The notes under the pieces: model-generated
Database searches by the model: none
Told to the model about the DNA's origin: nothing
Seen by the model: only the letters and a program-made list of their open reading frames with translations
DNA from: Bacteroidota bacterium
GTDB lineage: Bacteria > Bacteroidota > Bacteroidia > Flavobacteriales > Flavobacteriaceae
NCBI GenBank assembly: GCA_018829465.1
Contig: JAHJTN010000006.1
Location: 124,001-188,000, forward strand
Direction: 5' to 3'
DNA: 64,000 nucleotides
Part shown: positions 1 to 64,000 of the stretch, piece after piece
How the letters are laid out: each line of letters starts with the position of its first letter
Position numbering within the stretch: position 1 is the stretch's first letter
Position numbers and translations under genes: made by a program

Positions 1-2216
1 AACGCCTCTTGAGAAATGTGAAGTGCTTGATCTGCATAAAGCGATTTCATGTACATGCCCCAGATAGGCAATGCCATAGTGGCGCCTTGCCCATAGGTAA
101 TGGTAGGAAAGTGAGCCGCACGATCTTCGGCACCCACCCATACACCGGTCACCAAATTTGGAACCATCCCCATAAACCAACCATCGCTTTGGTTTTGTGT
201 TGTTCCGGTTTTTCCGGCTATCGGATTTTTAAAATCGTAGGGATAACCTGTTACGGCGCGTTTATAATCAATTCGATTGACACCCCAAGTACCGCGAAGG
301 CGCTGTCCGGATCCGGAAAGTGTAACCCCTTCTAAAAGGCTGACCACCGTAGCAGCAGCGTCTTCGCTCAACACGTCGCGTGTTTCAGGTACAAATTCTT
401 GCAATATCGTTCCGTATTTGTCCTCTATGCGCGTCACAAATACAGGCTCCACATAAATTCCTTGGTTGGCAAAAGTGCCATAGGCAGCTACCATTTCGTA
501 AACGCTTAAATCCATCGTTCCCAAAGCTATGGAGGGCACTTCGGGAATATCAGAAGTAACCCCTAGATTGCGCACGAGGTTAATCACCGGTCTGGGGCCG
601 ATTTTGTCAATCAAACGCGCAGTGACGCTGTTTACAGAATTGGCCAAGGCATTTTTGAGGGTGAGCAATTCGCCTGAGTATTTGCCGTCAGAATTTTTGG
701 GACACCAGGCTTCTACATTGCCGTATTTTTCTTTTTCAATACAAAACTGTACGTCCGGATAGCTGTCGCAAGGCGACAAGTGGAGTTGATCAATGGCAGC
801 TGCATACACAAAAGGTTTGAAGGTAGAGCCCACTTGCCTTTTACCCGATCGGACGTGGTCATATTGAAAATGCTTGTAATTGAATCCGCCTACCCAAGCT
901 TTGATATGGCCGGTTTGTGGTTCCATGGACATGAGCCCGGCCTGCAAAAAATGTTTGTAATACACTATAGAATCTACGGGCTTCATGATGGTGTCTTTCT
1001 CACCTTGCCAGGTAAAAACAGTCATTTCTACAGGCTCGTAGAATGATTTTTTTATCTCGTCTTCAGATTTGCCATTGTTTTTCATGATGCGCCAACGTTC
1101 CGATCGCTTCATGGCTTGTGCTAGGATTCTGTCGCGTTCAGATTTGTCAATATCGCGAAAAGGTGCGGTTTTATTGCCTTCATTTTGTCTAAAAAATTCT
1201 TTTTGTAAGTTCGCCAAATGCGCATTCACAGCGGTTTCTGCATATTGTTGCATCTTAGAATCGACCGTGGTGTATATTTTTAGCCCATCGCTGTATAAGT
1301 TATACTTCGTCTGGCTTCCGTCCGAATTGATTTTCGGATTGTTCTCTATCCAATTCTTCATAAAATCGCGCAGATATTCGCGAAAATAGGTGGCAATCCC
1401 TTCGCTGTGTGTTTCGGGTGTAAAATTGATTTTTAGAGGAAGTTGGGCTATCGAATCTCGTGCTGCTTTGGAAATAAACTCGTAGCGAAACATTTGATTT
1501 ATCACAGTATTTCTGCGATTCAGCACCAGTTCGGGACGTCTTTTCGGATTGTAAAGTGATGAGTTTTTGAACATCCCTACCAGCATGGCAGACTGTTCCA
1601 AGTTGAGCTCTTTGGGTTCTTTGTTGAAGTAAATACGTGCTGCGGAGCGAATCCCGTCAGCATTATATCCAAAGTCATAAATATTAAAATACATGGTGAG
1701 TATTTCTTCTTTGGTGTATTGTTTTTCAAGCCTGATGGCTATAATCCACTCTTTTATTTTTTGTAAGCCGCGCTGCACAATGTTTTGGGAAACGTTATTG
1801 GTAAAAAGCTGCTTGGCAAGTTGTTGTGTAATGGTACTGGCGCCACCTCTGGTGCCTAAAAACATCAGTGCACGGAAAGTGCCACGGGCATCGATACCTG
1901 CATGTTCGTAAAATCGGATATCTTCTGTGGCTATCAAAGCACTGATAAGGTGTGGGGGCAATTCTTCGAAAGGAACGGGCGTACGGTTGTCGTTGAAATA
2001 AAATTTACCTAAAGTTTTACCGTCAGCTGCAATGATTTCTGTAGCCAAATTGGTGTCGGGGTTTTCTAAAATTTCAAACGTGGGCAATTTCCCAAAAACG
2101 CCCCAAGAGGCTAACAAGAAAATAAAAACGACGAAAAGCAATCCGCCGGCAAAAAGCCTCCAAAACCATTTGTTGATGATTTTTGAAAGATTGGGTGTTT
2201 TTTTTCTGCTACTCAT
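1..2216 (-). CDS. Penicillin-binding protein 1A (class A, transglycosylase/transpeptidase), 3' end cut by window
   Basis: Polymerises lipid II glycan and cross-links peptidoglycan at the outer face of the inner membrane. About 738 residues are visible; the C-terminus lies beyond base 1. A cytoplasmic basic stretch is followed by one membrane segment (about residues 20-42), then a GT51 transglycosylase domain with the catalytic Glu near residue 98 (ATEDIRFYEH) and the GGASTITQQLAKQL motif. The transpeptidase domain has the SxxK motif GSTFKP (Ser near 464), an SVN motif and KTG (GKTGTTQ, Lys near 669). The ATG at 2216 overlaps the end of gldH by 8 bases, so the two are probably translationally coupled. 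Family assignment is firm; which paralogue (ponA/mrcA/pbpC) cannot be decided. Confidence 0.95.
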   Translation of the reverse strand, partial: MSSRKKTPNLSKIINKWFWRLFAGGLLFVVFIFLLASWGVFGKLPTFEILENPDTNLATEIIAADGKTLGKFYFNDNRTPVPFEELPPHLISALIATEDIRFYEHAGIDARGTFRALMFLGTRGGASTITQQLAKQLFTNNVSQNIVQRGLQKIKEWIIAIRLEKQYTKEEILTMYFNIYDFGYNADGIRSAARIYFNKEPKELNLEQSAMLVGMFKNSSLYNPKRRPELVLNRRNTVINQMFRYEFISKAARDSIAQLPLKINFTPETHSEGIATYFREYLRDFMKNWIENNPKINSDGSQTKYNLYSDGLKIYTTVDSKMQQYAETAVNAHLANLQKEFFRQNEGNKTAPFRDIDKSERDRILAQAMKRSERWRIMKNNGKSEDEIKKSFYEPVEMTVFTWQGEKDTIMKPVDSIVYYKHFLQAGLMSMEPQTGHIKAWVGGFNYKHFQYDHVRSGKRQVGSTFKPFVYAAAIDQLHLSPCDSYPDVQFCIEKEKYGNVEAWCPKNSDGKYSGELLTLKNALANSVNSVTARLIDKIGPRPVINLVRNLGVTSDIPEVPSIALGTMDLSVYEMVAAYGTFANQGIYVEPVFVTRIEDKYGTILQEFVPETRDVLSEDAAATVVSLLEGVTLSGSGQRLRGTWGVNRIDYKRAVTGYPYDFKNPIAGKTGTTQNQSDGWFMGMVPNLVTGVWVGAEDRAAHFPTITYGQGATMALPIWGMYMKSLYADQALHISQEA

Positions 2217-2709
2217 GATTTGTTTCTTCTAAAGATTGACGTTCTATACGGAAGCCCACATCGGTAATTCCTTTTAAATTCTCTATAGGCCGTGTCTTGC
2301 CATTTTCTCGCATGGCTTGGCGGATGTTGAGTGTGTAATTTCCGGATTCGGGAAACCGAACACTTTCTTTATACCAAAGCTTGTTTTCTTTTAAATCGGA
2401 AAATCCGGTTCCCAGCCAGCTTCCATCCGGATTTGCCATTCTGTATTCGAGGGTGTCGGTTTGCACCATACCGTTTGGAAATTCTAACTGTGTAATTAAA
2501 AAAATATTGCTGAAACGAAACAGATTGTTGTTTCTAATTTGCAAAAAAAGGTCATATCTATGAATGCTGTCCGGCGGTTGAAAGTTGAAAACGACCAATG
2601 AATCTTTATGCCAGCCTTTGGGCAAATCTTCATATGCCTCATACACGCGATGGGAATCGCAGCCAAAAGACATCAGTATCAAACACAGGGACAAAATTCT
2701 AACGGGCAT
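2209..2709 (-). CDS. gldH: Gliding motility lipoprotein GldH
   Basis: Lipoprotein required for gliding and type IX secretion-linked motility in Flavobacteriia. The chosen start (ATG at 2709) gives a 166-residue protein opening with a classical lipoprotein signal, MPVRILSLCLILMSFGC, with the lipidated Cys at residue 17. The longer reading frame upstream has no signal-like residues and would overlap ricT further. The order PSP1/ricT - gldH - class A PBP is the one I know from Flavobacterium genomes, which supports the name. The start overlaps the end of the upstream gene by 11 bases and the stop overlaps the PBP start, giving a three-gene coupled unit. The molecular role of GldH is not known. 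Confidence 0.85.
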   Translation of the reverse strand: MPVRILSLCLILMSFGCDSHRVYEAYEDLPKGWHKDSLVVFNFQPPDSIHRYDLFLQIRNNNLFRFSNIFLITQLEFPNGMVQTDTLEYRMANPDGSWLGTGFSDLKENKLWYKESVRFPESGNYTLNIRQAMRENGKTRPIENLKGITDVGFRIERQSLEETNHE

Positions 2710-3847
2710 TTCGAGGCGATTTCTTCCTGTTATTTTTATTTCTACGTGATTTTGCGGGTCTGTCAAAACGATTCAAACTGTCTTGTCCGACCACGTTTCC
2801 GTATTCTACAGTAACTTCTTTGAGTACCTCAACTGCAAAATCTTCAAGATTGGAAACGGTTTCTTTTCTCTCATTCATTGCAATCAATTCGTTGGCTTTT
2901 TGTGCAGAAAGCATGTGCCAATTCATCCATTCTCCTTCGTAGGCATACCAAAGGACACCTTTGAAAATATCTATTTTTTGACAGATGGCCACTCCTTTTG
3001 TGGTGAAGATTTTTTTCTCTGTTTCCGGAAAATCTTGCAAGGCATCGAGATAGGCGTCGAGTTCATAGTTCAAACAACACTTGAGTTTTCCGCATTGTCC
3101 GGCAAGTTTTTGCGGGTTTAAAGAGAGTTGTTGGTATTTTGCCGCTGAGGTGTTTACGGAACGGAAATCGGTGAGCCAAGTACTGCAACACAGTTCGCGC
3201 CCGCATGAACCAATACCACCTAATCTGGAGGCTTCTTGCCTTAGCCCAATTTGCTTCATTTCGATACGAATGGCAAAAAGACGGGCGTATTCTTTAATGA
3301 GTTGTCTAAAATCTACACGGCCTTCTGCCGTGTAGTAAAAAATTGCTTTTGAGCCGTCGCCTTGTACTTCTACATCTGAAATTTTCATCTGCAAGCCTAG
3401 CCGTATGGCGATTTCTCTGGATTTGGTTTGTATGCTTTCTTCTTTGCTTCTAGATTCTTTCCAAACGTCCAAATCTCTTTGCGAAGCTTTTCTGTATATT
3501 TTTTTGATGTCGGGGCTGTCAATACTTACTTTCTTTTTTCGCATCTGAATACCGACGAGTTCGCCTGTGAGGGTTACGATACCGATATCGTGGCCGGATT
3601 GCGCCTCGGTTGCTACAGCGTCATTGATATGAAGTGGGATATGCTCCGGATTTTTAAAAAATTCTTTTCGCCCGTTTTTGAAACCCACTTCAACTAAAGG
3701 AAAGGGTTCTTGGCCGGAAGGCAATTTCATATTGGACAACCAATCGAAGACGGTGAGCTTGTTGCAACCGGAAGTGCCACAGGTGCCGTTGTTTTTGCAT
3801 CCTTTGGGCGTTCCGCCTGTATCTGTTGAGCAATTGCTGCAAGCCAT
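2699..3847 (-). CDS. ricT: PSP1-domain protein, RicT/YaaT-like
   Basis: 382 residues. The central part (about 60-290) is a PSP1 domain with the Cys clusters GSCGRELCCSTWL and QCGKLKCCLNYE, the signature of RicT, which in Bacillus forms an iron-sulfur-containing complex acting with RNase Y. A Bacteroidota-specific Cys-rich N-terminus (seven Cys in the first 30 residues, such as CSNCSTDTGG and CGTSGCN) may also bind metal. The C-terminus is a basic, probably disordered tail (RRNKNNRKKSPRNAR). It is the first gene of the ricT-gldH-PBP unit. In this phylum the partners RicA/RicF are usually absent, so the role is inferred only from the family. Confidence 0.85.
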   Translation of the reverse strand: MACSNCSTDTGGTPKGCKNNGTCGTSGCNKLTVFDWLSNMKLPSGQEPFPLVEVGFKNGRKEFFKNPEHIPLHINDAVATEAQSGHDIGIVTLTGELVGIQMRKKKVSIDSPDIKKIYRKASQRDLDVWKESRSKEESIQTKSREIAIRLGLQMKISDVEVQGDGSKAIFYYTAEGRVDFRQLIKEYARLFAIRIEMKQIGLRQEASRLGGIGSCGRELCCSTWLTDFRSVNTSAAKYQQLSLNPQKLAGQCGKLKCCLNYELDAYLDALQDFPETEKKIFTTKGVAICQKIDIFKGVLWYAYEGEWMNWHMLSAQKANELIAMNERKETVSNLEDFAVEVLKEVTVEYGNVVGQDSLNRFDRPAKSRRNKNNRKKSPRNAR

Positions 3848-3904
3848 AAATTCGTTTTTGGTTAGGGTTTAAAAGTATTAAATAAACAGCGGATTAAAAA
3901 ATTT

Positions 3905-4918
3905 TTAAAAACGCAATTCATAATTGAGTTTGTAGGATACGGAGCCTATTTCTTCTGCCGATTTAAAAATATTACGGAAAAGTGTATTAGACCAACCTAT
4001 ACGCTGTGTGAAAGTCGTGAAATCTTCTCTTTTCCAATCGAATTCTTTGTTGAATAAAAAATCTGGTGAAGCGTAGCAAAAAGTGTAGTCGTGAATCAAT
4101 CCTGCTGATGTCTGAACTTCCGACATTTGATTGTCAATTTTGGCAGGTGCCATCAAGAGAATTTCATGTGTTTTACACTGCTGTTTCAATTGATCTAAAA
4201 GCTTGGTATAATGCGGGACAATTTCTGTTAAATCAAAATTTTGATAGTCGGTTTCCCCTAGTTTTTTGATGGGTCGTATTTGCAAAATATCAAAACTGTC
4301 TCCGCTAAATGTATCGAAGATATGGCCTAACTCGTAAAAATTGTCTTTGTTGAAGGTATAATTGATGCGCACATTAAAGTCAAAGTCTTGTTTGCACTTT
4401 TTAAAAATCTCGAAAACCTCAACAAACTTTTCAAAATTACCTTTCTGCATAAAGTGCTCGTAGGAAGCTTTGGAAACGCCGTGCAGCGAAATCGTAAACT
4501 CGTGCAATCCGGCCTTCAGCAAGTCTCTGACCGAAGCCTCTGTCAACAAATTGGCATTGGTGGTTAGCGAAATGTAAGGCACGCCATATTGTTTTCCCAA
4601 AGCGACCAAATGGGGCAAATCTTTGTAAAGTGTCGGTTCTGTACCACAGCCTATTTGCAATTTGAGAGCCCTTTTAAACACCAAGTTTGCCATGCGTTGC
4701 GCATCTTTTTCTTTTAAAACTCCTTTTAGTTTTTTTACGTAGTTTTCGTCTGTAAAGTAGCACATACGGCAACGCAAATTACAAGCCATGACCGGGTCTA
4801 AATTAACCGATAAGTAGCGCATGCCCAAACGGTGCATCAGATAAAGTGCCAGAAATTTTATCCGGTGGTTTTTGATGCGACTGTTGAGCTTGAGCAGCTT
4901 GTATATTCCGTTTTTCAT
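3905..4918 (-). CDS. Radical SAM protein of unknown specificity
   Basis: 337 residues. The radical SAM CxxxCxxC motif is seen as CNLRCRMC at about residues 46-53, followed by IGCGTEPTLY (the GGEP-like SAM-binding segment) and ISLTTNANLL, typical of a partial TIM barrel. The sequence IRPIKKLGETDYQNF is a later barrel strand. No obvious SPASM Cys cluster is seen after residue 200, so an auxiliary cluster is unlikely. The N-terminal 35 residues are basic and hydrophobic (KFLALYLMHRLG) and may touch the membrane. It resembles radical SAM proteins found near glycosyltransferase and lipid genes, but no substrate can be named. It lies 45 bases after trhO on the same strand. Confidence 0.8.
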   Translation of the reverse strand: MKNGIYKLLKLNSRIKNHRIKFLALYLMHRLGMRYLSVNLDPVMACNLRCRMCYFTDENYVKKLKGVLKEKDAQRMANLVFKRALKLQIGCGTEPTLYKDLPHLVALGKQYGVPYISLTTNANLLTEASVRDLLKAGLHEFTISLHGVSKASYEHFMQKGNFEKFVEVFEIFKKCKQDFDFNVRINYTFNKDNFYELGHIFDTFSGDSFDILQIRPIKKLGETDYQNFDLTEIVPHYTKLLDQLKQQCKTHEILLMAPAKIDNQMSEVQTSAGLIHDYTFCYASPDFLFNKEFDWKREDFTTFTQRIGWSNTLFRNIFKSAEEIGSVSYKLNYELRF

Positions 4919-4963
4919 AGGTTTTGAAAGTGCAAACGAACTGCAAAAATGGCTTGATTTGAA

Positions 4964-5992
4964 TTATTTAAACGGCAAAACTTCGCTGCGTCCTTTTTTG
5001 AAAATTTTATTGCTGTTTTTCTTGCCTTTGCGAAGTTTCTTGCGTTCTTCGTAGGGCAAAGACGCAATATTCATACAAGCATCGGAGCAGCAGTGTTGCA
5101 TGTTTTCGGCACAAACATCGCATTGTATAAATAACAAGTTGCAGGCCTCGTTGGCACAATTAACATGGGTGTCGCAAGCTGCGCCACATTGATGACAATG
5201 CGCAATGACATCGGGCGAGATGCGTTCGGCGCGGCGTTCGTCAAACACAAAATTTTTACCGATAAATTTGTTTTCCAAACCTTTGTCTTGCACCTGACGC
5301 ACGTAATTGATAATACCGCCTTCGAGCTGAAAAACCTTTTGAAAGCCCTTGTGCTTGAAGTAGGCACTCGCTTTTTCGCAACGAATACCTCCCGTACAAT
5401 ACATGACTATGTTTTTATCAGTCTCATTTCCTTTTATGGTTTCTTCAATGATGGGCAAAGAATCTCTAAAAGTGTCCACATCGGGTGTCCAGGCATTTTT
5501 GAAATGACCGATCTCACTTTCGTAGTGGTTTCGCATGTCAATAAGCACCGTATTGGGTTGTTCAATGATTTGGTTAAAAGAAACTGCATCGAGGTGAATA
5601 CCTTTGTCAGTGACGTCAAAAGTAGCATCGTTGAGACCGTCGGCCAAGATTTTGTCGCGCACTTTTATTTTTAATTTTAAGAATGAAAAATTGTCTTGCT
5701 CCACAGCGATGTTGAGCCGCACATTATGAAGAAAGGTGATGCTGTCTAAATGTTTTTTAAATGCTTCAAAATGCTCCGAAGGCACAGACAGCTGGGCGTT
5801 GATGCCTTCTTTGGCTACATAGATACGCCCGAGGACGTCTAAGTTGTTCCAAACAATGAAGAGGTGGTCTCTAAAAATTTGAGGGTTTCCGATATGTGCA
5901 TATTGATAAAAAGAAAGCGTCAGCCGTTTTTGATTGGCAGCGGCAATAAGTTCTTCCCTTTCTCTTGCACTCAATTTATTGTACAGTTGCAT
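4964..5992 (-). CDS. trhO: tRNA uridine(34) hydroxylase, rhodanese family
   Basis: Oxygen-dependent hydroxylase making 5-hydroxyuridine at wobble position 34 of tRNA (the YceA/TrhO family). 342 residues. The N-terminal acylphosphatase-like domain has GRIYVAKEGINAQLS; the rhodanese domain has the active-site loop CTGGIRCEKASAY (Cys near 200). The Cys-rich C-terminal extension (CHQCGAACDTHVNC, CDVCAENMQHCC) is a zinc-binding module seen in many family members. It is followed by a lysine-rich tail. Length and all domains are intact. It is preceded by a 90-base gap, so it probably has its own promoter. Confidence 0.92.
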   Translation of the reverse strand: MQLYNKLSAREREELIAAANQKRLTLSFYQYAHIGNPQIFRDHLFIVWNNLDVLGRIYVAKEGINAQLSVPSEHFEAFKKHLDSITFLHNVRLNIAVEQDNFSFLKLKIKVRDKILADGLNDATFDVTDKGIHLDAVSFNQIIEQPNTVLIDMRNHYESEIGHFKNAWTPDVDTFRDSLPIIEETIKGNETDKNIVMYCTGGIRCEKASAYFKHKGFQKVFQLEGGIINYVRQVQDKGLENKFIGKNFVFDERRAERISPDVIAHCHQCGAACDTHVNCANEACNLLFIQCDVCAENMQHCCSDACMNIASLPYEERKKLRKGKKNSNKIFKKGRSEVLPFK

Positions 5993-6082
5993 GCTATACT
6001 TTGAATAAGTTTAAAAGAATATTTTAGGTAGTCGCAAAGATAGCAAACTTAAACGGATTGAAAATGACAAACAGTTTCCACG

Positions 6083-7354
6083 TTAAGATAACATTTCATT
6101 GAGCCCCTCTTTATCAAAAAGAATTTTGCCAACACTCAAATCTGACCATCCTTTTTTTAGTTTGTAGGTAAATATCGGGGAATTATCTACCATTTCGCAA
6201 TCAATATAAAAAGTTGACACGTTCGCGTTGTTTAAGTGTTGCATTTCTTTCAATTGTTGCAAGTGAGTAGAAATAAAAAAAATGGAATCTTTAAATTTTG
6301 AAAGGCCTTTAATGGTTGTGGTAAGAATTTCATAAGCATCTTCAACTGTGGTTCCGCTAAACAATTCATCAAATACGGCAAACTGATTTCGCCCGAGAAT
6401 TACTTCTTCAACGACACTCTTTAGGTTCATGACCTCGGACATAAAATGACTGTATCCGTTTTGGATGTCATCGTTGTGATTTATTTGAATTGAAAAGCCC
6501 GAATAAAACGGCATTTCGGCTTTTAACGCGGGGACAGCAAGCCCTAAGTGCCCGAGGTAAACGCAAAGGCTGACCGCTTTTAACAAAGTGGATTTTCCAG
6601 ACATGTTTGGTCCGGTTAGTACAATAACTGTCTTATTTGTCTGAAAACTATTCGTGATAGGTTTTTTCAAAACCGGGTGGTAAAAGCCTTCTAACGAAAA
6701 ATTATTTTCGGTAAAATTTGGAAAGCTGAATTTATTTGCAAAAATTCCCTGACTTACAGAAAGATACGCTTCAAACTCGAAGAAATCTTTCCAGAAAACT
6801 GATATTTCCCCATTTGAAATTTTATTCGAAATAACGGCTGAAAGCTCAATAATATGTTTGTCTTTTAATTTGTATTCCCGAATTAACACTTCATATTCTT
6901 TGATGAGAATGCCGTCAAGAAATTGATAGAGGCGGTTGATGGTGGTTTTGTAAGATTCCGGGAAAAGGCCGGTTTTTAATCTTGAAAAATAAAGTGACTG
7001 CAATCGGTGAAAGAACAGAAGCATTTGGATAAATTTGCTCTTATATTCCGATTTTTTGTGTTTTGAAGCAAACAGTCGGTATCTTAATTTCTTTTCGGAT
7101 AAATTTTCAATAATTTGGTTAGTCAGAAAATCATGTACTTCATATAGGTATGAGACGGTGTAAGAATAGTTTTCCAATATCGGATTGTTCTGCAAAAATC
7201 CTTTTAAAATATTTTGTCGGGTTATGATATCTTCAACAGAAGAAAGCGGTTCTTGCAGGATGTTACAAAGTGTTTTCTTTGAAAAACGGTTGTGCGTATA
7301 ATCAAACAGCGGAAGTATTTCTTTTTCAATATGCAAGTCTGTAAGATTGTCCAT
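6083..7354 (-). CDS. Stand-alone MutS-like ATPase (no mismatch-recognition domain)
   Basis: 423 residues with the MutS core (lever/clamp region) in the N-terminal half and the MutS ATPase domain in the C-terminal half. Walker A is TGPNMSGKSTLLKAV (about residue 250), Walker B is FAVFDELFSGTT, and the switch His is in STHLQQL. The mismatch-binding and connector domains of true MutS are absent, so this is a MutS-related family protein rather than MutS or MutS2 (no Smr domain either). By eye its DNA is richer in A/T and its codons more A/T-ending than neighbouring murI and trhO, which could mean horizontal acquisition. Function unknown; a role in recombination or DNA structure processing is only a guess. 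Confidence 0.8.
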   Translation of the reverse strand: MDNLTDLHIEKEILPLFDYTHNRFSKKTLCNILQEPLSSVEDIITRQNILKGFLQNNPILENYSYTVSYLYEVHDFLTNQIIENLSEKKLRYRLFASKHKKSEYKSKFIQMLLFFHRLQSLYFSRLKTGLFPESYKTTINRLYQFLDGILIKEYEVLIREYKLKDKHIIELSAVISNKISNGEISVFWKDFFEFEAYLSVSQGIFANKFSFPNFTENNFSLEGFYHPVLKKPITNSFQTNKTVIVLTGPNMSGKSTLLKAVSLCVYLGHLGLAVPALKAEMPFYSGFSIQINHNDDIQNGYSHFMSEVMNLKSVVEEVILGRNQFAVFDELFSGTTVEDAYEILTTTIKGLSKFKDSIFFISTHLQQLKEMQHLNNANVSTFYIDCEMVDNSPIFTYKLKKGWSDLSVGKILFDKEGLNEMLS

Positions 7355-7393
7355 TTTAAAAAAAATTGATTATACTTCTATAATGTAATAATC

Positions 7394-8185
7394 TCAAAAA
7401 TCCATATACGCTACCCGTGCGTTGAGTTCCAATTTATCGATAAAGTCTTGGAGCAGGTGGGTTTTGTAATTGGTATAGCAAAAATTGATCGGTTTTGTGC
7501 CGGATGTGTTCAACAAGCCCGATTTTTCGAGTACGTGCTTTGTCTGCCTAGCTACCGCATGGCCGGAATCTAAGATTTGAAATTCCCGGGGTACAATCTT
7601 TCGGATTTCGGGAATTAAAAAAGGAAAATGCGTACAACCGAGCACCAAAGTATCGACGCCGTTTGCCAACATGGGCTGTAGGTACTTTTTTAGCAGCAAG
7701 CGGGTTTCCTTGCTATCCATTTTTCCGGCTTCTATGAGTTCTACCAAACCTTCTCCTACCTGTTCGAAGACTTCAATGCCGGATGTGTATTTTTGCATGG
7801 TATGGTGAAAAAGTTGGCTGCTTAGCGTACCTCTGGTGGCTAGCACGCCCACTTTTTTTGTCTTGGTTTGCAGCGCAGCCGGCTTGATGGCCGGTTCGAT
7901 GCCGATGAAAGGAATGTCGTAGCTTTGTCTCAAATAATCGATGGCATTGGTGGTGGCCGTATTGCAGGCTACAACAACTATTTTACAGCCGAACGCACGC
8001 AGTTTTTCTGTGTTTTTAACCGACAAAGCAATAATTTCGTCATGAGATTTAGTACCATAGGGCGCGTTTTTACTATCTGCCAAATAGATGCCTGACTCAT
8101 GCGGCATCAGGCTCACTATACGCTTCCAAATGGTAGTGCCACCGATGCCGGAGTCGAAAATACCTATGGGTGCTTCTGCTGACAT
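7394..8185 (-). CDS. murI: Glutamate racemase
   Basis: Interconverts L- and D-glutamate for peptidoglycan. Both catalytic Cys motifs are present: VACNTAT and GCTHFPFL, along with the N-terminal FDSGIGG. The start chosen is the ATG at 8185 (MSAEAPIGIFDSGIGG), giving 263 residues, the family norm; the upstream in-frame start would add 17 residues of unconserved sequence. It is the last gene of the bamA-ompH-ompH run, 71 bases after ompH, an order familiar in Flavobacteriia. Confidence 0.95.
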   Translation of the reverse strand: MSAEAPIGIFDSGIGGTTIWKRIVSLMPHESGIYLADSKNAPYGTKSHDEIIALSVKNTEKLRAFGCKIVVVACNTATTNAIDYLRQSYDIPFIGIEPAIKPAALQTKTKKVGVLATRGTLSSQLFHHTMQKYTSGIEVFEQVGEGLVELIEAGKMDSKETRLLLKKYLQPMLANGVDTLVLGCTHFPFLIPEIRKIVPREFQILDSGHAVARQTKHVLEKSGLLNTSGTKPINFCYTNYKTHLLQDFIDKLELNARVAYMDF

Positions 8186-8256
8186 ACTTGTAAAAAAAAA
8201 GTTGCCAAAAAGTAAGCATTTCTTACTTGATGGCAACCTAATTGATGTGATTTTTA

Positions 8257-8757
8257 TTAAATGCCGAGTGCTTTTTTAACTTCGGGCGATAAATCTTTGC
8301 CGTCGGCCACAATCAAAGTGGTTACGTCTAAAACGTATTCATATCCCAATTGCTTGGCTACGGTTTGGATAGTTGTGCGCACTTTTTCCATGATAGGTGC
8401 GTAGAGGTCTGAACGTTTTTTCTGCAAATCTTGTGAAGCAGATTGTTGTGCATCGCGGATGCGGGCTTCTGTTTCGGCCAATTCGGTAGCGCGTCTTTGG
8501 TTTACTTCTTTGGGTTGGGTTTCTGCCTCACTTTCGTAAAGCTCCAGTTTTTTCTGATACTCGGTTGCAGAAGCCTGTATGTCTTTGCGGTAGGTTTCTT
8601 CCAATTTTTCAAGTTGTTTGTTGGCCGCAATGGCATCGGGCAGTGCTTGAATGATTTCTTGGGTATTGATATGCGCTATTTTTCCTTGTGCATATCCAAA
8701 TGAGCTGAGCGCAACTGTTGCAACGATTACGAGTAGAGTTGTTTTTAATTGTTTCAT
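8257..8757 (-). CDS. OmpH/Skp-family periplasmic chaperone (short form)
   Basis: 166-residue secreted chaperone for outer-membrane proteins. Signal peptide MKQLKTTLLVIVATVALSSF, probably cleaved at GYAQ; then KIAHINTQEIIQALPDA, the family opening, followed by a long charged coiled-coil arm (about 45-120) and the closing strand YEYVLDVTTLIVADGKDLSPEV. The ATG at 8757 is preferred to an upstream TTG at 8766. It sits directly after a second, longer paralogue and downstream of bamA, so it presumably escorts beta-barrel clients to the Bam complex. Confidence 0.92.
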   Translation of the reverse strand: MKQLKTTLLVIVATVALSSFGYAQGKIAHINTQEIIQALPDAIAANKQLEKLEETYRKDIQASATEYQKKLELYESEAETQPKEVNQRRATELAETEARIRDAQQSASQDLQKKRSDLYAPIMEKVRTTIQTVAKQLGYEYVLDVTTLIVADGKDLSPEVKKALGI

Positions 8758-8795
8758 TGTTTTCAAAATTTACTTAAAATTAATCCGGATTGTGT

Positions 8796-10064
8796 TTATG
8801 AATTGTTTTCTTTTTTATTTTCTTTTTCTTGTTTTTTCTTTTCTTTGGCTTCTTTTAGTTTTTTTCGTCTTTCTTCAAATTCTTTGATTTTGCGTTGTCT
8901 TTCTTCTTCTGCGGCTTTCCTGCGGGCATCAAGTGCTTTTTGCCTATCCGATCGGGTATCTACCTGTGTGGAATCTTTGGGGGTTTCGCCCTTGGTCGCT
9001 TCCGCTTTTGTGGCTACTTTGTCTTTAATTTCAGTAGCTTTATTCACCGTTGTATCTTTTGGTTGAGAAACTTTCCCTTCTCTTTCTGCTTTGATTTGCT
9101 CGATGGTTTTACCTGTTCTTTTGGCTTCTCGTTCGTCCAAAAGCCTTTGTCTTCTTTCCTCTAGGTCTTTAAGGCGTTGGGCTTTGAGGGCTTCGGCTTC
9201 TTGTTTTTTAGCATCGAGGCTTTTTCTTCTTTCATCGGCTTGAGCGGGCTTTGTCGCCGTGGTGTCCACAATGCTGTCGCCTCTTTCTGCTCGAATTTGC
9301 GCCACGGTTTTCCCGGTTTTGCGGGCTTCTCGTTGGTCGAGCAGGAGTTGCCTTCTTTCGTCAAATTGTTTTTGACGATCTGCCCGTGCTTTTTCAATGG
9401 CAGCTCTTCTGTCATCTAAGGCTTTAAGTCTATCTTGCCTTCGCTGCTCTATGAGTTCTTCTCGGGACAGTGTAGCCGGGTCTGTTTCTTCCAATATGTC
9501 ATCGATCGTTTCTGTTACCTCATTGCCTTGTGCATCAATTTTTGCGTTGCGATTTATGATGCGTACAATCAGGTCGCTAATATCGTATTTTTTTGCGGAA
9601 TACAACATCACAACGTCTGCAGATTTATCAAAAACAAAATCGTATTGTCTTTTGGACGCAATTTCTTGAACGGCATTGAACACTTGGTCTTGAACGGGTT
9701 GTACCAACTGTCTTTTTTGTATTTCCAAATCGCCGTTGGGGCCAAATCGCTTCTGTTGATAATCCACAATTTCATTTTCTAAAAAAGCGATTTCTTCCTC
9801 CTTCTCTCTGATGAGCTCTTTGGTTAAAAACACTTTTTCTTTTTCTAAAGCTTCCCTTTGTTGTGACACTTCGCTAAATCTTAAGTCTATTTCTGTCTTC
9901 CATTCGGCAACCTTTTCATCGAGGAGTTGCGAAGCTTGTTGGTACTCCGGGACACTTTTTAAAATGAATTCCATGTCCACGTAAGCAATTCTTATGCCAC
10001 GTTGTGCATAGAGAGACAAAGTGCTAAGAAAAAAGGCGAAAAGGATAAGGTGTTTGGCTTTCAT
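8796..10064 (-). CDS. OmpH/Skp-family protein with a long repetitive charged C-terminus
   Basis: 422 residues, over twice the usual Skp length. Signal peptide to about residue 20 (LSLYAQ), OmpH domain about 22-170 (RIAYVDMEFILKSVPEY at the start, YDFVFDKSADVVMLYS at the end). From about 190 onward a tail is built from Arg/Lys/Glu-rich coiled-coil sequence. Two diverged copies of a unit containing ERRQLLLDQREARKTGKT and ERRQRLLDEREAKRTGKT, then a third half-copy (DARRKAAEEERQRKIKEFEE), show internal duplication. It lies between bamA and the short paralogue. The tail may lengthen the chaperone arms or bind peptidoglycan or RNA-like polyanions; nothing in the sequence decides this. Confidence 0.9.
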   Translation of the reverse strand: MKAKHLILFAFFLSTLSLYAQRGIRIAYVDMEFILKSVPEYQQASQLLDEKVAEWKTEIDLRFSEVSQQREALEKEKVFLTKELIREKEEEIAFLENEIVDYQQKRFGPNGDLEIQKRQLVQPVQDQVFNAVQEIASKRQYDFVFDKSADVVMLYSAKKYDISDLIVRIINRNAKIDAQGNEVTETIDDILEETDPATLSREELIEQRRQDRLKALDDRRAAIEKARADRQKQFDERRQLLLDQREARKTGKTVAQIRAERGDSIVDTTATKPAQADERRKSLDAKKQEAEALKAQRLKDLEERRQRLLDEREAKRTGKTIEQIKAEREGKVSQPKDTTVNKATEIKDKVATKAEATKGETPKDSTQVDTRSDRQKALDARRKAAEEERQRKIKEFEERRKKLKEAKEKKKQEKENKKENNS

Positions 10065-10173
10065 TTAGCGTGTTGGTTTGTTTAAACACACAGAATTTAA
10101 GTATTTAAAATCAATATTTTGCGGCATGCTTTTTAATCTTGAATATGGCATCGGTCTCCAATTTAGATCTGTT

Positions 10174-12729
10174 TTAAAACTGTTGTCCTATCACAAAATG
10201 TGTCTCCCAGCCATTGGCACCTGATTGTCCGGGCAAGTTGTCAAATCCATAACCAAAATCAATTCCCAACAGACCAAAAGCGGGCATAAATATACGAATT
10301 CCAAATCCGGCTGAGCGTTTCAAGTCAAAAGGATTGTAATCTTCAAACTTGTTGAACAACGCGCCACCTTCGGCAAAGGTCAGTGCATAAATAGAAGCCG
10401 CCGCACCCAGTGTGAGAGGATAACGTAACTCTAACGCAAATTTATTATAAATAGTACCTCCGTCAAAATTTGTCAAAGCATCGTCCGGAACAATGGCTTG
10501 GTTTGGATATCCGCGAAGTCCGATGACTTCTCTTCCGTCCAAACTAAAGTTACCCAAGCCGTCACCTCCCAAAAAGAATCTTTCAAATGGCGGCGTGCCC
10601 CGTTCAGAATTGTAAGAGCCCAAAAAGCCCATTTCGGCGTGAGACCTCAGGACCAACTTATCGGCCAAACGGCTGTACCAAGTTCCTTTGAATTTGATTT
10701 TATAAAACTCCAGAAAACGAAACTTTTCTTGGTCAATTAAAGACTGGTTGGGTGTGCCGTCCGGATTTTGAAAATTGGGGTCGTTTTCCAAATTTCCAAA
10801 ATCTGTACTGTCAAACAAGGAGTAAGGCGGTGTGACTTTAAGGCTCAGGCTGAAATCTGATCCACCCATGGGGAAAATTGGGTTGGTAAACGTATTGTTT
10901 CGGCTCAGGGCCACAGTATAGGAGAAATTATTGGAGTTTCCATTTCCAAACGTAAAAAGCCCCGTGTTAAAGTTGCTCAAATTAAAAAACTGGAAACTAA
11001 CCGCTTGTGATAAAGTAAAGAAATCGTCGGGCACTTTAAGTCTTTTGGCCAAACCGATGGTTATGCCATCTATGGTAAAACTTCTGTCTTTATCTACATC
11101 GTTGGTAAATCCGTTAAACAAAAACTGTTTGCTACGAGACAATGAAAGTGAAAACTGCTGGGGCTTTCTGCCACCCAACCAGGGTTCTACAAAGTTGAGA
11201 CTAAAAATTCTGGAAGTTCTACTGGCTTGAAGGCGCAAGGCAATATTTTGGCCATCTCCCATCGGTAGCGGCTTGTATTCTTCGCCTTTGAAAATATTGC
11301 GCAGAGAGAAGTTGTTGAATGCCAGGCCCAGTGTACCGATAAAACCGCCTCCACCGAACCCACCCTGAAGTTCTATTTGGCTGGAGCCCTTTTCTACCAG
11401 GCTGTAGTTTAAATCCAGCGTGCCTTCGTTGGGGTTTACATTTTGGAACTGAGGTTCAATTTTTTCCGGGTCAAAAAAGTTGGTTTGTCCCAATTCTCTA
11501 ACCGTGCGCACGATATTTTCTTTGCTGTACACCTGTCCGGGTCGCGTGCGCAACTCACGGTAAATAACGTGGTCGTTGGTTTTGGTGTTTCCGGATACGG
11601 TAATGTTGTTAAAATAAGCGAGCTTGCCTTCTGCAATTCTGATTTCGAAGTTTATGGTATCGTTTTGCACACCCACCTCTACCGGAGTGATGGTTGAAAA
11701 CAAATACCCGTTGTTTTGATAGAGGTTGGTGAGATCGTCGGCATCGGGTTTGGATTTGTCAGCAATGCGCTCTCTAAACAAAACGCCGTTGTAAACGTCG
11801 CCTTTTTGAATGCCCAACTTGGCGCGTAAAGACTGGTCTGTAAACACGCTGTTGCCCACAAAGTTGATTTCGCCGAAATAGAACTGGTTGCCCTCTTCCA
11901 TTTTAATTTTCAAGTCGATCCGCTTCTTGCTGACATTGATTATGGAATCCGAGATAACGCGTGCGTCTCTATAGCCACGCTCTTTGTATTTGTCTATCAT
12001 CGCTGTCAAGTCTGCCTGAAAATTTTCTTCTACGTACTTAGATCTTTTTAAGAAGCGTCCGGGAAAAACCTGTTTGGTTTTTTTCATCCATTTTTTTATG
12101 CGCCAGTTCGAGTATCGCTCGTTTCCTTCTATGATGATTTTTCGGATTTTTACTTTCTCGCCTTTGTCAACCCTGACCAACATTTTCTCTTGGTTGACTT
12201 TTGCCGTATCGGATTCTGCTAGAGTGGTGATGTAAGCTTTTGCATTTAGGTAACCTTTTTCTTTGTACTGGTTTTCGATAAAGTTTTTGGTGTTTGTGAT
12301 GAGGTTTTCCGTAATTTTTATGCCTTTGTTCGGCGAAGCGTCTTTGATGAGTTCTTTGGATTTTCGCTTTTTCACACCGTCTATTCGGACATCTGACAGC
12401 TCGGGGAGTTCTTTAATTTCCAATTCGAGCCAAACCTTATCGCCTTCTATTTTAGTGATGTAAAAATTGACATCGCTAAACAGTCCCAAACTCCAAAGTC
12501 GTTTGGTGATATCGCTGAGTTTTACCCCCGGGATGGTTATTTGCTGTCCTTCTATCAGGCCCGTGTAGGTAACTATAGTCTGCGGATTGTAAGAGACGAT
12601 TCCGGTTACTTTCAGCTCTTCGAGAAAATAGTTTTGTCCATTGGTAAAGTTTAATTCTTGCGCTTGCAGTCCGTAAAAACCAACCGAAAAGAGGCAAAAA
12701 GTAATATATAGAAAGTATCTTTTAAGCAT
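10174..12729 (-). CDS. bamA: Outer membrane protein assembly factor BamA
   Basis: 851 residues. The core of the Bam complex folds beta-barrel proteins into the outer membrane. Signal peptide (FYGLQAQ), POTRA domains from about 25 to 430 (LSDVRIDGVKKRKSKELI and FNNITVSGNTKTNDHVIY are typical POTRA openings), then the 16-strand barrel, with the loop-6 motif as GLRGYPN and a C-terminal Phe (HFVIGQQF) as the barrel signature. Spacer Gly-rich FGGGGFIGTLGLAFNN marks the first strands. It begins 4 bases after uppS and is followed by its chaperones, so a single transcript from nadK or uppS onward is likely. Confidence 0.96.
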   Translation of the reverse strand: MLKRYFLYITFCLFSVGFYGLQAQELNFTNGQNYFLEELKVTGIVSYNPQTIVTYTGLIEGQQITIPGVKLSDITKRLWSLGLFSDVNFYITKIEGDKVWLELEIKELPELSDVRIDGVKKRKSKELIKDASPNKGIKITENLITNTKNFIENQYKEKGYLNAKAYITTLAESDTAKVNQEKMLVRVDKGEKVKIRKIIIEGNERYSNWRIKKWMKKTKQVFPGRFLKRSKYVEENFQADLTAMIDKYKERGYRDARVISDSIINVSKKRIDLKIKMEEGNQFYFGEINFVGNSVFTDQSLRAKLGIQKGDVYNGVLFRERIADKSKPDADDLTNLYQNNGYLFSTITPVEVGVQNDTINFEIRIAEGKLAYFNNITVSGNTKTNDHVIYRELRTRPGQVYSKENIVRTVRELGQTNFFDPEKIEPQFQNVNPNEGTLDLNYSLVEKGSSQIELQGGFGGGGFIGTLGLAFNNFSLRNIFKGEEYKPLPMGDGQNIALRLQASRTSRIFSLNFVEPWLGGRKPQQFSLSLSRSKQFLFNGFTNDVDKDRSFTIDGITIGLAKRLKVPDDFFTLSQAVSFQFFNLSNFNTGLFTFGNGNSNNFSYTVALSRNNTFTNPIFPMGGSDFSLSLKVTPPYSLFDSTDFGNLENDPNFQNPDGTPNQSLIDQEKFRFLEFYKIKFKGTWYSRLADKLVLRSHAEMGFLGSYNSERGTPPFERFFLGGDGLGNFSLDGREVIGLRGYPNQAIVPDDALTNFDGGTIYNKFALELRYPLTLGAAASIYALTFAEGGALFNKFEDYNPFDLKRSAGFGIRIFMPAFGLLGIDFGYGFDNLPGQSGANGWETHFVIGQQF

Positions 12730-12732
12730 ATT

Positions 12733-13476
12733 TTATGTAAGTTGTTCGCTCGTTTTACCAAATCTTCTCTCTCTTTTTTGATAATCTACCAAGGCTTCCT
12801 GCAGGTTTTCTTTCCTGAAATCGGGCCACAAAACCGGGGTGAAAAAAAGTTCAGCATAAGCTGCTTGCCATAGCAGGAAATTGCTGATTCTGAGTTCACC
12901 ACTCGTTCTGATCATCAAATCTACATCTGGTAAATTGTGCGTGTAAAGATGATTATTAATCGTGGATTGGTCAATACCGTCGGGCGAAATTATGTTATTT
13001 TTAACTTTGATGGCAATGTTTTTAACGGCCTGTTCCAGTTCTTCGCGTGCACCATAAGACAGGGCCAAGGTAAGTATCATATTGCTGTTGCTTTTGGTGA
13101 GGGTCATCACTTCTTGCAACTGCGCGTATGCTTTTTTTGGAAGTTGAGACAGCCTGCCGATGGCATTGAGCCGGATGCCGTTTTTTTGCAAGGTTGGCAG
13201 TTCTTTTTTCAAAGCATTCATCAACAAGTTCATGAGCGTATCTACCTCTGGTTTTGGTCTTTTCCAATTTTCGGTTGAAAAGGCATAGAGTGTGAGAAAT
13301 TTGATGCCCCATTTGGCGGCATACTCCACCGTTTCTTTCACAGATTTGGTTCCTGATTCATGTCCCGCCACACGCATCAAGCCTTGCTTTTTGGCCCAAC
13401 GCCCGTTGCCATCCATGATGATGGCTACGTGGTTTGGCAAAAATTCTTTGGTCAATATGTTGTTTTCGTCGTTCAT
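12733..13476 (-). CDS. uppS: Isoprenyl transferase (undecaprenyl diphosphate synthase)
   Basis: Makes the C55 lipid carrier for peptidoglycan and O-antigen from farnesyl diphosphate and isopentenyl diphosphate. Signature motifs are complete: IIMDGNGRWAKKQG, LYAFSTENWKRP, and DLMIRTSGELRISNFL with LWPDF near the end. The start chosen is the ATG at 13476 (MNDENNILTKEF, 247 residues), which overlaps the stop of the upstream porG-like gene as TAATG, a coupling arrangement. An earlier in-frame start would add four residues. Confidence 0.96.
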   Translation of the reverse strand: MNDENNILTKEFLPNHVAIIMDGNGRWAKKQGLMRVAGHESGTKSVKETVEYAAKWGIKFLTLYAFSTENWKRPKPEVDTLMNLLMNALKKELPTLQKNGIRLNAIGRLSQLPKKAYAQLQEVMTLTKSNSNMILTLALSYGAREELEQAVKNIAIKVKNNIISPDGIDQSTINNHLYTHNLPDVDLMIRTSGELRISNFLLWQAAYAELFFTPVLWPDFRKENLQEALVDYQKRERRFGKTSEQLT

Positions 13477-14135
13477 TATTCTCTGCAATAACAGGGGCGT
13501 TTTCCGAAGGTGTACGTGAGTGTAAACCCCGAAAATACAAACCAGTCTTTGCTGTTGATGTTTCCAAAATTTTCGCCGTCAAAGGTATCACTATCATTGG
13601 GATTACTCAAATCTAAATTGTCTGTAAAAGTTGTGCGTGCACCAATTTCTGCACCTAATATAAATCTTTCATTGAGTTTTACTTTGTAACCCACCGTTAG
13701 TGGAATAGCAAAGTCTTCGTCATCACCGTCTCTGGTTCCGAATTGAAAAAAACTCAATCCCAGGTATACGTAGGGTGTGTGTGTGAAGCCGTATTCGTGC
13801 AAATCAAATTCAAAAAAATTGAATTCCATACCTACGGAAGCTTCTTTGATGGTGTTTTTAAAGGCAAAACCTCTTTGTCGGCGTCTCGAGTTATCTGAAT
13901 CTTTGTCATTGGCAGCCACACGCGAATACATAAAACTGGCTCTGTAGCTGTATCTCGGACTCCTGTTCCATTTTACCAAAGCCCCAACTGCAAATCGGTT
14001 TGGATCTATATAATTGTCGCTTCCCACGTCCGAAATAAGGTTGCTGCCCCCGAGAAAGGCACCTACTTCGTAGATCTGGGCATTCGAAACCATTCCTGTG
14101 GCCAGCATCAAAATAGTGATAATCAGATGTTTCAT
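13476..14135 (-). CDS. DUF6089 / PorG-like outer-membrane beta-barrel protein
   Basis: 219 residues from the ATG at 14135 (MKHLIITILMLATGMVSNAQ, a clean signal peptide). The mature protein is made of alternating beta strands rich in aromatic residues and Gly, for example YEVGAFLGGSNLISDVG and YVYLGLSFFQFGT, as in small outer-membrane barrels. The position nadK - this gene - uppS - bamA is the known Flavobacteriia locus of the DUF6089 family, to which the T9SS protein PorG belongs. The T9SS role is inferred from that family and from gliding genes elsewhere in the window. Confidence 0.8.
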   Translation of the reverse strand: MKHLIITILMLATGMVSNAQIYEVGAFLGGSNLISDVGSDNYIDPNRFAVGALVKWNRSPRYSYRASFMYSRVAANDKDSDNSRRRQRGFAFKNTIKEASVGMEFNFFEFDLHEYGFTHTPYVYLGLSFFQFGTRDGDDEDFAIPLTVGYKVKLNERFILGAEIGARTTFTDNLDLSNPNDSDTFDGENFGNINSKDWFVFSGFTLTYTFGKRPCYCRE

Positions 14136-14249
14136 TATTCTAAAAGTTTGCAAATATAACCAAATATGCTTTGTAATCAAGGCGCAAGGGGCGATACTGC
14201 GTTAAAACTTTGAGATGGCTAAAATATTGTGGATGATCGGTACAGGACG

Positions 14250-15140
14250 TCAGTTTCTTTTGTCTTCCCCCCATAGAAGTTTTTTGCGTATGGTCTTGAA
14301 GAAACTGTCTCCTTGCAGTTCTATCATATTGATATGGAATGGGGCTTTTTCTATGGTAATTTCGGTTTGGTTGCTGATGGTTTCTATGGTAGAATCAAGG
14401 GAAATCAAATAGGAAGGCTCTCTACCTGATACTTTCAGTTTGATAGACATCGAATCAGGCACAATGAGTGGCCGCGCATTGAGGTTGTGCGGCGCTATGG
14501 GCGTAATGACAAGGGCTTTGGTGTCCGGACTGATGACAGGCCCTCCGCAACTCAGCGAATATCCGGTAGAACCGGTGGGTGTAGATATGATTAACCCATC
14601 TGCCCAATAAGCATTCAAATATTCGTCGTTGAGCCAGGTTTCAATCACAATCATAGAGGTGGTGTTGCGGCGGCTGATGGTGATTTCGTTAAGTGCTACA
14701 TCTTTTTCCAAAAAACCGGCATACTTAGGGTGTGACCGTATTTGTATCAAACTTCTCCGGCTGATGGAGTATTGGCTGTGTGTCAAATTTTCAAGGGCTT
14801 TTTCGAAATCATCTTGTTGTACATTGGCCAAAAAACCCAACCGACCGATGTTTAAACCCAACACCGGGATGCCGGTATCTTTTACATAGTTGACAGAGCG
14901 AAGTATGGTTCCATCTCCGCCTATGCTAAGGAACAAATCAAAACTGCTGTCCAAATCTTGGGAGGATGAGAAGGTTTGCATATCTGCAACATCAAAGTTT
15001 TCTTTGACTGCGCTTTGGTGTAGATCTTTTTCTAAATAGGTAGTGAAATCAAATTTTCTGACAGCAGCCAATACATGCTTCAAAGCCGGCATGATGCCAC
15101 TGTGTTGTATGTATCCGAAAACTGCAATTTTAAGAGGCAT
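14250..15140 (-). CDS. nadK: NAD kinase
   Basis: Phosphorylates NAD to NADP. 296 residues with the diagnostic GGDGTILR motif (about residue 75), GLNIGRLGFLANV, NEITISRR and the glycine-rich GSTGYSLSCGGPV, followed by the C-terminal beta-rich domain. It starts 2 bases after the stop of the CBS-domain gene, so both are co-transcribed. A 114-base gap separates it from the porG-like start and shows no clear terminator. Confidence 0.96.
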   Translation of the reverse strand: MPLKIAVFGYIQHSGIMPALKHVLAAVRKFDFTTYLEKDLHQSAVKENFDVADMQTFSSSQDLDSSFDLFLSIGGDGTILRSVNYVKDTGIPVLGLNIGRLGFLANVQQDDFEKALENLTHSQYSISRRSLIQIRSHPKYAGFLEKDVALNEITISRRNTTSMIVIETWLNDEYLNAYWADGLIISTPTGSTGYSLSCGGPVISPDTKALVITPIAPHNLNARPLIVPDSMSIKLKVSGREPSYLISLDSTIETISNQTEITIEKAPFHINMIELQGDSFFKTIRKKLLWGEDKRN

Positions 15141-15142
15141 GT

Positions 15143-15799
15143 TCAGATATTTAGGTATTTCTTCAGGTATTCGGACCTTTCTTTAAGATTGCTTCTGAGC
15201 TTGTCTTCATCGTGTTCCGATTCTACCTCGTAGCCATATCGCCTAAAAGTCTGCAACATTGGGTTGATGGCAGACTGGCTGGTTTTAATGGTCACTTCAA
15301 TCCTGTCATCTATATGTCGGGTAACAAAACAACCCAACAATTTGGCGTCGTTTGATTCCACAATTTGACAAATTTGACTCATGGCATAGTCTTTCAAGTT
15401 GTGTGATACCACCAAAATATTTCCGGGTTCTTTCAAAAAAGGCGTATCGTAAAAAACTTCTAATACATCTTCCAAGGCGTAGTAACCCATGTAGTAATTT
15501 TGGTCGTTTACTACTGGCATAATATCTGTTTCATTTTGCACAAAAGCGCCCATCACATCGAGCCAATTGGTGGTTGATTTCACAAAAAAATGCTCAAATA
15601 AATATGCCAAATCTGCCAATGTTTTGGTTTCATCAAAATCGGTCAGGTCTTCGTTGGGCAACAAACCCTGCCAATAGTTATCTGAAATCACAGGCAGATG
15701 GGTGTGCTTGTCTTTTTTAAAGGCCTTTTTTACATCTTGAATACGGCTCTCCAAATGGAGCGGTTTTAAATCTACATTGATGTAGTCTGAAATGTTCAT
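15143..15799 (-). CDS. CBS-domain pair protein
   Basis: 218 residues from the ATG at 15799 (MNISDYINVDLKPL). Two CBS motifs fill the N-terminal half (HTHLPVISDNYWQGLL and ETDIMPVVNDQNYYMGYY), followed by an ACT-like C-terminal segment (GNILVVSHNLKDYAMSQI). The architecture resembles AcuB-type proteins. CBS pairs bind adenosine nucleotides; being in an operon with nadK, a nucleotide-sensing role is tempting but not shown. It is divergent from pdxJ with about 100 bases between. Confidence 0.85.
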   Translation of the reverse strand: MNISDYINVDLKPLHLESRIQDVKKAFKKDKHTHLPVISDNYWQGLLPNEDLTDFDETKTLADLAYLFEHFFVKSTTNWLDVMGAFVQNETDIMPVVNDQNYYMGYYALEDVLEVFYDTPFLKEPGNILVVSHNLKDYAMSQICQIVESNDAKLLGCFVTRHIDDRIEVTIKTSQSAINPMLQTFRRYGYEVESEHDEDKLRSNLKERSEYLKKYLNI

Positions 15800-15874
15800 A
15801 GCAGTTTGTTTCACTCGAGCTAGTTGGCATGCAAAATAATGAATTTAAACGACTCAAAACGTTTTTGGACTTTG

Positions 15875-15882
15875 TATTTTTG
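15875..15882 (+). promoter_or_regulatory. Bacteroidota -7 element (TATTTTTG) for pdxJ
   Basis: Matches TAnnTTTG and lies 18 bases before the ATG at 15901. This favours that start over an in-frame ATG at 15829, which is upstream of the promoter. Confidence 0.55.
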
Positions 15883-15900
15883 CAATACAAAAAACAATCC

Positions 15901-16620
15901 ATGACAAAGTTAAGTGTTAATATCAATAAAATAGCAACCTTGCGCAATGCCAGAGGGGGAAATATGCCTGATTTGCTCAAAGTTGCTACAGATATTGAGC
16001 GGTTTGGCGGACAAGGCATAACCATTCATCCGCGTCCCGACGAGCGTCACATCAGGTATCAAGATGCATTTGATTTGATGAAGGTTGTCAAAACTGAATA
16101 CAACATTGAAGGCAACCCCATTCCAAAGTTTATCGATATGGTTCTGCAAATACAACCTACACAAGTCACCTTAGTGCCTGATGCCGAAGACGCCATTACC
16201 TCCAATGCCGGATGGGACACCGTCAAACACCGGCATTTTTTGCAAGAAGTCATTCAAGAATTTAAACGCAACAATATACGATGCTCCATTTTTGTGGATC
16301 CGGATGTCAAAATGATAGAAGGTGCCAAAGCCACGGGCACAGATAGAATTGAGCTCTACACCGAGTCGTTTGCGAGTGGTTTTGCGCAAGACCATATAAA
16401 GTGTATTGAACCTTATGTAGCGGCAGCAGAAACTGCCCACAAATTGGGTTTGGGCATCAACGCCGGGCACGACCTCAGCTTGCAAAACATTGCTTTTTTT
16501 GCGCAGCATATTCCCAATTTGCTCGAAGTTTCCATCGGGCATGCACTTATCTGCGAATCAATCTACTTGGGTCTGGAAAACGTCATTCAAATGTATTTAC
16601 AAAAACTACAAGTTTCTTAA
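15901..16620 (+). CDS. pdxJ: Pyridoxine 5'-phosphate synthase
   Basis: Condenses 3-amino-1-hydroxyacetone phosphate with deoxyxylulose 5-phosphate in vitamin B6 synthesis. 239 residues, the usual length. MTKLSVNINKIATLRNARGG is the family N-terminus, followed by GGQGITIHPRPDERHI (phosphate and substrate contacts), QVTLVPDAEDAITS and GINAGHDLSLQNI. The first gene of the plus-strand run, 5 bases before the hydrolase gene. Confidence 0.96.
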   Translation: MTKLSVNINKIATLRNARGGNMPDLLKVATDIERFGGQGITIHPRPDERHIRYQDAFDLMKVVKTEYNIEGNPIPKFIDMVLQIQPTQVTLVPDAEDAITSNAGWDTVKHRHFLQEVIQEFKRNNIRCSIFVDPDVKMIEGAKATGTDRIELYTESFASGFAQDHIKCIEPYVAAAETAHKLGLGINAGHDLSLQNIAFFAQHIPNLLEVSIGHALICESIYLGLENVIQMYLQKLQVS

Positions 16621-16625
16621 GTAAG

Positions 16626-17402
16626 ATGAACCAACCGCTACTTCATTCCATAGTACTCGGACAAGGCAAACCATTACTGATTCTTCATGGCTTTTTGGGT
16701 ATGTTGGACAATTGGAAAACCATAGGAAATCAGTTGGCGAACGACGGTTTTCAAGTGCATCTCATCGACCTGCGCAACCACGGCAACAGCTTTCACAGCG
16801 ATGAATTTAACTACGATGTGATGGCCGACGATATCAAAAAATATAGTGATTCCCACCAACTCAACTCCTGCTGTATCCTAGGACATTCGATGGGCGGAAA
16901 AGTGGCGATGAAAGTTGCCGTATCCTATCCGAATTTCGTGTCAAAACTCGTGGTGGTAGATATTGCGCCCAAAACCTATCCGCCGCATCACGGTGAAATC
17001 CTCAAAGGACTAAGTGCCCTTCCGCTCGATAGTATTCAAAGCCGTCAAGAGGCCGACGAAGCACTCGCCGTTTATGTTGCTGAAAAAGCCGTTCGTCAAT
17101 TTTTGTTGAAGAATCTTTACCGATCCAATACCGGTAGGTTCGAATTGAAATGCAACATAGAAGTACTGGCCAAAGCAGAAGCCAAAATAGGTGAAAACTT
17201 CTCTATAACCGATCAATATCTCGGCGAAACTCTTTTTGTAAGAGGTGAAAATTCGGGATATATAGAAGATTTAGACAAATTAGTCATTCAAAATCATTTT
17301 CCAAAAGCAACCCTCCAAACTATTGCGTCTGCCGGCCATTGGGTGCATGCCGAAAATCCTAAAGATTTTTACAACAGTGTAAAGTTGTTTCTAGAAGATT
17401 GA
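16626..17402 (+). CDS. Alpha/beta hydrolase, YbfF-type esterase
   Basis: 258 residues. Oxyanion-hole motif LHGFLGMLDNW, nucleophile elbow GHSMGGKVAM (Ser near 96) and catalytic His in SAGHWVHAENP. Close to acyl-CoA/short-chain esterases of the YbfF group; substrate unknown. No signal peptide, so cytoplasmic. Starts 5 bases after pdxJ, hence the same operon. Confidence 0.88.
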   Translation: MNQPLLHSIVLGQGKPLLILHGFLGMLDNWKTIGNQLANDGFQVHLIDLRNHGNSFHSDEFNYDVMADDIKKYSDSHQLNSCCILGHSMGGKVAMKVAVSYPNFVSKLVVVDIAPKTYPPHHGEILKGLSALPLDSIQSRQEADEALAVYVAEKAVRQFLLKNLYRSNTGRFELKCNIEVLAKAEAKIGENFSITDQYLGETLFVRGENSGYIEDLDKLVIQNHFPKATLQTIASAGHWVHAENPKDFYNSVKLFLED

Positions 17403-17474
17403 AACCCTCGCTCAAAAAAAGGTGTAAATAGAATACGAAAAAGGGCAGTCTTTAAAACATTCAAAAGGTTTGTG

Positions 17475-17482
17475 TAATTTTG
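17475..17482 (+). promoter_or_regulatory. Candidate -7 element (TAATTTTG)
   Basis: Matches TAnnTTTG, with TTTA 20 bases upstream as a weak -33 element. It could drive the 39-residue reading frame at 17506 or the membrane protein at 17677. Confidence 0.35.
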
Positions 17483-17505
17483 TTTCACCAAAAAATAGAG
17501 GTCTG

Positions 17506-17625
17506 ATGCAAAATCCTAAGGTAAGAATGGATGAACCACATGTTACCATCGGTTTAAACTTCTTAAAAAACCTCAAAGGATATCCAAGGTATTTCATTTC
17601 TGAGCCAAACGCTCAGGAAGCATGA
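17506..17625 (+). CDS. Possible 39-residue small protein
   Basis: Open frame from ATG to TGA starting MQNPKVRMDEPHVTIGLNFL and ending in ISEPNAQEA. A candidate promoter lies 23 bases upstream. The composition is protein-like (mixed charged and hydrophobic, no low complexity), but I recognise no family and there is no ribosome-binding signal to weigh. It fills an otherwise empty 270-base gap. It may be spurious; an overlapping minus-strand frame at 17412-17597 looks less protein-like. Confidence 0.3.
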   Translation: MQNPKVRMDEPHVTIGLNFLKNLKGYPRYFISEPNAQEA

Positions 17626-17676
17626 CTGTTGAAAACACTTGTATTGAGCGAAATCGAAATAAATAAAAATAAACAC

Positions 17677-18018
17677 ATGAAACTCATTATCCGATTACTC
17701 ACATCAGCCGTTGCCGTCATGGCAATAGCCGCACTCCTGCCGGGTGTATCCGTTACAAGTTACTGGACCGCCGTGGGTGTGGCTATTGTGCTTTCCCTGC
17801 TCAATATTTTTGTAAAACCCATCCTGATTTTTTTCACACTTCCCGTGACCCTTTTTACTTTCGGACTGTTCTTATTGGTCATCAATGCCGTCATTATTTT
17901 GATTGTAGCCGAACTCATTCAAGGCTTTACAGTCAGTTCGGTATGGAGTGCTATCTTTTTCAGTATTTTGTTGTCACTTTTGCAATCATTCCTTTTTTCA
18001 TTCTTGAGAGAAAATTAA
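17677..18018 (+). CDS. Small membrane protein of the phage-holin-like family (PF04020 type)
   Basis: 113 residues from the ATG at 17677 (MKLIIRLLTSAVAVMAIAAL). Four hydrophobic segments are visible (about 5-25, 30-50, 55-80, 90-110), separated by short loops such as NIFVKPILIFFTLP, the conserved core of this widespread inner-membrane family. It is often annotated as a phage holin, but there are no phage genes here, so it is a normal chromosomal membrane protein of unknown function. An upstream in-frame ATG at 17629 would add 16 non-hydrophobic residues. Confidence 0.82.
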   Translation: MKLIIRLLTSAVAVMAIAALLPGVSVTSYWTAVGVAIVLSLLNIFVKPILIFFTLPVTLFTFGLFLLVINAVIILIVAELIQGFTVSSVWSAIFFSILLSLLQSFLFSFLREN

Positions 18019-18091
18019 TTATTATTTTAAAATTAATTTTTATTATTGTAAAATTTTACAGTTTATTTACAAAACAAACAAAATTAAACGT

Positions 18092-19651
18092 ATGAATCAC
18101 AAGTATTTACTCATTTGGCTATTGGCTCTGTTGTTGGGCTTTTCAGCCTGTAGCGGCGACGATGATGGTGCCGCTATCATAGAAGAAGAAGTGGTAGCCT
18201 CGCCCGGCTCGGCTGATTTCTCTAACTATGTTTCTATCGGTAATTCCCTCACAGCCGGTTTTGCAGACGGAGCACTTTTTGTACAAGGTCAGGAAAATTC
18301 ATTTCCAAAAATTTTGTCGGAACAGTTTAAACTGGCAGGCGGAGGTGAATTCACCATCCCGTTGATGAACGATAATTTAGGCGGCATGCTGGCCGGTGGC
18401 CAACAAATTTTACCCAACCGATTGGCTTTAGCCCAAACGCCAAACGGATTGCTTCCACAAGTCATTTCAGGTAGCCCTACCACAGAGGCAACGAATGTTT
18501 TGGTCGGCCCTTTTAACAATATGGGCGTGCCCGGTGCCAAGAGTTTTCACATAGTTACCCCCGGGTTTGGCAATCCGGCCAATATTTCGCTAGGTCGAGC
18601 CAACCCGTATTTTGTTCGAATGGCATCCAGCCCAAATGCAACCGTTTTTGCCGATGCCCTGGCGCAGAATCCTACTTTCTTTTCTTTGTGGCTAGGCAAC
18701 AATGATGTGCTGAGTTTTGCCTTGTCAGGTGGTACGGGTGTAGATCAAACCGGAAATTTAGACCCCGCTACTTATGGTGCCAACGACATCACAGACCCAA
18801 CTGTGTTTGCTTCCGTTTACAATACAATCCTCACCGCTCTGACTGCTAGTGGTGCCAAGGGTGTAGTAGCCAACATTCCCGATGTATTTACCATTCCTTT
18901 TTTTACTACTGTTCCTAACAATGCCTTGGTACTCAATGCCTCACAAGCTGCCAGTTTGACCGGATTTTTTCAAGCTTTCAGCGGCATTTTCACCCAAGTT
19001 CTTTTGTTGCAAAACGTTCCTGCACAACAAGCCGTTGCTTTGGCTTCTCAATACGCATTTACTTTTACGGAAGGCCCCAACCGCTTTCTAATTTCTGTTC
19101 CCGCAACCCAAACCAATCCGCTGGGATTGCGACAAATGACTCCGGAAGAATTGTTGGTTTTGACAATCGATCAAAATGCACTCAGAAATCAAGGATATGG
19201 CTCTGTAGCCATTACACCCGATGTACTACAGGTACTAGGCTTATTACAGGCCGGCGGAACGCCTACGCCTCAACAAGCGCAGTTGGTGCTCAATGCCGTT
19301 AATCCAATTGCAGACAAAGACGCTTTGGATTCCGATGAATTGGCCATGATATCCAATGCCGCGTCTCAATATAACGCCACTATAGCTGCTTTGGCACAAC
19401 AATTTGATCTGGCTTTGGTAGATGCAAAATCTTTACAGCTTCAGGTACTCAACGGTGGTATTCCTTTTGAAGGCGGTATCCTGCGCCAACCTTTGGTGAC
19501 GGGCGGTGCTTTTTCGCTCGATGGTGTGCACCCGTCTCAAAGAGGATACGCAGCCATTGCTAACGAATTTATCAAAGCCATCAATGCCAAATACGGCGCT
19601 ACTTTACCTTTGGTTAATTTGATTGATTTCAACACTTTGTTCTTGCCGTAA
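18092..19651 (+). CDS. SGNH/GDSL hydrolase lipoprotein
   Basis: 519 residues. Lipoprotein signal MNHKYLLIWLLALLLGFSAC with Cys20 followed by SGDDDG, an acidic export signal typical of surface lipoproteins in this phylum. Block I is GNSLTAGFADG (Ser near 52), later blocks are LGNNDVLSF and DGVHPSQRGYAAIANEF with the catalytic Asp/His. A predicted cell-surface esterase or lipase; substrate unknown. It ends at a strong terminator. Confidence 0.9.
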   Translation: MNHKYLLIWLLALLLGFSACSGDDDGAAIIEEEVVASPGSADFSNYVSIGNSLTAGFADGALFVQGQENSFPKILSEQFKLAGGGEFTIPLMNDNLGGMLAGGQQILPNRLALAQTPNGLLPQVISGSPTTEATNVLVGPFNNMGVPGAKSFHIVTPGFGNPANISLGRANPYFVRMASSPNATVFADALAQNPTFFSLWLGNNDVLSFALSGGTGVDQTGNLDPATYGANDITDPTVFASVYNTILTALTASGAKGVVANIPDVFTIPFFTTVPNNALVLNASQAASLTGFFQAFSGIFTQVLLLQNVPAQQAVALASQYAFTFTEGPNRFLISVPATQTNPLGLRQMTPEELLVLTIDQNALRNQGYGSVAITPDVLQVLGLLQAGGTPTPQQAQLVLNAVNPIADKDALDSDELAMISNAASQYNATIAALAQQFDLALVDAKSLQLQVLNGGIPFEGGILRQPLVTGGAFSLDGVHPSQRGYAAIANEFIKAINAKYGATLPLVNLIDFNTLFLP

Positions 19652-19665
19652 AATAAATTAAACAT

Positions 19666-19694
19666 AAAAAGGCCGACAATTGTCGGCCTTTTTT
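19666..19694. terminator. Bidirectional intrinsic terminator
   Basis: Perfect inverted repeat AAAGGCCGACAAT/TGTCGGCCTTT flanked by A-run and T-run, so it serves both the plus-strand lipoprotein gene and the convergent minus-strand S9 peptidase. Confidence 0.93.
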
Positions 19695-19719
19695 ATTTGA
19701 GAATGAGAAATTATTTGGC

Positions 19720-22161
19720 CTAGTTGCCAGAGCCCAATTCTTGTGTTTCGGTGTTGTTTTTCAGATATTTTTCAAGAAATTGATCTTGCTCCCAAAGCAG
19801 GTGTAAGATATTTTCTCTGGCTTGGTATCCGTGGCTTTCTTTGGGTAAAATCACCATGCGGGCATTACCACCCAAACCTTTTATAGCCTGAAAATAACGT
19901 TCTGTCTGCAAAGTAAACGTTCCCGGATTGTTATCGGCCTCACCATGTGTCAATAAAATGGGTTTTTTCATTTTGTGTGCGTTCATAAAAGGAGACATGG
20001 TGTTGTAAATGTTCGGATCGTCCCAATAATTGCGCTGTTCTCTCTGAAACCCGAACGGCGTCAGCGTTCTATTGTAGGCACCACTTCTGGCGATGCCACA
20101 TGCAAACAAGTCGGAATGTGTCAACAAATTTGCCGTCATAAAGGCTCCATAGGAATGGCCACCCACACCTACCCTTTTTCTGTCTATGTAGCCCAATTTA
20201 TCTACGGCATTGATAGCAGCTTCTGCATTGGCGTTTAGTTGCTGTATAAAAGTATCGTTGGGTTCTTTGTCTCCTTCTCCAACTATGGGGAATGCGGCAT
20301 CGTCAAGCACAGCGTATCCTCTGGTGACCCAATAAATAAATGAACCATAGGACGGAAAGGTAAACTCATTCGGGTTTTGGGTGTTTTGTCCGGCACTGCT
20401 TTTGTCTTTAAATTCTATAGGATAGGCCCAGATGAGCAGGGGCAACTTTTCTTTCTTGACCTTGTCGTATCCAACGGGCAAATACAGCGTTCCGGAAAGT
20501 TCTACACCATCATTCCGGGTGTATTTTATCACTTCTTTGTGCACGTCTTTGATACTCTCAAAAGGATTTTTAAAACGGGTAATCTGTGTAAGCTTATTAC
20601 TGCCTTTGATGTTTCTGAAATAGTAGTTTGGAAATTCGCTTTTCGATTGAATACGCACCAATACCAAACCTTTCTTCAAGTCTTCAATAGATAAAATGTC
20701 TTCTTTTTTATCGGTGAAGGAAGATTGATATAATCTTTTCTTCTGCAAGGTTTTTAAGTTGAGTTGGTCTATAAATGGGAATTGTCCTTTTGCGCTATAG
20801 CCATCGCCAATTAGAAAAGCATTTTCTTTTTCTATGGCAAGTACGTTTCTGTTGAAAACATTTCTTTTGGTTTCAAAATTGCCCGGATCGGCATACACAT
20901 CTTGTGAGTTTCTGTCTGAAATCAATTTAGGTGCCTCATTAGGATTTGAAGGGTTAATCAGGTAGGTCTTGGTGTTGCGGGTATCGTACCAATTGTCATA
21001 TACCACCGCAGCGGTATCATTACCCCAAATAACGCCTGAAAATCGCTGTTGTGTTTTGGCCAAGGATTTAGGCACTTCTGCGAAAGGCGCATCCCACACA
21101 AACAGTTCATCGCGGAAAGGAACGTCTATGGACGGATCGCCGCCATCCAAGGCTTCTACAAAGTAGAGTGTTGCCGGTTGGTCGTTTCGCCAATTCATAC
21201 TTCTTCTGCCTTTGTAGGTAGCCATAAAACCTTTGGGTTGTATTTCTCTGAGCGGGATTTCGTTGACCACTTTAATGAGTTTTCCGTTCAAATCATACAC
21301 TGCTGTTTTTTCCGGAAAGCGATTCCAAGGCACTACATATGAAAACGGTTTTTGGATGGTAGAAACCATCAAAAAATTTCCGTCAGGCGAAAAGTCTTCA
21401 TCAACATACATGTCTTTTGTCATGTAAAGGGTTTGCGAACCATTGATGTTTACTTTGTACAATTCGGACATAAGCAGGTTTTCGAAGTTGAACTCGTCTG
21501 TAGGATTTTTTAACAAATCTTGGTAGGTTCTGTTCTGAGAAACCTTGCCCGAGGTGTTTGATACTACAGGCCCGAGTGGCATGTCTTTGGACTGATCTAT
21601 GAGTTCTGCCCTGTCTTTTGGCAACATGCGCACCAACAAATGCTGGTTGTCATTGTACCATTTAAAAGGACTGCCTGCATTGGCGTTTAAGTTTGCATCC
21701 GTCAGCTTCACAGCTTTGGCCGTTGCCACATCCAACAACCAAAGTTCTACACCGCTTTTGGCAGTGTGCGTAAAAGCTACTTTTGATTGGTCCGGAGACC
21801 AACTTATATAACTGATATTCGGATTTTGTGGCAAACCGCTCACTTGAACCTCTTCGGTATCCGATACTCTGCGAACCTTTAAGTTGTTGACATAGGTCAC
21901 ACGTGAAGATATGTTGGTCTTCGGATTGATTCTGAGGCCGCCGAGCCTGAACTCTTCCTGACTCAAGTCTTCTAAAGTCTTGTATGTACTTCTGTAAGTA
22001 AGAAGCATGTATTGTTTGGCGTCATCCATCAAAACGGAAGGCGCACGTTCGTAGTCTGCAAGAGCCAAAATTTCCTTGGGTGGCTTTTGATAATCCAAGT
22101 TTTCTTGCGCAAACAAGAGTCCGGAGACTAGAAATAACAAAAAAGCAAGTGGTTTTTTCAT
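19720..22161 (-). CDS. S9 family serine peptidase (prolyl oligopeptidase fold), secreted
   Basis: 813 residues. Signal peptide MKKPLAFLLFLVSGLLFAQ. The middle part holds beta-propeller-type repeats (ISYISWSPDQSKVAFTH, DEDFSPDGNFLMVST). The C-terminal alpha/beta hydrolase domain has the nucleophile GGHSYGAFM (Ser near 660), Asp in HGEADNNPG and His in KESHGYQ. Similar proteins are annotated as prolyl oligopeptidase or glutamyl endopeptidase; the specificity cannot be read. It probably degrades peptides in the periplasm or outside the cell. Confidence 0.93.
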   Translation of the reverse strand: MKKPLAFLLFLVSGLLFAQENLDYQKPPKEILALADYERAPSVLMDDAKQYMLLTYRSTYKTLEDLSQEEFRLGGLRINPKTNISSRVTYVNNLKVRRVSDTEEVQVSGLPQNPNISYISWSPDQSKVAFTHTAKSGVELWLLDVATAKAVKLTDANLNANAGSPFKWYNDNQHLLVRMLPKDRAELIDQSKDMPLGPVVSNTSGKVSQNRTYQDLLKNPTDEFNFENLLMSELYKVNINGSQTLYMTKDMYVDEDFSPDGNFLMVSTIQKPFSYVVPWNRFPEKTAVYDLNGKLIKVVNEIPLREIQPKGFMATYKGRRSMNWRNDQPATLYFVEALDGGDPSIDVPFRDELFVWDAPFAEVPKSLAKTQQRFSGVIWGNDTAAVVYDNWYDTRNTKTYLINPSNPNEAPKLISDRNSQDVYADPGNFETKRNVFNRNVLAIEKENAFLIGDGYSAKGQFPFIDQLNLKTLQKKRLYQSSFTDKKEDILSIEDLKKGLVLVRIQSKSEFPNYYFRNIKGSNKLTQITRFKNPFESIKDVHKEVIKYTRNDGVELSGTLYLPVGYDKVKKEKLPLLIWAYPIEFKDKSSAGQNTQNPNEFTFPSYGSFIYWVTRGYAVLDDAAFPIVGEGDKEPNDTFIQQLNANAEAAINAVDKLGYIDRKRVGVGGHSYGAFMTANLLTHSDLFACGIARSGAYNRTLTPFGFQREQRNYWDDPNIYNTMSPFMNAHKMKKPILLTHGEADNNPGTFTLQTERYFQAIKGLGGNARMVILPKESHGYQARENILHLLWEQDQFLEKYLKNNTETQELGSGN

Positions 22162-22380
22162 GGTTAAATAATTTAGACTACTAAAGTATTTGTAAAACTT
22201 TATAAAGCATGTTAATAAAAATGTAATTTATTGACCCACAGCGAACGATATTTTATTCAATCAGCCCAAAATGAAATAAATATTTTGAATTATATATAAA
22301 TTCTATGTATTTAGTATAATTTATAAAAAAAATCAATTTGTTAAATTTGTAACATCCTTTTTTTATTTCAAATTGGTTTC

Positions 22381-22388
22381 TATCTTTG
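22381..22388 (+). promoter_or_regulatory. -7 element (TATCTTTG) of the methionine operon leader
   Basis: Matches TAnnTTTG, 33 bases upstream of the first leader-peptide ATG. The 219 bases between the S9 peptidase start and this point are A/T-rich with nothing else recognisable. Confidence 0.6.
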
Positions 22389-22421
22389 CCCAAGAATTCG
22401 TTTAAAAAAGAGTCCAAAAAA

Positions 22422-22493
22422 ATGAAAAATTTTCAAAATATGATTTGTTGCATGATGTGCCAAGGAAACTTGGAGGTTCTCTCGTGTAGCTAA
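22422..22493 (+). CDS. Met/Cys-rich leader peptide 1 (23 residues)
   Basis: ATG to TAA frame reading MKNFQNMICCMMCQGN and then LEVLSCS. Codons 7-13 (22440-22460) are Met-Ile-Cys-Cys-Met-Met-Cys, a density of sulfur amino acids expected of a sensor leader peptide and not of a functional protein. It lies between the promoter and a terminator hairpin, upstream of methionine genes. Inferred role: ribosome stalling here when Met- or Cys-tRNA is scarce prevents termination. Confidence 0.8.
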   Translation: MKNFQNMICCMMCQGNLEVLSCS

Positions 22494-22547
22494 TTATATT
22501 TACAATTGCCATACATGAAAAAGCCTCCTCACAAGGGAGGCTTTTTT
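22460..22547 (+). promoter_or_regulatory. Attenuator 1: mutually exclusive hairpins
   Basis: Segment 1 CCAAG (22460-22464) pairs with segment 2 CTTGG (22469-22473) around a GAAA loop. Segment 2 also contains GGAGGTT (22472-22478), which can pair with segment 3 AGCCTCC (22522-22528), seven pairs including one G-U. Segment 3 pairs with segment 4 GGAGGC (22536-22541) to form the terminator. Segment 1 starts at the last sensor codon, so a ribosome stalled on the Met/Cys codons masks it and frees segment 2 to form the antiterminator. Pairings were drawn by eye. Confidence 0.72.
22518..22547 (+). terminator. Intrinsic terminator of attenuator 1
   Basis: AAAAAGCCTCC, a 7-base loop, GGAGGCTTTTTT: a six-pair GC-rich stem extended by A-T pairs and a T-run. 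Confidence 0.88.
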
Positions 22548-22603
22548 AATTTTAAAATATTTGAAAAAGGAAAATGATTGTTTAATTTTTAAAAAGTTCA
22601 TCC

Positions 22604-22714
22604 ATGAAAACGCTTGCCCATCTCGTCCTAAAAGCTGCATCACCCTTCATAAATTCATGTATGTGTATGTGCGTTGACGACATGATAGGTTTTGCCTGTT
22701 TGGATGCTAACTAA
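22604..22714 (+). CDS. Met/Cys-rich leader peptide 2 (36 residues)
   Basis: ATG to TAA frame, MKTLAHLVLKAASPFINS then CMCMC at codons 19-23 (22658-22672), then VDDMIGFACLDAN. The alternating Cys-Met run and the position 8 bases before a terminator stem make it a second sensor peptide. A possible 1:2 hairpin pairs TCATGT (22655-22660) with ACATGA (22680-22685). Candidate antiterminator pairings to the terminator's left arm are GTTTTG (22689-22694) with CAAAAC (22729-22734), or TTTGG (22699-22703) with CCAAA (22728-22732). These are weaker than in unit 1. Confidence 0.75.
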   Translation: MKTLAHLVLKAASPFINSCMCMCVDDMIGFACLDAN

Positions 22715-22721
22715 ACTACCC

Positions 22722-22762
22722 GGGCCACCAAAACACTATCGACAATTTGGTGGCCTTTTTTT
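22722..22762 (+). terminator. Intrinsic terminator of attenuator 2
   Basis: Ten-pair stem GGCCACCAAA (22723-22732) / TTTGGTGGCC (22746-22755) with a 13-base loop and a T7 tail, ending 23 bases before the osmC start codon. Confidence 0.92.
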
Positions 22763-22785
22763 AAACAATTTTAAATTTTAAAACC

Positions 22786-23247
22786 ATGAGCTCAAATATT
22801 TTTCAAATCCGTGGACAAAGCGAAGGTCCTGCCCAACTACATGTTAGTGCACGCGGGTTTTCCATCCATGTGGACCAACCCGAATCGTTGGGAGGTAGCA
22901 ACACCGCACCCAATCCGTTGGAATATCTATTGGCCGGATTGGCCGGCTGTGTAAACGTTGTGGCACACCGCGTTGCCGAAGAGTTGAATATCAAAATATA
23001 CGAGTTGTGCATCGATGTAGCCGGCAGCCTAAATCCCGATAAGTTTCTAGGTAAATTTACCCTCGATCGGGCGGGTTTTCAGACCATCCAAGTTCGCATA
23101 CATGCACGCACGGATGCTTCGGATGAAAATCTCAGAAAATGGTTAAACATTATTGAAACGCGAAGCCCGGTGAGAGATGTATTGGGAAAAGGTACACCCA
23201 TAGGGCTATCGCTCCAAAGAAAAGTTAGAGAAGAATATTGTGTTTAG
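22786..23247 (+). CDS. OsmC/Ohr-family protein
   Basis: 153 residues. Family features: EYLLAGLAGCVNVVAHRVAEE, holding one conserved Cys (near residue 63) on the central helix, and a preceding glycine-rich GGSNTAPNP. The second catalytic Cys of classical peroxidatic OsmC, expected around residue 120, is not visible (the region reads IETRSPVRDVLGKG), so peroxidase activity is uncertain. It is the first structural gene of the methionine operon, an association with metX suggesting a sulfur-metabolism role rather than osmotic stress. Confidence 0.88.
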   Translation: MSSNIFQIRGQSEGPAQLHVSARGFSIHVDQPESLGGSNTAPNPLEYLLAGLAGCVNVVAHRVAEELNIKIYELCIDVAGSLNPDKFLGKFTLDRAGFQTIQVRIHARTDASDENLRKWLNIIETRSPVRDVLGKGTPIGLSLQRKVREEYCV

Positions 23248-23263
23248 TTTGTTTGGTTTGTTA

Positions 23264-23325
23264 GGGAGACCGCGGAGAAGTCACTTTTTCTGCTTCATCT
23301 ACGACCTGCTTCCGAGCGGTCTCTC
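23264..23325 (+). promoter_or_regulatory. Stem-loop between osmC and metX
   Basis: GGGAGACCGC (23264-23273) pairs with GCGGTCTCTC (23316-23325), ten pairs including one G-U, with a 42-base loop; it is followed by TTCTTT. No leader peptide was found here. It could be a weak terminator, an RNase processing site or a stabiliser that sets different metX and osmC levels. Confidence 0.5.
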
Positions 23326-23343
23326 TTCTTTAAAACGTAAAAA

Positions 23344-24336
23344 ATGTCTATAAAAACGATACAATTAGAAAAAGTACAGACCGAAAAAGGTCATACGCTA
23401 GCGAACGTTGCACTTACTTACGAAACCTTCGGTCCAGAGCTAGGACAAGCACCTGTGGTTCTAGTGGTGCATGCACTCACCGGAAATTCCAAAGTTTGTG
23501 GTGCCAAGGGTTGGTGGCAAGACGTCATCGGACCCAACAAAGCAATAGACACCAATCACTATACCGTATTTGCTCCCAACATACCCGGAAACGGTTATAC
23601 GGGTAGCGCGTATTTGATTGAGAACTATCGAGAATATTCGGCTCGCGACATCGCTCAAATCATTCATTTGGGACTTCAAAAACTCGGTATCTCTAAAGTT
23701 TATGCAGCCATTGGTGGCTCTATCGGCGGTGGGATTGTTTGGGAGTTAGCCGCTGCCAAACCCCATTTTATCGAGCATTTGATTCCGGTGGCATCAGACT
23801 GGAAAGCATCAGACTGGTTGTTGGCCAACACCTTTATCCAAGACCGTATTCTCAGCCATTCTTCCCACCCCTTGGAAGATGCACGTATGCACGCCATGAC
23901 TTTTTACCGCACAGCCCAATCGTTTAGAAATAAATTCAACCGAACCCTAAACACAGAAGTTGGCATCTTTAACGTGCAAACCTGGCTGGCGCACCACGGC
24001 ACCAAACTGCGCGAGCGCTTTACGCTATCTGCCTACAAAACGCTCAACCACCTGTTGGCAAGCATAGACATCAGTCGCGGACGCGGAGATTTTGCCACGG
24101 CAGTGCGGGAAATCAGTTCCACAATACACATCGTAGCCGTGGATACCGACCTGTTTTTCGTACCCGAAGAAAGCCGAAGAACCTACACTTGCCTCATCAA
24201 ATTGGGCAAAAAAGTGCACTACCATCAAATCCAATCCATACACGGGCACGACGCTTTTTTGATTGAGTACGACCAACTGAGCCGCATACTTGCAGGTATT
24301 TTTGTCAAAAACGAGGTATTGCTCTCAGAAATGTAA
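23344..24336 (+). CDS. metX: Homoserine O-acetyltransferase
   Basis: Transfers acetyl from acetyl-CoA to homoserine, the committed step to methionine. 330 residues, alpha/beta hydrolase fold. ALTYETFG and VVHALTGNSKV are family motifs, the nucleophile elbow is GGSIGGG (Ser near 126; most members have GGSMGG), and the catalytic His is in HGHDAFLIEYDQL. Acetyl versus succinyl donor cannot be settled from sequence alone. No sulfhydrylase (metY/metZ) is adjacent, so sulfur incorporation must be encoded elsewhere. Confidence 0.93.
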   Translation: MSIKTIQLEKVQTEKGHTLANVALTYETFGPELGQAPVVLVVHALTGNSKVCGAKGWWQDVIGPNKAIDTNHYTVFAPNIPGNGYTGSAYLIENYREYSARDIAQIIHLGLQKLGISKVYAAIGGSIGGGIVWELAAAKPHFIEHLIPVASDWKASDWLLANTFIQDRILSHSSHPLEDARMHAMTFYRTAQSFRNKFNRTLNTEVGIFNVQTWLAHHGTKLRERFTLSAYKTLNHLLASIDISRGRGDFATAVREISSTIHIVAVDTDLFFVPEESRRTYTCLIKLGKKVHYHQIQSIHGHDAFLIEYDQLSRILAGIFVKNEVLLSEM

Positions 24337-24360
24337 CTGCTTTCAAAATCATTTGGGTGT

Positions 24361-24440
24361 GTTTTCTGAAACGGCTTCCGCCCGATTTCAGAAAACCGGG
24401 CTGTCCGCTCATAGACCCGATTCGGAAAACCGAATCGGGT
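24361..24440 (+). promoter_or_regulatory. Two adjacent stem-loops between metX and hom, with an alternative pairing
   Basis: First stem: GTTTTCTGAAA (24361-24371) with TTTCAGAAAAC (24386-24396), 11 perfect pairs. Second stem: ACCCGATTCGG (24415-24425) with CCGAATCGGGT (24430-24440), 11 perfect pairs around AAAA. CCCGATT at 24381-24387, in the first loop and stem, could instead pair with AATCGGG at 24433-24439. Neither is followed by a T-run, so these are not ordinary terminators. Confidence 0.55.
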
Positions 24441-24507
24441 GCTAACCGCTACCATCCCTCACACAATTCAACACTTCAAAATACATATAAACCTAAAAAA
24501 ATAAATT

Positions 24508-25596
24508 ATGGCCCAACTCAACATCCTCCTTTTCGGCATCGGAAAAATAGGGAGTACATTCGTCAACAAATACATAGAAAGGCAAGAAGAAATTGCCGCG
24601 CAGAAAGGCATCAAACTCCATTTAGGTGCTATTGCCAATTCCAAGTTTGTCTTTTGGGCAGCCTCAGAAAGCCCAAACAAACAGTGGATTGCCGATCTGG
24701 AAAACTATCAAAAACCTTACAAATTAGAAAATGTGGTCCACAAGTTTCAATCGCTTTACGGCGAAAATCTAGTGGCAGTAGATGCAACAGCAGACGAGCA
24801 TTTGGCACAGCACTATCCGTTTTTGATTGAAAGCGGGTTTCACATTGTCTCAGCCAACAAAACCGCAAACGTTCAACCCATAGATTTTCACATCGGCCTG
24901 CGTAACCTACTCAAAGAAAACCAAAAAAAATTTTTCTACGAAACCCACGTAGGTGCCGGACTGCCCGTGCTCGAAACCCTTCGCAGGCTGTATCAATCCG
25001 GCGATGAAGTCACACGCGTCAGGGGAGTGTTTTCGGGTTCTTTGAGCTATATCTTTAACACCTTCTCCGAAGAAAACAAAAGTTTCTCGCAGGTGCTCGA
25101 TGAAGCCGAAAAACTAGGCCTCACCGAACCCGATCCGCGCACAGATCTCAGCGGAATAGACGTGGCCAGAAAACTGCTTATCATTGCCCGAGAACTCGGT
25201 ATTCATAAAGAACTCAATGCCGTAGAAGTGGAGTCACTATTGCCCAAAAAACTCAACGGACATACCACGCTGCATCAGTTTAAAAGCCGTATAAAAGAAC
25301 TCGACAGCCTATACCAATCGCGTAAAAGAGAACTCAAAAAAGACGAAGTGTTTCGGTATGTAGGCGAATGGGATTTAAAAAGTAAAACCCTTAAAGTGCG
25401 TTTGCAAACCTTTCCGAAGGAACACACTTTGGGCTATATCAGTGGCACAGAAAACGTGTTTGAGATATATACCAAATCCTACCAACCAGAACCGCTGGTC
25501 ATCAAGGGCAGTGGCGCCGGACTCGATGTCACCTCAAACGGATTGTTGAGAGACGTGCTCAAGATAGCCGAGTTTGTACCCAGCACGGTTGTCTAA
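24508..25596 (+). CDS. Homoserine dehydrogenase (monofunctional, ThrA C-terminal type)
   Basis: Reduces aspartate semialdehyde to homoserine. 362 residues. N-terminal Rossmann motif [13 protein letters not shown], then [10 protein letters not shown] (catalytic Lys region), [16 protein letters not shown] and [12 protein letters not shown], as in the dehydrogenase half of the bifunctional ThrA/MetL enzymes. No ACT domain is attached. It supplies the substrate of MetX encoded just upstream. Its stop codon overlaps the stop of the convergent fbp gene by 4 bases. Confidence 0.93.
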
Positions 25597-26591
25597 CCCA
25601 AAAACTGCATCAGGTCTGCCACCATTTTTTGACTGCCGGCATAAAAAGGGGTGCGTTGATGAAGCGCAGTAGGTTCTATATCGAGTATGCGTTGCTGCCC
25701 GTTGGTAGCCAAACCACCGGCTTGTTCAATGATAAAAGCCATGGGATTGCACTCGTAGAGCAAACGGAGTTTTCCCTGTGGCGAAACAGCCGTCTGCGGA
25801 TACAAATAAATGCCGCCTTTGATCATGTTGCGGTGAATGTCTGACACCAACGAACCTATATATCTGGAAGTGTATGGCCTGTCTTCAACTTCCTGCTGGC
25901 AATATTTTATGTAATTTTTGACACCTTGCGGAAAATGGACATAATTGCCCTCATTGACAGAGTAAATAGCGCCGTTTTTGGGAAATTGGATTTGGGGATG
26001 GGACAGGTAAAAAGTGCCAATAGCCGGATTGAGCGTAAAACCATTTACGCCGTGTCCTGTGGTGTAAACCAACATGGTACTCGAACCGTAAATTACATAA
26101 CCCGAGGCCACTTGCCTGTGTCCGGGTTGTAGAAAATCGGACAAGGTAACCGGTGTTCCTATAGGTGTCACGCGCCTGTAGATTGAAAAAATAGTGCCCA
26201 CAGACACATTCACATCTATGTTCGACGAACCGTCGAGCGGATCGATTAGCAGCACATAATGATTGGTATTTGTATTGCTTTTGCCCGAAATACTGATGAA
26301 GTCTTCATTTTCTTCTGAGGCAATACCACATACAATTTCACGGTTAGACAAGGCCTTGATAAAAGCCTCATTGGCAAATACATCCAATTTTTTCTGATCT
26401 TCGCCTTGTATGTTTTCGCTGCCCGCGTTGCCCAATATATCAACCAGACCGGCTTTGTTAACCTCGTGATTGACCACTTTTGCAGCCAACCGAATCGAAT
26501 TGATAAGTCGTGACAGTTCGCCGGTTGAATAACTAAAAGCAGCTTGGTTTTCTATGATAAACTCACCTAAAGTTTGATTTTCATGTGGCAT
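25593..26591 (-). CDS. fbp: Fructose-1,6-bisphosphatase, class I
   Basis: Gluconeogenic phosphatase. 332 residues from the ATG at 26591 ([16 protein letters not shown]); earlier in-frame starts give a non-conserved extension. Signature [24 protein letters not shown] region carries the metal and phosphate ligands, with ASEENEDF upstream and [21 protein letters not shown] near the C-terminus. Convergent with hom and divergent from the GNAT gene. Confidence 0.95.
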
Positions 26592-26644
26592 ATGGCGGTT
26601 TTGCATACAAATATCGACAAAATTGTTACATTTATACAAATCTA

Positions 26645-26674
26645 TTGGATAAAAACGACTTAGATTTAACTTTG
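26645..26674 (+). promoter_or_regulatory. Promoter of the GNAT-aspartate kinase unit
   Basis: TTG at 26645-26647, 19-base spacer, then TAACTTTG at 26667-26674: a full -33/-7 match, 18 bases before the ATG at 26693. It sets that ATG as the start of the GNAT gene. Confidence 0.62.
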
Positions 26675-26692
26675 CGCAGAATATATAACAAA

Positions 26693-27172
26693 ATGTTAGT
26701 AAAAATTAGAAAGGCATCTTCCAAAGATGTGTCGGATATTTTGAATCTCATCCGCGAGCTGGCCGCCTTCGAGCGTGAACCGGATGCGGTTGAAGTCAGT
26801 ATTGACGAACTGATTCGAGATGGTTTTGGCGAGCAACCACTGTTTCACGTGCTTATTGCCGAAATGCCGTCGGGCGAAATTGCCGGTATGGCTTTGTACT
26901 ACGTGAGGTATTCTACCTGGAAAGGCAAAACGCTGCATTTGGAAGACTTAATTGTCAAAAACAAATTCAGGTCACAAGGCATCGGGTCGCAATTGTTCGA
27001 CGCTTTTCTAAAAATCGTCAGAGATGAAAAAGTGCGCCGCGCAGAGTGGGTGGTGTTGGACTGGAACCAAAACGCCATCGACTTTTACGAAAAAAACGGT
27101 GCAAACATTCTAAAAGACTGGCATCTTGTACAAATAGATCAAAAAGCAGTGCAACGTAAATTTAACTCTTAA
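26693..27172 (+). CDS. GNAT-family N-acetyltransferase
   Basis: 159 residues from the ATG at 26693 ([16 protein letters not shown]). Motif A for acetyl-CoA binding is seen as [19 protein letters not shown] (R/Q-x-x-G-x-G/A), followed by [17 protein letters not shown]. It resembles the diamine acetyltransferase (SSAT-like) subgroup, but the substrate is not certain. It stops 2 bases before the aspartate kinase gene, so both are co-expressed. Confidence 0.88.
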
Positions 27173-27174
27173 AT

Positions 27175-28434
27175 ATGCGAATATTCAAATTTGGTGGGGC
27201 TTCCGTAAAGGACGCCGAAAGCGTGAGAAATGTATTTAATGTGTTAAAAAAAGTAGGCCATCAAGACACCCTGCTCGTCATTTCGGCCATGGGAAAAACC
27301 ACCAATGCTTTGGAGGAGGTTATTCACAACTATTTTCATCAACCCGACGACCTTCAAGAATCAATACAAGAAGTGGCAAAATTTCACAACCAAATCGCTT
27401 TAGATTTATTTGAGAACGAACAACATCCCATATTCAAGGAAATCCGTTTTTTAGTGGCCGAGCTAAAGACTTTTTTTGAACGTAACAAATCGACCAAGCA
27501 TCCATTTGTATATGACCAAGTGATTGGCTACGGCGAGTTGTTGTCCACCAAAATTGTGAGCGCCTATCTCAACCATGAAAGCATCGAAAACGAATGGCGC
27601 GACGTTCGCGAATGCATCAAAACCGACAGCAACTACAGAGATGCCAATGTAGATTGGGAACAAACCCAACAGCGCATTTCGACTAAAGTTGAAAGGGGAA
27701 AAATGTACATCACACAAGGCTTTTTAGGCTCCGATGCCAATTCGTTTACCACGAGTTTGGGACGCGAAGGCTCAGACTATACCGCCGCCATCTTTGCCTA
27801 CTGCCTAAATGCCGAAAGCGTCACCATCTGGAAAGACGTGCCCGGTGTGCTCAATGCCGACCCGCGCTATTTTGAAAACGCTACCTTGCTCCATCATATT
27901 TCTTATCAAGAAGCCATAGAACTGGCTTTTTACGGCGCATCCGTCATCCATCCAAAAACACTACAACCCTTACAAAGAAAAGAGATTCCGCTCTATGTAA
28001 AATCTTTTGTAAACCCGCTTGCAGAAGGCACGTCTGTTAAAAAAGGACAACCCCTGGAGCCTCAAGTCCCCTGCTTTATTGTCAAAAAAAACCAAGTGTT
28101 GATTTCACTTTCTTCGTTAGATTTTTCTTTCATCGTAGAAGAAAACATCAGCGAAATTTTTAACCTGCTCTCACAGGCAAAAATGAAAGTAGATGTAATT
28201 CAAAACTCCGCCATCAGTTTTTCTGTTTGTGTTGATAACAAATTTAACCACTTGGAAGAAACGCTCAACAAACTCCGCGCAAAATTCAAAGTCACTTGTT
28301 ACGAACAGGTTTCACTTTACACCATAAGGCACTACGACCAGAAAACCGTGAAGAGCCTCGACAAGGGGCGGGACATCTTGTTAAAACAGTTGACAGCAGA
28401 AACCATGCAAATGGTGGTAAAAGCGCAAGCCTAA
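27175..28434 (+). CDS. Aspartate kinase (monofunctional)
   Basis: Phosphorylates aspartate, the first step to lysine, threonine and methionine. 419 residues. FKFGGASVKDAESVRNV is the ATP/aspartate motif, then TTSLGREGSDYTAA and WKDVPGVLNADPRYF; the C-terminal about 130 residues form the ACT regulatory region. It is separate from hom, unlike the fused ThrA or MetL enzymes, and lies in its own operon with the GNAT gene. Confidence 0.93.
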   Translation: MRIFKFGGASVKDAESVRNVFNVLKKVGHQDTLLVISAMGKTTNALEEVIHNYFHQPDDLQESIQEVAKFHNQIALDLFENEQHPIFKEIRFLVAELKTFFERNKSTKHPFVYDQVIGYGELLSTKIVSAYLNHESIENEWRDVRECIKTDSNYRDANVDWEQTQQRISTKVERGKMYITQGFLGSDANSFTTSLGREGSDYTAAIFAYCLNAESVTIWKDVPGVLNADPRYFENATLLHHISYQEAIELAFYGASVIHPKTLQPLQRKEIPLYVKSFVNPLAEGTSVKKGQPLEPQVPCFIVKKNQVLISLSSLDFSFIVEENISEIFNLLSQAKMKVDVIQNSAISFSVCVDNKFNHLEETLNKLRAKFKVTCYEQVSLYTIRHYDQKTVKSLDKGRDILLKQLTAETMQMVVKAQA

Positions 28435-28463
28435 TTTTGTTGCCCGGCTAAAACTTCTTTTGC

Positions 28464-28471
28464 TATCTTTG
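28464..28471 (+). promoter_or_regulatory. -7 element (TATCTTTG) for the acyltransferase gene
   Basis: Matches TAnnTTTG, 17 bases before the ATG at 28489. Confidence 0.55.
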
Positions 28472-28488
28472 TATGTTAGCCAAATACT

Positions 28489-30324
28489 ATGTCATTAATC
28501 TCAGCGAAAGAAGTAGCCAAAGTTATCAAAGTTGATAAATACAGGTTTATCGGCACTTTTATCGGTTGGATATTGATGAAAATCTTGCGTATTTCCAAAC
28601 TGAATGCCGTCTATAAAAAGTATCAACACCTCGATGCCGAAAACTTTGTGAAATCGGTTTTAGACGAGTTAGAAATCAAGTTTGACATCCCCGAGGAAGA
28701 CCTCAAACGCATTCCAAAAGAAGGTGCTTTCATCACGGTTTCCAACCATCCGCTGGGCGGTGTAGATGGCTTGTTGTTGTTGCATCTGATGCTCAATCAG
28801 CGCAAGGATTTTAAAATTATAGCCAACTTTTTGCTACAAAAATTAAAACCGCTCGAGTCTAAAGTGCTTCCTGTAAACCCTTTTGAAAGTCACAAAAATG
28901 CACACTCAAGTATTGTCGGGTTTAAAAATGCCTTGTCGCATTTACATGCGGGTTGCCCCTTGGGAATTTTTCCGGCCGGTGAGGTTTCAACCTACCGCGA
29001 AGGTAAACTTATAGTGGATAAACCTTGGGAAGAAGCCGCTATAAAACTGACCAAAAAAGCCGGTGTTCCGGTCGTTCCTATTTATTTTCACGCCAAAAAC
29101 AGCCGCACTTTTTACCTGCTTTCTCAACTGAGCGATACCTTGCGAACGGCTTTGCTTCCGTCCGAGCTTTTCCAACAAAAACGCAGAACCATCAGTGTGC
29201 GCATCGGCAAACCCATTTCAGTTAAAAGTCAGGATGAAGTGGAATCGCTTGCCGCATATTCGGGTTTTTTGAGAAGAAAAACCTATTTGTTGGCCAAACC
29301 CTTTGAAAAAAATCGGTTTAACCTTAAAAACAAACTTAAAATCCCCAAACCACCCAAAAAAATCATCAAACCCATCAATCCGTCGGACATCGTCAAAGAG
29401 GTGGAAGTCATACGCGCCTTGGGTACACGTTTGTTGGTAAGCAGGAATTTTGAAGTTTTTCTGGCAGAGTCTTATCAAATACCCAACTGCTTGCGGGAAA
29501 TTGGTCGCCTACGTGAAATCACCTTTCGGGAAATTGGAGAAGGCACCAACCAATCTATAGATTTGGATGCATTTGACACCTACTACTACCATATGTTTCT
29601 GTGGGACAACGACGCACAAAAAATTGTGGGTGCATACCGCATGGGGCTCGGCAGCGAAATTTTTGCCAAATACGGCATCAACGGGTTTTATACGCAAGAT
29701 TTGTTTCGCTACGAGCCCGAACTCTATCAGATGATGAGCCAAACCATAGAAATGGGTCGGGCTTTTATCGTGTCGGAATACCAGCAAAAACCCATGCCGC
29801 TGTTTCTGCTTTGGCGGGGTATCATTCACACAGCACTCAGACATCCGGAACACAAATATTTGATGGGCGGAGTAAGCATCAGCAACCAATTTTCCAATTT
29901 TTCAAAATCGCTGATGATTCAATTCATGAAATCGCATTACTACGATCCTTATATTGCACAGTATGTGCATCCCAAAAAAGAGTTTAAAGTAAAACTGGCC
30001 GATGAGGACAAAGACTTTGTGTTGGACGCCACAGAAGCCGATTTGAACAAATTTGATCGTTTTATAGATGAATTGGAACCGGGCGCGTTGCGATTACCCG
30101 TTTTGCTGAAAAAATACATCAAACAAAATGCGCGGCTGATTGCTTTCAATGTCGATCCTTTGTTTAATGATGCTGTTGACGGTTTAATGTATATCCGAAT
30201 ATCAGATTTGCCCGAGGAAACCATGAAACCCGTGATGGAAGAATTTCAACGGGAATTGGAACAAAAACTACAAGAGGGCAAAGACATTTCAAACCTTGGG
30301 GACGATTTGATGCCGGGTGCATAG
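28489..30324 (+). CDS. Two-domain acyltransferase, OlsF-like (ornithine/glycine lipid synthesis candidate)
   Basis: 611 residues. The N-terminal domain (about 60-270) is a lysophospholipid acyltransferase with VSNHPLGGVDGL (the HxxxxD catalytic motif) and FPAGEVSTYREG. The C-terminal domain (about 300-560) is a hemolysin-type GNAT N-acyltransferase with GRLREITFREIGEG and MSQTIEMGRAFI. The same order (O-acyltransferase then N-acyltransferase) is known for OlsF of Serratia and Flavobacterium, which makes ornithine lipids; related Bacteroides enzymes make glycine lipids. Substrate is inferred from architecture only. Confidence 0.82.
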   Translation: MSLISAKEVAKVIKVDKYRFIGTFIGWILMKILRISKLNAVYKKYQHLDAENFVKSVLDELEIKFDIPEEDLKRIPKEGAFITVSNHPLGGVDGLLLLHLMLNQRKDFKIIANFLLQKLKPLESKVLPVNPFESHKNAHSSIVGFKNALSHLHAGCPLGIFPAGEVSTYREGKLIVDKPWEEAAIKLTKKAGVPVVPIYFHAKNSRTFYLLSQLSDTLRTALLPSELFQQKRRTISVRIGKPISVKSQDEVESLAAYSGFLRRKTYLLAKPFEKNRFNLKNKLKIPKPPKKIIKPINPSDIVKEVEVIRALGTRLLVSRNFEVFLAESYQIPNCLREIGRLREITFREIGEGTNQSIDLDAFDTYYYHMFLWDNDAQKIVGAYRMGLGSEIFAKYGINGFYTQDLFRYEPELYQMMSQTIEMGRAFIVSEYQQKPMPLFLLWRGIIHTALRHPEHKYLMGGVSISNQFSNFSKSLMIQFMKSHYYDPYIAQYVHPKKEFKVKLADEDKDFVLDATEADLNKFDRFIDELEPGALRLPVLLKKYIKQNARLIAFNVDPLFNDAVDGLMYIRISDLPEETMKPVMEEFQRELEQKLQEGKDISNLGDDLMPGA

Positions 30325-30913
30325 AGACATCTACAAAAGTGATATAAAAACAGACTCAGCTTAAAAATAGATTTTCTACAAGTCGTGTCCAAATCGTTTT
30401 GATGAATACAAGTTTGCCAAAATTTTTATAAGGCGAAATGAAATATTAAAAGCCTGTGTATTCGAATTTGCCCAACGCGAAAAATATTGAAGAACTAGGG
30501 AGTAGCTTTCAAAAGCAGATATCACCTACTACACGCACCCTACTACCCGCTGAATTGTCACCCTGAACTTGTTTCAGGGTCTTACTCGTGTAGGGTTAAG
30601 ATGCTGAAACGAGTTCAGCATGACAGCATGTGGAGTTCAGCATCAAAGATTATGGAGTTCGGTATGACAGGTGAAGTGGGTTTAGCAGAATCCTGTGTAG
30701 CGGATTCATAAACCCTTTATCTGAAAATATAAATTTGTGCGCAAAAAAACTTCTAAATTTGAATAAGACAGAATCCGTTTTTTATAAATTATTCATCCGA
30801 ACGGCAAATCTCTATCTGCGATGCTTTCTAAATACTGCTTCCAAAGTATCCCCAAATCCGATTTCTCCGCTTCGGTTATTTTTTTAACTTAGACCACAGA
30901 AAAAAGCACCCTT
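30325..30913. other. 589-base intergenic region before dnaG
   Basis: Contains the REPIN-like repeat (30557-30624) and a degenerate third half-copy (about 30632-30670), a GAATCC/GGATTC inverted repeat at 30688-30707, and two TAnnTTTG matches (TAAATTTG at 30730-30737 and 30754-30761) that might be dnaG promoters. No gene, tRNA or recognisable gene relic was seen. Confidence 0.6.
30557..30624. repeat. REPIN-like pair of inverted REP hairpins
   Basis: Copy 1 (30557-30583) starts GTCACCCTGAACTTG; copy 2 (30598-30624) is its inverted relative, whose complement starts GTCATGCTGAACTCG. They match at 22 of 27 positions. Four of the five differences are paired: CC...GG in copy 1 becomes TG...CA in copy 2, keeping each hairpin stem intact. 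The two are separated by 14 bases. Confidence 0.72.
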
Positions 30914-32869
30914 TTGATAGACAGAGCATCCATAGACAAAGTATTTGAAACCGCCCGTGTTGAGGAGGTTATCGGTGATTTTGTTCAACTCAAAAAATCA
31001 GGATCAAACTATAAAGGCCTCAGCCCGTTTACCGATGAGCGCTCACCGAGTTTCATGGTTTCGCCCGTCAAGCAAATCTGGAAAGATTTCAGCAGCGGAA
31101 AAGGTGGCAACGTAGTCGCTTTTTTGATGGAGCACGAACATTTTACCTATCCGGAAGCCATCAAATACCTCGCTAAAAAATACAACATAGAAATTGAAGA
31201 AACCTTGCCGTCTCCCGAAGAAAAAGAAGCGGCGGGCGAACGCGAAAGTTTGTATTTGGTTTCAGAATACGCTCAAAAATATTTTGCCAAAACCCTTTGG
31301 GAAGACGAAGAAGGAAAAGCGATTGGTCTGAGCTATTTTAAAGAGCGGGGATTTACAGACGAAACCATTCGCAGCTTCGGACTCGGCTATTCACCCGACA
31401 GTTGGGACGCTTTCACCAAACAAGCATTGGCAGACGGCTATTTGTTAGATTTTCTGGACAAAACGGGTTTGAGTATCGTTAAAGAAACCAAGAGTTTTGA
31501 CCGCTTTAAAGGCCGCGTCATGTTCCCGATTCACTCTATGAGCGGTCGTGTGCTCGGCTTTGGCGGACGCATACTCACCAACGATAAAAAAGCCGCCAAA
31601 TACCTGAACTCGCCCGAAAGCGACATCTACCACAAAAGCAAAGTACTCTACGGACTTTACTACGCCAAACAAAGCATCGCCAAAGAAAACAGTTGCTATT
31701 TGGTGGAAGGCTACACCGATGTCATTCAACTCCACCAACGGGGTGTGCAAAACGTGGTGGCATCGAGCGGGACGGCACTCACGCCCGACCAAATCAGGCT
31801 TATCCGAAGGTTGACAAACAACATCACAGTGTTGTTTGACGGTGATGCGGCCGGACTACGCGCCTCACTTCGCGGCATCGACCTCATTTTGGAAGAAAAC
31901 ATGAACGTCAAAGTCTGCAGTTTCCCGGAAGGGGACGATCCGGACAGCTTTGCCCGCACACATGAATACGAAGAAATCGTGTCATTTTTAGAAGAAAACG
32001 CCAAAGATTTTATTCAATTCAAAGCCGAATTACTGGCCAAAGACGCCAAGAACGATCCTATCAAAAAGGCGGAATGTGTGCGTGATATGATTGAGAGTAT
32101 TTCTAAAATTCCGGACAAAATCAGTCAGGAAATTTACGTGAAGGAATGCTCCAAAATCATGGACATTTCTGAAGAAGCCTTGTTTTCTTCGCTCTACCAA
32201 TTAACCAAAGGCAAAATTAGGCAGGCAAACAAACAAGAAAAACAACAACGTGCCACCACAGGTTTAACTGCCGTACAAACCGTACAAGAAAAAGTAAACC
32301 AACTGCACGAGTTGGAGACCGACATCATTCGTGCATTACTACTGTTTGGCGATAAAGAAGCCGAGTTTGAAGACCTTATCCTCAAACAGAACAATCAAAA
32401 CCAGTTGGAATTGGTTGCCGAAAAATACAGCTGTAAAGTCTTTGAAAAAATATTTTTGGATTTGCAACAAGACGAAATTGATTTTTCGCACCCCGATTTT
32501 AAAGCACTCTACCATTTGTTGGTGCAAAAGTTTCAAAGTGATGAAGGCATAGACCTCAAAAACCTGTCTCACGCTTTAGACAAAACCGCTAACGAAATTG
32601 TCTCCGACATCTTGATGAATGAAGAGCAATACCAACTGCACAACTGGGAACGAAAAAATATTTTCGTCAAGGTAAAAGATAAAAGCATCGCCCAATTTGT
32701 CAGTGAGATTATTCTTAACCTCAGAAGCTACCTCATAGAGCAAAAAAAAGTGGAACTCATGCAGCAAATCACTTCCAAAACCGAATCACATACAGAAATA
32801 TTGGAAGAAATCAACAACTACAACAAACTAAAAGTGTTGCTCGGACGAAAACTGGAGCGGGTTATTTGA
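30914..32869 (+). CDS. dnaG: DNA primase DnaG (zinc ligands absent)
   Basis: Synthesises RNA primers at the replication fork. 651 residues from a TTG start (MIDRASIDKVFETARVEEVI), which matches the family N-terminus. The TOPRIM catalytic core is intact: LVEGYTDVIQLHQRG, then VLFDGDAAGLRAS and GDDPDSFAR. In the N-terminal zinc ribbon, the usual CPFHxEKTPSF is GLSPFTDERSPSF and the usual CxxC is DFSSG, so all four zinc ligands are replaced while the fold sequence remains. The C-terminal helicase-binding region (about 440-651) is charged and divergent. Confidence 0.95.
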   Translation: MIDRASIDKVFETARVEEVIGDFVQLKKSGSNYKGLSPFTDERSPSFMVSPVKQIWKDFSSGKGGNVVAFLMEHEHFTYPEAIKYLAKKYNIEIEETLPSPEEKEAAGERESLYLVSEYAQKYFAKTLWEDEEGKAIGLSYFKERGFTDETIRSFGLGYSPDSWDAFTKQALADGYLLDFLDKTGLSIVKETKSFDRFKGRVMFPIHSMSGRVLGFGGRILTNDKKAAKYLNSPESDIYHKSKVLYGLYYAKQSIAKENSCYLVEGYTDVIQLHQRGVQNVVASSGTALTPDQIRLIRRLTNNITVLFDGDAAGLRASLRGIDLILEENMNVKVCSFPEGDDPDSFARTHEYEEIVSFLEENAKDFIQFKAELLAKDAKNDPIKKAECVRDMIESISKIPDKISQEIYVKECSKIMDISEEALFSSLYQLTKGKIRQANKQEKQQRATTGLTAVQTVQEKVNQLHELETDIIRALLLFGDKEAEFEDLILKQNNQNQLELVAEKYSCKVFEKIFLDLQQDEIDFSHPDFKALYHLLVQKFQSDEGIDLKNLSHALDKTANEIVSDILMNEEQYQLHNWERKNIFVKVKDKSIAQFVSEIILNLRSYLIEQKKVELMQQITSKTESHTEILEEINNYNKLKVLLGRKLERVI

Positions 32870-32935
32870 TAGTTCTGTTCGTTTTATAAAATTGTGAAAG
32901 CCCGTCAATATTTCAAAAAATTCGCAGCGGAATTG

Positions 32936-32943
32936 TACCTTTG
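32936..32943 (+). promoter_or_regulatory. -7 element (TACCTTTG) for leuS
   Basis: Matches TAnnTTTG, 30 bases before the ATG at 32974. The alternative start at 32941 would lie within this element and is rejected. Confidence 0.55.
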
Positions 32944-32973
32944 CGCCTCAAAAACATAGTGATACAATACAAG

Positions 32974-35781
32974 ATGAAGTACCATCCCAACGAAATTGAA
33001 GCCAAGTGGCAAAAATATTGGAAAGCAAATCAAACTTTTTTAGCAGATAACCAATCGGATAAACCCAAATACTATGTATTAGACATGTTCCCGTATCCAT
33101 CAGGAGCCGGGCTACACGTAGGGCATCCGTTGGGTTACATCGCTTCCGATATTTATGCCCGCTTCAAAAGACACCAAGGTTTTAACGTCTTGCATCCCAT
33201 GGGATACGACTCTTTCGGATTGCCGGCCGAGCAGTATGCCATTCAAACCGGGCAACACCCGGCCATCACCACAGAAACCAACATCAAACGCTATCGCGAA
33301 CAGCTCGATAAAATCGGTTTTTCTTTTGATTGGAGTCGAGAAGTGCGCACTTCCGAACCCGATTATTACAGCTGGACACAATGGATTTTTCTTCAATTGT
33401 TCAATGCTTGGTATAACCAAGAGACCGATCGGGCTGAGCATATAGACAGCCTTGTAGCTGTTTTTAAAAAACAAGGAAATCATCGCATAAAAGCGGCCTG
33501 TGATGAAGACACCAAACCTTTCTCTGCTACCGACTGGGAAAATTTCAGTGAAGACGAAAAACAACAAATCTTATTAAAATACCGATTGACATATTTGGCC
33601 GAAAGTGAAGTAAACTGGTGCGCGGCACTGGGCACCGTGTTGGCAAATGACGAAGTTGTCAACGGTCTTTCGGAACGCGGCGGACATCCGGTGGTGCGAA
33701 AAAAAATGACGCAATGGAGCATGCGTATTTCTGCCTATGCAGAGCGACTGCTCAACGGACTCAACCGTATAGACTGGCCCGAGCCGCTCAAAGAGATGCA
33801 GCGCAACTGGATTGGAAAATCGGTAGGTGCGCACATCGTGTTTGACATCGAAAACAGCAAGAATAAAATTGGTGTGTTTTCTACCAGACCCGACACCATC
33901 TTCGGCGTGAGCTTTATGGTATTAGCCCCCGAGCACGAGTTGGTAGCACAAATCACCACAAGCGAACAACGAAATGAAATAAACGCCTATGTTGAGGCCG
34001 CCTCACGCAAAAGCGAAAGAGAGCGCATGGCAGATGTAAAAACGGTGAGTGGCGCCTTCACCGGTGCCTATGCCATCCATCCCTTTTCCAAAAAACGAAT
34101 TCCCATTTGGATAGGCGATTACGTTTTGGCCGGTTATGGTACAGGTGCCGTGATGGCTGTGCCTTGTGGCGACCAGCGCGACTACGATTTTGCCAAACAT
34201 TTTGATATAGAAATTCCCAACATATTCGACGGCGTGGATATTTCTGAAGCTGCATTTACAGACAAAGAAAAAAGCATCATTGCCAATTCAGATTTTCTGA
34301 ACGGACTTTCCTTCAAAGAAGCCACCGAGAAAGTGATAACAGCGCTCGAAAAAACAGGAGCCGGAAGTGCACGGACCAACTACCGCCTCCGAGATGCTGT
34401 TTTCAGCAGACAACGCTATTGGGGCGAACCCATCCCGATGTATTATAAAAACGGTATTCCGCATCCCATTCCGGAAGCTTGTTTGCCACTTAGGTTGCCC
34501 GAAGTAGAAAAATACCTGCCCACGGAAGATGGCGATCCGCCGTTGGGCAATGCGACAGCTTGGTTTTGGGACGAGGAAAAACAGCAAGTCACCGCCGACA
34601 CCAACAGACCCGGCGGACCGCTCGAACTCAACACTATGCCGGGCTGGGCGGGTAGTTCTTGGTATTTCAACCGGTATATGGATGCCCAAAATACAGCAGC
34701 TTTTGCCGGGAACCGAGCACTTGACTACTGGCGCGAGGTCGATTTGTATATAGGCGGTAGCGAACACGCAACCGGACACTTGCTCTACAGCCGTTTTTGG
34801 CAAAAATTCTTGTTCGATTTGGGTCTGGTGCCCACAGATGAATATGCCAAAAAACTGATTAACCAAGGAATGATATTGGGAATGAGCGCGTTTGTTTTCA
34901 GACTAGAAGGCACAAATTCCTATGTGTCAAAAAACATCATAGAAGGTAAAAAAGGTCAGTTTATTCATGTTGATGTGTCGCTAGTTGACGCTTCTGATCA
35001 TTTGAATATTGAAGCTTTTAAAAATTCGAGACCTGAATTTGCTGACGCACAGTTTAAAACAGAGGCAGACGGAAGTTTTGTTGTCAGTCGCGAAGTCGAA
35101 AAAATGTCCAAATCCAAATACAATGTGGTCAACCCCGATGATATTTGCGAGCAATTTGGCGCGGACACACTTCGTATGTACGAAATGTTTTTAGGACCGC
35201 TCGAACAAGCCAAACCTTGGAATACAGCAGGCATCACCGGTGTTTTTGGTTTCCTCAAAAAACTGTGGCGTTTGTACTTTGACGACAATGGTTGTATAGT
35301 CACCGACGAAGCTCCTGACAAATCATCGCTCAAAACGCTGCACAAAACTGTCAAAAAAGTGACGGAAGACATTGAAAATTTCTCGTTCAACACCTCCGTT
35401 TCCTCTTTTATGATTGCCGTAAACGAGCTCACTTCTCAAAACTGTCACGAGAGAGCCGTTTTAGAACCCTTAGCCATCCTAATTTCGCCCTATGCCCCGC
35501 ATATAGCAGAAGAACTTTGGTATCAATTGGGAAAAAGGGAGTCCATTTCCACGGCAGCTTATCCAATTTATGATCCCAAATTTTTGATAGAAGCAGAAAA
35601 AGAATACCCGGTTTCTTTCAACGGAAAAATGCGGTTTAGCCTGACGCTTCCTTTAGATATGACTAAAGAAAATATCGAAAAAGCGGTTTTGGCAGACGAA
35701 CGCACCCAAAAACAGCTGGAAGGACAAACACCCAAAAAGGTAATTGTGGTGCCCGGGAAAATCGTGAACCTGGTAGTCTGA
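32974..35781 (+). CDS. leuS: Leucyl-tRNA synthetase
   Basis: Charges tRNA-Leu. 935 residues from the ATG at 32974 (MKYHPNEIEAKWQKYWK). Class I signatures: the HIGH motif as PYPSGAGLHVGH (near residue 40) and KMSKS in EKMSKSKYNVVNPDD (near 710). The CP1 editing domain lies between (FSTRPDTIFGVSFMVLAPEH, then GTGAVMAVPCGDQRDYDFA). An insert just before KMSKS (GKKGQFIHVDVSLVDASD) is as in other Bacteroidota. Standing alone between dnaG and the PepSY gene. Confidence 0.97.
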   Translation: MKYHPNEIEAKWQKYWKANQTFLADNQSDKPKYYVLDMFPYPSGAGLHVGHPLGYIASDIYARFKRHQGFNVLHPMGYDSFGLPAEQYAIQTGQHPAITTETNIKRYREQLDKIGFSFDWSREVRTSEPDYYSWTQWIFLQLFNAWYNQETDRAEHIDSLVAVFKKQGNHRIKAACDEDTKPFSATDWENFSEDEKQQILLKYRLTYLAESEVNWCAALGTVLANDEVVNGLSERGGHPVVRKKMTQWSMRISAYAERLLNGLNRIDWPEPLKEMQRNWIGKSVGAHIVFDIENSKNKIGVFSTRPDTIFGVSFMVLAPEHELVAQITTSEQRNEINAYVEAASRKSERERMADVKTVSGAFTGAYAIHPFSKKRIPIWIGDYVLAGYGTGAVMAVPCGDQRDYDFAKHFDIEIPNIFDGVDISEAAFTDKEKSIIANSDFLNGLSFKEATEKVITALEKTGAGSARTNYRLRDAVFSRQRYWGEPIPMYYKNGIPHPIPEACLPLRLPEVEKYLPTEDGDPPLGNATAWFWDEEKQQVTADTNRPGGPLELNTMPGWAGSSWYFNRYMDAQNTAAFAGNRALDYWREVDLYIGGSEHATGHLLYSRFWQKFLFDLGLVPTDEYAKKLINQGMILGMSAFVFRLEGTNSYVSKNIIEGKKGQFIHVDVSLVDASDHLNIEAFKNSRPEFADAQFKTEADGSFVVSREVEKMSKSKYNVVNPDDICEQFGADTLRMYEMFLGPLEQAKPWNTAGITGVFGFLKKLWRLYFDDNGCIVTDEAPDKSSLKTLHKTVKKVTEDIENFSFNTSVSSFMIAVNELTSQNCHERAVLEPLAILISPYAPHIAEELWYQLGKRESISTAAYPIYDPKFLIEAEKEYPVSFNGKMRFSLTLPLDMTKENIEKAVLADERTQKQLEGQTPKKVIVVPGKIVNLVV

Positions 35782-35817
35782 TTTTGATACATTTACCTCT
35801 TGTAAAACAGCCGATTT

Positions 35818-36564
35818 ATGCCTAAATTCTCTTACAAATCTCAAAGAAAAATTCGGAAATTTCACCGTTACATTGCAGTTTTTGTAGGCATACAACTCCT
35901 CTTTTGGACAGTCAGCGGCATGTATTTTAGTTGGAATAATATGGATGATGTACATGGCGATACCTTTCGGATTTTTCCAAATAATTTTGTAGGAAACCCA
36001 AATTTTGCATTGATGGATTCGCTTTTTGATGAAGTTGAAAAAACCATCAAAATTGATTCTATAAAGAGCATCGGCATTGTCAAAAATGACGTTCTCCCTA
36101 TGGCGCGCTTCAGTTTTTTTCACGCAGGAAAACTTCACCATCAATTGATTGATCTTGAAAAAAAATCCCTTCGTCCGCCATTGTCAGAAGCGGAAAGTGT
36201 CAAGTTGGCACAAGAAAGTTTTCGGGGAAAAGTTGGCATAAAAAATGTTAAGCTTCTATCCGAAAATGACGTTCATCAGACACATGAATACCGAGGTGGT
36301 GTGCTACCTGTTTTTGCGATAGATTTTGATCACGCATCCGGTCTCACAGCCTACGTGGCTCCGGAGCTTGGAGAAGTGACCAGTTTTCGGAACAACAACT
36401 GGCGCCGGTTTGATTTTCTTTGGATGATGCACACCATGGATTACCAAACCCGCGATGTCATCACCAATTGGGTGCTGCGCATTTTTTCTGTTTTGGGTTT
36501 GTTAACGGTTTTTTCAGGATTTTTGCTGTATTTTGCAACATCAAAAAAAATTATAAAAAAATAA
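35818..36564 (+). CDS. PepSY-domain membrane protein
   Basis: 248 residues. One N-terminal membrane segment (about 20-38, VFVGIQLLFWTVSGMYFS), a periplasmic region of about 170 residues with PepSY-like sequence, then a second membrane segment near the C-terminus (VLGLLTVFSGFLLYFAT). The RKFHRYIAV opening and the His residues in HTMDYQTRD resemble PepSY-TM proteins linked to iron uptake or reductase systems. Precise function unknown. It ends 11 bases before the Zn peptidase gene. Confidence 0.78.
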   Translation: MPKFSYKSQRKIRKFHRYIAVFVGIQLLFWTVSGMYFSWNNMDDVHGDTFRIFPNNFVGNPNFALMDSLFDEVEKTIKIDSIKSIGIVKNDVLPMARFSFFHAGKLHHQLIDLEKKSLRPPLSEAESVKLAQESFRGKVGIKNVKLLSENDVHQTHEYRGGVLPVFAIDFDHASGLTAYVAPELGEVTSFRNNNWRRFDFLWMMHTMDYQTRDVITNWVLRIFSVLGLLTVFSGFLLYFATSKKIIKK

Positions 36565-36575
36565 AATTTTACGCT

Positions 36576-37256
36576 ATGGGAATGGGATATATGATTCTAA
36601 TTGGCTTTATAATGTTGTTGAGTTGGGGTGTGTCTGCACAACTCAAAAGCAAGTTTAAAAAATATTCAAAAGTACATTTGCAAAACGGTCTTAGCGGTGC
36701 CGAAATTGCCGAAAAAATGTTGGCCGACCACGGTATTCGGAATGTAAAAGTCATTTCAACACCCGGTCAATTGACAGATCATTACAATCCGGTCAACAAA
36801 ACCGTCAACCTGAGCGAAGCGGTGTACAACCAGCGAAATGCCGCAGCCGCAGCAGTTGCTGCTCACGAATGTGGGCATGCCGTTCAACATGCCATTGGAT
36901 ACGAATGGCTGCAATTGCGTTCAAAATTGGTTCCGGTAGTGAGTGTGGCATCCAACTTTGTACAATGGATTTTGCTGGCAGGGATTCTGATGATCAATAC
37001 ATTTCCATCTTTACTGTTGGTGGGTATTGTCATTTTCTCTTTGACTACCCTATTCACGATAGTCACCCTACCCGTTGAGTACGATGCCAGCAATCGGGCC
37101 TTGGCTTGGTTGGAAAACAAACGCATGGTGACGCGCGAGGAGCTTTCCGGCTCTAAAGACGCTTTAAAATGGGCTGCCAGAACCTATGTGGTGGCTGCTA
37201 TCGGATCTATTGCTACACTGCTTTACTACGTGAGCATTTATATGAATCGCCGTTAA
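36576..37256 (+). CDS. Membrane zinc metallopeptidase (Zn_peptidase_2 family)
   Basis: 226 residues from the ATG at 36576 (MGMGYMILIGFIMLLSWG). The active-site motif HECGH in AAHECGHAVQHAIGYE is the HExxH zinc site. Membrane segments lie at the N-terminus, at about 130-175 and near the C-terminus. The conserved VEYDASNRALAWL follows. The family is widespread and its substrates are unknown. A longer in-frame reading upstream overlaps the PepSY gene and looks non-coding. Confidence 0.9.
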   Translation: MGMGYMILIGFIMLLSWGVSAQLKSKFKKYSKVHLQNGLSGAEIAEKMLADHGIRNVKVISTPGQLTDHYNPVNKTVNLSEAVYNQRNAAAAAVAAHECGHAVQHAIGYEWLQLRSKLVPVVSVASNFVQWILLAGILMINTFPSLLLVGIVIFSLTTLFTIVTLPVEYDASNRALAWLENKRMVTREELSGSKDALKWAARTYVVAAIGSIATLLYYVSIYMNRR

Positions 37257-37267
37257 TTTACCTAAAC

Positions 37268-37585
37268 ATGCCTGATATTACAGTAACGGTCAAAGACCGC
37301 GAAGGAAACATCCATGAGTTGTCGGCGCCTACAGATATGGCCATGAACTTGATGGAGCTTTGCAAAGCATACGAATTGCCCGTAGATGGCACTTGTGGCG
37401 GTATGGCCATGTGTGCATCCTGTCAAGTTTACATAGAAATGCAACAGGCGCTGCCTGAAATATCCGATGCCGAAGAAGCCATGCTTGCTGATGCATTTCA
37501 CGTAAAACCAATCAGCCGATTGGGCTGTCAAATTCCCATTTCTCCGGAAATGAACGGTATGTATTTTGAATTGGCTCCGGAATAA
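37268..37585 (+). CDS. 2Fe-2S ferredoxin (adrenodoxin type)
   Basis: 105 residues from the ATG at 37268 (MPDITVTVKDREGNIHEL). Cluster ligands CGGMAMCASC plus a later Cys in SRLGCQI give the C-x5-C-x2-C...C pattern of vertebrate-type ferredoxins. It probably carries electrons for oxygenases or Fe-S assembly; no redox partner gene is adjacent. Confidence 0.92.
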   Translation: MPDITVTVKDREGNIHELSAPTDMAMNLMELCKAYELPVDGTCGGMAMCASCQVYIEMQQALPEISDAEEAMLADAFHVKPISRLGCQIPISPEMNGMYFELAPE

Positions 37586-37641
37586 TTCTTTTTGGTATTG
37601 GTTAAAATTTGGTGTAAGTTGCTAGGCCTTAATACATATTT

Positions 37642-38286
37642 ATGCATTTTTTATCACCTCAACTTGAAGACTACGTAGCCAAACACTCCGAAAAAGAACC
37701 TGAGTTGCTTCGCCAATTGCACAGAGAAACCTTGCTAAAGGTGTTGCAACCCCGTATGATCAGCGGCCATTTTCAAGGCAGGGTTCTAAGTCTAATTTCC
37801 AAACTCATACAGCCTAAAAATATTATAGAAATTGGCACCTATACGGGCTATTCCGCACTTTGTTTGGCAGAGGGTCTTCAGAAGGAAGGCCAACTTCACA
37901 CCATTGACGTGAACCCGGAGTTGGTGGCCTTGCAACAAAAATATTTCAAAGCATCCGGCTACGAACATCAGATTGTGGCACATTTAGGAAATGCCTTAGA
38001 TATCATCCCAAATATAGAGGCTTCATTTGATTTGGCTTTTATAGATGCCGACAAACTCAACTACTCTCGGTACTTTGATGCCATAGTACCAAAGATGCAA
38101 AAAGGGGGCGTTATACTCAGCGATAACGTGTTGTGGAGCGGAAAAGTTTTATTTACGACTGAGCAGAAAACAGATAAGACTACCCAAGCCATTATAGATT
38201 ATAATAAAAAATTGGCCGCTGACCCACGCGTAGAAACTATTCTCTTGCCGATTCGGGATGGATTGACAGTTTGTCGGGTACTTTAA
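37642..38286 (+). CDS. SAM-dependent O-methyltransferase (catechol/caffeoyl-CoA type)
   Basis: 214 residues. SAM-binding motif IIEIGTYTGYSALCLAEGL, then LHTIDVNPELVALQ and DLAFIDADKLNYSRYF with metal-binding Asp, and GGVILSDNVLWSGKV, all hallmarks of the class I Methyltransf_3 family. The natural acceptor is unknown. Its 3' end overlaps the convergent PAP2 gene by 50 bases. Confidence 0.92.
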   Translation: MHFLSPQLEDYVAKHSEKEPELLRQLHRETLLKVLQPRMISGHFQGRVLSLISKLIQPKNIIEIGTYTGYSALCLAEGLQKEGQLHTIDVNPELVALQQKYFKASGYEHQIVAHLGNALDIIPNIEASFDLAFIDADKLNYSRYFDAIVPKMQKGGVILSDNVLWSGKVLFTTEQKTDKTTQAIIDYNKKLAADPRVETILLPIRDGLTVCRVL

Positions 38287-38842
38287 ACAATCTTTTAAGG
38301 GTATTCCGCTGATAGAGTGTATAAAAAACATAAGCGATCAAAACGCCAAATAAAGACCCGATAATTAAATCTGACGGATAGTGAACACCCACATAAATTC
38401 GGCTGTAGGTAAAAAGAAACGGCCAAACCCAAAGCCATTTTACCCACCTAAAATGACCTCTGAGTGTCAATAATAAAAAATAGGTAATCGCGAAAGACGT
38501 GGAGGCATGACCGGAAAAAAAACTGTAATTGGACGGTGTGGTTAAGATTCGAAGCTGATGTATCAGGACTCGGTTGTTGTTGGGGCGAATCCTTGATACA
38601 AATTCCTTGATCAACTCGGTAACAATCAAATCTACGGCGAGTAAAAGCAAAGTATAAACCAATATTTTGAGCGCAACATCTGCATTAAATTTTCTGTACA
38701 CACCCAAAATAATCACAACAAATAGTGGAATCCAACTGACTTCGTTGGTGGTAAAAAGCCAAAAACCATCAAAAGTGGCTGTGCCTAAGTTGTTTAGATA
38801 GGTCAGCCAACGAACATCGAATTCATGGATGCTTTCCCACAT
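38237..38842 (-). CDS. PAP2-family phosphatase (membrane)
   Basis: 201 residues from the ATG at 38842, which shares TGATG with the tatA stop. The tripartite phosphatase signature is present: KEFVSRIRPNNN, FFSGHAS and SRIYVGVHYPSDLI. Five or six membrane segments. Possibly an undecaprenyl-pyrophosphate or phosphatidate phosphatase. Co-transcribed with tatA. Confidence 0.9.
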   Translation of the reverse strand: MWESIHEFDVRWLTYLNNLGTATFDGFWLFTTNEVSWIPLFVVIILGVYRKFNADVALKILVYTLLLLAVDLIVTELIKEFVSRIRPNNNRVLIHQLRILTTPSNYSFFSGHASTSFAITYFLLLTLRGHFRWVKWLWVWPFLFTYSRIYVGVHYPSDLIIGSLFGVLIAYVFYTLYQRNTLKRLFKVPDKLSIHPESARE

Positions 38843-39102
38843 CACAAATTGCGTTTGATAGTACCGCCAATATCTTCTATCTCTTTTTTGGCTTCGCCAA
38901 TTTCTTTGACGATATCCTTGGTGATTTCGTTTTTATCGGCGCTCTTTTGTATCTCGCTTTTGATATCGTTGGTGGCATTTTTAATCTGTGCCATCCCTTT
39001 TCCCAAACCTCTGGCAATTTCCGGAATTTTGTCTGCTCCGAATACCATCAAAACCACAAAAACAATCAGCATAATTTCCGGTCCGCTTATAAACAATAGC
39101 AT
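38842..39102 (-). CDS. tatA: Twin-arginine translocase subunit TatA/TatE family
   Basis: 86 residues. One N-terminal membrane helix (LLFISGPEIMLIVFVVLMVFG), the FG hinge, then the amphipathic helix ADKIPEIARGLGKGM and a charged tail, the classic TatA layout. Forms the pore of the folded-protein exporter with TatC, which is not in the window. Confidence 0.92.
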   Translation of the reverse strand: MLLFISGPEIMLIVFVVLMVFGADKIPEIARGLGKGMAQIKNATNDIKSEIQKSADKNEITKDIVKEIGEAKKEIEDIGGTIKRNL

Positions 39103-39181
39103 GGCAAAGGGTTTGATTTATGTTTTATTATCACTACGAAATTATAAAATTTTTACGGTTTGCGAGGGTGTGACTACAGAA

Positions 39182-40408
39182 TTATTTTTCTTTTATGACA
39201 AAACCGAGTGTTGAAAGGTCTTTCCAAAAATCGGGATAGGATTTTGAAACCACTTCAGCATCTTTTACAATGATTGGCACTTTGATGGCCAAAGGCGCAA
39301 AACTCATCGCCATGCGGTGGTCGTTGTAGGTGTCAATTGAAACGCCTTGTTTGATGCCTTGATGTGGCTTTAGGTGTAAACTTTTGTCGGTGACATGAAT
39401 GGCTGCACCCAACTTTGAAAGTTCGGTCTTCAAGGCTTTCAAGCGGTCTGTTTCTTTAATTTTTAGCGTGTGCAAGCCCGATAAATCACAGCCCAAACCC
39501 AAACCAAAACAGGTGACAACAATGGTTTGTGCAATATCGGGTGCGTGGACCAAATCGGCAGAAAAAATTCTTTTTTTGGTTTCTTCCTTCTTGTGAATCG
39601 TCAGCGTATTTTGCGCAAAGGTGGAATGCACTCCAAAAAAGGTGTATAAGGCTTGCAAAACGCTGTCGCCTTGCAAACTGTCTTTTTTATAGGCGGAAAT
39701 TTGAATCTTCGAACCTACCTCTGCCAAGGCAGCAATACTGTAAAAATACGAAGCCGAACTCCAATCAGACTCTACGGTAAGGGTTTGTGGCTGCACGTTT
39801 GCTTCGGGCATCACGCGAATACTGTTTCCTTGAAAGTGTGCCTCAATGCCTAGTTGATGCAACAACTGCAACGTCATATTGATATAAGGTACAGAGGTGA
39901 TTTGTCCTTCCAATTCCATCTGAATACCGTTTTCGAACTGTGGGGCGTTTAAAAGCAAGGCCGAAATGTACTGGCTGCTGACATCTGCTTGCATTTTTAC
40001 ATAATTTCGGTGGAGTGTCTTTCCTTTTATTTTTAGAGGCGGAAAACCTTCTTCGCCTAAATAAGAAATGTCTGCATCGAGTTGCCTGAGTGCGTCCACC
40101 AAAATCTTGATGGGTCTTTCTGTCATTCTTTTAGATCCGGTCAGGGTGATTTCTCTGCCGGGTTGTGAAGCAAAAAAAGCAGTCAGGAATCGCATGGCCG
40201 TTCCGGCGTGATGCACATCTACCAAACCTGATTCAACCAGCAAACCTTTTTGCATAGCGGTAGCATCGTCAGCGTTGGATGTGTTTTGAATGCGCAAATT
40301 CGGATACAAGGCAGCCAACAACAACAAGCGGTTGGTTTCGCTTTTGGAGCCGGTGATTTGCAAGTTCGCATCAAAAACACGCGGTGCGCTCGAAAGATAA
40401 ATGTCCAT
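39182..40408 (-). CDS. aroA: 3-phosphoshikimate 1-carboxyvinyltransferase (EPSP synthase)
   Basis: Sixth step of the shikimate pathway. 408 residues, somewhat shorter than the about 430 of Escherichia coli. SKSETNRLLLLAAL, AGTAMRFLTAFFA, KESDR-like KETDRLKALKTELSKLG and YNDHRMAMSFAPLA are the conserved substrate-binding motifs. Lies between peroxiredoxin and tatA on the same strand with gaps of about 80 bases. Confidence 0.95.
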   Translation of the reverse strand: MDIYLSSAPRVFDANLQITGSKSETNRLLLLAALYPNLRIQNTSNADDATAMQKGLLVESGLVDVHHAGTAMRFLTAFFASQPGREITLTGSKRMTERPIKILVDALRQLDADISYLGEEGFPPLKIKGKTLHRNYVKMQADVSSQYISALLLNAPQFENGIQMELEGQITSVPYINMTLQLLHQLGIEAHFQGNSIRVMPEANVQPQTLTVESDWSSASYFYSIAALAEVGSKIQISAYKKDSLQGDSVLQALYTFFGVHSTFAQNTLTIHKKEETKKRIFSADLVHAPDIAQTIVVTCFGLGLGCDLSGLHTLKIKETDRLKALKTELSKLGAAIHVTDKSLHLKPHQGIKQGVSIDTYNDHRMAMSFAPLAIKVPIIVKDAEVVSKSYPDFWKDLSTLGFVIKEK

Positions 40409-40490
40409 ACTTTTTCTTTGGACACAAACTTACGAAATAGCACCCATTTCAGATTTTATTATTTCCCAAAAAACATCCCAAAAAAAGGAA

Positions 40491-41126
40491 TTATTTTTTA
40501 GGTGCTTGTGTATATCTCAGATAAGGTTTTACGGTTTTGAAGCCCGGGAAGCGTTTTTCGGCTTCTTCATTGCTGACAGCGGGTGCAATGACCACGTCTT
40601 CGCCTTCATTCCAGTTGGCCGGAGTCGCCAATTGTTGATAGGCGGTGAGCTGTAAACTGTCTATAACGCGTAGCAATTCGTAGAAATTGCGTCCGGTAGA
40701 TGCGGGATAGGTCAGTATCAATTTAATTTTTTTGTCCGGACCGATGATAAAAACCGATCGAACCGTCAGTTTATCAGACGCATTGGGGTGAATCATATCG
40801 TAAAGCGAAGACACTTTTTTGTCTGCATCGGCTATAATGGGAAAGTTGACCGTTGTCTGCTGGGTTTCTTCTATATCTTTTACCCATTCGTGGTGAGAAT
40901 CGATAGGGTCAACACTCAAGGCGATGACTTTTACATTTCGCTTGTCGAATTCGGCTTTAAACTTGGCAACGGTTCCCAATTCGGTAGTGCAAACCGGTGT
41001 AAAATCAGCAGGATGCGAAAACAGGACGCCCCAAGAATCGCCTAACCATTGGTGAAAATGGATGCTTCCGGAGGTGGTGACAGCTGTGAAATCGGGCGCG
41101 ATGTCACCTAATCTTAGTTGTGACAT
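40491..41126 (-). CDS. Peroxiredoxin, 1-Cys (Prx6) type
   Basis: Reduces peroxides. 211 residues. Peroxidatic Cys in HPADFTPVCTTELG (near residue 46), then ALSVDPIDSHHEWVKDIEE and TYPASTGRNFYELLRVIDSL, a C-terminal extension diagnostic of the Prx6 subfamily. Lies 47 bases after the Rrf2 regulator on the same strand, so it may be under its redox control. Confidence 0.94.
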   Translation of the reverse strand: MSQLRLGDIAPDFTAVTTSGSIHFHQWLGDSWGVLFSHPADFTPVCTTELGTVAKFKAEFDKRNVKVIALSVDPIDSHHEWVKDIEETQQTTVNFPIIADADKKVSSLYDMIHPNASDKLTVRSVFIIGPDKKIKLILTYPASTGRNFYELLRVIDSLQLTAYQQLATPANWNEGEDVVIAPAVSNEEAEKRFPGFKTVKPYLRYTQAPKK

Positions 41127-41173
41127 AAGTTTTAGATTTTAAAATTAGAGTGTTTGGTAAAGATAAAAAAATC

Positions 41174-41584
41174 TTAGGAGAGAAAAGAAGCAATTGTCGT
41201 ATTTGTCATCACAATTCGTGTTTGTTCACGAATTTTAACAAATTCTCGCTTGACTTTACAAGTGGCTTCATCTTCGCAATCGTCACATTTTTCATAGCGA
41301 AGCAAGGACACGCAAGGCACCAAGGCAATGTTACCGTCGAAAAGTCTGTACACGTCTGCAACGGTCACTTCTGATGGGTGTTTTTTGAGATAATAGCCAC
41401 CGCCGTAACCTTGTTTGCTACCCAAATAGCCGGCGTGTTTTAGTTCCAATAATATTTGTTCGAGAAATTTCTTGGGGATATTTTGGGACTTACTAATGTC
41501 TGCCGTAAACATATTTCCTTGCTCATAATGCTCGCCGAGCGCTATGAGTGCCTTGATGGCGTACTTGCATTTTTTAGACATCAT
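41174..41584 (-). CDS. Rrf2-family transcriptional regulator
   Basis: 136 residues from the ATG at 41584 (MMSKKCKYAIKALIALG). N-terminal winged helix with KFLEQILLELKHAGYLGSKQGYGGGYYL, the Rrf2 signature, then a Cys set (CVSLLRYEKCDDCEDEATC) that could hold an Fe-S cluster as in IscR or NsrR. Probable sensor of iron-sulfur or redox state; the peroxiredoxin gene downstream is the natural candidate target. Confidence 0.9.
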   Translation of the reverse strand: MMSKKCKYAIKALIALGEHYEQGNMFTADISKSQNIPKKFLEQILLELKHAGYLGSKQGYGGGYYLKKHPSEVTVADVYRLFDGNIALVPCVSLLRYEKCDDCEDEATCKVKREFVKIREQTRIVMTNTTIASFLS

Positions 41585-41613
41585 AATACACAAATGTAAT
41601 AAAATTATTGCAT

Positions 41614-41643
41614 AAAAAAAGCCGCCTTTTTGAGGCAGCTTTT
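41614..41643 (-). terminator. Intrinsic terminator after RNase G gene
   Basis: Read on the minus strand, AAAAGCTGCC and GGCGGCTTTT pair (one G-U) around CTCAAAAA-like loop bases, ending in T7. Sits 3 bases after the rng stop. Confidence 0.85.
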
Positions 41644-41645
41644 AG

Positions 41646-43184
41646 TTACTGAATGTTGTTTCCGTCTTGATCTTGAAAACGGTATTCTAAATACGTGTAA
41701 GCATCTCTGGGTATTACTTTTATCCATTTTTTGTGTTCCAAAAACCATTTGGCTCGGGGAGATGGAAACCCCTTAGTCAGGTAGGCCACGATAAACGGAT
41801 GTGCCGTTAATGTGACTTTCTTGTTGGTTTTGAGTAATTTTTCGAGTTGATCGGTGATTTTGTCTATCAATACGATGGGAGGTTCGACCAATCCGTTTTG
41901 ATTGGGTGTTTCTTCCAGGGTTTCGATATTCATTTCCGGCCGGACTCTTTGTCTTGTAATTTGAATCAATCCAAACTTGCTAGGTGGCAAAATTTTGTGC
42001 TTGGCCTTGTCATCTTTCATTTCCTCTCGGAGTTGGTCAAAGAGTATTTTTCGATGCTCGGCTTTGCCCATATCGATAAAATCGATTACGATAATGCCTC
42101 CCATATCGCGCAACCGGAGTTGGCGTGCAATTTCGGTAGCGGCTATCATGTTTACTTCTAAGGCGGTGTCTTCCTGGCTTTTAGCCTTGTTGGATCGGTT
42201 TCCGCTGTTGACGTCGATGACGTGAAGTGCTTCGGTGTGTTCGATAACCAGATAAGCACCTTTGCTCATGGAAACCGTCTTGCCAAACGAAGTTTTGATT
42301 TGTCGTTCGACACCGAAGTGTTCAAATATGGGTTGTTGGTTGGACTGATACAATTTTACAATGGATTTTTTTTGTGGGGCAATTTGTCCCACATAATCTT
42401 TAATTTCGTCAAACAACGCTACGTCATCTACAAAAATTCCCGAAAACGAATCGTCAAATAAATCCCTAAGGATAGATGAAGAACGGTTCATTTCGCTGAG
42501 GACTTTGGAGGGCTGCGGCGCGTTTCTGATTTTTTTACACATGGCTACCCAGCGATTGAGTAGCATTTTCATGTCTTGTTCGAGCTCTGATGTTTTTTTA
42601 CCTTCGGCAACCGTTCTGATGATTACTCCAAAGCCCTGAGGCTTAAGCGCAGAAATCAATTTTTTTAAACGACTTTTTTCGGCTTTTTCCACAATTTTCT
42701 GGGACACCGATATTCGGTCTGAGAAAGGCACCAAAACAATGAATCTACCGGCCAGCGAAAGTTCGGAACTTATTCGTGGCCCTTTGGTAGAGATGGGCTC
42801 TTTGACAATCTGAACCAGCAGTGACTGATTGGGATGCAACACGTCTGTGATGGCTCCGTTTTTGTCTATTTCCGGTTCAAACTCGAAGTTTTTAAAAGTA
42901 AAATCTCTCAGTTTTCCTGTGCTTACACGTTTTACGAACTTAATCAAAGTAAGGATTTTCGGTCCCAAATCGTGATAGTGCAAAAAAGCATCTTTCTCGT
43001 AGCCTACGTTGACGAAGGCAGCATTGAGCCCGGATACAGGTTTGCGGATTTTGGCCAACATAATGTCGCCTACCGAAAACTTGTTGTCATCCGATTCTTT
43101 GTATAACTCCGTTAGTTTTCCATCTTTTAACAAGGCAAAATCAACTTCAGAGGAACCTGTTCGAATAATTAACTCTTTGTTCAC
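41646..43184 (-). CDS. rng: Ribonuclease G (Rne/Rng family)
   Basis: 512 residues. S1-like N-terminal domain with GDIMLAKIRKPVSGLNAAFVNVG and catalytic-domain motifs VIDVNSGNRS and GGIIVIDFIDM, in which the two Asp bind Mg2+. GPRISSELSLAGRF is a family core sequence. The long RNase E scaffold tail is absent, so RNase G type. Involved in rRNA maturation and mRNA turnover. Co-directional with HU and the basic protein. Confidence 0.94.
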   Translation of the reverse strand: MNKELIIRTGSSEVDFALLKDGKLTELYKESDDNKFSVGDIMLAKIRKPVSGLNAAFVNVGYEKDAFLHYHDLGPKILTLIKFVKRVSTGKLRDFTFKNFEFEPEIDKNGAITDVLHPNQSLLVQIVKEPISTKGPRISSELSLAGRFIVLVPFSDRISVSQKIVEKAEKSRLKKLISALKPQGFGVIIRTVAEGKKTSELEQDMKMLLNRWVAMCKKIRNAPQPSKVLSEMNRSSSILRDLFDDSFSGIFVDDVALFDEIKDYVGQIAPQKKSIVKLYQSNQQPIFEHFGVERQIKTSFGKTVSMSKGAYLVIEHTEALHVIDVNSGNRSNKAKSQEDTALEVNMIAATEIARQLRLRDMGGIIVIDFIDMGKAEHRKILFDQLREEMKDDKAKHKILPPSKFGLIQITRQRVRPEMNIETLEETPNQNGLVEPPIVLIDKITDQLEKLLKTNKKVTLTAHPFIVAYLTKGFPSPRAKWFLEHKKWIKVIPRDAYTYLEYRFQDQDGNNIQ

Positions 43185-43322
43185 TCTAAAATAATTTTAC
43201 ATCTATACAATTTCTTATACAGATGGATTAAACAAAATTTTACACAGGATTTTTACCTGTTGAGCGTGAATGTTTTGGCATTCATACTCATTTTCAAAGA
43301 ACGTTTTAATGTTTTAAAAAAC

Positions 43323-43351
43323 AAGAAAAAGTAGCGGGGCTACTTTTTCTT
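43323..43351 (-). terminator. Terminator-like hairpin across the stop of the 30-residue gene
   Basis: Perfect 13-pair inverted repeat AAGAAAAAGTAGC / GCTACTTTTTCTT with a 3-base loop. The minus-strand TAG stop (43340-43342) and last Lys codons lie inside the stem, and T-rich sequence follows. Confidence 0.75.
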
Positions 43352-43432
43352 TTTGTGACGGTTAGCTCTGCTGCGCTTTTTACGCTTATGCGTTGCTACC
43401 TTATGTCTCTTTCTTTTTTTACCACTTGGCAT
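43340..43432 (-). CDS. 30-residue highly basic protein, ribosomal-protein-like
   Basis: Reads MPSGKKRKRHKVATHKRKKR then SRANRHKKKK. Seventeen Lys/Arg and four His in 30 residues suggest rRNA binding. Near-identical short peptides are, to my recollection, annotated as hypothetical in many Bacteroidota genomes at this position between HU and RNase G, which argues for a real gene; I have not confirmed this. It might be a phylum-specific ribosomal protein, but that is inference. Confidence 0.72.
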   Translation of the reverse strand: MPSGKKRKRHKVATHKRKKRSRANRHKKKK

Positions 43433-43468
43433 TGTTACGAAGTTATGAGGAGTTTATAAATCTATTAA

Positions 43469-43759
43469 TTATTTTACAGCCACATTGGCTTTTACGCCTT
43501 CAACAAAAATTTTGGCAGGCTTAAAAGATGGGATGTTGTGTGCCGGAATTTTTACAGTTGTGTTTTTAGAAATATTTCTCCCTAATTTTTCAGCTCTGGT
43601 TTTGATGATAAAACTTCCGAAACCTCTCAAGTACACATTGTTTCCTTCTTCCAAAGATACTTTAACTTCTTCCATGAAGGATTCTACTGTCGCTTGTACA
43701 TCATTTTTCTCGAGGCCAAGCTTTTCGGAAATTTTCGCAACGATATCTGCTTTTGTCAT
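43469..43759 (-). CDS. HU-family DNA-binding protein
   Basis: Nucleoid protein that bends DNA. 96 residues. MTKADIVAKISEKLGLEKNDV and the beta-arm signature GFGSFIIKTRAEKLGRNISKNT (arms broken here only by length limits) identify it. Lies 36 bases upstream of the basic-protein gene, on the same strand. Confidence 0.95.
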   Translation of the reverse strand: MTKADIVAKISEKLGLEKNDVQATVESFMEEVKVSLEEGNNVYLRGFGSFIIKTRAEKLGRNISKNTTVKIPAHNIPSFKPAKIFVEGVKANVAVK

Positions 43760-43801
43760 TTCTTATAAATATTTAATTGTGTTATTTAAAATTTTGGCTT
43801 G

Positions 43802-43809
43802 CAAATATA
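43802..43809 (-). promoter_or_regulatory. -7 element (TATATTTG) for the HU gene
   Basis: On the minus strand, TAnnTTTG match 42 bases before the HU ATG. Confidence 0.5.
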
Positions 43810-43937
43810 TGATAATAAATAAGAAATAGAAAAATGTTAATCACTAAATTCTAATCATTTAGCTTTTAACACAATTCTAACCCGCCTAACGCAACATATC
43901 AGATGCGATTGTCTTCAGTAGATCGTTCTAAAGTTTG

Positions 43938-43945
43938 TACTTTTG
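43938..43945 (+). promoter_or_regulatory. -7 element (TACTTTTG) for mutY
   Basis: Matches TAnnTTTG and lies only 8 bases before the ATG at 43954, excluding the in-frame ATG at 43903 and implying a very short or absent 5' leader. Confidence 0.5.
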
Positions 43946-43953
43946 CCAGCCCT

Positions 43954-44994
43954 ATGCAAAGCTTTTTTACAGATCATATTATTGAGTGGTATCAAATCTA
44001 CAAGCGCAGTTTGCCTTGGCGCGACACTCAAAATCCTTATCTTGTATGGCTGTCGGAAATCATGCTCCAGCAAACAAGAGTGGCGCAAGGACTGCCCTAC
44101 TATGAAAAATTTTGCAGACACTACCCTACGGTTTTTGATTTGGCACACGCATCAGAACAGCAAGTGCTAAAAGACTGGCAAGGTTTGGGTTACTATTCAA
44201 GGGCACGAAATTTACACCAAGCTGCCAAGCAAGTCGTTTCAAACTTTAATGGTGTTTTTCCTCAAACTTTTACAGATTTAAAAAAATTAAAAGGAGTTGG
44301 CGACTATACGGCTGCGGCCATTGCCTCGTTTTGCTTTGATGAGCCTGTAGCTGTGCTAGACGGCAATGTTTACAGGGTTTTGTCGAGGTATTTTGGCATT
44401 CAGACACCGGTTAACAGCACCATTGCCAAAAAAGAGTTTAACACCCTCGCACAAAAGCTCATTCCTAAAGATCAACCGGGCATTTTCAACCAAGCCATTA
44501 TGGAGTTTGGTGCCTTGCAATGTAAACCCAAAAATCCCAATTGTAGCCTTTGTCCGATTGCTGTTCATTGTACCGCTTTAAAACATGGGCAAGTGGGGCA
44601 ACTCCCCATCAAACTCAAAAAGAAAAAAGAAAAACTCCGTTTTTTTAACTATCTTATTTATATAGACAAAGACCAAAAAATAGTGATGAAGAAACGAGAG
44701 CAACATGATATTTGGAAACACTTGTATGATTTTCCGCTCATCGAATCGGGTGACGCCCTGTCTCGGTCAAGCATAGAACAACATCCTTCCTTGCCTTTTT
44801 TTGATGCCGCAAGGGTTGAACTCTTCAACAAAGTACCAAAAATTCACAAGTTGACCCATCAGCATTTGCACATTCACTACTGGCTTATATATATGGATAA
44901 AATAGTCGAAAACGCACTATCTTTGGACCAAATAAAACTGTTGCCCAAACCCGTTGTGGTTGAAAATTTTTTCGACGCTTTCCGTTTTTCGTAA
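43954..44994 (+). CDS. mutY: A/G-specific adenine glycosylase
   Basis: Removes adenine opposite 8-oxoguanine. 346 residues from the ATG at 43954 (MQSFFTDHIIEWYQIYKRSL). SEIMLQQTRV carries the catalytic Glu, the helix-hairpin-helix is LKGVGDYTAAAIASF, the catalytic Asp is in VLDGNVYRV, and the 4Fe-4S ligands follow in CKPKNPNCSLCPIAVHC. The C-terminal Nudix-like domain (about 225-346) recognises 8-oxoG. First of the mutY-ssb-gldE-gldD set known from Flavobacterium. Confidence 0.95.
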   Translation: MQSFFTDHIIEWYQIYKRSLPWRDTQNPYLVWLSEIMLQQTRVAQGLPYYEKFCRHYPTVFDLAHASEQQVLKDWQGLGYYSRARNLHQAAKQVVSNFNGVFPQTFTDLKKLKGVGDYTAAAIASFCFDEPVAVLDGNVYRVLSRYFGIQTPVNSTIAKKEFNTLAQKLIPKDQPGIFNQAIMEFGALQCKPKNPNCSLCPIAVHCTALKHGQVGQLPIKLKKKKEKLRFFNYLIYIDKDQKIVMKKREQHDIWKHLYDFPLIESGDALSRSSIEQHPSLPFFDAARVELFNKVPKIHKLTHQHLHIHYWLIYMDKIVENALSLDQIKLLPKPVVVENFFDAFRFS

Positions 44995-45003
44995 TTCTTT
45001 TTA

Positions 45004-45011
45004 TAAATTTG
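45004..45011 (+). promoter_or_regulatory. -7 element (TAAATTTG) for ssb
   Basis: Matches TAnnTTTG, 15 bases before the ATG at 45027. It overlaps the TTG at 45009, an alternative start that is therefore unlikely. Confidence 0.5.
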
Positions 45012-45026
45012 AGAAAACAAACTGTT

Positions 45027-45479
45027 ATGAGTGGTACCTTAAACAAAGTTATGTTGATTGGCCGGCTTGGCGACGAAGTAAAAATGCATTATTTCGACGA
45101 TGCCAACTGCGTTGGGCGTTTTCCCTTGGCAACCGATGAATCTTACACCAATAAGGAAGGCGATCGCATTACCAACACAGATTGGCACAACATAGTGGTG
45201 CGCAACAAAGCGGCTGAAATTTGTAGTAAATATTTGACTAAAGGCGATTTGATTTATGTAGAAGGCCGGCTGAAAAACCGTCAATGGAAAGGCGAAGACG
45301 GGCAAACCCGCTACAGTACCGAAATCCACGTAAATGATTTCACTTTTTTGAGCAATAAAAAAGAAGACAACAAAACCGCTGAAACGCCCAAGCCCAAAAT
45401 TGACAATCAAACCGCTCCGGCTACACCATCCAATACAAATCTGCCATCGGCAGAACAAGAAGATGATTTGCCCTTCTAA
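45027..45479 (+). CDS. ssb: Single-stranded DNA-binding protein
   Basis: 150 residues from the ATG at 45027 (MSGTLNKVMLIGRLGDEVKM). OB fold with DWHNIVVRNKAAEICSKYL and VEGRLKNRQWKGEDGQTRY, then a Pro/Thr-rich linker and the acidic C-terminal tip EDDLPF that recruits repair and replication partners. Followed 20 bases later by gldE. Confidence 0.95.
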   Translation: MSGTLNKVMLIGRLGDEVKMHYFDDANCVGRFPLATDESYTNKEGDRITNTDWHNIVVRNKAAEICSKYLTKGDLIYVEGRLKNRQWKGEDGQTRYSTEIHVNDFTFLSNKKEDNKTAETPKPKIDNQTAPATPSNTNLPSAEQEDDLPF

Positions 45480-45499
45480 GTTTAACCAATCCCACGACT

Positions 45500-46807
45500 T
45501 TGGACCCCGATTCTTCGAATCTTATTACCGAATTTTTTAGCTTTCTAGATAACGGCTTGCTTGTAAGCGGTCTAATTTTGGCTTTGTTGCTAATGGGTTC
45601 AGCCATCATCTCCGGGTCGGAAATTGCGCTTTTTTCACTCTCTAAAAAAGACATTGAAGAAGTTGGCCAAGACCGCATCAAAAAAGTTTTAGAATTTTTG
45701 CTGGAAAGGCCCAAAAAACTTTTAGCTACAATACTAATTCTCAATAACTTTATCAATATTGCTATTGTAGTCATTTCGGTTCAAATCACCAATGTGCTCT
45801 TCGCAGGTATGATAGAGTGGGTGCGAATATCTCTTGAAATTGCCCTCGTATCATTTACCATACTCCTGTTTGGTGAAATTCTTCCCAAAGTATATGCCTC
45901 TCGCAATGCTGTTGCTTTTTCGGCTAAAGTGGCCGATACCATTCGCGTGTTTATGTTTCTGCTTTCGCCTTTTAGTTTGCCCATGCGCAGTTTTTCTCGT
46001 ATGGTAGAAAGGCGTCTTGCCAACCAGTCTTCACAACTTTCTGTGGACCACTTGTCACAAGCTTTAGAACTCACCTCTGATGATGATACCACACACGACG
46101 AACAAAAAATTTTGGAAGGCATCGTCAATTTTGGCAATACCGAAACGCGGCAAATCATGAAACCGCGTATAGACGTATTTGCCCTTAGCGAAACGCTGGA
46201 TTTCGCAGAAATTGTCGGTTTGATTGTCGAAAACGGATACTCTAGAATTCCGGTTTATAAAGAAAATTTGGACACCGTCCTAGGCGTTTTATATGCCAAA
46301 GACTTGTTGCCGCATCTCGACAAGAAAAATTTTGATTGGACTCAGCTTTTAAGACAGCCTTATTTTGTTCCGGAGAACAAAAAACTGGATGATTTGCTCA
46401 AAGAATTTCAAGAGAAAAAAATACACCTGGCCGTTGTGGTAGATGAATACGGCGGCACATCCGGTATCATTTCCTTAGAAGACATTATCGAACAGATTGT
46501 TGGCGACATCAGCGATGAATTTGACGACGACGACCTTGTTTTTTCCAAGCTGGATCAGGACAATTATATATTTGAAGGCAAAACAAACTTGAAGGAATTC
46601 TACCGCGCCATTGAACTCGAAGACGAAAGCGTTTTTGAAGATACCAAAGGCGAAGCTGAAACTTTAGCGGGATTTTTGTTGGAAATTTCGGGGAAATTCC
46701 CCAAAAAACACGAAATGATTTCTTTTGAAAATTACGAATTCGTAGTGGAGTCGCTCGACAAAAAACGCATCAAACAAGTGAAAGTAACCATAAAAAGAAA
46801 CTCGTGA
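45500..46807 (+). CDS. gldE: Gliding motility-associated protein GldE (CorC/HlyC-type membrane protein)
   Basis: 435 residues, TTG start. Three or four membrane segments of a DUF21/CNNM domain (about 20-180, with GSAIISGSEIALFSLS), two CBS motifs (ETRQIMKPRIDVFALSE; HLAVVVDEYGGTSGIISLED) and a C-terminal CorC/HlyC domain (FEGKTNLKEFYRAIE). Alone this reads as a hemolysin/Mg-Co transporter-like protein; the GldE name follows from its place directly upstream of gldD and after ssb, as in F. johnsoniae. Its stop overlaps the GTG start of gldD. Confidence 0.88.
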   Translation: MDPDSSNLITEFFSFLDNGLLVSGLILALLLMGSAIISGSEIALFSLSKKDIEEVGQDRIKKVLEFLLERPKKLLATILILNNFINIAIVVISVQITNVLFAGMIEWVRISLEIALVSFTILLFGEILPKVYASRNAVAFSAKVADTIRVFMFLLSPFSLPMRSFSRMVERRLANQSSQLSVDHLSQALELTSDDDTTHDEQKILEGIVNFGNTETRQIMKPRIDVFALSETLDFAEIVGLIVENGYSRIPVYKENLDTVLGVLYAKDLLPHLDKKNFDWTQLLRQPYFVPENKKLDDLLKEFQEKKIHLAVVVDEYGGTSGIISLEDIIEQIVGDISDEFDDDDLVFSKLDQDNYIFEGKTNLKEFYRAIELEDESVFEDTKGEAETLAGFLLEISGKFPKKHEMISFENYEFVVESLDKKRIKQVKVTIKRNS

Positions 46808-47358
46808 AAAGATTGTGCTATGTGGTGTTTTTGGCACTACTACCAATGGGTTGCAAAGACACGGTTTTGCCCAAACCCAAAGCTTTGTTGAGTTTGGAGT
46901 ATCCCACGGCTACTTATCAATATTTTGACCCCGAAAAATGTCCGTTTGCTTTCCAGAGAAATGTATCGACTGCTGTGACTGTGAGTGGATGTAACTTGCA
47001 AATTGCCTACGCCTTGCAGAAAGCTACCCTGTTTACCACCTACAAAAATGTGGATCAAAACTTGAATGAGCTGCTGCGCGATGCACAAAACCTCACCCAA
47101 AAACACGTAGTTAAGGCCGAGTCAATATCCGAACAGCCTTATATAAATCCTGAAAAAAATGTATATGGCATGCTCTATCAAGTCACCGGAGAAGCGGCCT
47201 CTCAAACACAATTCTATCTTACAGACAGCTTGCATCATTTTTTTACCGGCTCGGTGTATTTTCGTGCAAAGCCCAACTACGACTCTATCTTACCGGCTTC
47301 GGACTACCTCCGCAAAGATGTTATCAAACTCATGGAAAGTTTTGAGTGGAAAGATTGA
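46804..47358 (+). CDS. gldD: Gliding motility lipoprotein GldD
   Basis: 184 residues, GTG start overlapping gldE by 4 bases. Lipoprotein signal KRLCYVVFLALLPMGC followed by KDTVLPKPKALLSLEYP, the recognisable GldD N-terminus. Required for gliding and chitin use/T9SS function in Flavobacterium, with unknown mechanism. The last gene of the operon, before a terminator region. Confidence 0.88.
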   Translation: MKRLCYVVFLALLPMGCKDTVLPKPKALLSLEYPTATYQYFDPEKCPFAFQRNVSTAVTVSGCNLQIAYALQKATLFTTYKNVDQNLNELLRDAQNLTQKHVVKAESISEQPYINPEKNVYGMLYQVTGEAASQTQFYLTDSLHHFFTGSVYFRAKPNYDSILPASDYLRKDVIKLMESFEWKD

Positions 47359-47372
47359 TTTAGAAAAAATTC

Positions 47373-47405
47373 AAAAAAAACCGTCCCAAGTTGTGAGACG
47401 GCTTC
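47373..47405. terminator. Terminator between gldD and the convergent transaldolase gene
   Basis: CCGTC (47381-47385) and GACGG (47397-47401) with two inner pairs across one mismatch. The minus-strand side ends in T8, so it mainly serves the KDO-block transcript; the plus-strand side ends in CTTCTTTC. Confidence 0.75.
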
Positions 47406-47431
47406 TTTCTGTAATAATTATAAAATTGATT

Positions 47432-48436
47432 TTATCCGATGAGTTGTTGTATGTCTAACATACCTATTACTTTATCGTTTTGTGTTACCACCAATTCATC
47501 TACTTTTTTATCGCTAAATATTTTTTGCGCATCAAAGAGCAAAGCGTCTGAATCGATTGATAATGGTTTTTTCAGGTCTAACGAACTCAAAGTATCGCCG
47601 ATAGAGCCACCCGATGCTATGAGTCGGCGCAAATCGCCATCTGTAAAGATGCCTATGGCGTGTTGTGCATCATCTACAATGGTCACCGCGCCAAATCCGC
47701 CGGCTGTCATTTTCACAAGGCAATCGGCTATGGTTTCTCCGGCTTTGGCAATAGGGTTTTTGCCGTTGAGGGCTTGCGAAACTTTGACGGTCATTAAACG
47801 CGTGTGGGCTTCAAACTCTTTAGTACCGACGGTTGTAAAGTTGTTTTCGGTAAGCTCTTTCATGATTTTCCACGGCACGGTCACCGTATGCACGCCCAAA
47901 TTGATGGCGTTGCGCACGTGTTCACTGTTGCGCACAGAAGAAAACATGATTTTGGTGTTGTAACCGTAATAGTTTACAGCATCTACACACTGCGCCACCA
48001 AAGCCAAAGCGTCATGCCCTTGGTCTTGCAAACGTCCCACAAGCGGACACACATAGGTAGCTCCGGCATTCATGGCCATATAGGCTTGTTGCAAGGTATA
48101 AACCAAATGCACATTAACTTTAAAACCCTGTGATGTCAAAATTTTACAAGCTTTCACACCTTCAAGGGAAACCGGAATTTTGTAAACCGTTTTCTCCCTG
48201 TCGAGCCCCAAAGCTTCTTGGCGATAGGCTTCTGCCACAATTTCATCTGCGTTGGAGCCAAGGGCTTCTATTTGCAATACATCTACAATTTGTGCCAATT
48301 CTACAATGGCAGCATCTACATCTGTGATGCCGTGTCGGTGCATAAACGTTGGCGTTGTGGTCACGCCGGCTATAAGACCGTATTCGGCAACACGCTTGAT
48401 TTCTTGAATATCGGCTGAATCTAAGTATAATTCCAT
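47432..48436 (-). CDS. Transaldolase-like (FSA/TalC type) enzyme fused to a KdsD-like CBS pair
   Basis: 334 residues. Residues 1-215 are a small transaldolase/fructose-6-phosphate aldolase TIM barrel: MELYLDSADIQEIKRV, GVTTTPTF, the Schiff-base Lys86 in YKIPVSLEGVKA, and GATYVCPLVGRLQDQG. Residues about 225-334 are two CBS motifs, the first with GIFTDGDLRRLIASGG, which is the sequence style of the CBS pair of arabinose-5-phosphate isomerase KdsD/KpsF. The gene lies directly downstream of kdsA. The fusion is visible; a role in supplying or sensing arabinose 5-phosphate for KDO is inference. Confidence 0.9.
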   Translation of the reverse strand: MELYLDSADIQEIKRVAEYGLIAGVTTTPTFMHRHGITDVDAAIVELAQIVDVLQIEALGSNADEIVAEAYRQEALGLDREKTVYKIPVSLEGVKACKILTSQGFKVNVHLVYTLQQAYMAMNAGATYVCPLVGRLQDQGHDALALVAQCVDAVNYYGYNTKIMFSSVRNSEHVRNAINLGVHTVTVPWKIMKELTENNFTTVGTKEFEAHTRLMTVKVSQALNGKNPIAKAGETIADCLVKMTAGGFGAVTIVDDAQHAIGIFTDGDLRRLIASGGSIGDTLSSLDLKKPLSIDSDALLFDAQKIFSDKKVDELVVTQNDKVIGMLDIQQLIG

Positions 48437-48458
48437 AATTGTGTTTTTTAAGGTTTGG

Positions 48459-49295
48459 TTATTGATTTCTGTATTTGACTTCGGTCTCGTGAATTTCTAA
48501 CAAAGGCAACAAAAAGGCTTCGAGTTCGGTCATATCGAGTTGGCTGGCAGCATCGCAAAGCGCTTCAGACGGACAAGGATGTGTTTCGATAAACAAGCCA
48601 TCAACACCGGAAGCAACCCCCGCCCTGGCAAGTGTTTTCAGATATTGTCTGGCGCCGCCATTGGGATCTGCACTTGGCGTGCCGTATTTCCGGATGGAGT
48701 GTGTCACGTCAAAAATCACCGGATAGCCTATTTCATTCATATGATAAAAACTGCGCGGATCTACTATCAAATCGTTATAGCCAAACACGTAGCCTCTTTC
48801 TGTAAGCAAAATGTTGTGATTGCCAACAGATTCTACTTTTTCAACGGGCTTGCTCATGTTTTCGGGTGCCAAAAACTGTGCGTGTTTCAGGTTAACTGTT
48901 TTTTGGGTTTTGGCAACTTCCAAAATCAGAGATGTTTGCATCAACAGATAAGCCGGTATTTGAACCACATCTACCACATCGGCCACTTCATTGACATGTG
49001 ACGGATAATGCACATCTGTCAAAACCGGGAAACCAAAATCATTTCTGACTTTTTCCAAGATTCGCAAACCTGCTTCTACGCCCGGGCCTGAATAATAATC
49101 TGCCGAACTGCGGTTGTCTTTCATAAAAGAAGACTTGTAAATCACGGGAACATTGAGTTTTTCACTCACGCGCTTGATGGTTTCTGCTGTGCGCATCATG
49201 ATAGATTCTGTTTCTATCACACATGGACCGGAAATTAAAAACAATCGGTCGTCGCCGCAATTGACATTTCCGACCTGAACTTTTTTTACACTCAT
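48459..49295 (-). CDS. kdsA: 3-deoxy-8-phosphooctulonate synthase
   Basis: Joins phosphoenolpyruvate with arabinose 5-phosphate to give KDO-8-phosphate. 278 residues. LISGPCVIETESIMMRTAE, YKSSFMKDNRSSADYYSGPG and DVTHSIRKYGTPSADPNGG are the conserved substrate and metal segments. Between kdsB and the transaldolase-CBS gene on the same strand. Confidence 0.96.
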   Translation of the reverse strand: MSVKKVQVGNVNCGDDRLFLISGPCVIETESIMMRTAETIKRVSEKLNVPVIYKSSFMKDNRSSADYYSGPGVEAGLRILEKVRNDFGFPVLTDVHYPSHVNEVADVVDVVQIPAYLLMQTSLILEVAKTQKTVNLKHAQFLAPENMSKPVEKVESVGNHNILLTERGYVFGYNDLIVDPRSFYHMNEIGYPVIFDVTHSIRKYGTPSADPNGGARQYLKTLARAGVASGVDGLFIETHPCPSEALCDAASQLDMTELEAFLLPLLEIHETEVKYRNQ

Positions 49296-49347
49296 TTTTG
49301 TTTTTTAAAGGTGTTTAAAGATAATTAAATATCATTTTTGAAAGCAG

Positions 49348-50100
49348 TTATGCTTCTGTTTTTTGTAAAATTTTTATGACTTTTTCAACATCTTGGGGCG
49401 TATCAACGGGTATGGTTTCGTTTTGTGTGATGCCTACTTTGAGTTTTTTGCCATTTTGAAGCCACCTGTTTTGCTCCAAAGATTCGGCTATTTCTAATGA
49501 GGTTTGATGGAGTTCGGCAAAAAGCTTGAGTGCATGCGGACGAAACCCATACATGCCTACATGTTTGTAAAAAGTATGACGAATTGACCAATCTTCAGCA
49601 GGATAATCCCTGATAAAAGGTATGACAGAACGGCTGAAATAGAGTGCGTTTTGGTGCTGATCAAAAACCACAAAAACGCCTGTTCCCTCTAGCAAATCAC
49701 CCGATTTTGTAGGAATTACCAAAGTGCCCATTTCGGTGTTGGGATCTTCAAAACAGCCGATTAGCGTTTGGATTTGCTCCGGCTCCAACAAAGGTTCGTC
49801 GCCCTGTATATTGATAATAACATCGTATTCTTTTGCGGATGATGCATACTTGTTATAAGCTTCCAAACATCGGTTGGTACCGGTACTGTGGGAAGCTGCC
49901 GTCATTACAACCTGTCCGCCAAAATTTTTGACTGCTGTAAAAATACGTTCATCATCCGTAGCCACCACAACATCCTCTAAAACTGCAGATGCTCTTTCGT
50001 AAACCCTTTGAATCATAGATTTGCCACAAAGATCCACTAGGGGTTTGCCAGCCAAACGGGTGGATGCATATCGCGCCGGAATGATTCCTAAAACTTTCAT
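49348..50100 (-). CDS. kdsB: CMP-KDO synthetase (3-deoxy-manno-octulosonate cytidylyltransferase)
   Basis: Activates KDO for lipid A core assembly. 250 residues with IPARYASTRLAGKPLVDL (nucleotide-binding), INIQGDEPLLEPEQI and KHVGMYGFRPHAL. The C-terminal segment IPVDTPQDVEKVIKIL is typical. 52 bases upstream of kdsA. Confidence 0.96.
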   Translation of the reverse strand: MKVLGIIPARYASTRLAGKPLVDLCGKSMIQRVYERASAVLEDVVVATDDERIFTAVKNFGGQVVMTAASHSTGTNRCLEAYNKYASSAKEYDVIINIQGDEPLLEPEQIQTLIGCFEDPNTEMGTLVIPTKSGDLLEGTGVFVVFDQHQNALYFSRSVIPFIRDYPAEDWSIRHTFYKHVGMYGFRPHALKLFAELHQTSLEIAESLEQNRWLQNGKKLKVGITQNETIPVDTPQDVEKVIKILQKTEA

Positions 50101-50244
50101 AGTTCGGCGGCAAAGGTAGGGTTAATTTTAAAATTCTGAAAAGCCTATTTTAGGTTTTATCAAACCCACCTGTATGATTGATAAGACATTGTATCGGGTC
50201 ATTTTAAACCATGCATATCGGTGATGAAGCGTCAATGGTTTGGA

Positions 50245-50733
50245 TTATTTTCGCGTATAGGTTATAAACGAAAAACCGTGGGCGTGTTTTTCGTCTGCAG
50301 CGTGTTTTTGGTAATTAACTACCTGCCACTCGGCGCTGTCAATTTCAGGAAAAAAGGTATCAGCCTCCGGACTGGCATCTACCTTGGTGAGTTCTATCCT
50401 GTCGGAAAACGGCAGAAACAATTTGTAAACTTCGCCACCGCCGATTACAAAATTGACTTTACCCACATTTTGTGCAACTTCAAGCACGTCCTCAACAGTA
50501 TGCGCTACATAAACTTTCGGATCTTCTGTCTTAAAGGAACGAGACAAGACAATGTGTTCGCGATGGGGCAAAACAAAAGGCAACGATTCGAAGGTTTTAC
50601 GTCCCATGATGACGGTCTGATCCATGGTGAGCTTTTTAAAACGCTTCAAGTCGTCGGGCAAATGCCAAAGCAACTTGTTGTCTTTGCCCAACGCACCATT
50701 TTTTCCTACAGCAGCGATAATCGTAAATTTCAT
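50245..50733 (-). CDS. folA: Dihydrofolate reductase
   Basis: 162 residues. Reduces dihydrofolate. FTIIAAVGKNGALGKDNKLLWHLP holds the catalytic loop and acidic-site region, VIMGRKTFESLP is the NADPH-binding segment, and FVIGGGEVYKLFLPF follows. Lies 27 bases after the 2TM gene and 144 bases before kdsB; that gap shows nothing recognisable. Confidence 0.95.
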   Translation of the reverse strand: MKFTIIAAVGKNGALGKDNKLLWHLPDDLKRFKKLTMDQTVIMGRKTFESLPFVLPHREHIVLSRSFKTEDPKVYVAHTVEDVLEVAQNVGKVNFVIGGGEVYKLFLPFSDRIELTKVDASPEADTFFPEIDSAEWQVVNYQKHAADEKHAHGFSFITYTRK

Positions 50734-50760
50734 GAGCTTAATTTTTTTGAGACCGATGTT

Positions 50761-51147
50761 TCATTCGTTCGTGTTTTCTGTTGATGTGCCATCAACTTTG
50801 TCATCTATTTTTTGTTGTAGAGCTTCAACACGGGCTTGTTGCTTAGCAACCAAGCTATCCATTTGTCTTTTTTCCCATTCGGGCCCCATAAACCGATGGG
50901 TGACAAATACGTTGAAGGCATGGAACAACCACAATAAAATCCAGATGGTGGCTACCCAGGCATACCAATTATACTGGGGTGCATAATTCAGAAATTTATT
51001 GAACACAAAACAGCAAATAATCCCCAAAATCATGACCACCAAATGGTAGTAAAGCCATTTTTTTTGCTTGATGCGCTTCTGGGCGTATAAAAACAAATCG
51101 CGTTGTATTTCCGGGCTCATTTGAGATGTGGTTTTAAGATGGGTCAT
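50761..51147 (-). CDS. 2TM-domain membrane protein
   Basis: 128 residues. Two membrane helices (about 32-52 and 62-82) flanked by the charged ARRIxxKKW-like AQKRIKQKKWLYYHL and HRFMGPEWEKRQMD, the layout of the 2TM family common in Bacteroidota. The C-terminus is an acidic coiled coil. Function unknown. Divergent from the aminotransferase gene; the weak -7 candidate TATCTTTA lies 32 bases before the start. Confidence 0.8.
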   Translation of the reverse strand: MTHLKTTSQMSPEIQRDLFLYAQKRIKQKKWLYYHLVVMILGIICCFVFNKFLNYAPQYNWYAWVATIWILLWLFHAFNVFVTHRFMGPEWEKRQMDSLVAKQQARVEALQQKIDDKVDGTSTENTNE

Positions 51148-51258
51148 GATTTTAAAACTTTCAAAATCAAATCGTAGGTAAAGATATAAAGAAGTATGTA
51201 AAGTTTTAACAATATTCTGAACACGAATGTCATAAAATCTTATTTTTACATCAAAAAA

Positions 51259-52308
51259 ATGAAAGCCATCAGACGCGACGCTTTTCCTGTTCTACAAACT
51301 TATACCTATCTAAACACACCCGCTTCTGGCTTACTTTCTGAGCCCCTGATGGAGTTCAGACAAGAACACGACATCGATTTTTTGATTGGCGGTAGCTTGT
51401 TTAGAGACCGCCACAAGGCCTTGCTAGAACAAGTGCGTAAAACCGTAGCTCGTTTTTTTGATGCAGATATTGCCACTACAGCATTGGTGCCCAACTTTAC
51501 TTTTGGATATGAAAATCTGGTTTTGGCTTTGCCAAGAAACCTGCAATTTGCCATGTTAGAAGCCGATTATCCGTCTTTGTTGATTCCCTTGCAAAAAAGA
51601 GCTTACGCGGTGAAGATGATTTCCTCTCAGGGAAATTTAGAATCTAATATTTTTGAATTTGTAAGCAAAAACAAGCCCGATGTGTTGGTCTTTAGCCTGA
51701 CGCAGTACTTGGATGGGCGAAAAATATCTATATCATTTCTGCAAAAACTCAAGAATGATTTTCCCAATATGCTTCTCATCGCCGACGGCACACAATTATT
51801 GGGAACGCGCCCTTTTAGCTTTCAATCGTCGCCGCTAGATGCCTTGGCCGGTAGCGGATACAAATGGTTGCTAGCAGGCTATGGCAATGGTTTTTTGATG
51901 ATGAAGAGCGATTTTAAAACGCAACTATTTTCATCACATCTCGATTTTTTAAACGCATTTGAACTGGGGCATCAGGATACTTTCAACTATACCAGCCTGC
52001 AATTTGCGCTTCAATACCTCAAAGAAATCGGACTGGAAAATATCGAAAATCACATACAGTTGCTATCTGCCAAAGCCCATAAAATGTTTTCTGAATTGAA
52101 TTTACTGCCTGATGAAATTGCCCAAAACCCAAAACACGACACCATTTTTACACTCAAAGCACCCGCTTCTTTGATGGCTTTTTTGCAATCGGATGACATA
52201 CTAACAGCACAACGTGGCGAAGGTGTGCGGCTAGGCTTTCATTTTTATAACGATTTTAAAGACTTGGAACGGCTTCACCAAAGTCTGTTGAAGTTTTTAA
52301 AGAAATGA
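51259..52308 (+). CDS. PLP-dependent aminotransferase, class V fold
   Basis: 349 residues. PLP-Lys in AGSGYKWLLAGYGNGFLM, preceded by LLIADGTQLLGTRPF, which carries the pyridine-ring Asp, and VPNFTFGYENLV. NifS/CsdA-like desulfurases have an active-site Cys in a loop near residue 325; here no Cys is present at all in the protein, so cysteine desulfurase activity is unlikely. The substrate is unknown. Confidence 0.85.
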   Translation: MKAIRRDAFPVLQTYTYLNTPASGLLSEPLMEFRQEHDIDFLIGGSLFRDRHKALLEQVRKTVARFFDADIATTALVPNFTFGYENLVLALPRNLQFAMLEADYPSLLIPLQKRAYAVKMISSQGNLESNIFEFVSKNKPDVLVFSLTQYLDGRKISISFLQKLKNDFPNMLLIADGTQLLGTRPFSFQSSPLDALAGSGYKWLLAGYGNGFLMMKSDFKTQLFSSHLDFLNAFELGHQDTFNYTSLQFALQYLKEIGLENIENHIQLLSAKAHKMFSELNLLPDEIAQNPKHDTIFTLKAPASLMAFLQSDDILTAQRGEGVRLGFHFYNDFKDLERLHQSLLKFLKK

Positions 52309-52372
52309 AAGATACTGCTCTAGTTTCGTAGGCTTAAACCTGAAAATTCTAAAATTGTCTAAAAAATTTGTG

Positions 52373-52380
52373 TAGATTTG
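52373..52380 (+). promoter_or_regulatory. -7 element (TAGATTTG) for the HAD phosphatase gene
   Basis: Matches TAnnTTTG, 14 bases before the ATG at 52395, so the upstream alternative start (52368) is rejected. Confidence 0.5.
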
Positions 52381-52394
52381 GTCAAAAGAATGAT

Positions 52395-53108
52395 ATGTCG
52401 ATACCGCACGAGATTCAGGAATTGTTCGAAAAAAACGGTGGAAAATTTGGTTGCTCGGCCTTTAAATTGACCGAAAAGCTTCACCACATCCATGCATTGG
52501 TTTTTGATTGGGACGGCGTTTTTCATTCCGGACATAAATCTGAGAACAAGGCGAGTTCGTTCTCCGAAGCAGATTCGATGGGCATCAATATGCTGCGCTT
52601 TGCATACTTTTTGCAGCACGGCCAAATCCCTTTTACGGCGATTATCAGTGGAGAAAACAATCCAACTGCCGCTTATTTTGCAGAACGAGAACATCTAAAC
52701 GCCGTTTATCTCGGCGCCAAAGACAAAGCCATTGTGTTGGCCGCACTTGAGCAAAACGATCAAATCGCCCCGAACAAAGTTTGGTTTGCCTATGACGACA
52801 TCCTCGATTTGAGTGTAGCTACCCAGGTGGGTTTTCGGGTGATGGTTAACCGAAATGCAAGTGTTGCATTTAAACAATATGCAACGCAGCACAAATACTA
52901 TGATTATTTTACAGCAGCAGAAGGACACCAACATGCGCTTCGGGAAGCTTGTGAGTTGTCGCTGTCATTGCTTGGTATGTTTGACAAGGTTGTGGAGGAA
53001 AGAGTGGCCTATTCAGATTTATACGCTACATACATCAACCGGCGAAACGCCATCAGCAGCCGTTTTTTCGACTGTAAGTCCGGCACGCCCAAACTGCAAA
53101 AAAAATGA
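52395..53108 (+). CDS. HAD-superfamily phosphatase, KdsC-like
   Basis: 237 residues from the ATG at 52395 (MSIPHEIQELFEKNGGKF). HAD motif I is VFDWDGVFHSG, motif II is the Ser of IISGENN, and motif III/IV is the KDKAIVL...FAYDDILDL stretch. DSMGINMLRFA corresponds to the DGYGIR segment of KdsC, the KDO-8-phosphate phosphatase. It is about 60 residues longer than typical KdsC and carries a long N-terminal extension and C-terminal helices. It overlaps the Gfo/Idh/MocA gene by 4 bases. The KDO role is inferred. Confidence 0.7.
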   Translation: MSIPHEIQELFEKNGGKFGCSAFKLTEKLHHIHALVFDWDGVFHSGHKSENKASSFSEADSMGINMLRFAYFLQHGQIPFTAIISGENNPTAAYFAEREHLNAVYLGAKDKAIVLAALEQNDQIAPNKVWFAYDDILDLSVATQVGFRVMVNRNASVAFKQYATQHKYYDYFTAAEGHQHALREACELSLSLLGMFDKVVEERVAYSDLYATYINRRNAISSRFFDCKSGTPKLQKK

Positions 53109-54175
53109 CGAAAAAAAAATTAAAAATTGCTTTAGCAGGCTTTGGCACGGGCGGTAAATTTTTTCACGCGCCGCTTATTTCGGCTACCAAAGAGCTGCTT
53201 TTAACACATATATTAACCAACTCAGCGGAAAATAGGCAACACGCACAAACTTTTTTTCCAAATGCAATCCCAGTTTCGGATTACGGCAATCTGCTTTCAA
53301 ATCCTGAAATAGACATCATCGCCATTGCCACGCCCAACAACCTCCATTTCACTATGGCAGAACAAGCACTGAAGTTTGGAAAACACGTGGTGCTCGACAA
53401 GCCTTTTACCGTCACCACAAACGAAGGCAGCACCCTCATAGCACTCGCTCAAAAAACCGGCAAACTGCTGACGGTTTTTCACAACCGGCGTTGGGACGGC
53501 GACTATCATTTTATCAAAGAAAAAATTGCCGAGCAAACTTTGGGGAAATTAGTCTCTTTTACATCTCATTTCGACCGTTTTCGCAAAGAATTGAAACCCA
53601 ATTGGTGGAAAGAAACCGATCAAAGCGGCAGTAGCATTTTGTATGACCTCGGGAGTCATTTGATAGATCAATGCTTGCAACTTTTTGGACTTCCGAAGTG
53701 GGTGTTTGCAGATTTACAACAACAGCGTCCGGGGGCACAAACAACCGATTTTTTTGAAATAAAACTGCTCTATCCGTCTGGGTTTACCGCCACATTGACC
53801 GCCGGTATGCTCGTACGCACCCAACTGTTGCGCTATCGCGTTGTTGGGACACAAGGAACTCTTGATGTTTTTGGCACAGACGGACAAGAAGCCGCCATGC
53901 GGCAAAACATTTTTCCAGCACAAACCGATGCTTTTGCAAAAGCCTTGAAACTCCAAGAAAGTGTTTTATACCAAGATACCGAAGCGGGCATTGCAGAAAA
54001 TCCAGAAACCCTTCGGGGTGGTAATTACACCAACTTCTATCAAAATGTGGCAGATTACTTAATCTCAAATACACCGCTCTTGGTGACTGCCACAGAAGCT
54101 TTGCAAACCATTAAAATTATTGAACTCGCCAGGGAGAGTCACCACAAAAAGTGTGTCGTTTCTGTTAAATCTTAG
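53105..54175 (+). CDS. Gfo/Idh/MocA-family oxidoreductase
   Basis: 356 residues. Rossmann motif ALAGFGTGGKFFHAPLI, then the catalytic-Lys motif GKHVVLDKPFTVT, and GSSILYDLGSHLIDQCL with the family His. Acts on a sugar or sugar-like substrate with NAD(P). Translationally coupled to the phosphatase gene, so both likely work on the same metabolite. Confidence 0.92.
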   Translation: MTKKKLKIALAGFGTGGKFFHAPLISATKELLLTHILTNSAENRQHAQTFFPNAIPVSDYGNLLSNPEIDIIAIATPNNLHFTMAEQALKFGKHVVLDKPFTVTTNEGSTLIALAQKTGKLLTVFHNRRWDGDYHFIKEKIAEQTLGKLVSFTSHFDRFRKELKPNWWKETDQSGSSILYDLGSHLIDQCLQLFGLPKWVFADLQQQRPGAQTTDFFEIKLLYPSGFTATLTAGMLVRTQLLRYRVVGTQGTLDVFGTDGQEAAMRQNIFPAQTDAFAKALKLQESVLYQDTEAGIAENPETLRGGNYTNFYQNVADYLISNTPLLVTATEALQTIKIIELARESHHKKCVVSVKS

Positions 54176-54210
54176 AAGAAATAACAGATAGTGATTACTT
54201 TTACACCCGG

Positions 54211-55116
54211 ATGACAAAGTTTTTGCACAAATCTGTACTTTTATACTTGCTGACTTTTATATTTTTCTCCGCTTGTGAGGATGATATAGAAGACAACAGC
54301 GGTGCATTTCAGGCTACGGTGCAAGGTGTTTTTTGGAAAGCCAATCAAGCTACAGCCAGTGTGCTCGATGACGGCTCGCTTATCTTAATCGGTGCCGACA
54401 ACGACCAACGTCTTATACTTCGCACCCAATCTTTTTTACCCAATCGTTATCTATTTTCATCTTCCCTTTCCAACAATGCAACTTTTGAAACTTTCTCCGG
54501 TAATACGCAGGCAACTACACGACCTTTTCAATCTGCCGGTGAAATCTTTATCGAAAAAGTGAATCCGGACAAAGGCAGTATAACCGGGACTTTTCACTAC
54601 CAGACTCGGGAAACCTTTTCCGGTGATGATTTTTTTATCAGAGAAGGTATTTTTTACGAAATCCCTATTGTGAATTTTGATCCGGGGCTTCTTAATCCTA
54701 TAGAACCCGACATTCCCCCGGATGATGATGACGACCCCGACGATGACGGCGCGGCCTTTGAAAATCATTTTTTTGCCCGTGTAAACGGAAATCCTTTTCC
54801 TCCTCAAATCATCACTGTGGCAGTCAACAATGGCATCATCAGTGTCACCAATGCGGTGCCGCCATCTATGGCACCGGCCATGACAATTCGTTTTTCAGAA
54901 ACCATAGGTCCGGGTAGTTTTGGCATAGGCGCTTCGGGCAACAACGCGGCTTTTTACACGCCGGGGGGCATCGATCTAAACGCCACGAGCGGCACACTCA
55001 TCATTGACAGCCACGACACTGCCGGCAGGGAAGTGCGCGGAAGATTCAACTTTCGCGTGGCGCAACAAGGCAATCCGGTTGAAGTAACCGAAGGCGAATT
55101 TGCCGTTCGCTATTAA
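54211..55116 (+). CDS. Lipoprotein, DUF6252-like
   Basis: 301 residues. Lipoprotein signal with SVLLYLLTFIFFSAC (Cys near 22) followed by EDDIEDN, an acidic surface-export style. Two beta-rich halves, each with a VNGNPFP- or VQGVFWKA-type opening, are separated by an acidic linker (PPDDDDDPDDDGAAFEN). This suggests a tandem duplication of one domain. The DUF6252 label is from memory of the opening motif; function unknown. Confidence 0.72.
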   Translation: MTKFLHKSVLLYLLTFIFFSACEDDIEDNSGAFQATVQGVFWKANQATASVLDDGSLILIGADNDQRLILRTQSFLPNRYLFSSSLSNNATFETFSGNTQATTRPFQSAGEIFIEKVNPDKGSITGTFHYQTRETFSGDDFFIREGIFYEIPIVNFDPGLLNPIEPDIPPDDDDDPDDDGAAFENHFFARVNGNPFPPQIITVAVNNGIISVTNAVPPSMAPAMTIRFSETIGPGSFGIGASGNNAAFYTPGGIDLNATSGTLIIDSHDTAGREVRGRFNFRVAQQGNPVEVTEGEFAVRY

Positions 55117-55189
55117 AATCATCTAAATTCATTGTTCATTGTTGTACAAATAGGGCTGTTATCTTACTTTTATAACGTAAATTTGGAAT

Positions 55190-56653
55190 ATGCTCAAACA
55201 AGGATTACAACTTAAACTCTCGCAGAAACTTTCCCCTCAGCAGATTCAATTGATGAAGTTGATACAATTGCCTTTGCAGGAATTTGAGCAGCGTCTCAAA
55301 CAAGAATTGGAAGAAAATCCGGCTTTGGAAGGCGATGAGCACCAAACAGAATCTGAAGTTGAAGATTTTGACACAGAAATGGATTCGGATTTTGATAACG
55401 AATCTGACACTATAGAGGCTGAAGACATCAACATAGACGAATACCTGAGTGATGACGAAATACCGGATTATCGGTTGAGTTCAAACAACTACAGCGCAGA
55501 TGACGAAGAAAAAGAAACGCCACTTTCTTCAGGCACAAGTTTCTATCAATATTTGTTGTCGCAGCTGCACACCTATCGGTTAGATGAGCATGCCATGCAA
55601 ACCGCAGAATTCATCATCGGTTCGTTGGAAGAAGACGGTTTTCTCAGGCGAAATCTTCAGGATTTGGTAGATGATTTGGCGTTCACGCAAAATGTATTTG
55701 TGACAGAGGAAGTTGCCGAAAACGCCCTGAAAATCGTGCAACAGCTTGAGCCGGCCGGCGTGGGTGCGCGTGATTTGAGAGAATGTTTGCTGATACAGAT
55801 TCGCCAAAAACAAGAAACCAAAACCACCGTGCTGGCCAAAAAAATCATTGAACACGCTTTTGAATCTTTGAGCAAACGGCACTACGACCAAATGCTACAC
55901 AAGTTTGACATAGACGAGCAAACCTTGCGCGAAGCACTCGAAGAAATTGAAAAACTCAACCCAAAACCGGGCAATGCCTTTGCCGGCAACAACAAACCCA
56001 CCGCACACGTGGTGCCCGACTTTATGATTCGGATTGTAGATGGCGAGCTCGTGCTGACGCTCAATGGCAGAAACGCCCCCGAGTTGCACGTTTCGCGTGA
56101 CTACTCAGACATGCTGAAAGGCTACAAAGAAGCCAAAGAAAAATCGAGTCAACAAAAAGAAGCTGTTCAGTTTATCAAACAGAAACTAGATGCGGCCAAA
56201 TGGTTTATCGACGCCATCAAACAGCGGCAGCAAACCCTTTTTGTAACCATGCAGGCCATCATGCAATTCCAAAAAGAATATTTTTTGACCGGTGATGAGC
56301 GCCAGTTGAAGCCCATGATTTTAAAAGACATTGCAGACGAAATTGGCATGGATGTATCCACCATTTCCAGAGTTGCCAATAGCAAATATGTAGATACGCC
56401 CTACGGCACCAAGCTCATCAAGGAACTTTTTTCTGAATCCATGAAAAACGATCAGGGAGAAGATGTGTCCACCTTGGAGATTAAAAAAATACTGGAAACC
56501 GTCATCGAAAAAGAGGATAAGAAAAAACCAATGACCGATGACAAACTGACTAAAATATTATTGGAAAAAGGCTATCCTATTGCGCGCAGGACCGTGGCCA
56601 AATATCGCGAGCAACTCGATATACCCGTAGCGCGTTTGCGCAAAAAACTTTAA
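55190..56653 (+). CDS. rpoN: RNA polymerase sigma-54 factor
   Basis: 487 residues. N-terminal activator-interacting region MLKQGLQLKLSQKLSPQQIQ, acidic linker about 45-110, core-binding domain, HTH (DIADEIGMDVSTISRVAN) and the RpoN box ARRTVAKYREQLDIP at the C-terminus. Directs transcription from -24/-12 promoters with bacterial enhancer-binding activators, none of which is in the window. A TAAATTTG lies only 4 bases before the ATG and is probably too close to be its -7. Confidence 0.96.
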   Translation: MLKQGLQLKLSQKLSPQQIQLMKLIQLPLQEFEQRLKQELEENPALEGDEHQTESEVEDFDTEMDSDFDNESDTIEAEDINIDEYLSDDEIPDYRLSSNNYSADDEEKETPLSSGTSFYQYLLSQLHTYRLDEHAMQTAEFIIGSLEEDGFLRRNLQDLVDDLAFTQNVFVTEEVAENALKIVQQLEPAGVGARDLRECLLIQIRQKQETKTTVLAKKIIEHAFESLSKRHYDQMLHKFDIDEQTLREALEEIEKLNPKPGNAFAGNNKPTAHVVPDFMIRIVDGELVLTLNGRNAPELHVSRDYSDMLKGYKEAKEKSSQQKEAVQFIKQKLDAAKWFIDAIKQRQQTLFVTMQAIMQFQKEYFLTGDERQLKPMILKDIADEIGMDVSTISRVANSKYVDTPYGTKLIKELFSESMKNDQGEDVSTLEIKKILETVIEKEDKKKPMTDDKLTKILLEKGYPIARRTVAKYREQLDIPVARLRKKL

Positions 56654-56656
56654 AAG

Positions 56657-57265
56657 ATGCAAAAGAATATTGCCTTATTGATTTCGTATGTTTTTCATCC
56701 ACTGTTTGTGCCCTTCTACGGTTTATTGATTTTTCTGAAAACAACAACCTTTTTGTTGGATTTTGGCCTACAATATCAAATTGGCAAATTGGTACTGATG
56801 CTGACCGTTTTGTTTCCGGTTGTTTTGTTTCTCTTTATCAAAAACAGGAAACTGGCAGACGATGTTTTTTTAGCCAAGACCGAGCAACGAAAAATTCCGC
56901 TCTTGTTTAACCTTGCCTTGCTGAGTCTTCTCATTTTTCGGCTCTATATCTTTCCCGAACTCATTGAACTTCGCATGTTTTTTTACGGTCTGCTGATTTC
57001 TAACCTTTTGGCCTTTATCTTTTTGTATTTAAAAACCAAGGTGAGTTTGCACACGCTTTACTTGTCCAATGTTTTTTTCTATTTGCTTAGCTTCAGCATC
57101 TTTACCCAAGCAGAGTCAAGAATTTGGCTCGTGCTGTCACTCTTAGTTATGGGTCTTGTAGGCAGCTGCCGAATGTATCTGAAAGCGCATCGGTTTGACG
57201 AAATTGTTTGGGGGTTTGTTTTGCCTTTGGCCACGCACTTGGCACTGTACGTTTTTTGGCAATAA
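56657..57265 (+). CDS. Polytopic membrane protein downstream of rpoN
   Basis: 202 residues with about six hydrophobic helices (first at residues 8-30, HPLFVPFYGLLIFLKTTTF) and short polar loops. DDVFLAKTEQRKIPLL is the longest hydrophilic stretch. It has a look of the PAP2 superfamily but no phosphatase signature, so no function is assigned. It starts 3 bases after the rpoN stop and is thus coupled to it. Confidence 0.82.
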   Translation: MQKNIALLISYVFHPLFVPFYGLLIFLKTTTFLLDFGLQYQIGKLVLMLTVLFPVVLFLFIKNRKLADDVFLAKTEQRKIPLLFNLALLSLLIFRLYIFPELIELRMFFYGLLISNLLAFIFLYLKTKVSLHTLYLSNVFFYLLSFSIFTQAESRIWLVLSLLVMGLVGSCRMYLKAHRFDEIVWGFVLPLATHLALYVFWQ

Positions 57266-57288
57266 TGGGCATTTTATGGCATAGATAC

Positions 57289-57309
57289 TTATCCAAACTA
57301 TTTGGATAA
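57289..57309. terminator. Palindromic hairpin between convergent genes
   Basis: TTATCCAAA, CTA, TTTGGATAA: a perfect nine-pair stem without a clear T-run. Position between convergent genes suggests a weak terminator. Confidence 0.45.
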
Positions 57310-57401
57310 AGGAACTTGCGGGTCAGGAAATCTTTACCTAAACTTTAAGGTGTGCTCACTATATTGCATGCATCGTCATGTTCATGATGATGTGGTTTAA
57401 G

Positions 57402-58226
57402 CTACATTCCCATGGCAAAAAAATTGAAAGACTTAATCGTTAAAGAAGCCGTTCCATCGATGTTTCCAACATAAAATTCCAAATAGTCATTTTGTGCAAG
57501 TGACAAAAAAACATGCATTGCAGAACTTTGGTGATCTGCAGATGTGCCTGTTCTTATCAATAACTTAGATGAATCTTGAATCACTCCGTTTTTAGCGACA
57601 CCAAAAACATAGGTTTGTCCATTGGTGGACGGCGTGAAGCTATAGCTCAATGCAATATGAAAAAATCTAGTGGTTGCGCCGGTATAGGTCAGTCTGTTAT
57701 TTGTACCGGTGCCAAATTGATCATTCACAAAGTTGACACCTGAAGTTGGATTTATTTTAACCATGTTATCATTCCCAGCAATACCTGCGGATTGAGATCC
57801 GACAGCAACCGTAAAACCCGTAGTGTAGTTAAAATAACTCAATTCTCCCATTGGAAGCATCAGACGACCTTGAGGGATTGTAGTTCCGGTAAAGGTTTTG
57901 CTGCCTCCGATGGTTTGGTTGCTGGTTGTATCCACAAAACTACCGCTGCTTGACAGGGCAACCCATGTACCATTGAAATAGTTAAAAAGGTTGGTAGAAG
58001 TATTAAAAATCAACAAGCCGGCAGCGGGGCTTGCGATGGCATCGCGTTGGGCCGTGGTCATCCGTGGAATCAGAAGTCCTTTGGTAGTCGAAGCCACATC
58101 CAGCATGGAAGACGTGTCGGGACTGTTGTTGCCTATGCCGACTTGGGCATGTGTTTGAAAAGGCAGCATCAACAAAATCAAGAGTGATAATTGTAAAATG
58201 TTTTTCGTTAAGGGTTTAATTTTCAT
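57402..58226 (-). CDS. Secreted protein with a short conserved N-terminal module and C1q/fibre-like C-terminus
   Basis: 274 residues from the ATG at 58226 (MKIKPLTKNILQLSLLI); signal peptide ending near THAQVGIGNNSPD. The module DTSSMLDVASTTKGLLIPRM and TTAQRDAIASPAAGLLIF is a frequent N-terminal module in Bacteroidota secreted proteins. The rest (LTYTGATTRFFHIALSYSF, GVAKNGVIQDSSKL) resembles phage fibre or C1q-like jelly rolls. No sorting domain. It lies 35 bases after its paralogue. Confidence 0.75.
   Translation of the reverse strand: MKIKPLTKNILQLSLLILLMLPFQTHAQVGIGNNSPDTSSMLDVASTTKGLLIPRMTTAQRDAIASPAAGLLIFNTSTNLFNYFNGTWVALSSSGSFVDTTSNQTIGGSKTFTGTTIPQGRLMLPMGELSYFNYTTGFTVAVGSQSAGIAGNDNMVKINPTSGVNFVNDQFGTGTNNRLTYTGATTRFFHIALSYSFTPSTNGQTYVFGVAKNGVIQDSSKLLIRTGTSADHQSSAMHVFLSLAQNDYLEFYVGNIDGTASLTIKSFNFFAMGM
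58015..58147 (-). repeat. Repeat copy A (module duplicated in two neighbouring genes)
   Basis: Matches 59071-59206. From 58036 to 58093 only about one base in 58 differs, while sequence on both sides diverges. Confidence 0.8.
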
Positions 58227-58261
58227 GGTAAACGGTTTTTGTTTATTAAGGGCGGGCATTG

Positions 58262-59302
58262 TTATTTAGTAAATTCTCCCTTACTTCCGTCGCTATCGAT
58301 CTGAAAGTGAAAGTCGATTTCGAGCAATCCGGCATCCCCGACAAAACTGTCAGTGCCGTTGGTGGCTTGCCTGAATATCCTGCAGACCAACATGCTTGAG
58401 AGCGTCTTCCCGGTGGCATCTATACTGCCCAAGGCCGTGATGGCGTGTTCATAGGCATCGACCGTGCCAACGGGCGCAATAGGGTTGCTTCCAGTGATGA
58501 TGGTAGTGCTTCCAAACAAATCGCCTACGTTGGTCCAGGTATATTCCAATCCCCAAACAACCTTGTTGCTGCCCACGTTACTTTCTGCTGTCCAATGCAC
58601 ATGTGGCATGATGGGAGATCCTTCTTTCCAACTGTGAGGCAGCTGAACGGTGAAGTAGAGTTCTTCTTCTACATCATCGTCAAACCATTGTAAGAAAACA
58701 CCTTGGCTGGTACCGGTTTTTTTTAAAACTTTCCAATCCGGGTCGCGCGTGCCGCCTTTGGTTGTTGAGCTTACAGGCACTTTTAAATCGTCAAACCGGG
58801 TTGCCGTACCTTCGTAGCTCAACGAGCCGTCGGCTTCTATTTTAGTGTCATTCCCATTGGCAATATCTCCTATTTTGGTTATGCCTGCGTTGTCAATGTA
58901 CATTTTTTCCGTACCTAAAGTTGTGAACCGTATTTTGTCCTCATCCGCAGTTTGCTCTACTTCAATTTTGGTGTCTCCGTCAGAATCAACCAATAAACTT
59001 TGGTTTGGGGAAATTTCGGTCCAAACAGTATTGAAATACCAAAAACTGTTTGTTTCGTTGTCAAAGACCATAAGCCCGGCAGCGGGGTCGGCAATGGCAT
59101 CGCGTTGGGCTGTGGTCATCCGTGGAATCAGAAGTCCTTTGGTAGTCGAAGACACATCGAGCATGGAAGATGCATCTGGCGAAATCGTGCCTATGCCCAC
59201 TTGGGCTGTTATATTTGAGGTGGTAAAAATTGAAAGGGCAATTAATACTAGGGGCAGCAACTTGTAGTGTTCTACGGTAAAATATGAGGTATTTGTTTTC
59301 AT
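58262..59302 (-). CDS. Secreted protein sharing the N-terminal module of its neighbour
   Basis: 346 residues. Signal peptide MKTNTSYFTVEHYKLLPLVL to about ITAQ, then VGIGTISPDASSMLDVSS and KGLLIPRMTTAQRDAIADPA, nearly identical to the module of the downstream gene. The central part (DGDTKIEVEQTADEDKIRFT) is a beta-helix-like repeat; the C-terminal half (LPHSWKEGSPIMPHVHW, GLEYTWTNVGDLFG) is a jelly-roll-like domain unlike its neighbour. No T9SS sorting domain is seen, so export is by Sec only or with the partner. Function unknown. Confidence 0.75.
   Translation of the reverse strand: MKTNTSYFTVEHYKLLPLVLIALSIFTTSNITAQVGIGTISPDASSMLDVSSTTKGLLIPRMTTAQRDAIADPAAGLMVFDNETNSFWYFNTVWTEISPNQSLLVDSDGDTKIEVEQTADEDKIRFTTLGTEKMYIDNAGITKIGDIANGNDTKIEADGSLSYEGTATRFDDLKVPVSSTTKGGTRDPDWKVLKKTGTSQGVFLQWFDDDVEEELYFTVQLPHSWKEGSPIMPHVHWTAESNVGSNKVVWGLEYTWTNVGDLFGSTTIITGSNPIAPVGTVDAYEHAITALGSIDATGKTLSSMLVCRIFRQATNGTDSFVGDAGLLEIDFHFQIDSDGSKGEFTK
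59071..59206 (-). repeat. Repeat copy B (module duplicated in two neighbouring genes)
   Basis: Partner of 58015-58147; encodes the LLIPRMTTAQRDAIADPAAG module. Confidence 0.8.
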
Positions 59303-59320
59303 AATTTATGGTTTTATAGT

Positions 59321-61213
59321 TTAATAAACAGCTAATTTGAAACTTTGTACTTGGGAAGATTTATTGATTTTGATGATGTAAACACCTGTACTTTGGTTGA
59401 ATGGAATTGTCATTTTTTCTTGAAACGATTTTTGGTTAAGTTCCAACTGCTTGATGCGTTGACCTGAGATATTATACACATCGATTTGGCTGATTTCTTC
59501 TTGGTTTGGATTGAAAATTTGGATATTTTTCCCTCTTTGGTCATAAAGTATCCTAAGTGAACTCAACCCAACCTCGGGGTTAGACATCGTCGATGGCGTG
59601 AAAGTAATTTTAAATCGGTCATTAAAAGTACCGGCAGGTATAGAGATGTTTGCAGCACCATCCTTTAGGTCATAAGTAAGACCCGTTTCTGTGTCCACAA
59701 GAATTACAGGATCTGCAAAATTTTCGAGTTGGTCAATCATTATTTTGTGGACTTGTTCGCTAGACGAGGTGATGCCCAAAGGCAATTCTATGATATCGTA
59801 ATAAGGTTGTGCCTGGATTACATAAGCTTCGTTGTTCAAATACCAATACATATCATTTGCACTCACATCTATCATTTTGGCGTCATAACCGATGTCTATC
59901 CCGGGTGTGGTGCCATCTATAAAGGAAACTAATATCTGACGGTGATAGCCCAAAGCGTCCTCGTGTCCCAAGCGGATTCTGACGTTAAGTGCATCCGCTG
60001 TTCTGCCCTGATTGGCACGTGTAAAGACTGAATTGGTGCCTTTTACTTCAAATTTTCTTTGTCCATTGTTGAAAACAAAACTACCCCCTGTAGTTGATGC
60101 TGCTTGCACAAAAAAGCCTTGACCGACTGGGATGTATCGCTGTGGCTCTATGTTTCCTGCACCGGTCTGTACCAAACTTGGATGCGCAGTGGCAGAAACA
60201 CCGCCACCTATACTATAAGTAGCATAACCGCCTTGGTAGTCTGTAGAGTAGTGAGAGCCTCCTCCCCAATGCTCCCAAAAGTACAAAACTGTACCGGTAG
60301 CAAAAGCAGCCAAGTTGTCCGCGATAAACTGATTGGCATCTATGGCAGATGGATACGGATTGCCCAAAATAGACATTTTATCTGCGTCAACTGTATGTGT
60401 ATAAGCTCCATCGTTTGGTGTTCCGCCAAACACGTAATTTTGTGTCCCGCCAGCATTACCTGTTCCCTTCATCGTAAATCCTTCACCAATATTGAGCAAG
60501 CCCGCAGATCCGATTTGCCTCCAACCGTTGGCACCTGTATTGTTGATGAATTTATAAATCCAATAACTGCTGATTGTGATTGGGTTGGAGAGGCTGCCGT
60601 TGTAACCGGAAGTGTAAACAACAGGTGGCGGTGTAAACGGGCTTTCCGAAAAATAAGTACCGTCATATAGACTACTGCTTAAACTATATTGTCCGCCAAC
60701 ATTAACCGGTGACGACCAATAATTAAACTTGTACTTGTCTGACGTTCCTTGCTGGCTGATAAATAATTTACCCGACACAGCACTATTTGCAGAAGTGCCG
60801 TTGTGGGTTTGTATCAATTGTGCCTCTCCGGTCAGGCTGAGTATGCCACTTGTGAGTGCCACGGAATTTGCAACAATCAAATTTAGGCTGTCTGCCACTT
60901 GCACGCCGAGACCGGAATTGTTGATGTTCAGGTTGTAAAAAGCCAGCTGTTTGGCCGACCCGGTGATGTTTTGCGTTGAGCTTCCTGTGAAATAAGCCGT
61001 ACCGGAGGAAGATGTGACTGTATTGTGGTTGACAAAGTCAGCTTTCAGATAGAGGTTACCATCGGCAGAAAGTGCTCCTGTGTTTGTAAAAGTTCCGGAA
61101 GTGTATAAGTCCGTACCGTTTTCTACTTTGAAAACACCGGCATTATAAATCTGTGCGTAAATATTTTGGTTCATGAATGCCACGAACAAAAAAACGGAAG
61201 TGTAAAGTTTCAT
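59321..61213 (-). CDS. Type IX secreted surface protein with type A sorting domain
   Basis: 630 residues from the ATG at 61213 (MKLYTSVFLFVAFMNQNIYA, signal peptide). The N-terminal part has beta-helix-like repeats (TSGTFTNTGALSADGNLYLK, TGSAKQLAFYNLNINNSG), then aromatic/Gly-rich sequence. The C-terminal about 70 residues, with ISQIDVYNISGQRIKQLEL and TGVYIIKINKSS...FKLAVY, form the T9SS type A sorting domain that directs passage through the type IX outer-membrane channel and attachment to the cell surface. Preceded by a promoter with an adjacent palindrome. Begins a three-gene unit with the two module proteins 18 and 35 bases on. Confidence 0.88.
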   Translation of the reverse strand: MKLYTSVFLFVAFMNQNIYAQIYNAGVFKVENGTDLYTSGTFTNTGALSADGNLYLKADFVNHNTVTSSSGTAYFTGSSTQNITGSAKQLAFYNLNINNSGLGVQVADSLNLIVANSVALTSGILSLTGEAQLIQTHNGTSANSAVSGKLFISQQGTSDKYKFNYWSSPVNVGGQYSLSSSLYDGTYFSESPFTPPPVVYTSGYNGSLSNPITISSYWIYKFINNTGANGWRQIGSAGLLNIGEGFTMKGTGNAGGTQNYVFGGTPNDGAYTHTVDADKMSILGNPYPSAIDANQFIADNLAAFATGTVLYFWEHWGGGSHYSTDYQGGYATYSIGGGVSATAHPSLVQTGAGNIEPQRYIPVGQGFFVQAASTTGGSFVFNNGQRKFEVKGTNSVFTRANQGRTADALNVRIRLGHEDALGYHRQILVSFIDGTTPGIDIGYDAKMIDVSANDMYWYLNNEAYVIQAQPYYDIIELPLGITSSSEQVHKIMIDQLENFADPVILVDTETGLTYDLKDGAANISIPAGTFNDRFKITFTPSTMSNPEVGLSSLRILYDQRGKNIQIFNPNQEEISQIDVYNISGQRIKQLELNQKSFQEKMTIPFNQSTGVYIIKINKSSQVQSFKLAVY

Positions 61214-61243
61214 GATGCATTGTATTGGGACTAAAATGTTTAG

Positions 61244-61251
61244 CAAAATTA
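61244..61251 (-). promoter_or_regulatory. -7 element (TAATTTTG) for the T9SS surface protein
   Basis: Minus-strand match to TAnnTTTG, 30 bases before the ATG at 61213. Confidence 0.5.
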
Positions 61252-61273
61252 ACACTCGCCATAGCTACACATC

Positions 61274-61287
61274 ATGACATTTGTCAT
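61274..61287. promoter_or_regulatory. Candidate operator ATGACATTTGTCAT
   Basis: Six-base inverted arms ATGACA/TGTCAT around two bases, located just upstream of the -33 position of the T9SS promoter, where an activator would bind. Not seen elsewhere in the window. Confidence 0.4.
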
Positions 61288-61521
61288 ACTTTAAGAAATT
61301 ACATGCACTTATATTTGCATTTTCATATTTTTATCAATAAATATTTAAAATTTAAACATTTTAAATAGAAAATAAACTCCAAAGAGGTCTTCAGTTTTTC
61401 TTTTCTGTAATTTATATAGATTATTTGATTCTTACCCTTCTCAAAAAGTTAACGCGGTCAAAAAAATCCACTTAGGTTTTAGTTTATTACTTCTCCACAC
61501 AGCCAAGAATTTTTTCAGAAG

Positions 61522-62712
61522 CTAATACCATTTGCATTTTTTATAGAGATGGTTTTTAGCTCTTTTTTCACGATTGCTCATGAAGAAGTAGGTGTTGCTC
61601 ATAAAATATTTTCTATATCCCATTAAATGGAAGATGGATTTAATGTAAAAACGCGCTATTTTTTTATTGACCATCAACGTTTCTTTTTCTTTGTTAGTCC
61701 AACTGATACCCGGAAAAAGAATAAGAAGCTGATAGAGTTTAAATTGCCTTAGAAAAGCTGAAATTTTAAGTGCCAACATCGGAATTCTTCTAATGATAAA
61801 AAATCCGTCGTTACCCTGTTTTTGGTACAGCGGCATAAAAAGTATCGAACGCTTTTTGGATATCACATCTGTTTGATTGTAAGAGGCCAAATGTTCACCC
61901 TTTTGTATTTTTGAAAAATTAAGAAAGCCTTTTTTCATGCTAAAGTTGTCGTGATCTTCGATTTTAAAACGTTGGGTGACTTCATAAAAACAAGGTTTTG
62001 AGCATTCATTAAAATTATGCTTGAAATTTTGAAAAATTTCAAAGTCTTTTCTTGAGATTAATTCGGTGTGAAGAAGTGTTTTCCAAATAAATTCAACACA
62101 ATTTTGAACGGCAGATTCATCTTGATGCTGTCCGGCTTCAAAACCAAGTGAAACATATCCCCTTTCATTGATATAATTGAGCAATGTTCCTTGCAAATAC
62201 TCTTCCAAGCCCAATACTATTGGCACGTTGAACAATGTTGCAAATTTTCGATTAATCATGGCATCGCTAATGGTGATAAAGGGTTTAGAGTGAGATGATG
62301 TGGTGTGTAAATCAAGAAAATAATAAGGGGGTTGCTCTGCTAAAAGAATCTTTGACAAGCTATTATAAATGTGTAGCAGCTCTTGCTCATCGGGTCTTAA
62401 GAATTCTTTATCTCTTCTCAAAATGCTGGTAATGTGATGGCGCTGCCAAATTCGGTTAAGATCGCTTTCCAAAAAACGTTTCTCCAGTTCTAGGGCTTTC
62501 ACATTGCCTCTGAAACCATAGAGGGTTCCATTCATTTTAATATTCCAACTTTTCAATTGCGCAAATACCTGCTCCAAAGCTTTAATTCCCGCAGGCTCAT
62601 TGCCGTGGATACCTCCAAAAAAAACGACAGTTGCCCCAGGGTTTATTCCCTTTATATGTCCAATAATCCTATCGGGTAACTTAATTTTTTCGTTTCTTAC
62701 TATCGCTTCCAT
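61522..62712 (-). CDS. Succinylglutamate desuccinylase/aspartoacylase-family zinc hydrolase
   Basis: 396 residues. Zinc site HGNE in FFGGIHGNEPAGIKAL, second His in FLDLHTTSSHSKPF, and the catalytic-Glu area VSLGFEAGQH. The C-terminal about 150 residues (from SMKKGFLNFSKIQKGEHLA) include a family beta domain and a basic tail. Related M14-like enzymes deacylate amino acids or peptides. It overlaps the GCS2-CBS gene by 13 bases, so the two are coupled and probably act in one pathway. Confidence 0.85.
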   Translation of the reverse strand: MEAIVRNEKIKLPDRIIGHIKGINPGATVVFFGGIHGNEPAGIKALEQVFAQLKSWNIKMNGTLYGFRGNVKALELEKRFLESDLNRIWQRHHITSILRRDKEFLRPDEQELLHIYNSLSKILLAEQPPYYFLDLHTTSSHSKPFITISDAMINRKFATLFNVPIVLGLEEYLQGTLLNYINERGYVSLGFEAGQHQDESAVQNCVEFIWKTLLHTELISRKDFEIFQNFKHNFNECSKPCFYEVTQRFKIEDHDNFSMKKGFLNFSKIQKGEHLASYNQTDVISKKRSILFMPLYQKQGNDGFFIIRRIPMLALKISAFLRQFKLYQLLILFPGISWTNKEKETLMVNKKIARFYIKSIFHLMGYRKYFMSNTYFFMSNREKRAKNHLYKKCKWY

Positions 62713-64000
62713 GCATCTATGTCTTTAGAGGTGATAATACCTATAAGTATATTTTCGTGTGTTACCGGTAGGCATTTAATCTTATGTTCTAACATCATTT
62801 TTTCGGCCTCTTGCATGGTTTGATGCCTGTGAATACTCCGCACCGGTTGTCGAAAGATTTTTCGAATGCTTTTATTGAGGTTTATTTTATTTTTATATGC
62901 TTGAAGTACATCAGTTGAGCTGATAATTCCCACGAGTTCATATTGATTTTTAACTACCGGTAGGTGGTGAATATTTTTCCATTCCATGATTTTTTTGACC
63001 ATCAAAAGTGTGTCATCGGGCATGGCTGTGAACACGTTGGTTTTCATGTAGGCAGATACTGTGGGATGGTTGCGGACTTGATAATATTTTTTAATGCATA
63101 TTGACTGCCAATCGGCTACGCAATCGTAGGCCAAATTGTTTTCGTACATGCTTCGTGTGAGCAATTTGGTAGCAATAGAAGCACTGTGTTTTTCAGTGAT
63201 TTTTCGATAGTTATTAATGATCCACTCCGAACCCGTATGTTTGAAAAGTCTTTTTTGAATTACATTTAAGTAATGCGAAGCGATTTGCGAATCAATTCCG
63301 GCTTTTAGCAGTCCATCATACGCCAGTGGAAGTAGTTTATCTCCAATCAGCTTGCGGGCGTTTTGAAATTTTCCTTCCCAAAATAAGGGTGACTCTAATC
63401 CCAATCGGGCAGCATTTAGAAAATTCATTTTAGCCACATAAAAAGGTACTTTGCTGTGTAAATTTTTGAGGTTTTCGGGTTGGTTATACATCAAACCCAC
63501 CCAAAAACAAAAATTGGCTATCTCGTCTTTGGGAGAAGGTCCTGAAGGCAAATAACGGTTTTCTATACGGAGATGGGGCTTTTGTTGTTGGGTACCATAG
63601 CAAAGCCTGTTCCAACGGTAGTCTGTTCCATTGTGCAGTAGCAAAGCCGAAAGCTTGGGCGGCTTACCTGCCTTTATTTGCACCGTGCTTTTTTCTTTAA
63701 AATCGCCGGTCAAAATGCTTTTAAAACGAGTAATGGAATCTTTATAATAATCACCTGCGTTTCCTCTTTGCCAATCTCTGCCAAAACCCACTCGAGGTTC
63801 TTTGTCATTTAGCAAATAGGATGTAGATCTAGTATCTACACTTTGGCTAAAAAGCGCTATACGTGTTTCATGCCACAATTGCCTTCGAAGCAAGAGTGGT
63901 GAATTGGTAGCTACTGCCAAAACAGGACCGGATATGTATTGCGCCCAATTATACGCCGATCTAAAATGTGCTGGTGTAATTTGCAAATGTGCCTGAAAAC
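62700..64000 (-). CDS. GCS2-like carboxylate-amine ligase fused to a CBS pair, 5' end cut by window
   Basis: The open frame continues to the window edge (codons before 63986 still encode FQAH and then LQITPAHF), so the N-terminus is missing; a TTG start at 63986 is unlikely. The visible part matches the C-terminal half of a glutamate-cysteine ligase type 2 fold (YISGPVLAVATNSPLL, GTQQQKPHLRIENRYLPSGP). From about residue 315 two CBS motifs follow (HHLPVVKNQYELVGIISSTD; IKCLPVTHENILIGIITSKD). Such ligases form gamma-glutamyl or other amide bonds. Pairing with an AstE-type hydrolase suggests a peptide-metabolite pathway. Confidence 0.85.
   Translation of the reverse strand, partial: FQAHLQITPAHFRSAYNWAQYISGPVLAVATNSPLLLRRQLWHETRIALFSQSVDTRSTSYLLNDKEPRVGFGRDWQRGNAGDYYKDSITRFKSILTGDFKEKSTVQIKAGKPPKLSALLLHNGTDYRWNRLCYGTQQQKPHLRIENRYLPSGPSPKDEIANFCFWVGLMYNQPENLKNLHSKVPFYVAKMNFLNAARLGLESPLFWEGKFQNARKLIGDKLLPLAYDGLLKAGIDSQIASHYLNVIQKRLFKHTGSEWIINNYRKITEKHSASIATKLLTRSMYENNLAYDCVADWQSICIKKYYQVRNHPTVSAYMKTNVFTAMPDDTLLMVKKIMEWKNIHHLPVVKNQYELVGIISSTDVLQAYKNKINLNKSIRKIFRQPVRSIHRHQTMQEAEKMMLEHKIKCLPVTHENILIGIITSKDIDAWKR

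Follow-up and report, generated by a model that had tools for sequence, protein, structure and literature searches.

The classical amino-acid operon attenuators (trp, his, thr, phe, ilv) have a short ORF with a run of the regulated residue, 1:2, 2:3 and 3:4 pairings and an intrinsic terminator. Methionine biosynthesis is usually credited to SAM riboswitches, T-boxes or repressors. SAM-I (RF00162) senses SAM directly and is off when the product is plentiful, the same logic as we propose for the leader described here. This leader lies in a 64-kb stretch of DNA from a member of the Flavobacteriaceae, the whole of which we call the window. Together with its relatives it shares the ORF run, the three pairings and the intrinsic terminator with the classical attenuators. 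Unlike in these, Met (with Cys) would be sensed, two complete attenuators stand in series, and segment 2 of the ORF1-type elements falls within the ORF, at a distance of 15 nt from the stop codon in 37 of 52 (range 4-24). With SAM-I it shares the genes and the place before metY.

Leader-peptide attenuation itself is not new, with cases in Bacteroidota too, and Salmonella mgtCBR has tandem attenuators. There, two short ORFs in one leader sense ATP and proline, as far as the accessible part of the report goes (PMC3641672); unlike this pair of different signals, both runs in the window carry Met and Cys, each with its own intrinsic terminator. Bacteroid-trp (RF01692) is a leader RNA of Bacteroidota (Weinberg 2010, PMC2864571), described by Rfam as a tryptophan peptide leader RNA. 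The window scores only 22.3 bits against it (cut-off 49), and other amino acids and genes are involved. For Flavobacterium psychrophilum, a transcriptome study reports strong hints that leader-peptide attenuators precede amino-acid operons, in the same bacterial family and with the same class of mechanism (PMC9723704). Its section on 5' cis-regulatory RNAs names no Met or Cys operons, and the attenuators predicted there may overlap with the present element. Small frames in long 5' UTRs of Bacteroides thetaiotaomicron are called reminiscent of leader peptides in the accessible part of that work. In Actinobacteria, leader peptides with Cys codons precede cys operons and thus share a Cys-codon run upstream of sulfur genes; in the accessible part of that study Rho is suggested in place of a conserved terminator, no RNA structures were seen at methionine operons, and neither a Met run nor a tandem switch is described (PMC1262725). 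Among the matches listed in our literature search, whose scope excluded most subscription journals, there was no paper on methionine leader-peptide attenuators; within the same limits we found no attenuator that senses methionine, is tandem and replaces SAM-I.

The leader of the osmC-metX operon

The leader upstream of the osmC-like gene is about 400 nt long. Its features and the genes behind it are as follows.

22381-22388, + strand: candidate promoter -7 element, TATCTTTG (from the sequence)
22422-22493, + strand: leader ORF1, 23 codons, MKNFQNMICCMMCQGNLEVLSCS (from the sequence; one of 52 aligned elements)
22440-22460, + strand: sensor run 1, Met-Ile-Cys-Cys-Met-Met-Cys, codons 7-13 (from the sequence; Met/Cys counts in 52 ORF1 peptides)
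22436-22501, + strand: 1:2 leader hairpin, an outer stem and the inner CCAAG/CTTGG hairpin 22460-22473, closing over segment 2 (MFE and centroid folds; the corresponding outer and inner stems covary in 52 elements)
22472-22478, + strand: segment 2, antiterminator 5' strand GGAGGTT (masking 22440-22470 in nascent RNA leads to pairing with 22522-22528; covariation)
22522-22528, + strand: segment 3, common to the antiterminator and terminator 1 (covariation of columns 165 and 166 of the alignment with each of the two partners)
22516-22548, + strand: terminator 1 (3:4), 14-bp stem, 5-nt loop and T-run (MFE fold; 99.1% of cells paired in 52 elements, the helix being part of the model)
22604-22714, + strand: leader ORF2, 36 codons, MKTLAHLVLKAASPFINSCMCMCVDDMIGFACLDAN (ORF list; the second leader frame contains CCMQMCMCM and CCMSMCMCM in the two relatives from the same genus)
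22658-22672, + strand: sensor run 2, Cys-Met-Cys-Met-Cys (CMCMC; a pattern search tolerating one mismatch gave this single match, 0.03 expected)
22684-22697, + strand: candidate antiterminator strand of attenuator 2, GATAGGTTTTGCCT, pairing with parts of 22722-22740 (mainly from other ORF2 elements)
22722-22756, + strand: terminator 2, 11-bp stem, then T-run (fold; 29 nt before the osmC-like start)
22786-23247, + strand: OsmC-like protein gene, the first structural gene (NCBIfam OsmC_like_Se, E 6e-20, 71.6 bits, below the curated cut-off of 95)
23344-24336, + strand: metX, homoserine O-acetyltransferase-like (TIGR01392, E 1.5e-56, 192 bits, below the curated cut-off of 500)
24508-25596, + strand: homoserine dehydrogenase-like gene (C-terminal part of PRK09436, E 4e-107, below the curated cut-off)

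The first-pass annotation had drawn one attenuator here. Its 23-codon frame was borne out (ATG at 22422; M7 I8 C9 C10 M11 M12 C13), and the sequences of its 1:2 pairing, CCAAG(GAAA)CTTGG at 22460-22473, and of its 2:3 pairing, GGAGGTT at 22472-22478 against AGCCTCC at 22522-22528, are present. The 3:4 terminator exists as well, but it is bigger than had been proposed, with 22516-22529 paired to 22535-22548 in the MFE fold. The mechanism as such was supported and the unit had to be enlarged to a tandem by adding ORF2 and terminator 2. Two features had been overlooked: the long outer 1:2 stem (22436-22501) and the second complete attenuator 3' of terminator 1.

The leader folds were more stable than controls (z -4.19 and -3.02). 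From the window alone, the 2:3 duplex of ORF1 was not significant (p 0.100 with dinucleotide and 0.065 with mononucleotide shuffling). We searched for units in which a frame of 12-60 codons starts with ATG, has five or more Met/Cys within eight codons and is followed within 60 nt by a strong hairpin plus T-run. The 64 kb held two, ORF1 and ORF2, and none on the opposite strand, while no such unit arose in 400 copies of the leader or, with one strand of each scanned, in any of 40 first-order Markov copies of the window. A strict terminator scan of 22200-22800 gave no sites; by our reading both terminators lie outside its rule, terminator 1 pairing part of its T-run and terminator 2 having a 13-nt loop.

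We take TATCTTTG at 22381 to be a Bacteroidota-type -7 element (consensus TAnnTTTG). The motif TA..TTTG occurs at most 75 nt upstream in 36 of the 52 elements, with 3.2 expected from mononucleotide shuffling. A sigma-70 scan gave six sites, every one on the minus strand.

Conservation and covariation among relatives

Relatives were searched with two covariance models, R1 (alignment A2, 18 rows, omitting L101, L089 and the Cys-type elements) and R2 (alignment A5, 14 rows, omitting the window, G001, G002, G019, L067, L138, L101 and the Cys-type elements). A5 was used instead of the MAFFT alignment A4, which misplaced two Cys-type ORF2 elements. Matches to R1 at E 1e-6 or better from 49 chosen loci make up alignment A6, with 52 matches, 18 of them R1 training rows and two lacking an ATG start (L171, L102:5003). 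Outside A6 are the duplicates L101, L141, L149, L150, L157 and L163, as well as L173, L176, L177, L182-L186, L188, L189 and others. Since R1 held the terminator as its sole structure, A6 was not fitted to the other helices.

The first-pass annotation had asked whether the small frame and the 2:3 pairing are kept in relatives. Both are, with compensatory changes, across the 52 aligned elements including the window. These ORF1-type elements keep the Met/Cys run, the terminator, the antiterminator and the spacing from antiterminator to stop codon. Like ORF1 and ORF2 of the window, each of them holds a short predicted frame with a codon run. Within the same genus, tandems precede metY-osmC-metX in L029 (NCCMMCQ, then CCMSMCMCM) and osmC-metX in L028. 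In several Flavobacteriaceae metY/metX is accompanied by an OsmC-like gene (identified by Pfam in L180 and by eye in L028, L029, L119 and L127).

The antiterminator was paired in 88.1% of cells over the 52 elements, compared with 64.9% for the best slid control, which served as the check on helix columns picked by eye on the same sequences. It had 24 double changes against 4.3 when shuffled (0 of 500), and its innermost pair (columns 79-163) is standard in just 29 of 52. The inner hairpin was paired in 85.4% of cells and the outer stem in 76.4%; the terminator had 55 double changes. When pairs changed on both sides were counted, shuffles reached the observed value in 50, 238 and 134 of 500 for the antiterminator, inner hairpin and outer stem, respectively. 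Columns 77-165 appear as A-U, C-G, G-U and G-C, and columns 165-183 as U-A, G-C, C-G and U-G, so the shared strand changes with both partners. This covariation of the shared strand points to mutually exclusive antiterminator and terminator pairings in ORF1-type elements. Native antiterminator duplexes had a mean z of -2.46 against shuffles, with 41 of the 52 lying below -1.65, and in 44 of 52 they outperformed half or more of the duplexes with swapped partners. At the level of sequence, the comparison with relatives settles the predicted 2:3 pairing for ORF1-type elements.

For ORF2-type elements, 26 of 28 had a terminator by rule, and 24 of 25 duplexes, leaving out the window, were below -1.65. 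The window's row overlapped its terminator and was therefore recomputed. Its best duplex has -13.6 kcal/mol (p 0.158 against mononucleotide shuffles), which makes the ORF2 antiterminator of the window a weak candidate, and R2 misses the window's ORF2 at E 1e-5.

Among the best 80 of 555 MetX loci from named genomes, 21 have the element near metY/metX (R1 at least 38 bits or R2 at least 44 bits); they come from Flavobacterium, Lutibacter, Kordia, Christiangramia and MAGs titled Flavobacteriaceae, Bacteroidales and Chlorobiota. R1 found no match at E up to 1 in ten leaderless loci. Scanning whole genomes gave matches in 60 of 299 for the family (E 1e-4; 32 of these genomes, with 33 matches between them, reached at least 50 bits), 11 of 395 for the class (E 2e-6) and 36 of 395 for the order (E 1e-6); these samples overlap, and most matches outside the evenly sampled family scan belong to one genus (g140). 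Convincing matches in other families are f32 (L179, metY), f33 (L183/L189), f13 (L220) and f3 (G020), the last ending 63 bases before metX. By the ORF filter some elements are single, not tandem (e.g. L153, L154, L160, L167). In the window's own genome the element is the sole strong R1 match (73.4 bits; next 33.5), and five metY/metB/metC-like loci have no such leader by the ORF filter.

Several matches were set aside. L176, L185, L186 and L204 (49-56 bits) have no sulfur gene and were treated as false; L185 does contain a Met-rich low-complexity frame. Weak R1/R2 matches in the leaderless L062, L088, L094 and L126 (28-33 bits, E 0.004-0.016) were treated as noise, and the other own-genome R1 matches (at most 33.5 bits, many terminator-only) were rejected. 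L168 and L184 end near a contig edge, the frame in L168 being presumably transposase-like, and the ORF tested in L177 had no Pfam match.

R1 weakly matches some ORF2 elements over the full length of the model at 31-37 bits (L080:4404-4538, L081:4403-4556, L095:5205-5338), so the tandem may stem from duplication. By eye, L102 has a direct repeat of about 100 nt between its two attenuators (around 2640-2880).

Modelled switching

In the mechanism that we propose, the transcript would start just 5' of ORF1. A ribosome finishing ORF1 would reach the stop codon and cover segment 2, and the 3:4 terminator would form. When charged Met-tRNA (and here Cys-tRNA) is scarce, the ribosome would stall on the run and break the 1:2 hairpin over segment 2. 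The freed segment 2 would capture the 5' strand of the terminator and RNA polymerase would continue. ORF2 would repeat the test, and both terminators would have to be passed before osmC-metX-hom is transcribed. Two attenuators in such a series would act in an AND-like manner with a high dynamic range.

We modelled the nascent RNA up to before the 3' arm of the terminator. The window switched as had been drawn: free RNA formed the 1:2 hairpin, and masking 22440-22470 gave the antiterminator. Over the 52 elements, the antiterminator exceeded 0.5 in 45 when stalled, in 21 when free and in 5 with the ribosome at the stop codon. It rose on stalling in 30, and 7 formed none even when stalled. Shuffling the downstream segment of the ORF1 elements lowered sequestration of the terminator arm from 0.91 to 0.40. 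The 15-nt spacing would place segment 2 under the terminating ribosome, given the footprint size that we assume. Modelled folding and geometry agree that in ORF1-type elements, with the seven exceptions, stalling frees segment 2 and a ribosome at the stop masks it; in ORF2-type elements the effect of the stop alone was seen, and in both models the 'at stop' state blocks segment 2 by construction. At equilibrium the terminator of the window wins even with a stalled-ribosome mask, hence the switch must be co-transcriptional.

The antiterminator of ORF2-type elements had a mean of 0.60 free, 0.60 stalled, 0.08 at the stop and 0.25 shuffled (n=25). Masking the run hardly alters it, and only a ribosome at the stop switches these elements in the model. 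Their untranslated default would, by this model, be read-through. The terminator arm of the window's ORF2 was sequestered to 0.19 free, 0.36 stalled, 0.00 at the stop and 0.11 shuffled.

Comparison of relatives establishes the frames, the runs, the terminators, the ORF1-type antiterminators and the spacing at the level of conserved sequence, and likewise the target genes and the exchange with SAM-I. Translation of the frames, stalling at Met and Cys codons and the change in read-through are what we would expect from them, and we consider it highly probable that the window holds a tandem ribosome-mediated transcription attenuator for sulfur amino acids.

Target genes, residues probably sensed and exchange with SAM-I

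In the family scan, 27 of 30 loci lead to metY, metX or osmC-metX (26 by pattern; L173 to metY by ORF). The searched gene type lies downstream in 9 of 12 new class-scan loci and 20 of 21 order-scan loci, with gene patterns picked after viewing the loci. Here the targets, with Pfam matches, are metY, metX and osmC, a cysK preceded by a cysE-like hexapeptide-transferase gene, PAPS reductases and a nitrite/sulfite reductase. Most targets are thus genes for sulfur amino acids, metY and metX above all, which supports the proposed role, and by gene profiles and downstream gene types the operon makes the amino acid that its leader would sense.

Some target loci differ in kind. Seven of the 29 class and order targets are TonB-dependent receptors from the one genus g140 (L181, L213, L217, L219, L221, L223, L224), with a single Met-run attenuator and the gene about 100 nt after the match (Pfam Plug in L181; the others by similar start). 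Perhaps this is an uptake receptor for methionine or a sulfur compound. Tandem Met/Cys leaders stand before PAPS-reductase-domain genes and nitrite/sulfite reductase (L188:1317-1640, L183/L189), the latter in another family of the class.

Internal Met is found in all 52 ORF1 peptides, at least twice in 48, and Cys in 44; therefore Met-tRNA charging is most likely the common signal, with Cys added in many lineages including the window. The proposal of Met/Cys sensing is thus supported with the amendment that Met is the universal sensor residue and Cys a frequent but optional one. In 51 frames, frame 0 has 342 Met and Cys in 1299 codons and no stops, while the other two frames, of 1248 codons each, have 129 and 57 Met and Cys and are broken by 148 and 86 stops. 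Since Met has a single codon, synonymous changes do not separate its conservation from that of the RNA.

The signal in the window could be Cys alone or Met alone, with the other residue a passenger. In favour of this, eight of the 52 ORF1 peptides have Met without Cys and Cys dominates some runs. However, run 1 has three Met and three Cys, and run 2 three Cys and two Met, interleaved. We therefore hold a single sensed residue to be possible but rather unlikely.

A general sensor of ribosome slowing (antibiotics, stress or low charging of any tRNA), for which the Met/Cys run would not be the specific signal, fits the model insofar as a ribosome masking nt 16-45 of the frame frees segment 2, whatever the cause. 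Such a sensor would hardly explain why codons 6-14 of the 52 ORF1 peptides hold 169 Met and 85 Cys, 254 of 468 residues, nor why the targets are mostly sulfur-pathway genes. Cys-rich runs also precede Cys genes, namely CCSACTC before the cysK-type operon of L067 and the run before the PAPS reductase of L220. We give this explanation very little weight against a Met/Cys-specific attenuator.

Cys/Met runs resemble metal-binding peptides. The small frames might accordingly encode functional Cys/Met-rich peptides (e.g. metal- or thiol-binding) acting in trans, with the RNA structures as incidental terminators, and the tight length of ORF1 (22-25 codons in 49 of 52) would suit this. Yet antiterminator and terminator covary, ORF2 runs vary freely in order and length, and in three of 52 (L067, L178, L187) the RNA segment is conserved while the C-terminal part is read in another frame (PQ instead of SAE), so that there the RNA is kept and not the peptide. 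This makes peptides acting in trans extremely improbable, and we return to attenuation as the function of the leader.

A Cys-type variant lies about 0.6-1 kb before metX in L078, L095, L096, L102, L114, L115 and L129. In most of these loci its ORF2 ends in ICVCVC or similar and its antiterminator strand (e.g. TACTAAAAG) is directly 3' of the stop codon; a SAM-I stands between the variant and metX.

The window has no SAM-I match and no Rfam family at cut-off. The first-pass annotation had regarded SAM riboswitches as the better-known device in Bacteroidota. This genome does have one SAM-I, on another contig before a gene that we take from its start to be metH-like, and at the metY position, 1.2-2.3 kb before metX, the leader and SAM-I replace each other in relatives. 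SAM-I positions were taken for 44 of the 80 MetX loci. None of the 20 loci with a leader has SAM-I at the metY position, compared with 21 of the 24 without; the remaining three have a SAM-I adjoining metX. Among the 20 with a leader, 12 carry a SAM-I immediately upstream of metX, and in the other eight this interval lacks one. Parsimony on a tree built from 48 MetX proteins requires five changes of the leader/SAM-I label, three forced by starred branches, against a shuffled mean of about 16; the tree was made quickly from one gene and its branches are long, transfer is possible, and the direction of exchange is not readable from it.

That the element takes the place of SAM-I could suggest a ligand-binding riboswitch (SAM-like or new) with open frames incidental in its aptamer, but this is barely conceivable since no Rfam family exceeds the cut-off in the window or, with relaxed settings, in the leader, the conserved columns are accounted for by the switch helices and the frame, and a second SAM sensor would be needless in the 12 leader loci with SAM-I just before metX. 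The permissive matches in the leader (best Phe_leader at 32.3 and 29.6 bits, cut-off 55), among 30 matches listed, were read as generic terminator matches.

These results lead us to favour, by a modest degree, a Met/Cys-charging regulon of Flavobacteriales in which serial attenuators form a cooperative gate and have been swapped several times with SAM-I at the same promoter position. Many operons keep both sensors (leader - metY - SAM-I - metX), and Met-tRNA charging and SAM may be read separately on one mRNA. Metabolite sensing and sensing of tRNA charge become directly comparable, because they act at the same position on the same genes and in some loci stand in one gene row. The covariance models offer a means to find and annotate the overlooked small frames. 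If the device works as proposed, the operon would be made only when Met or Cys runs short. Leader peptides, often in tandem, thus seem to let the sulfur regulon gauge its supply of aminoacyl-tRNA, in a position where near relatives use SAM-I.
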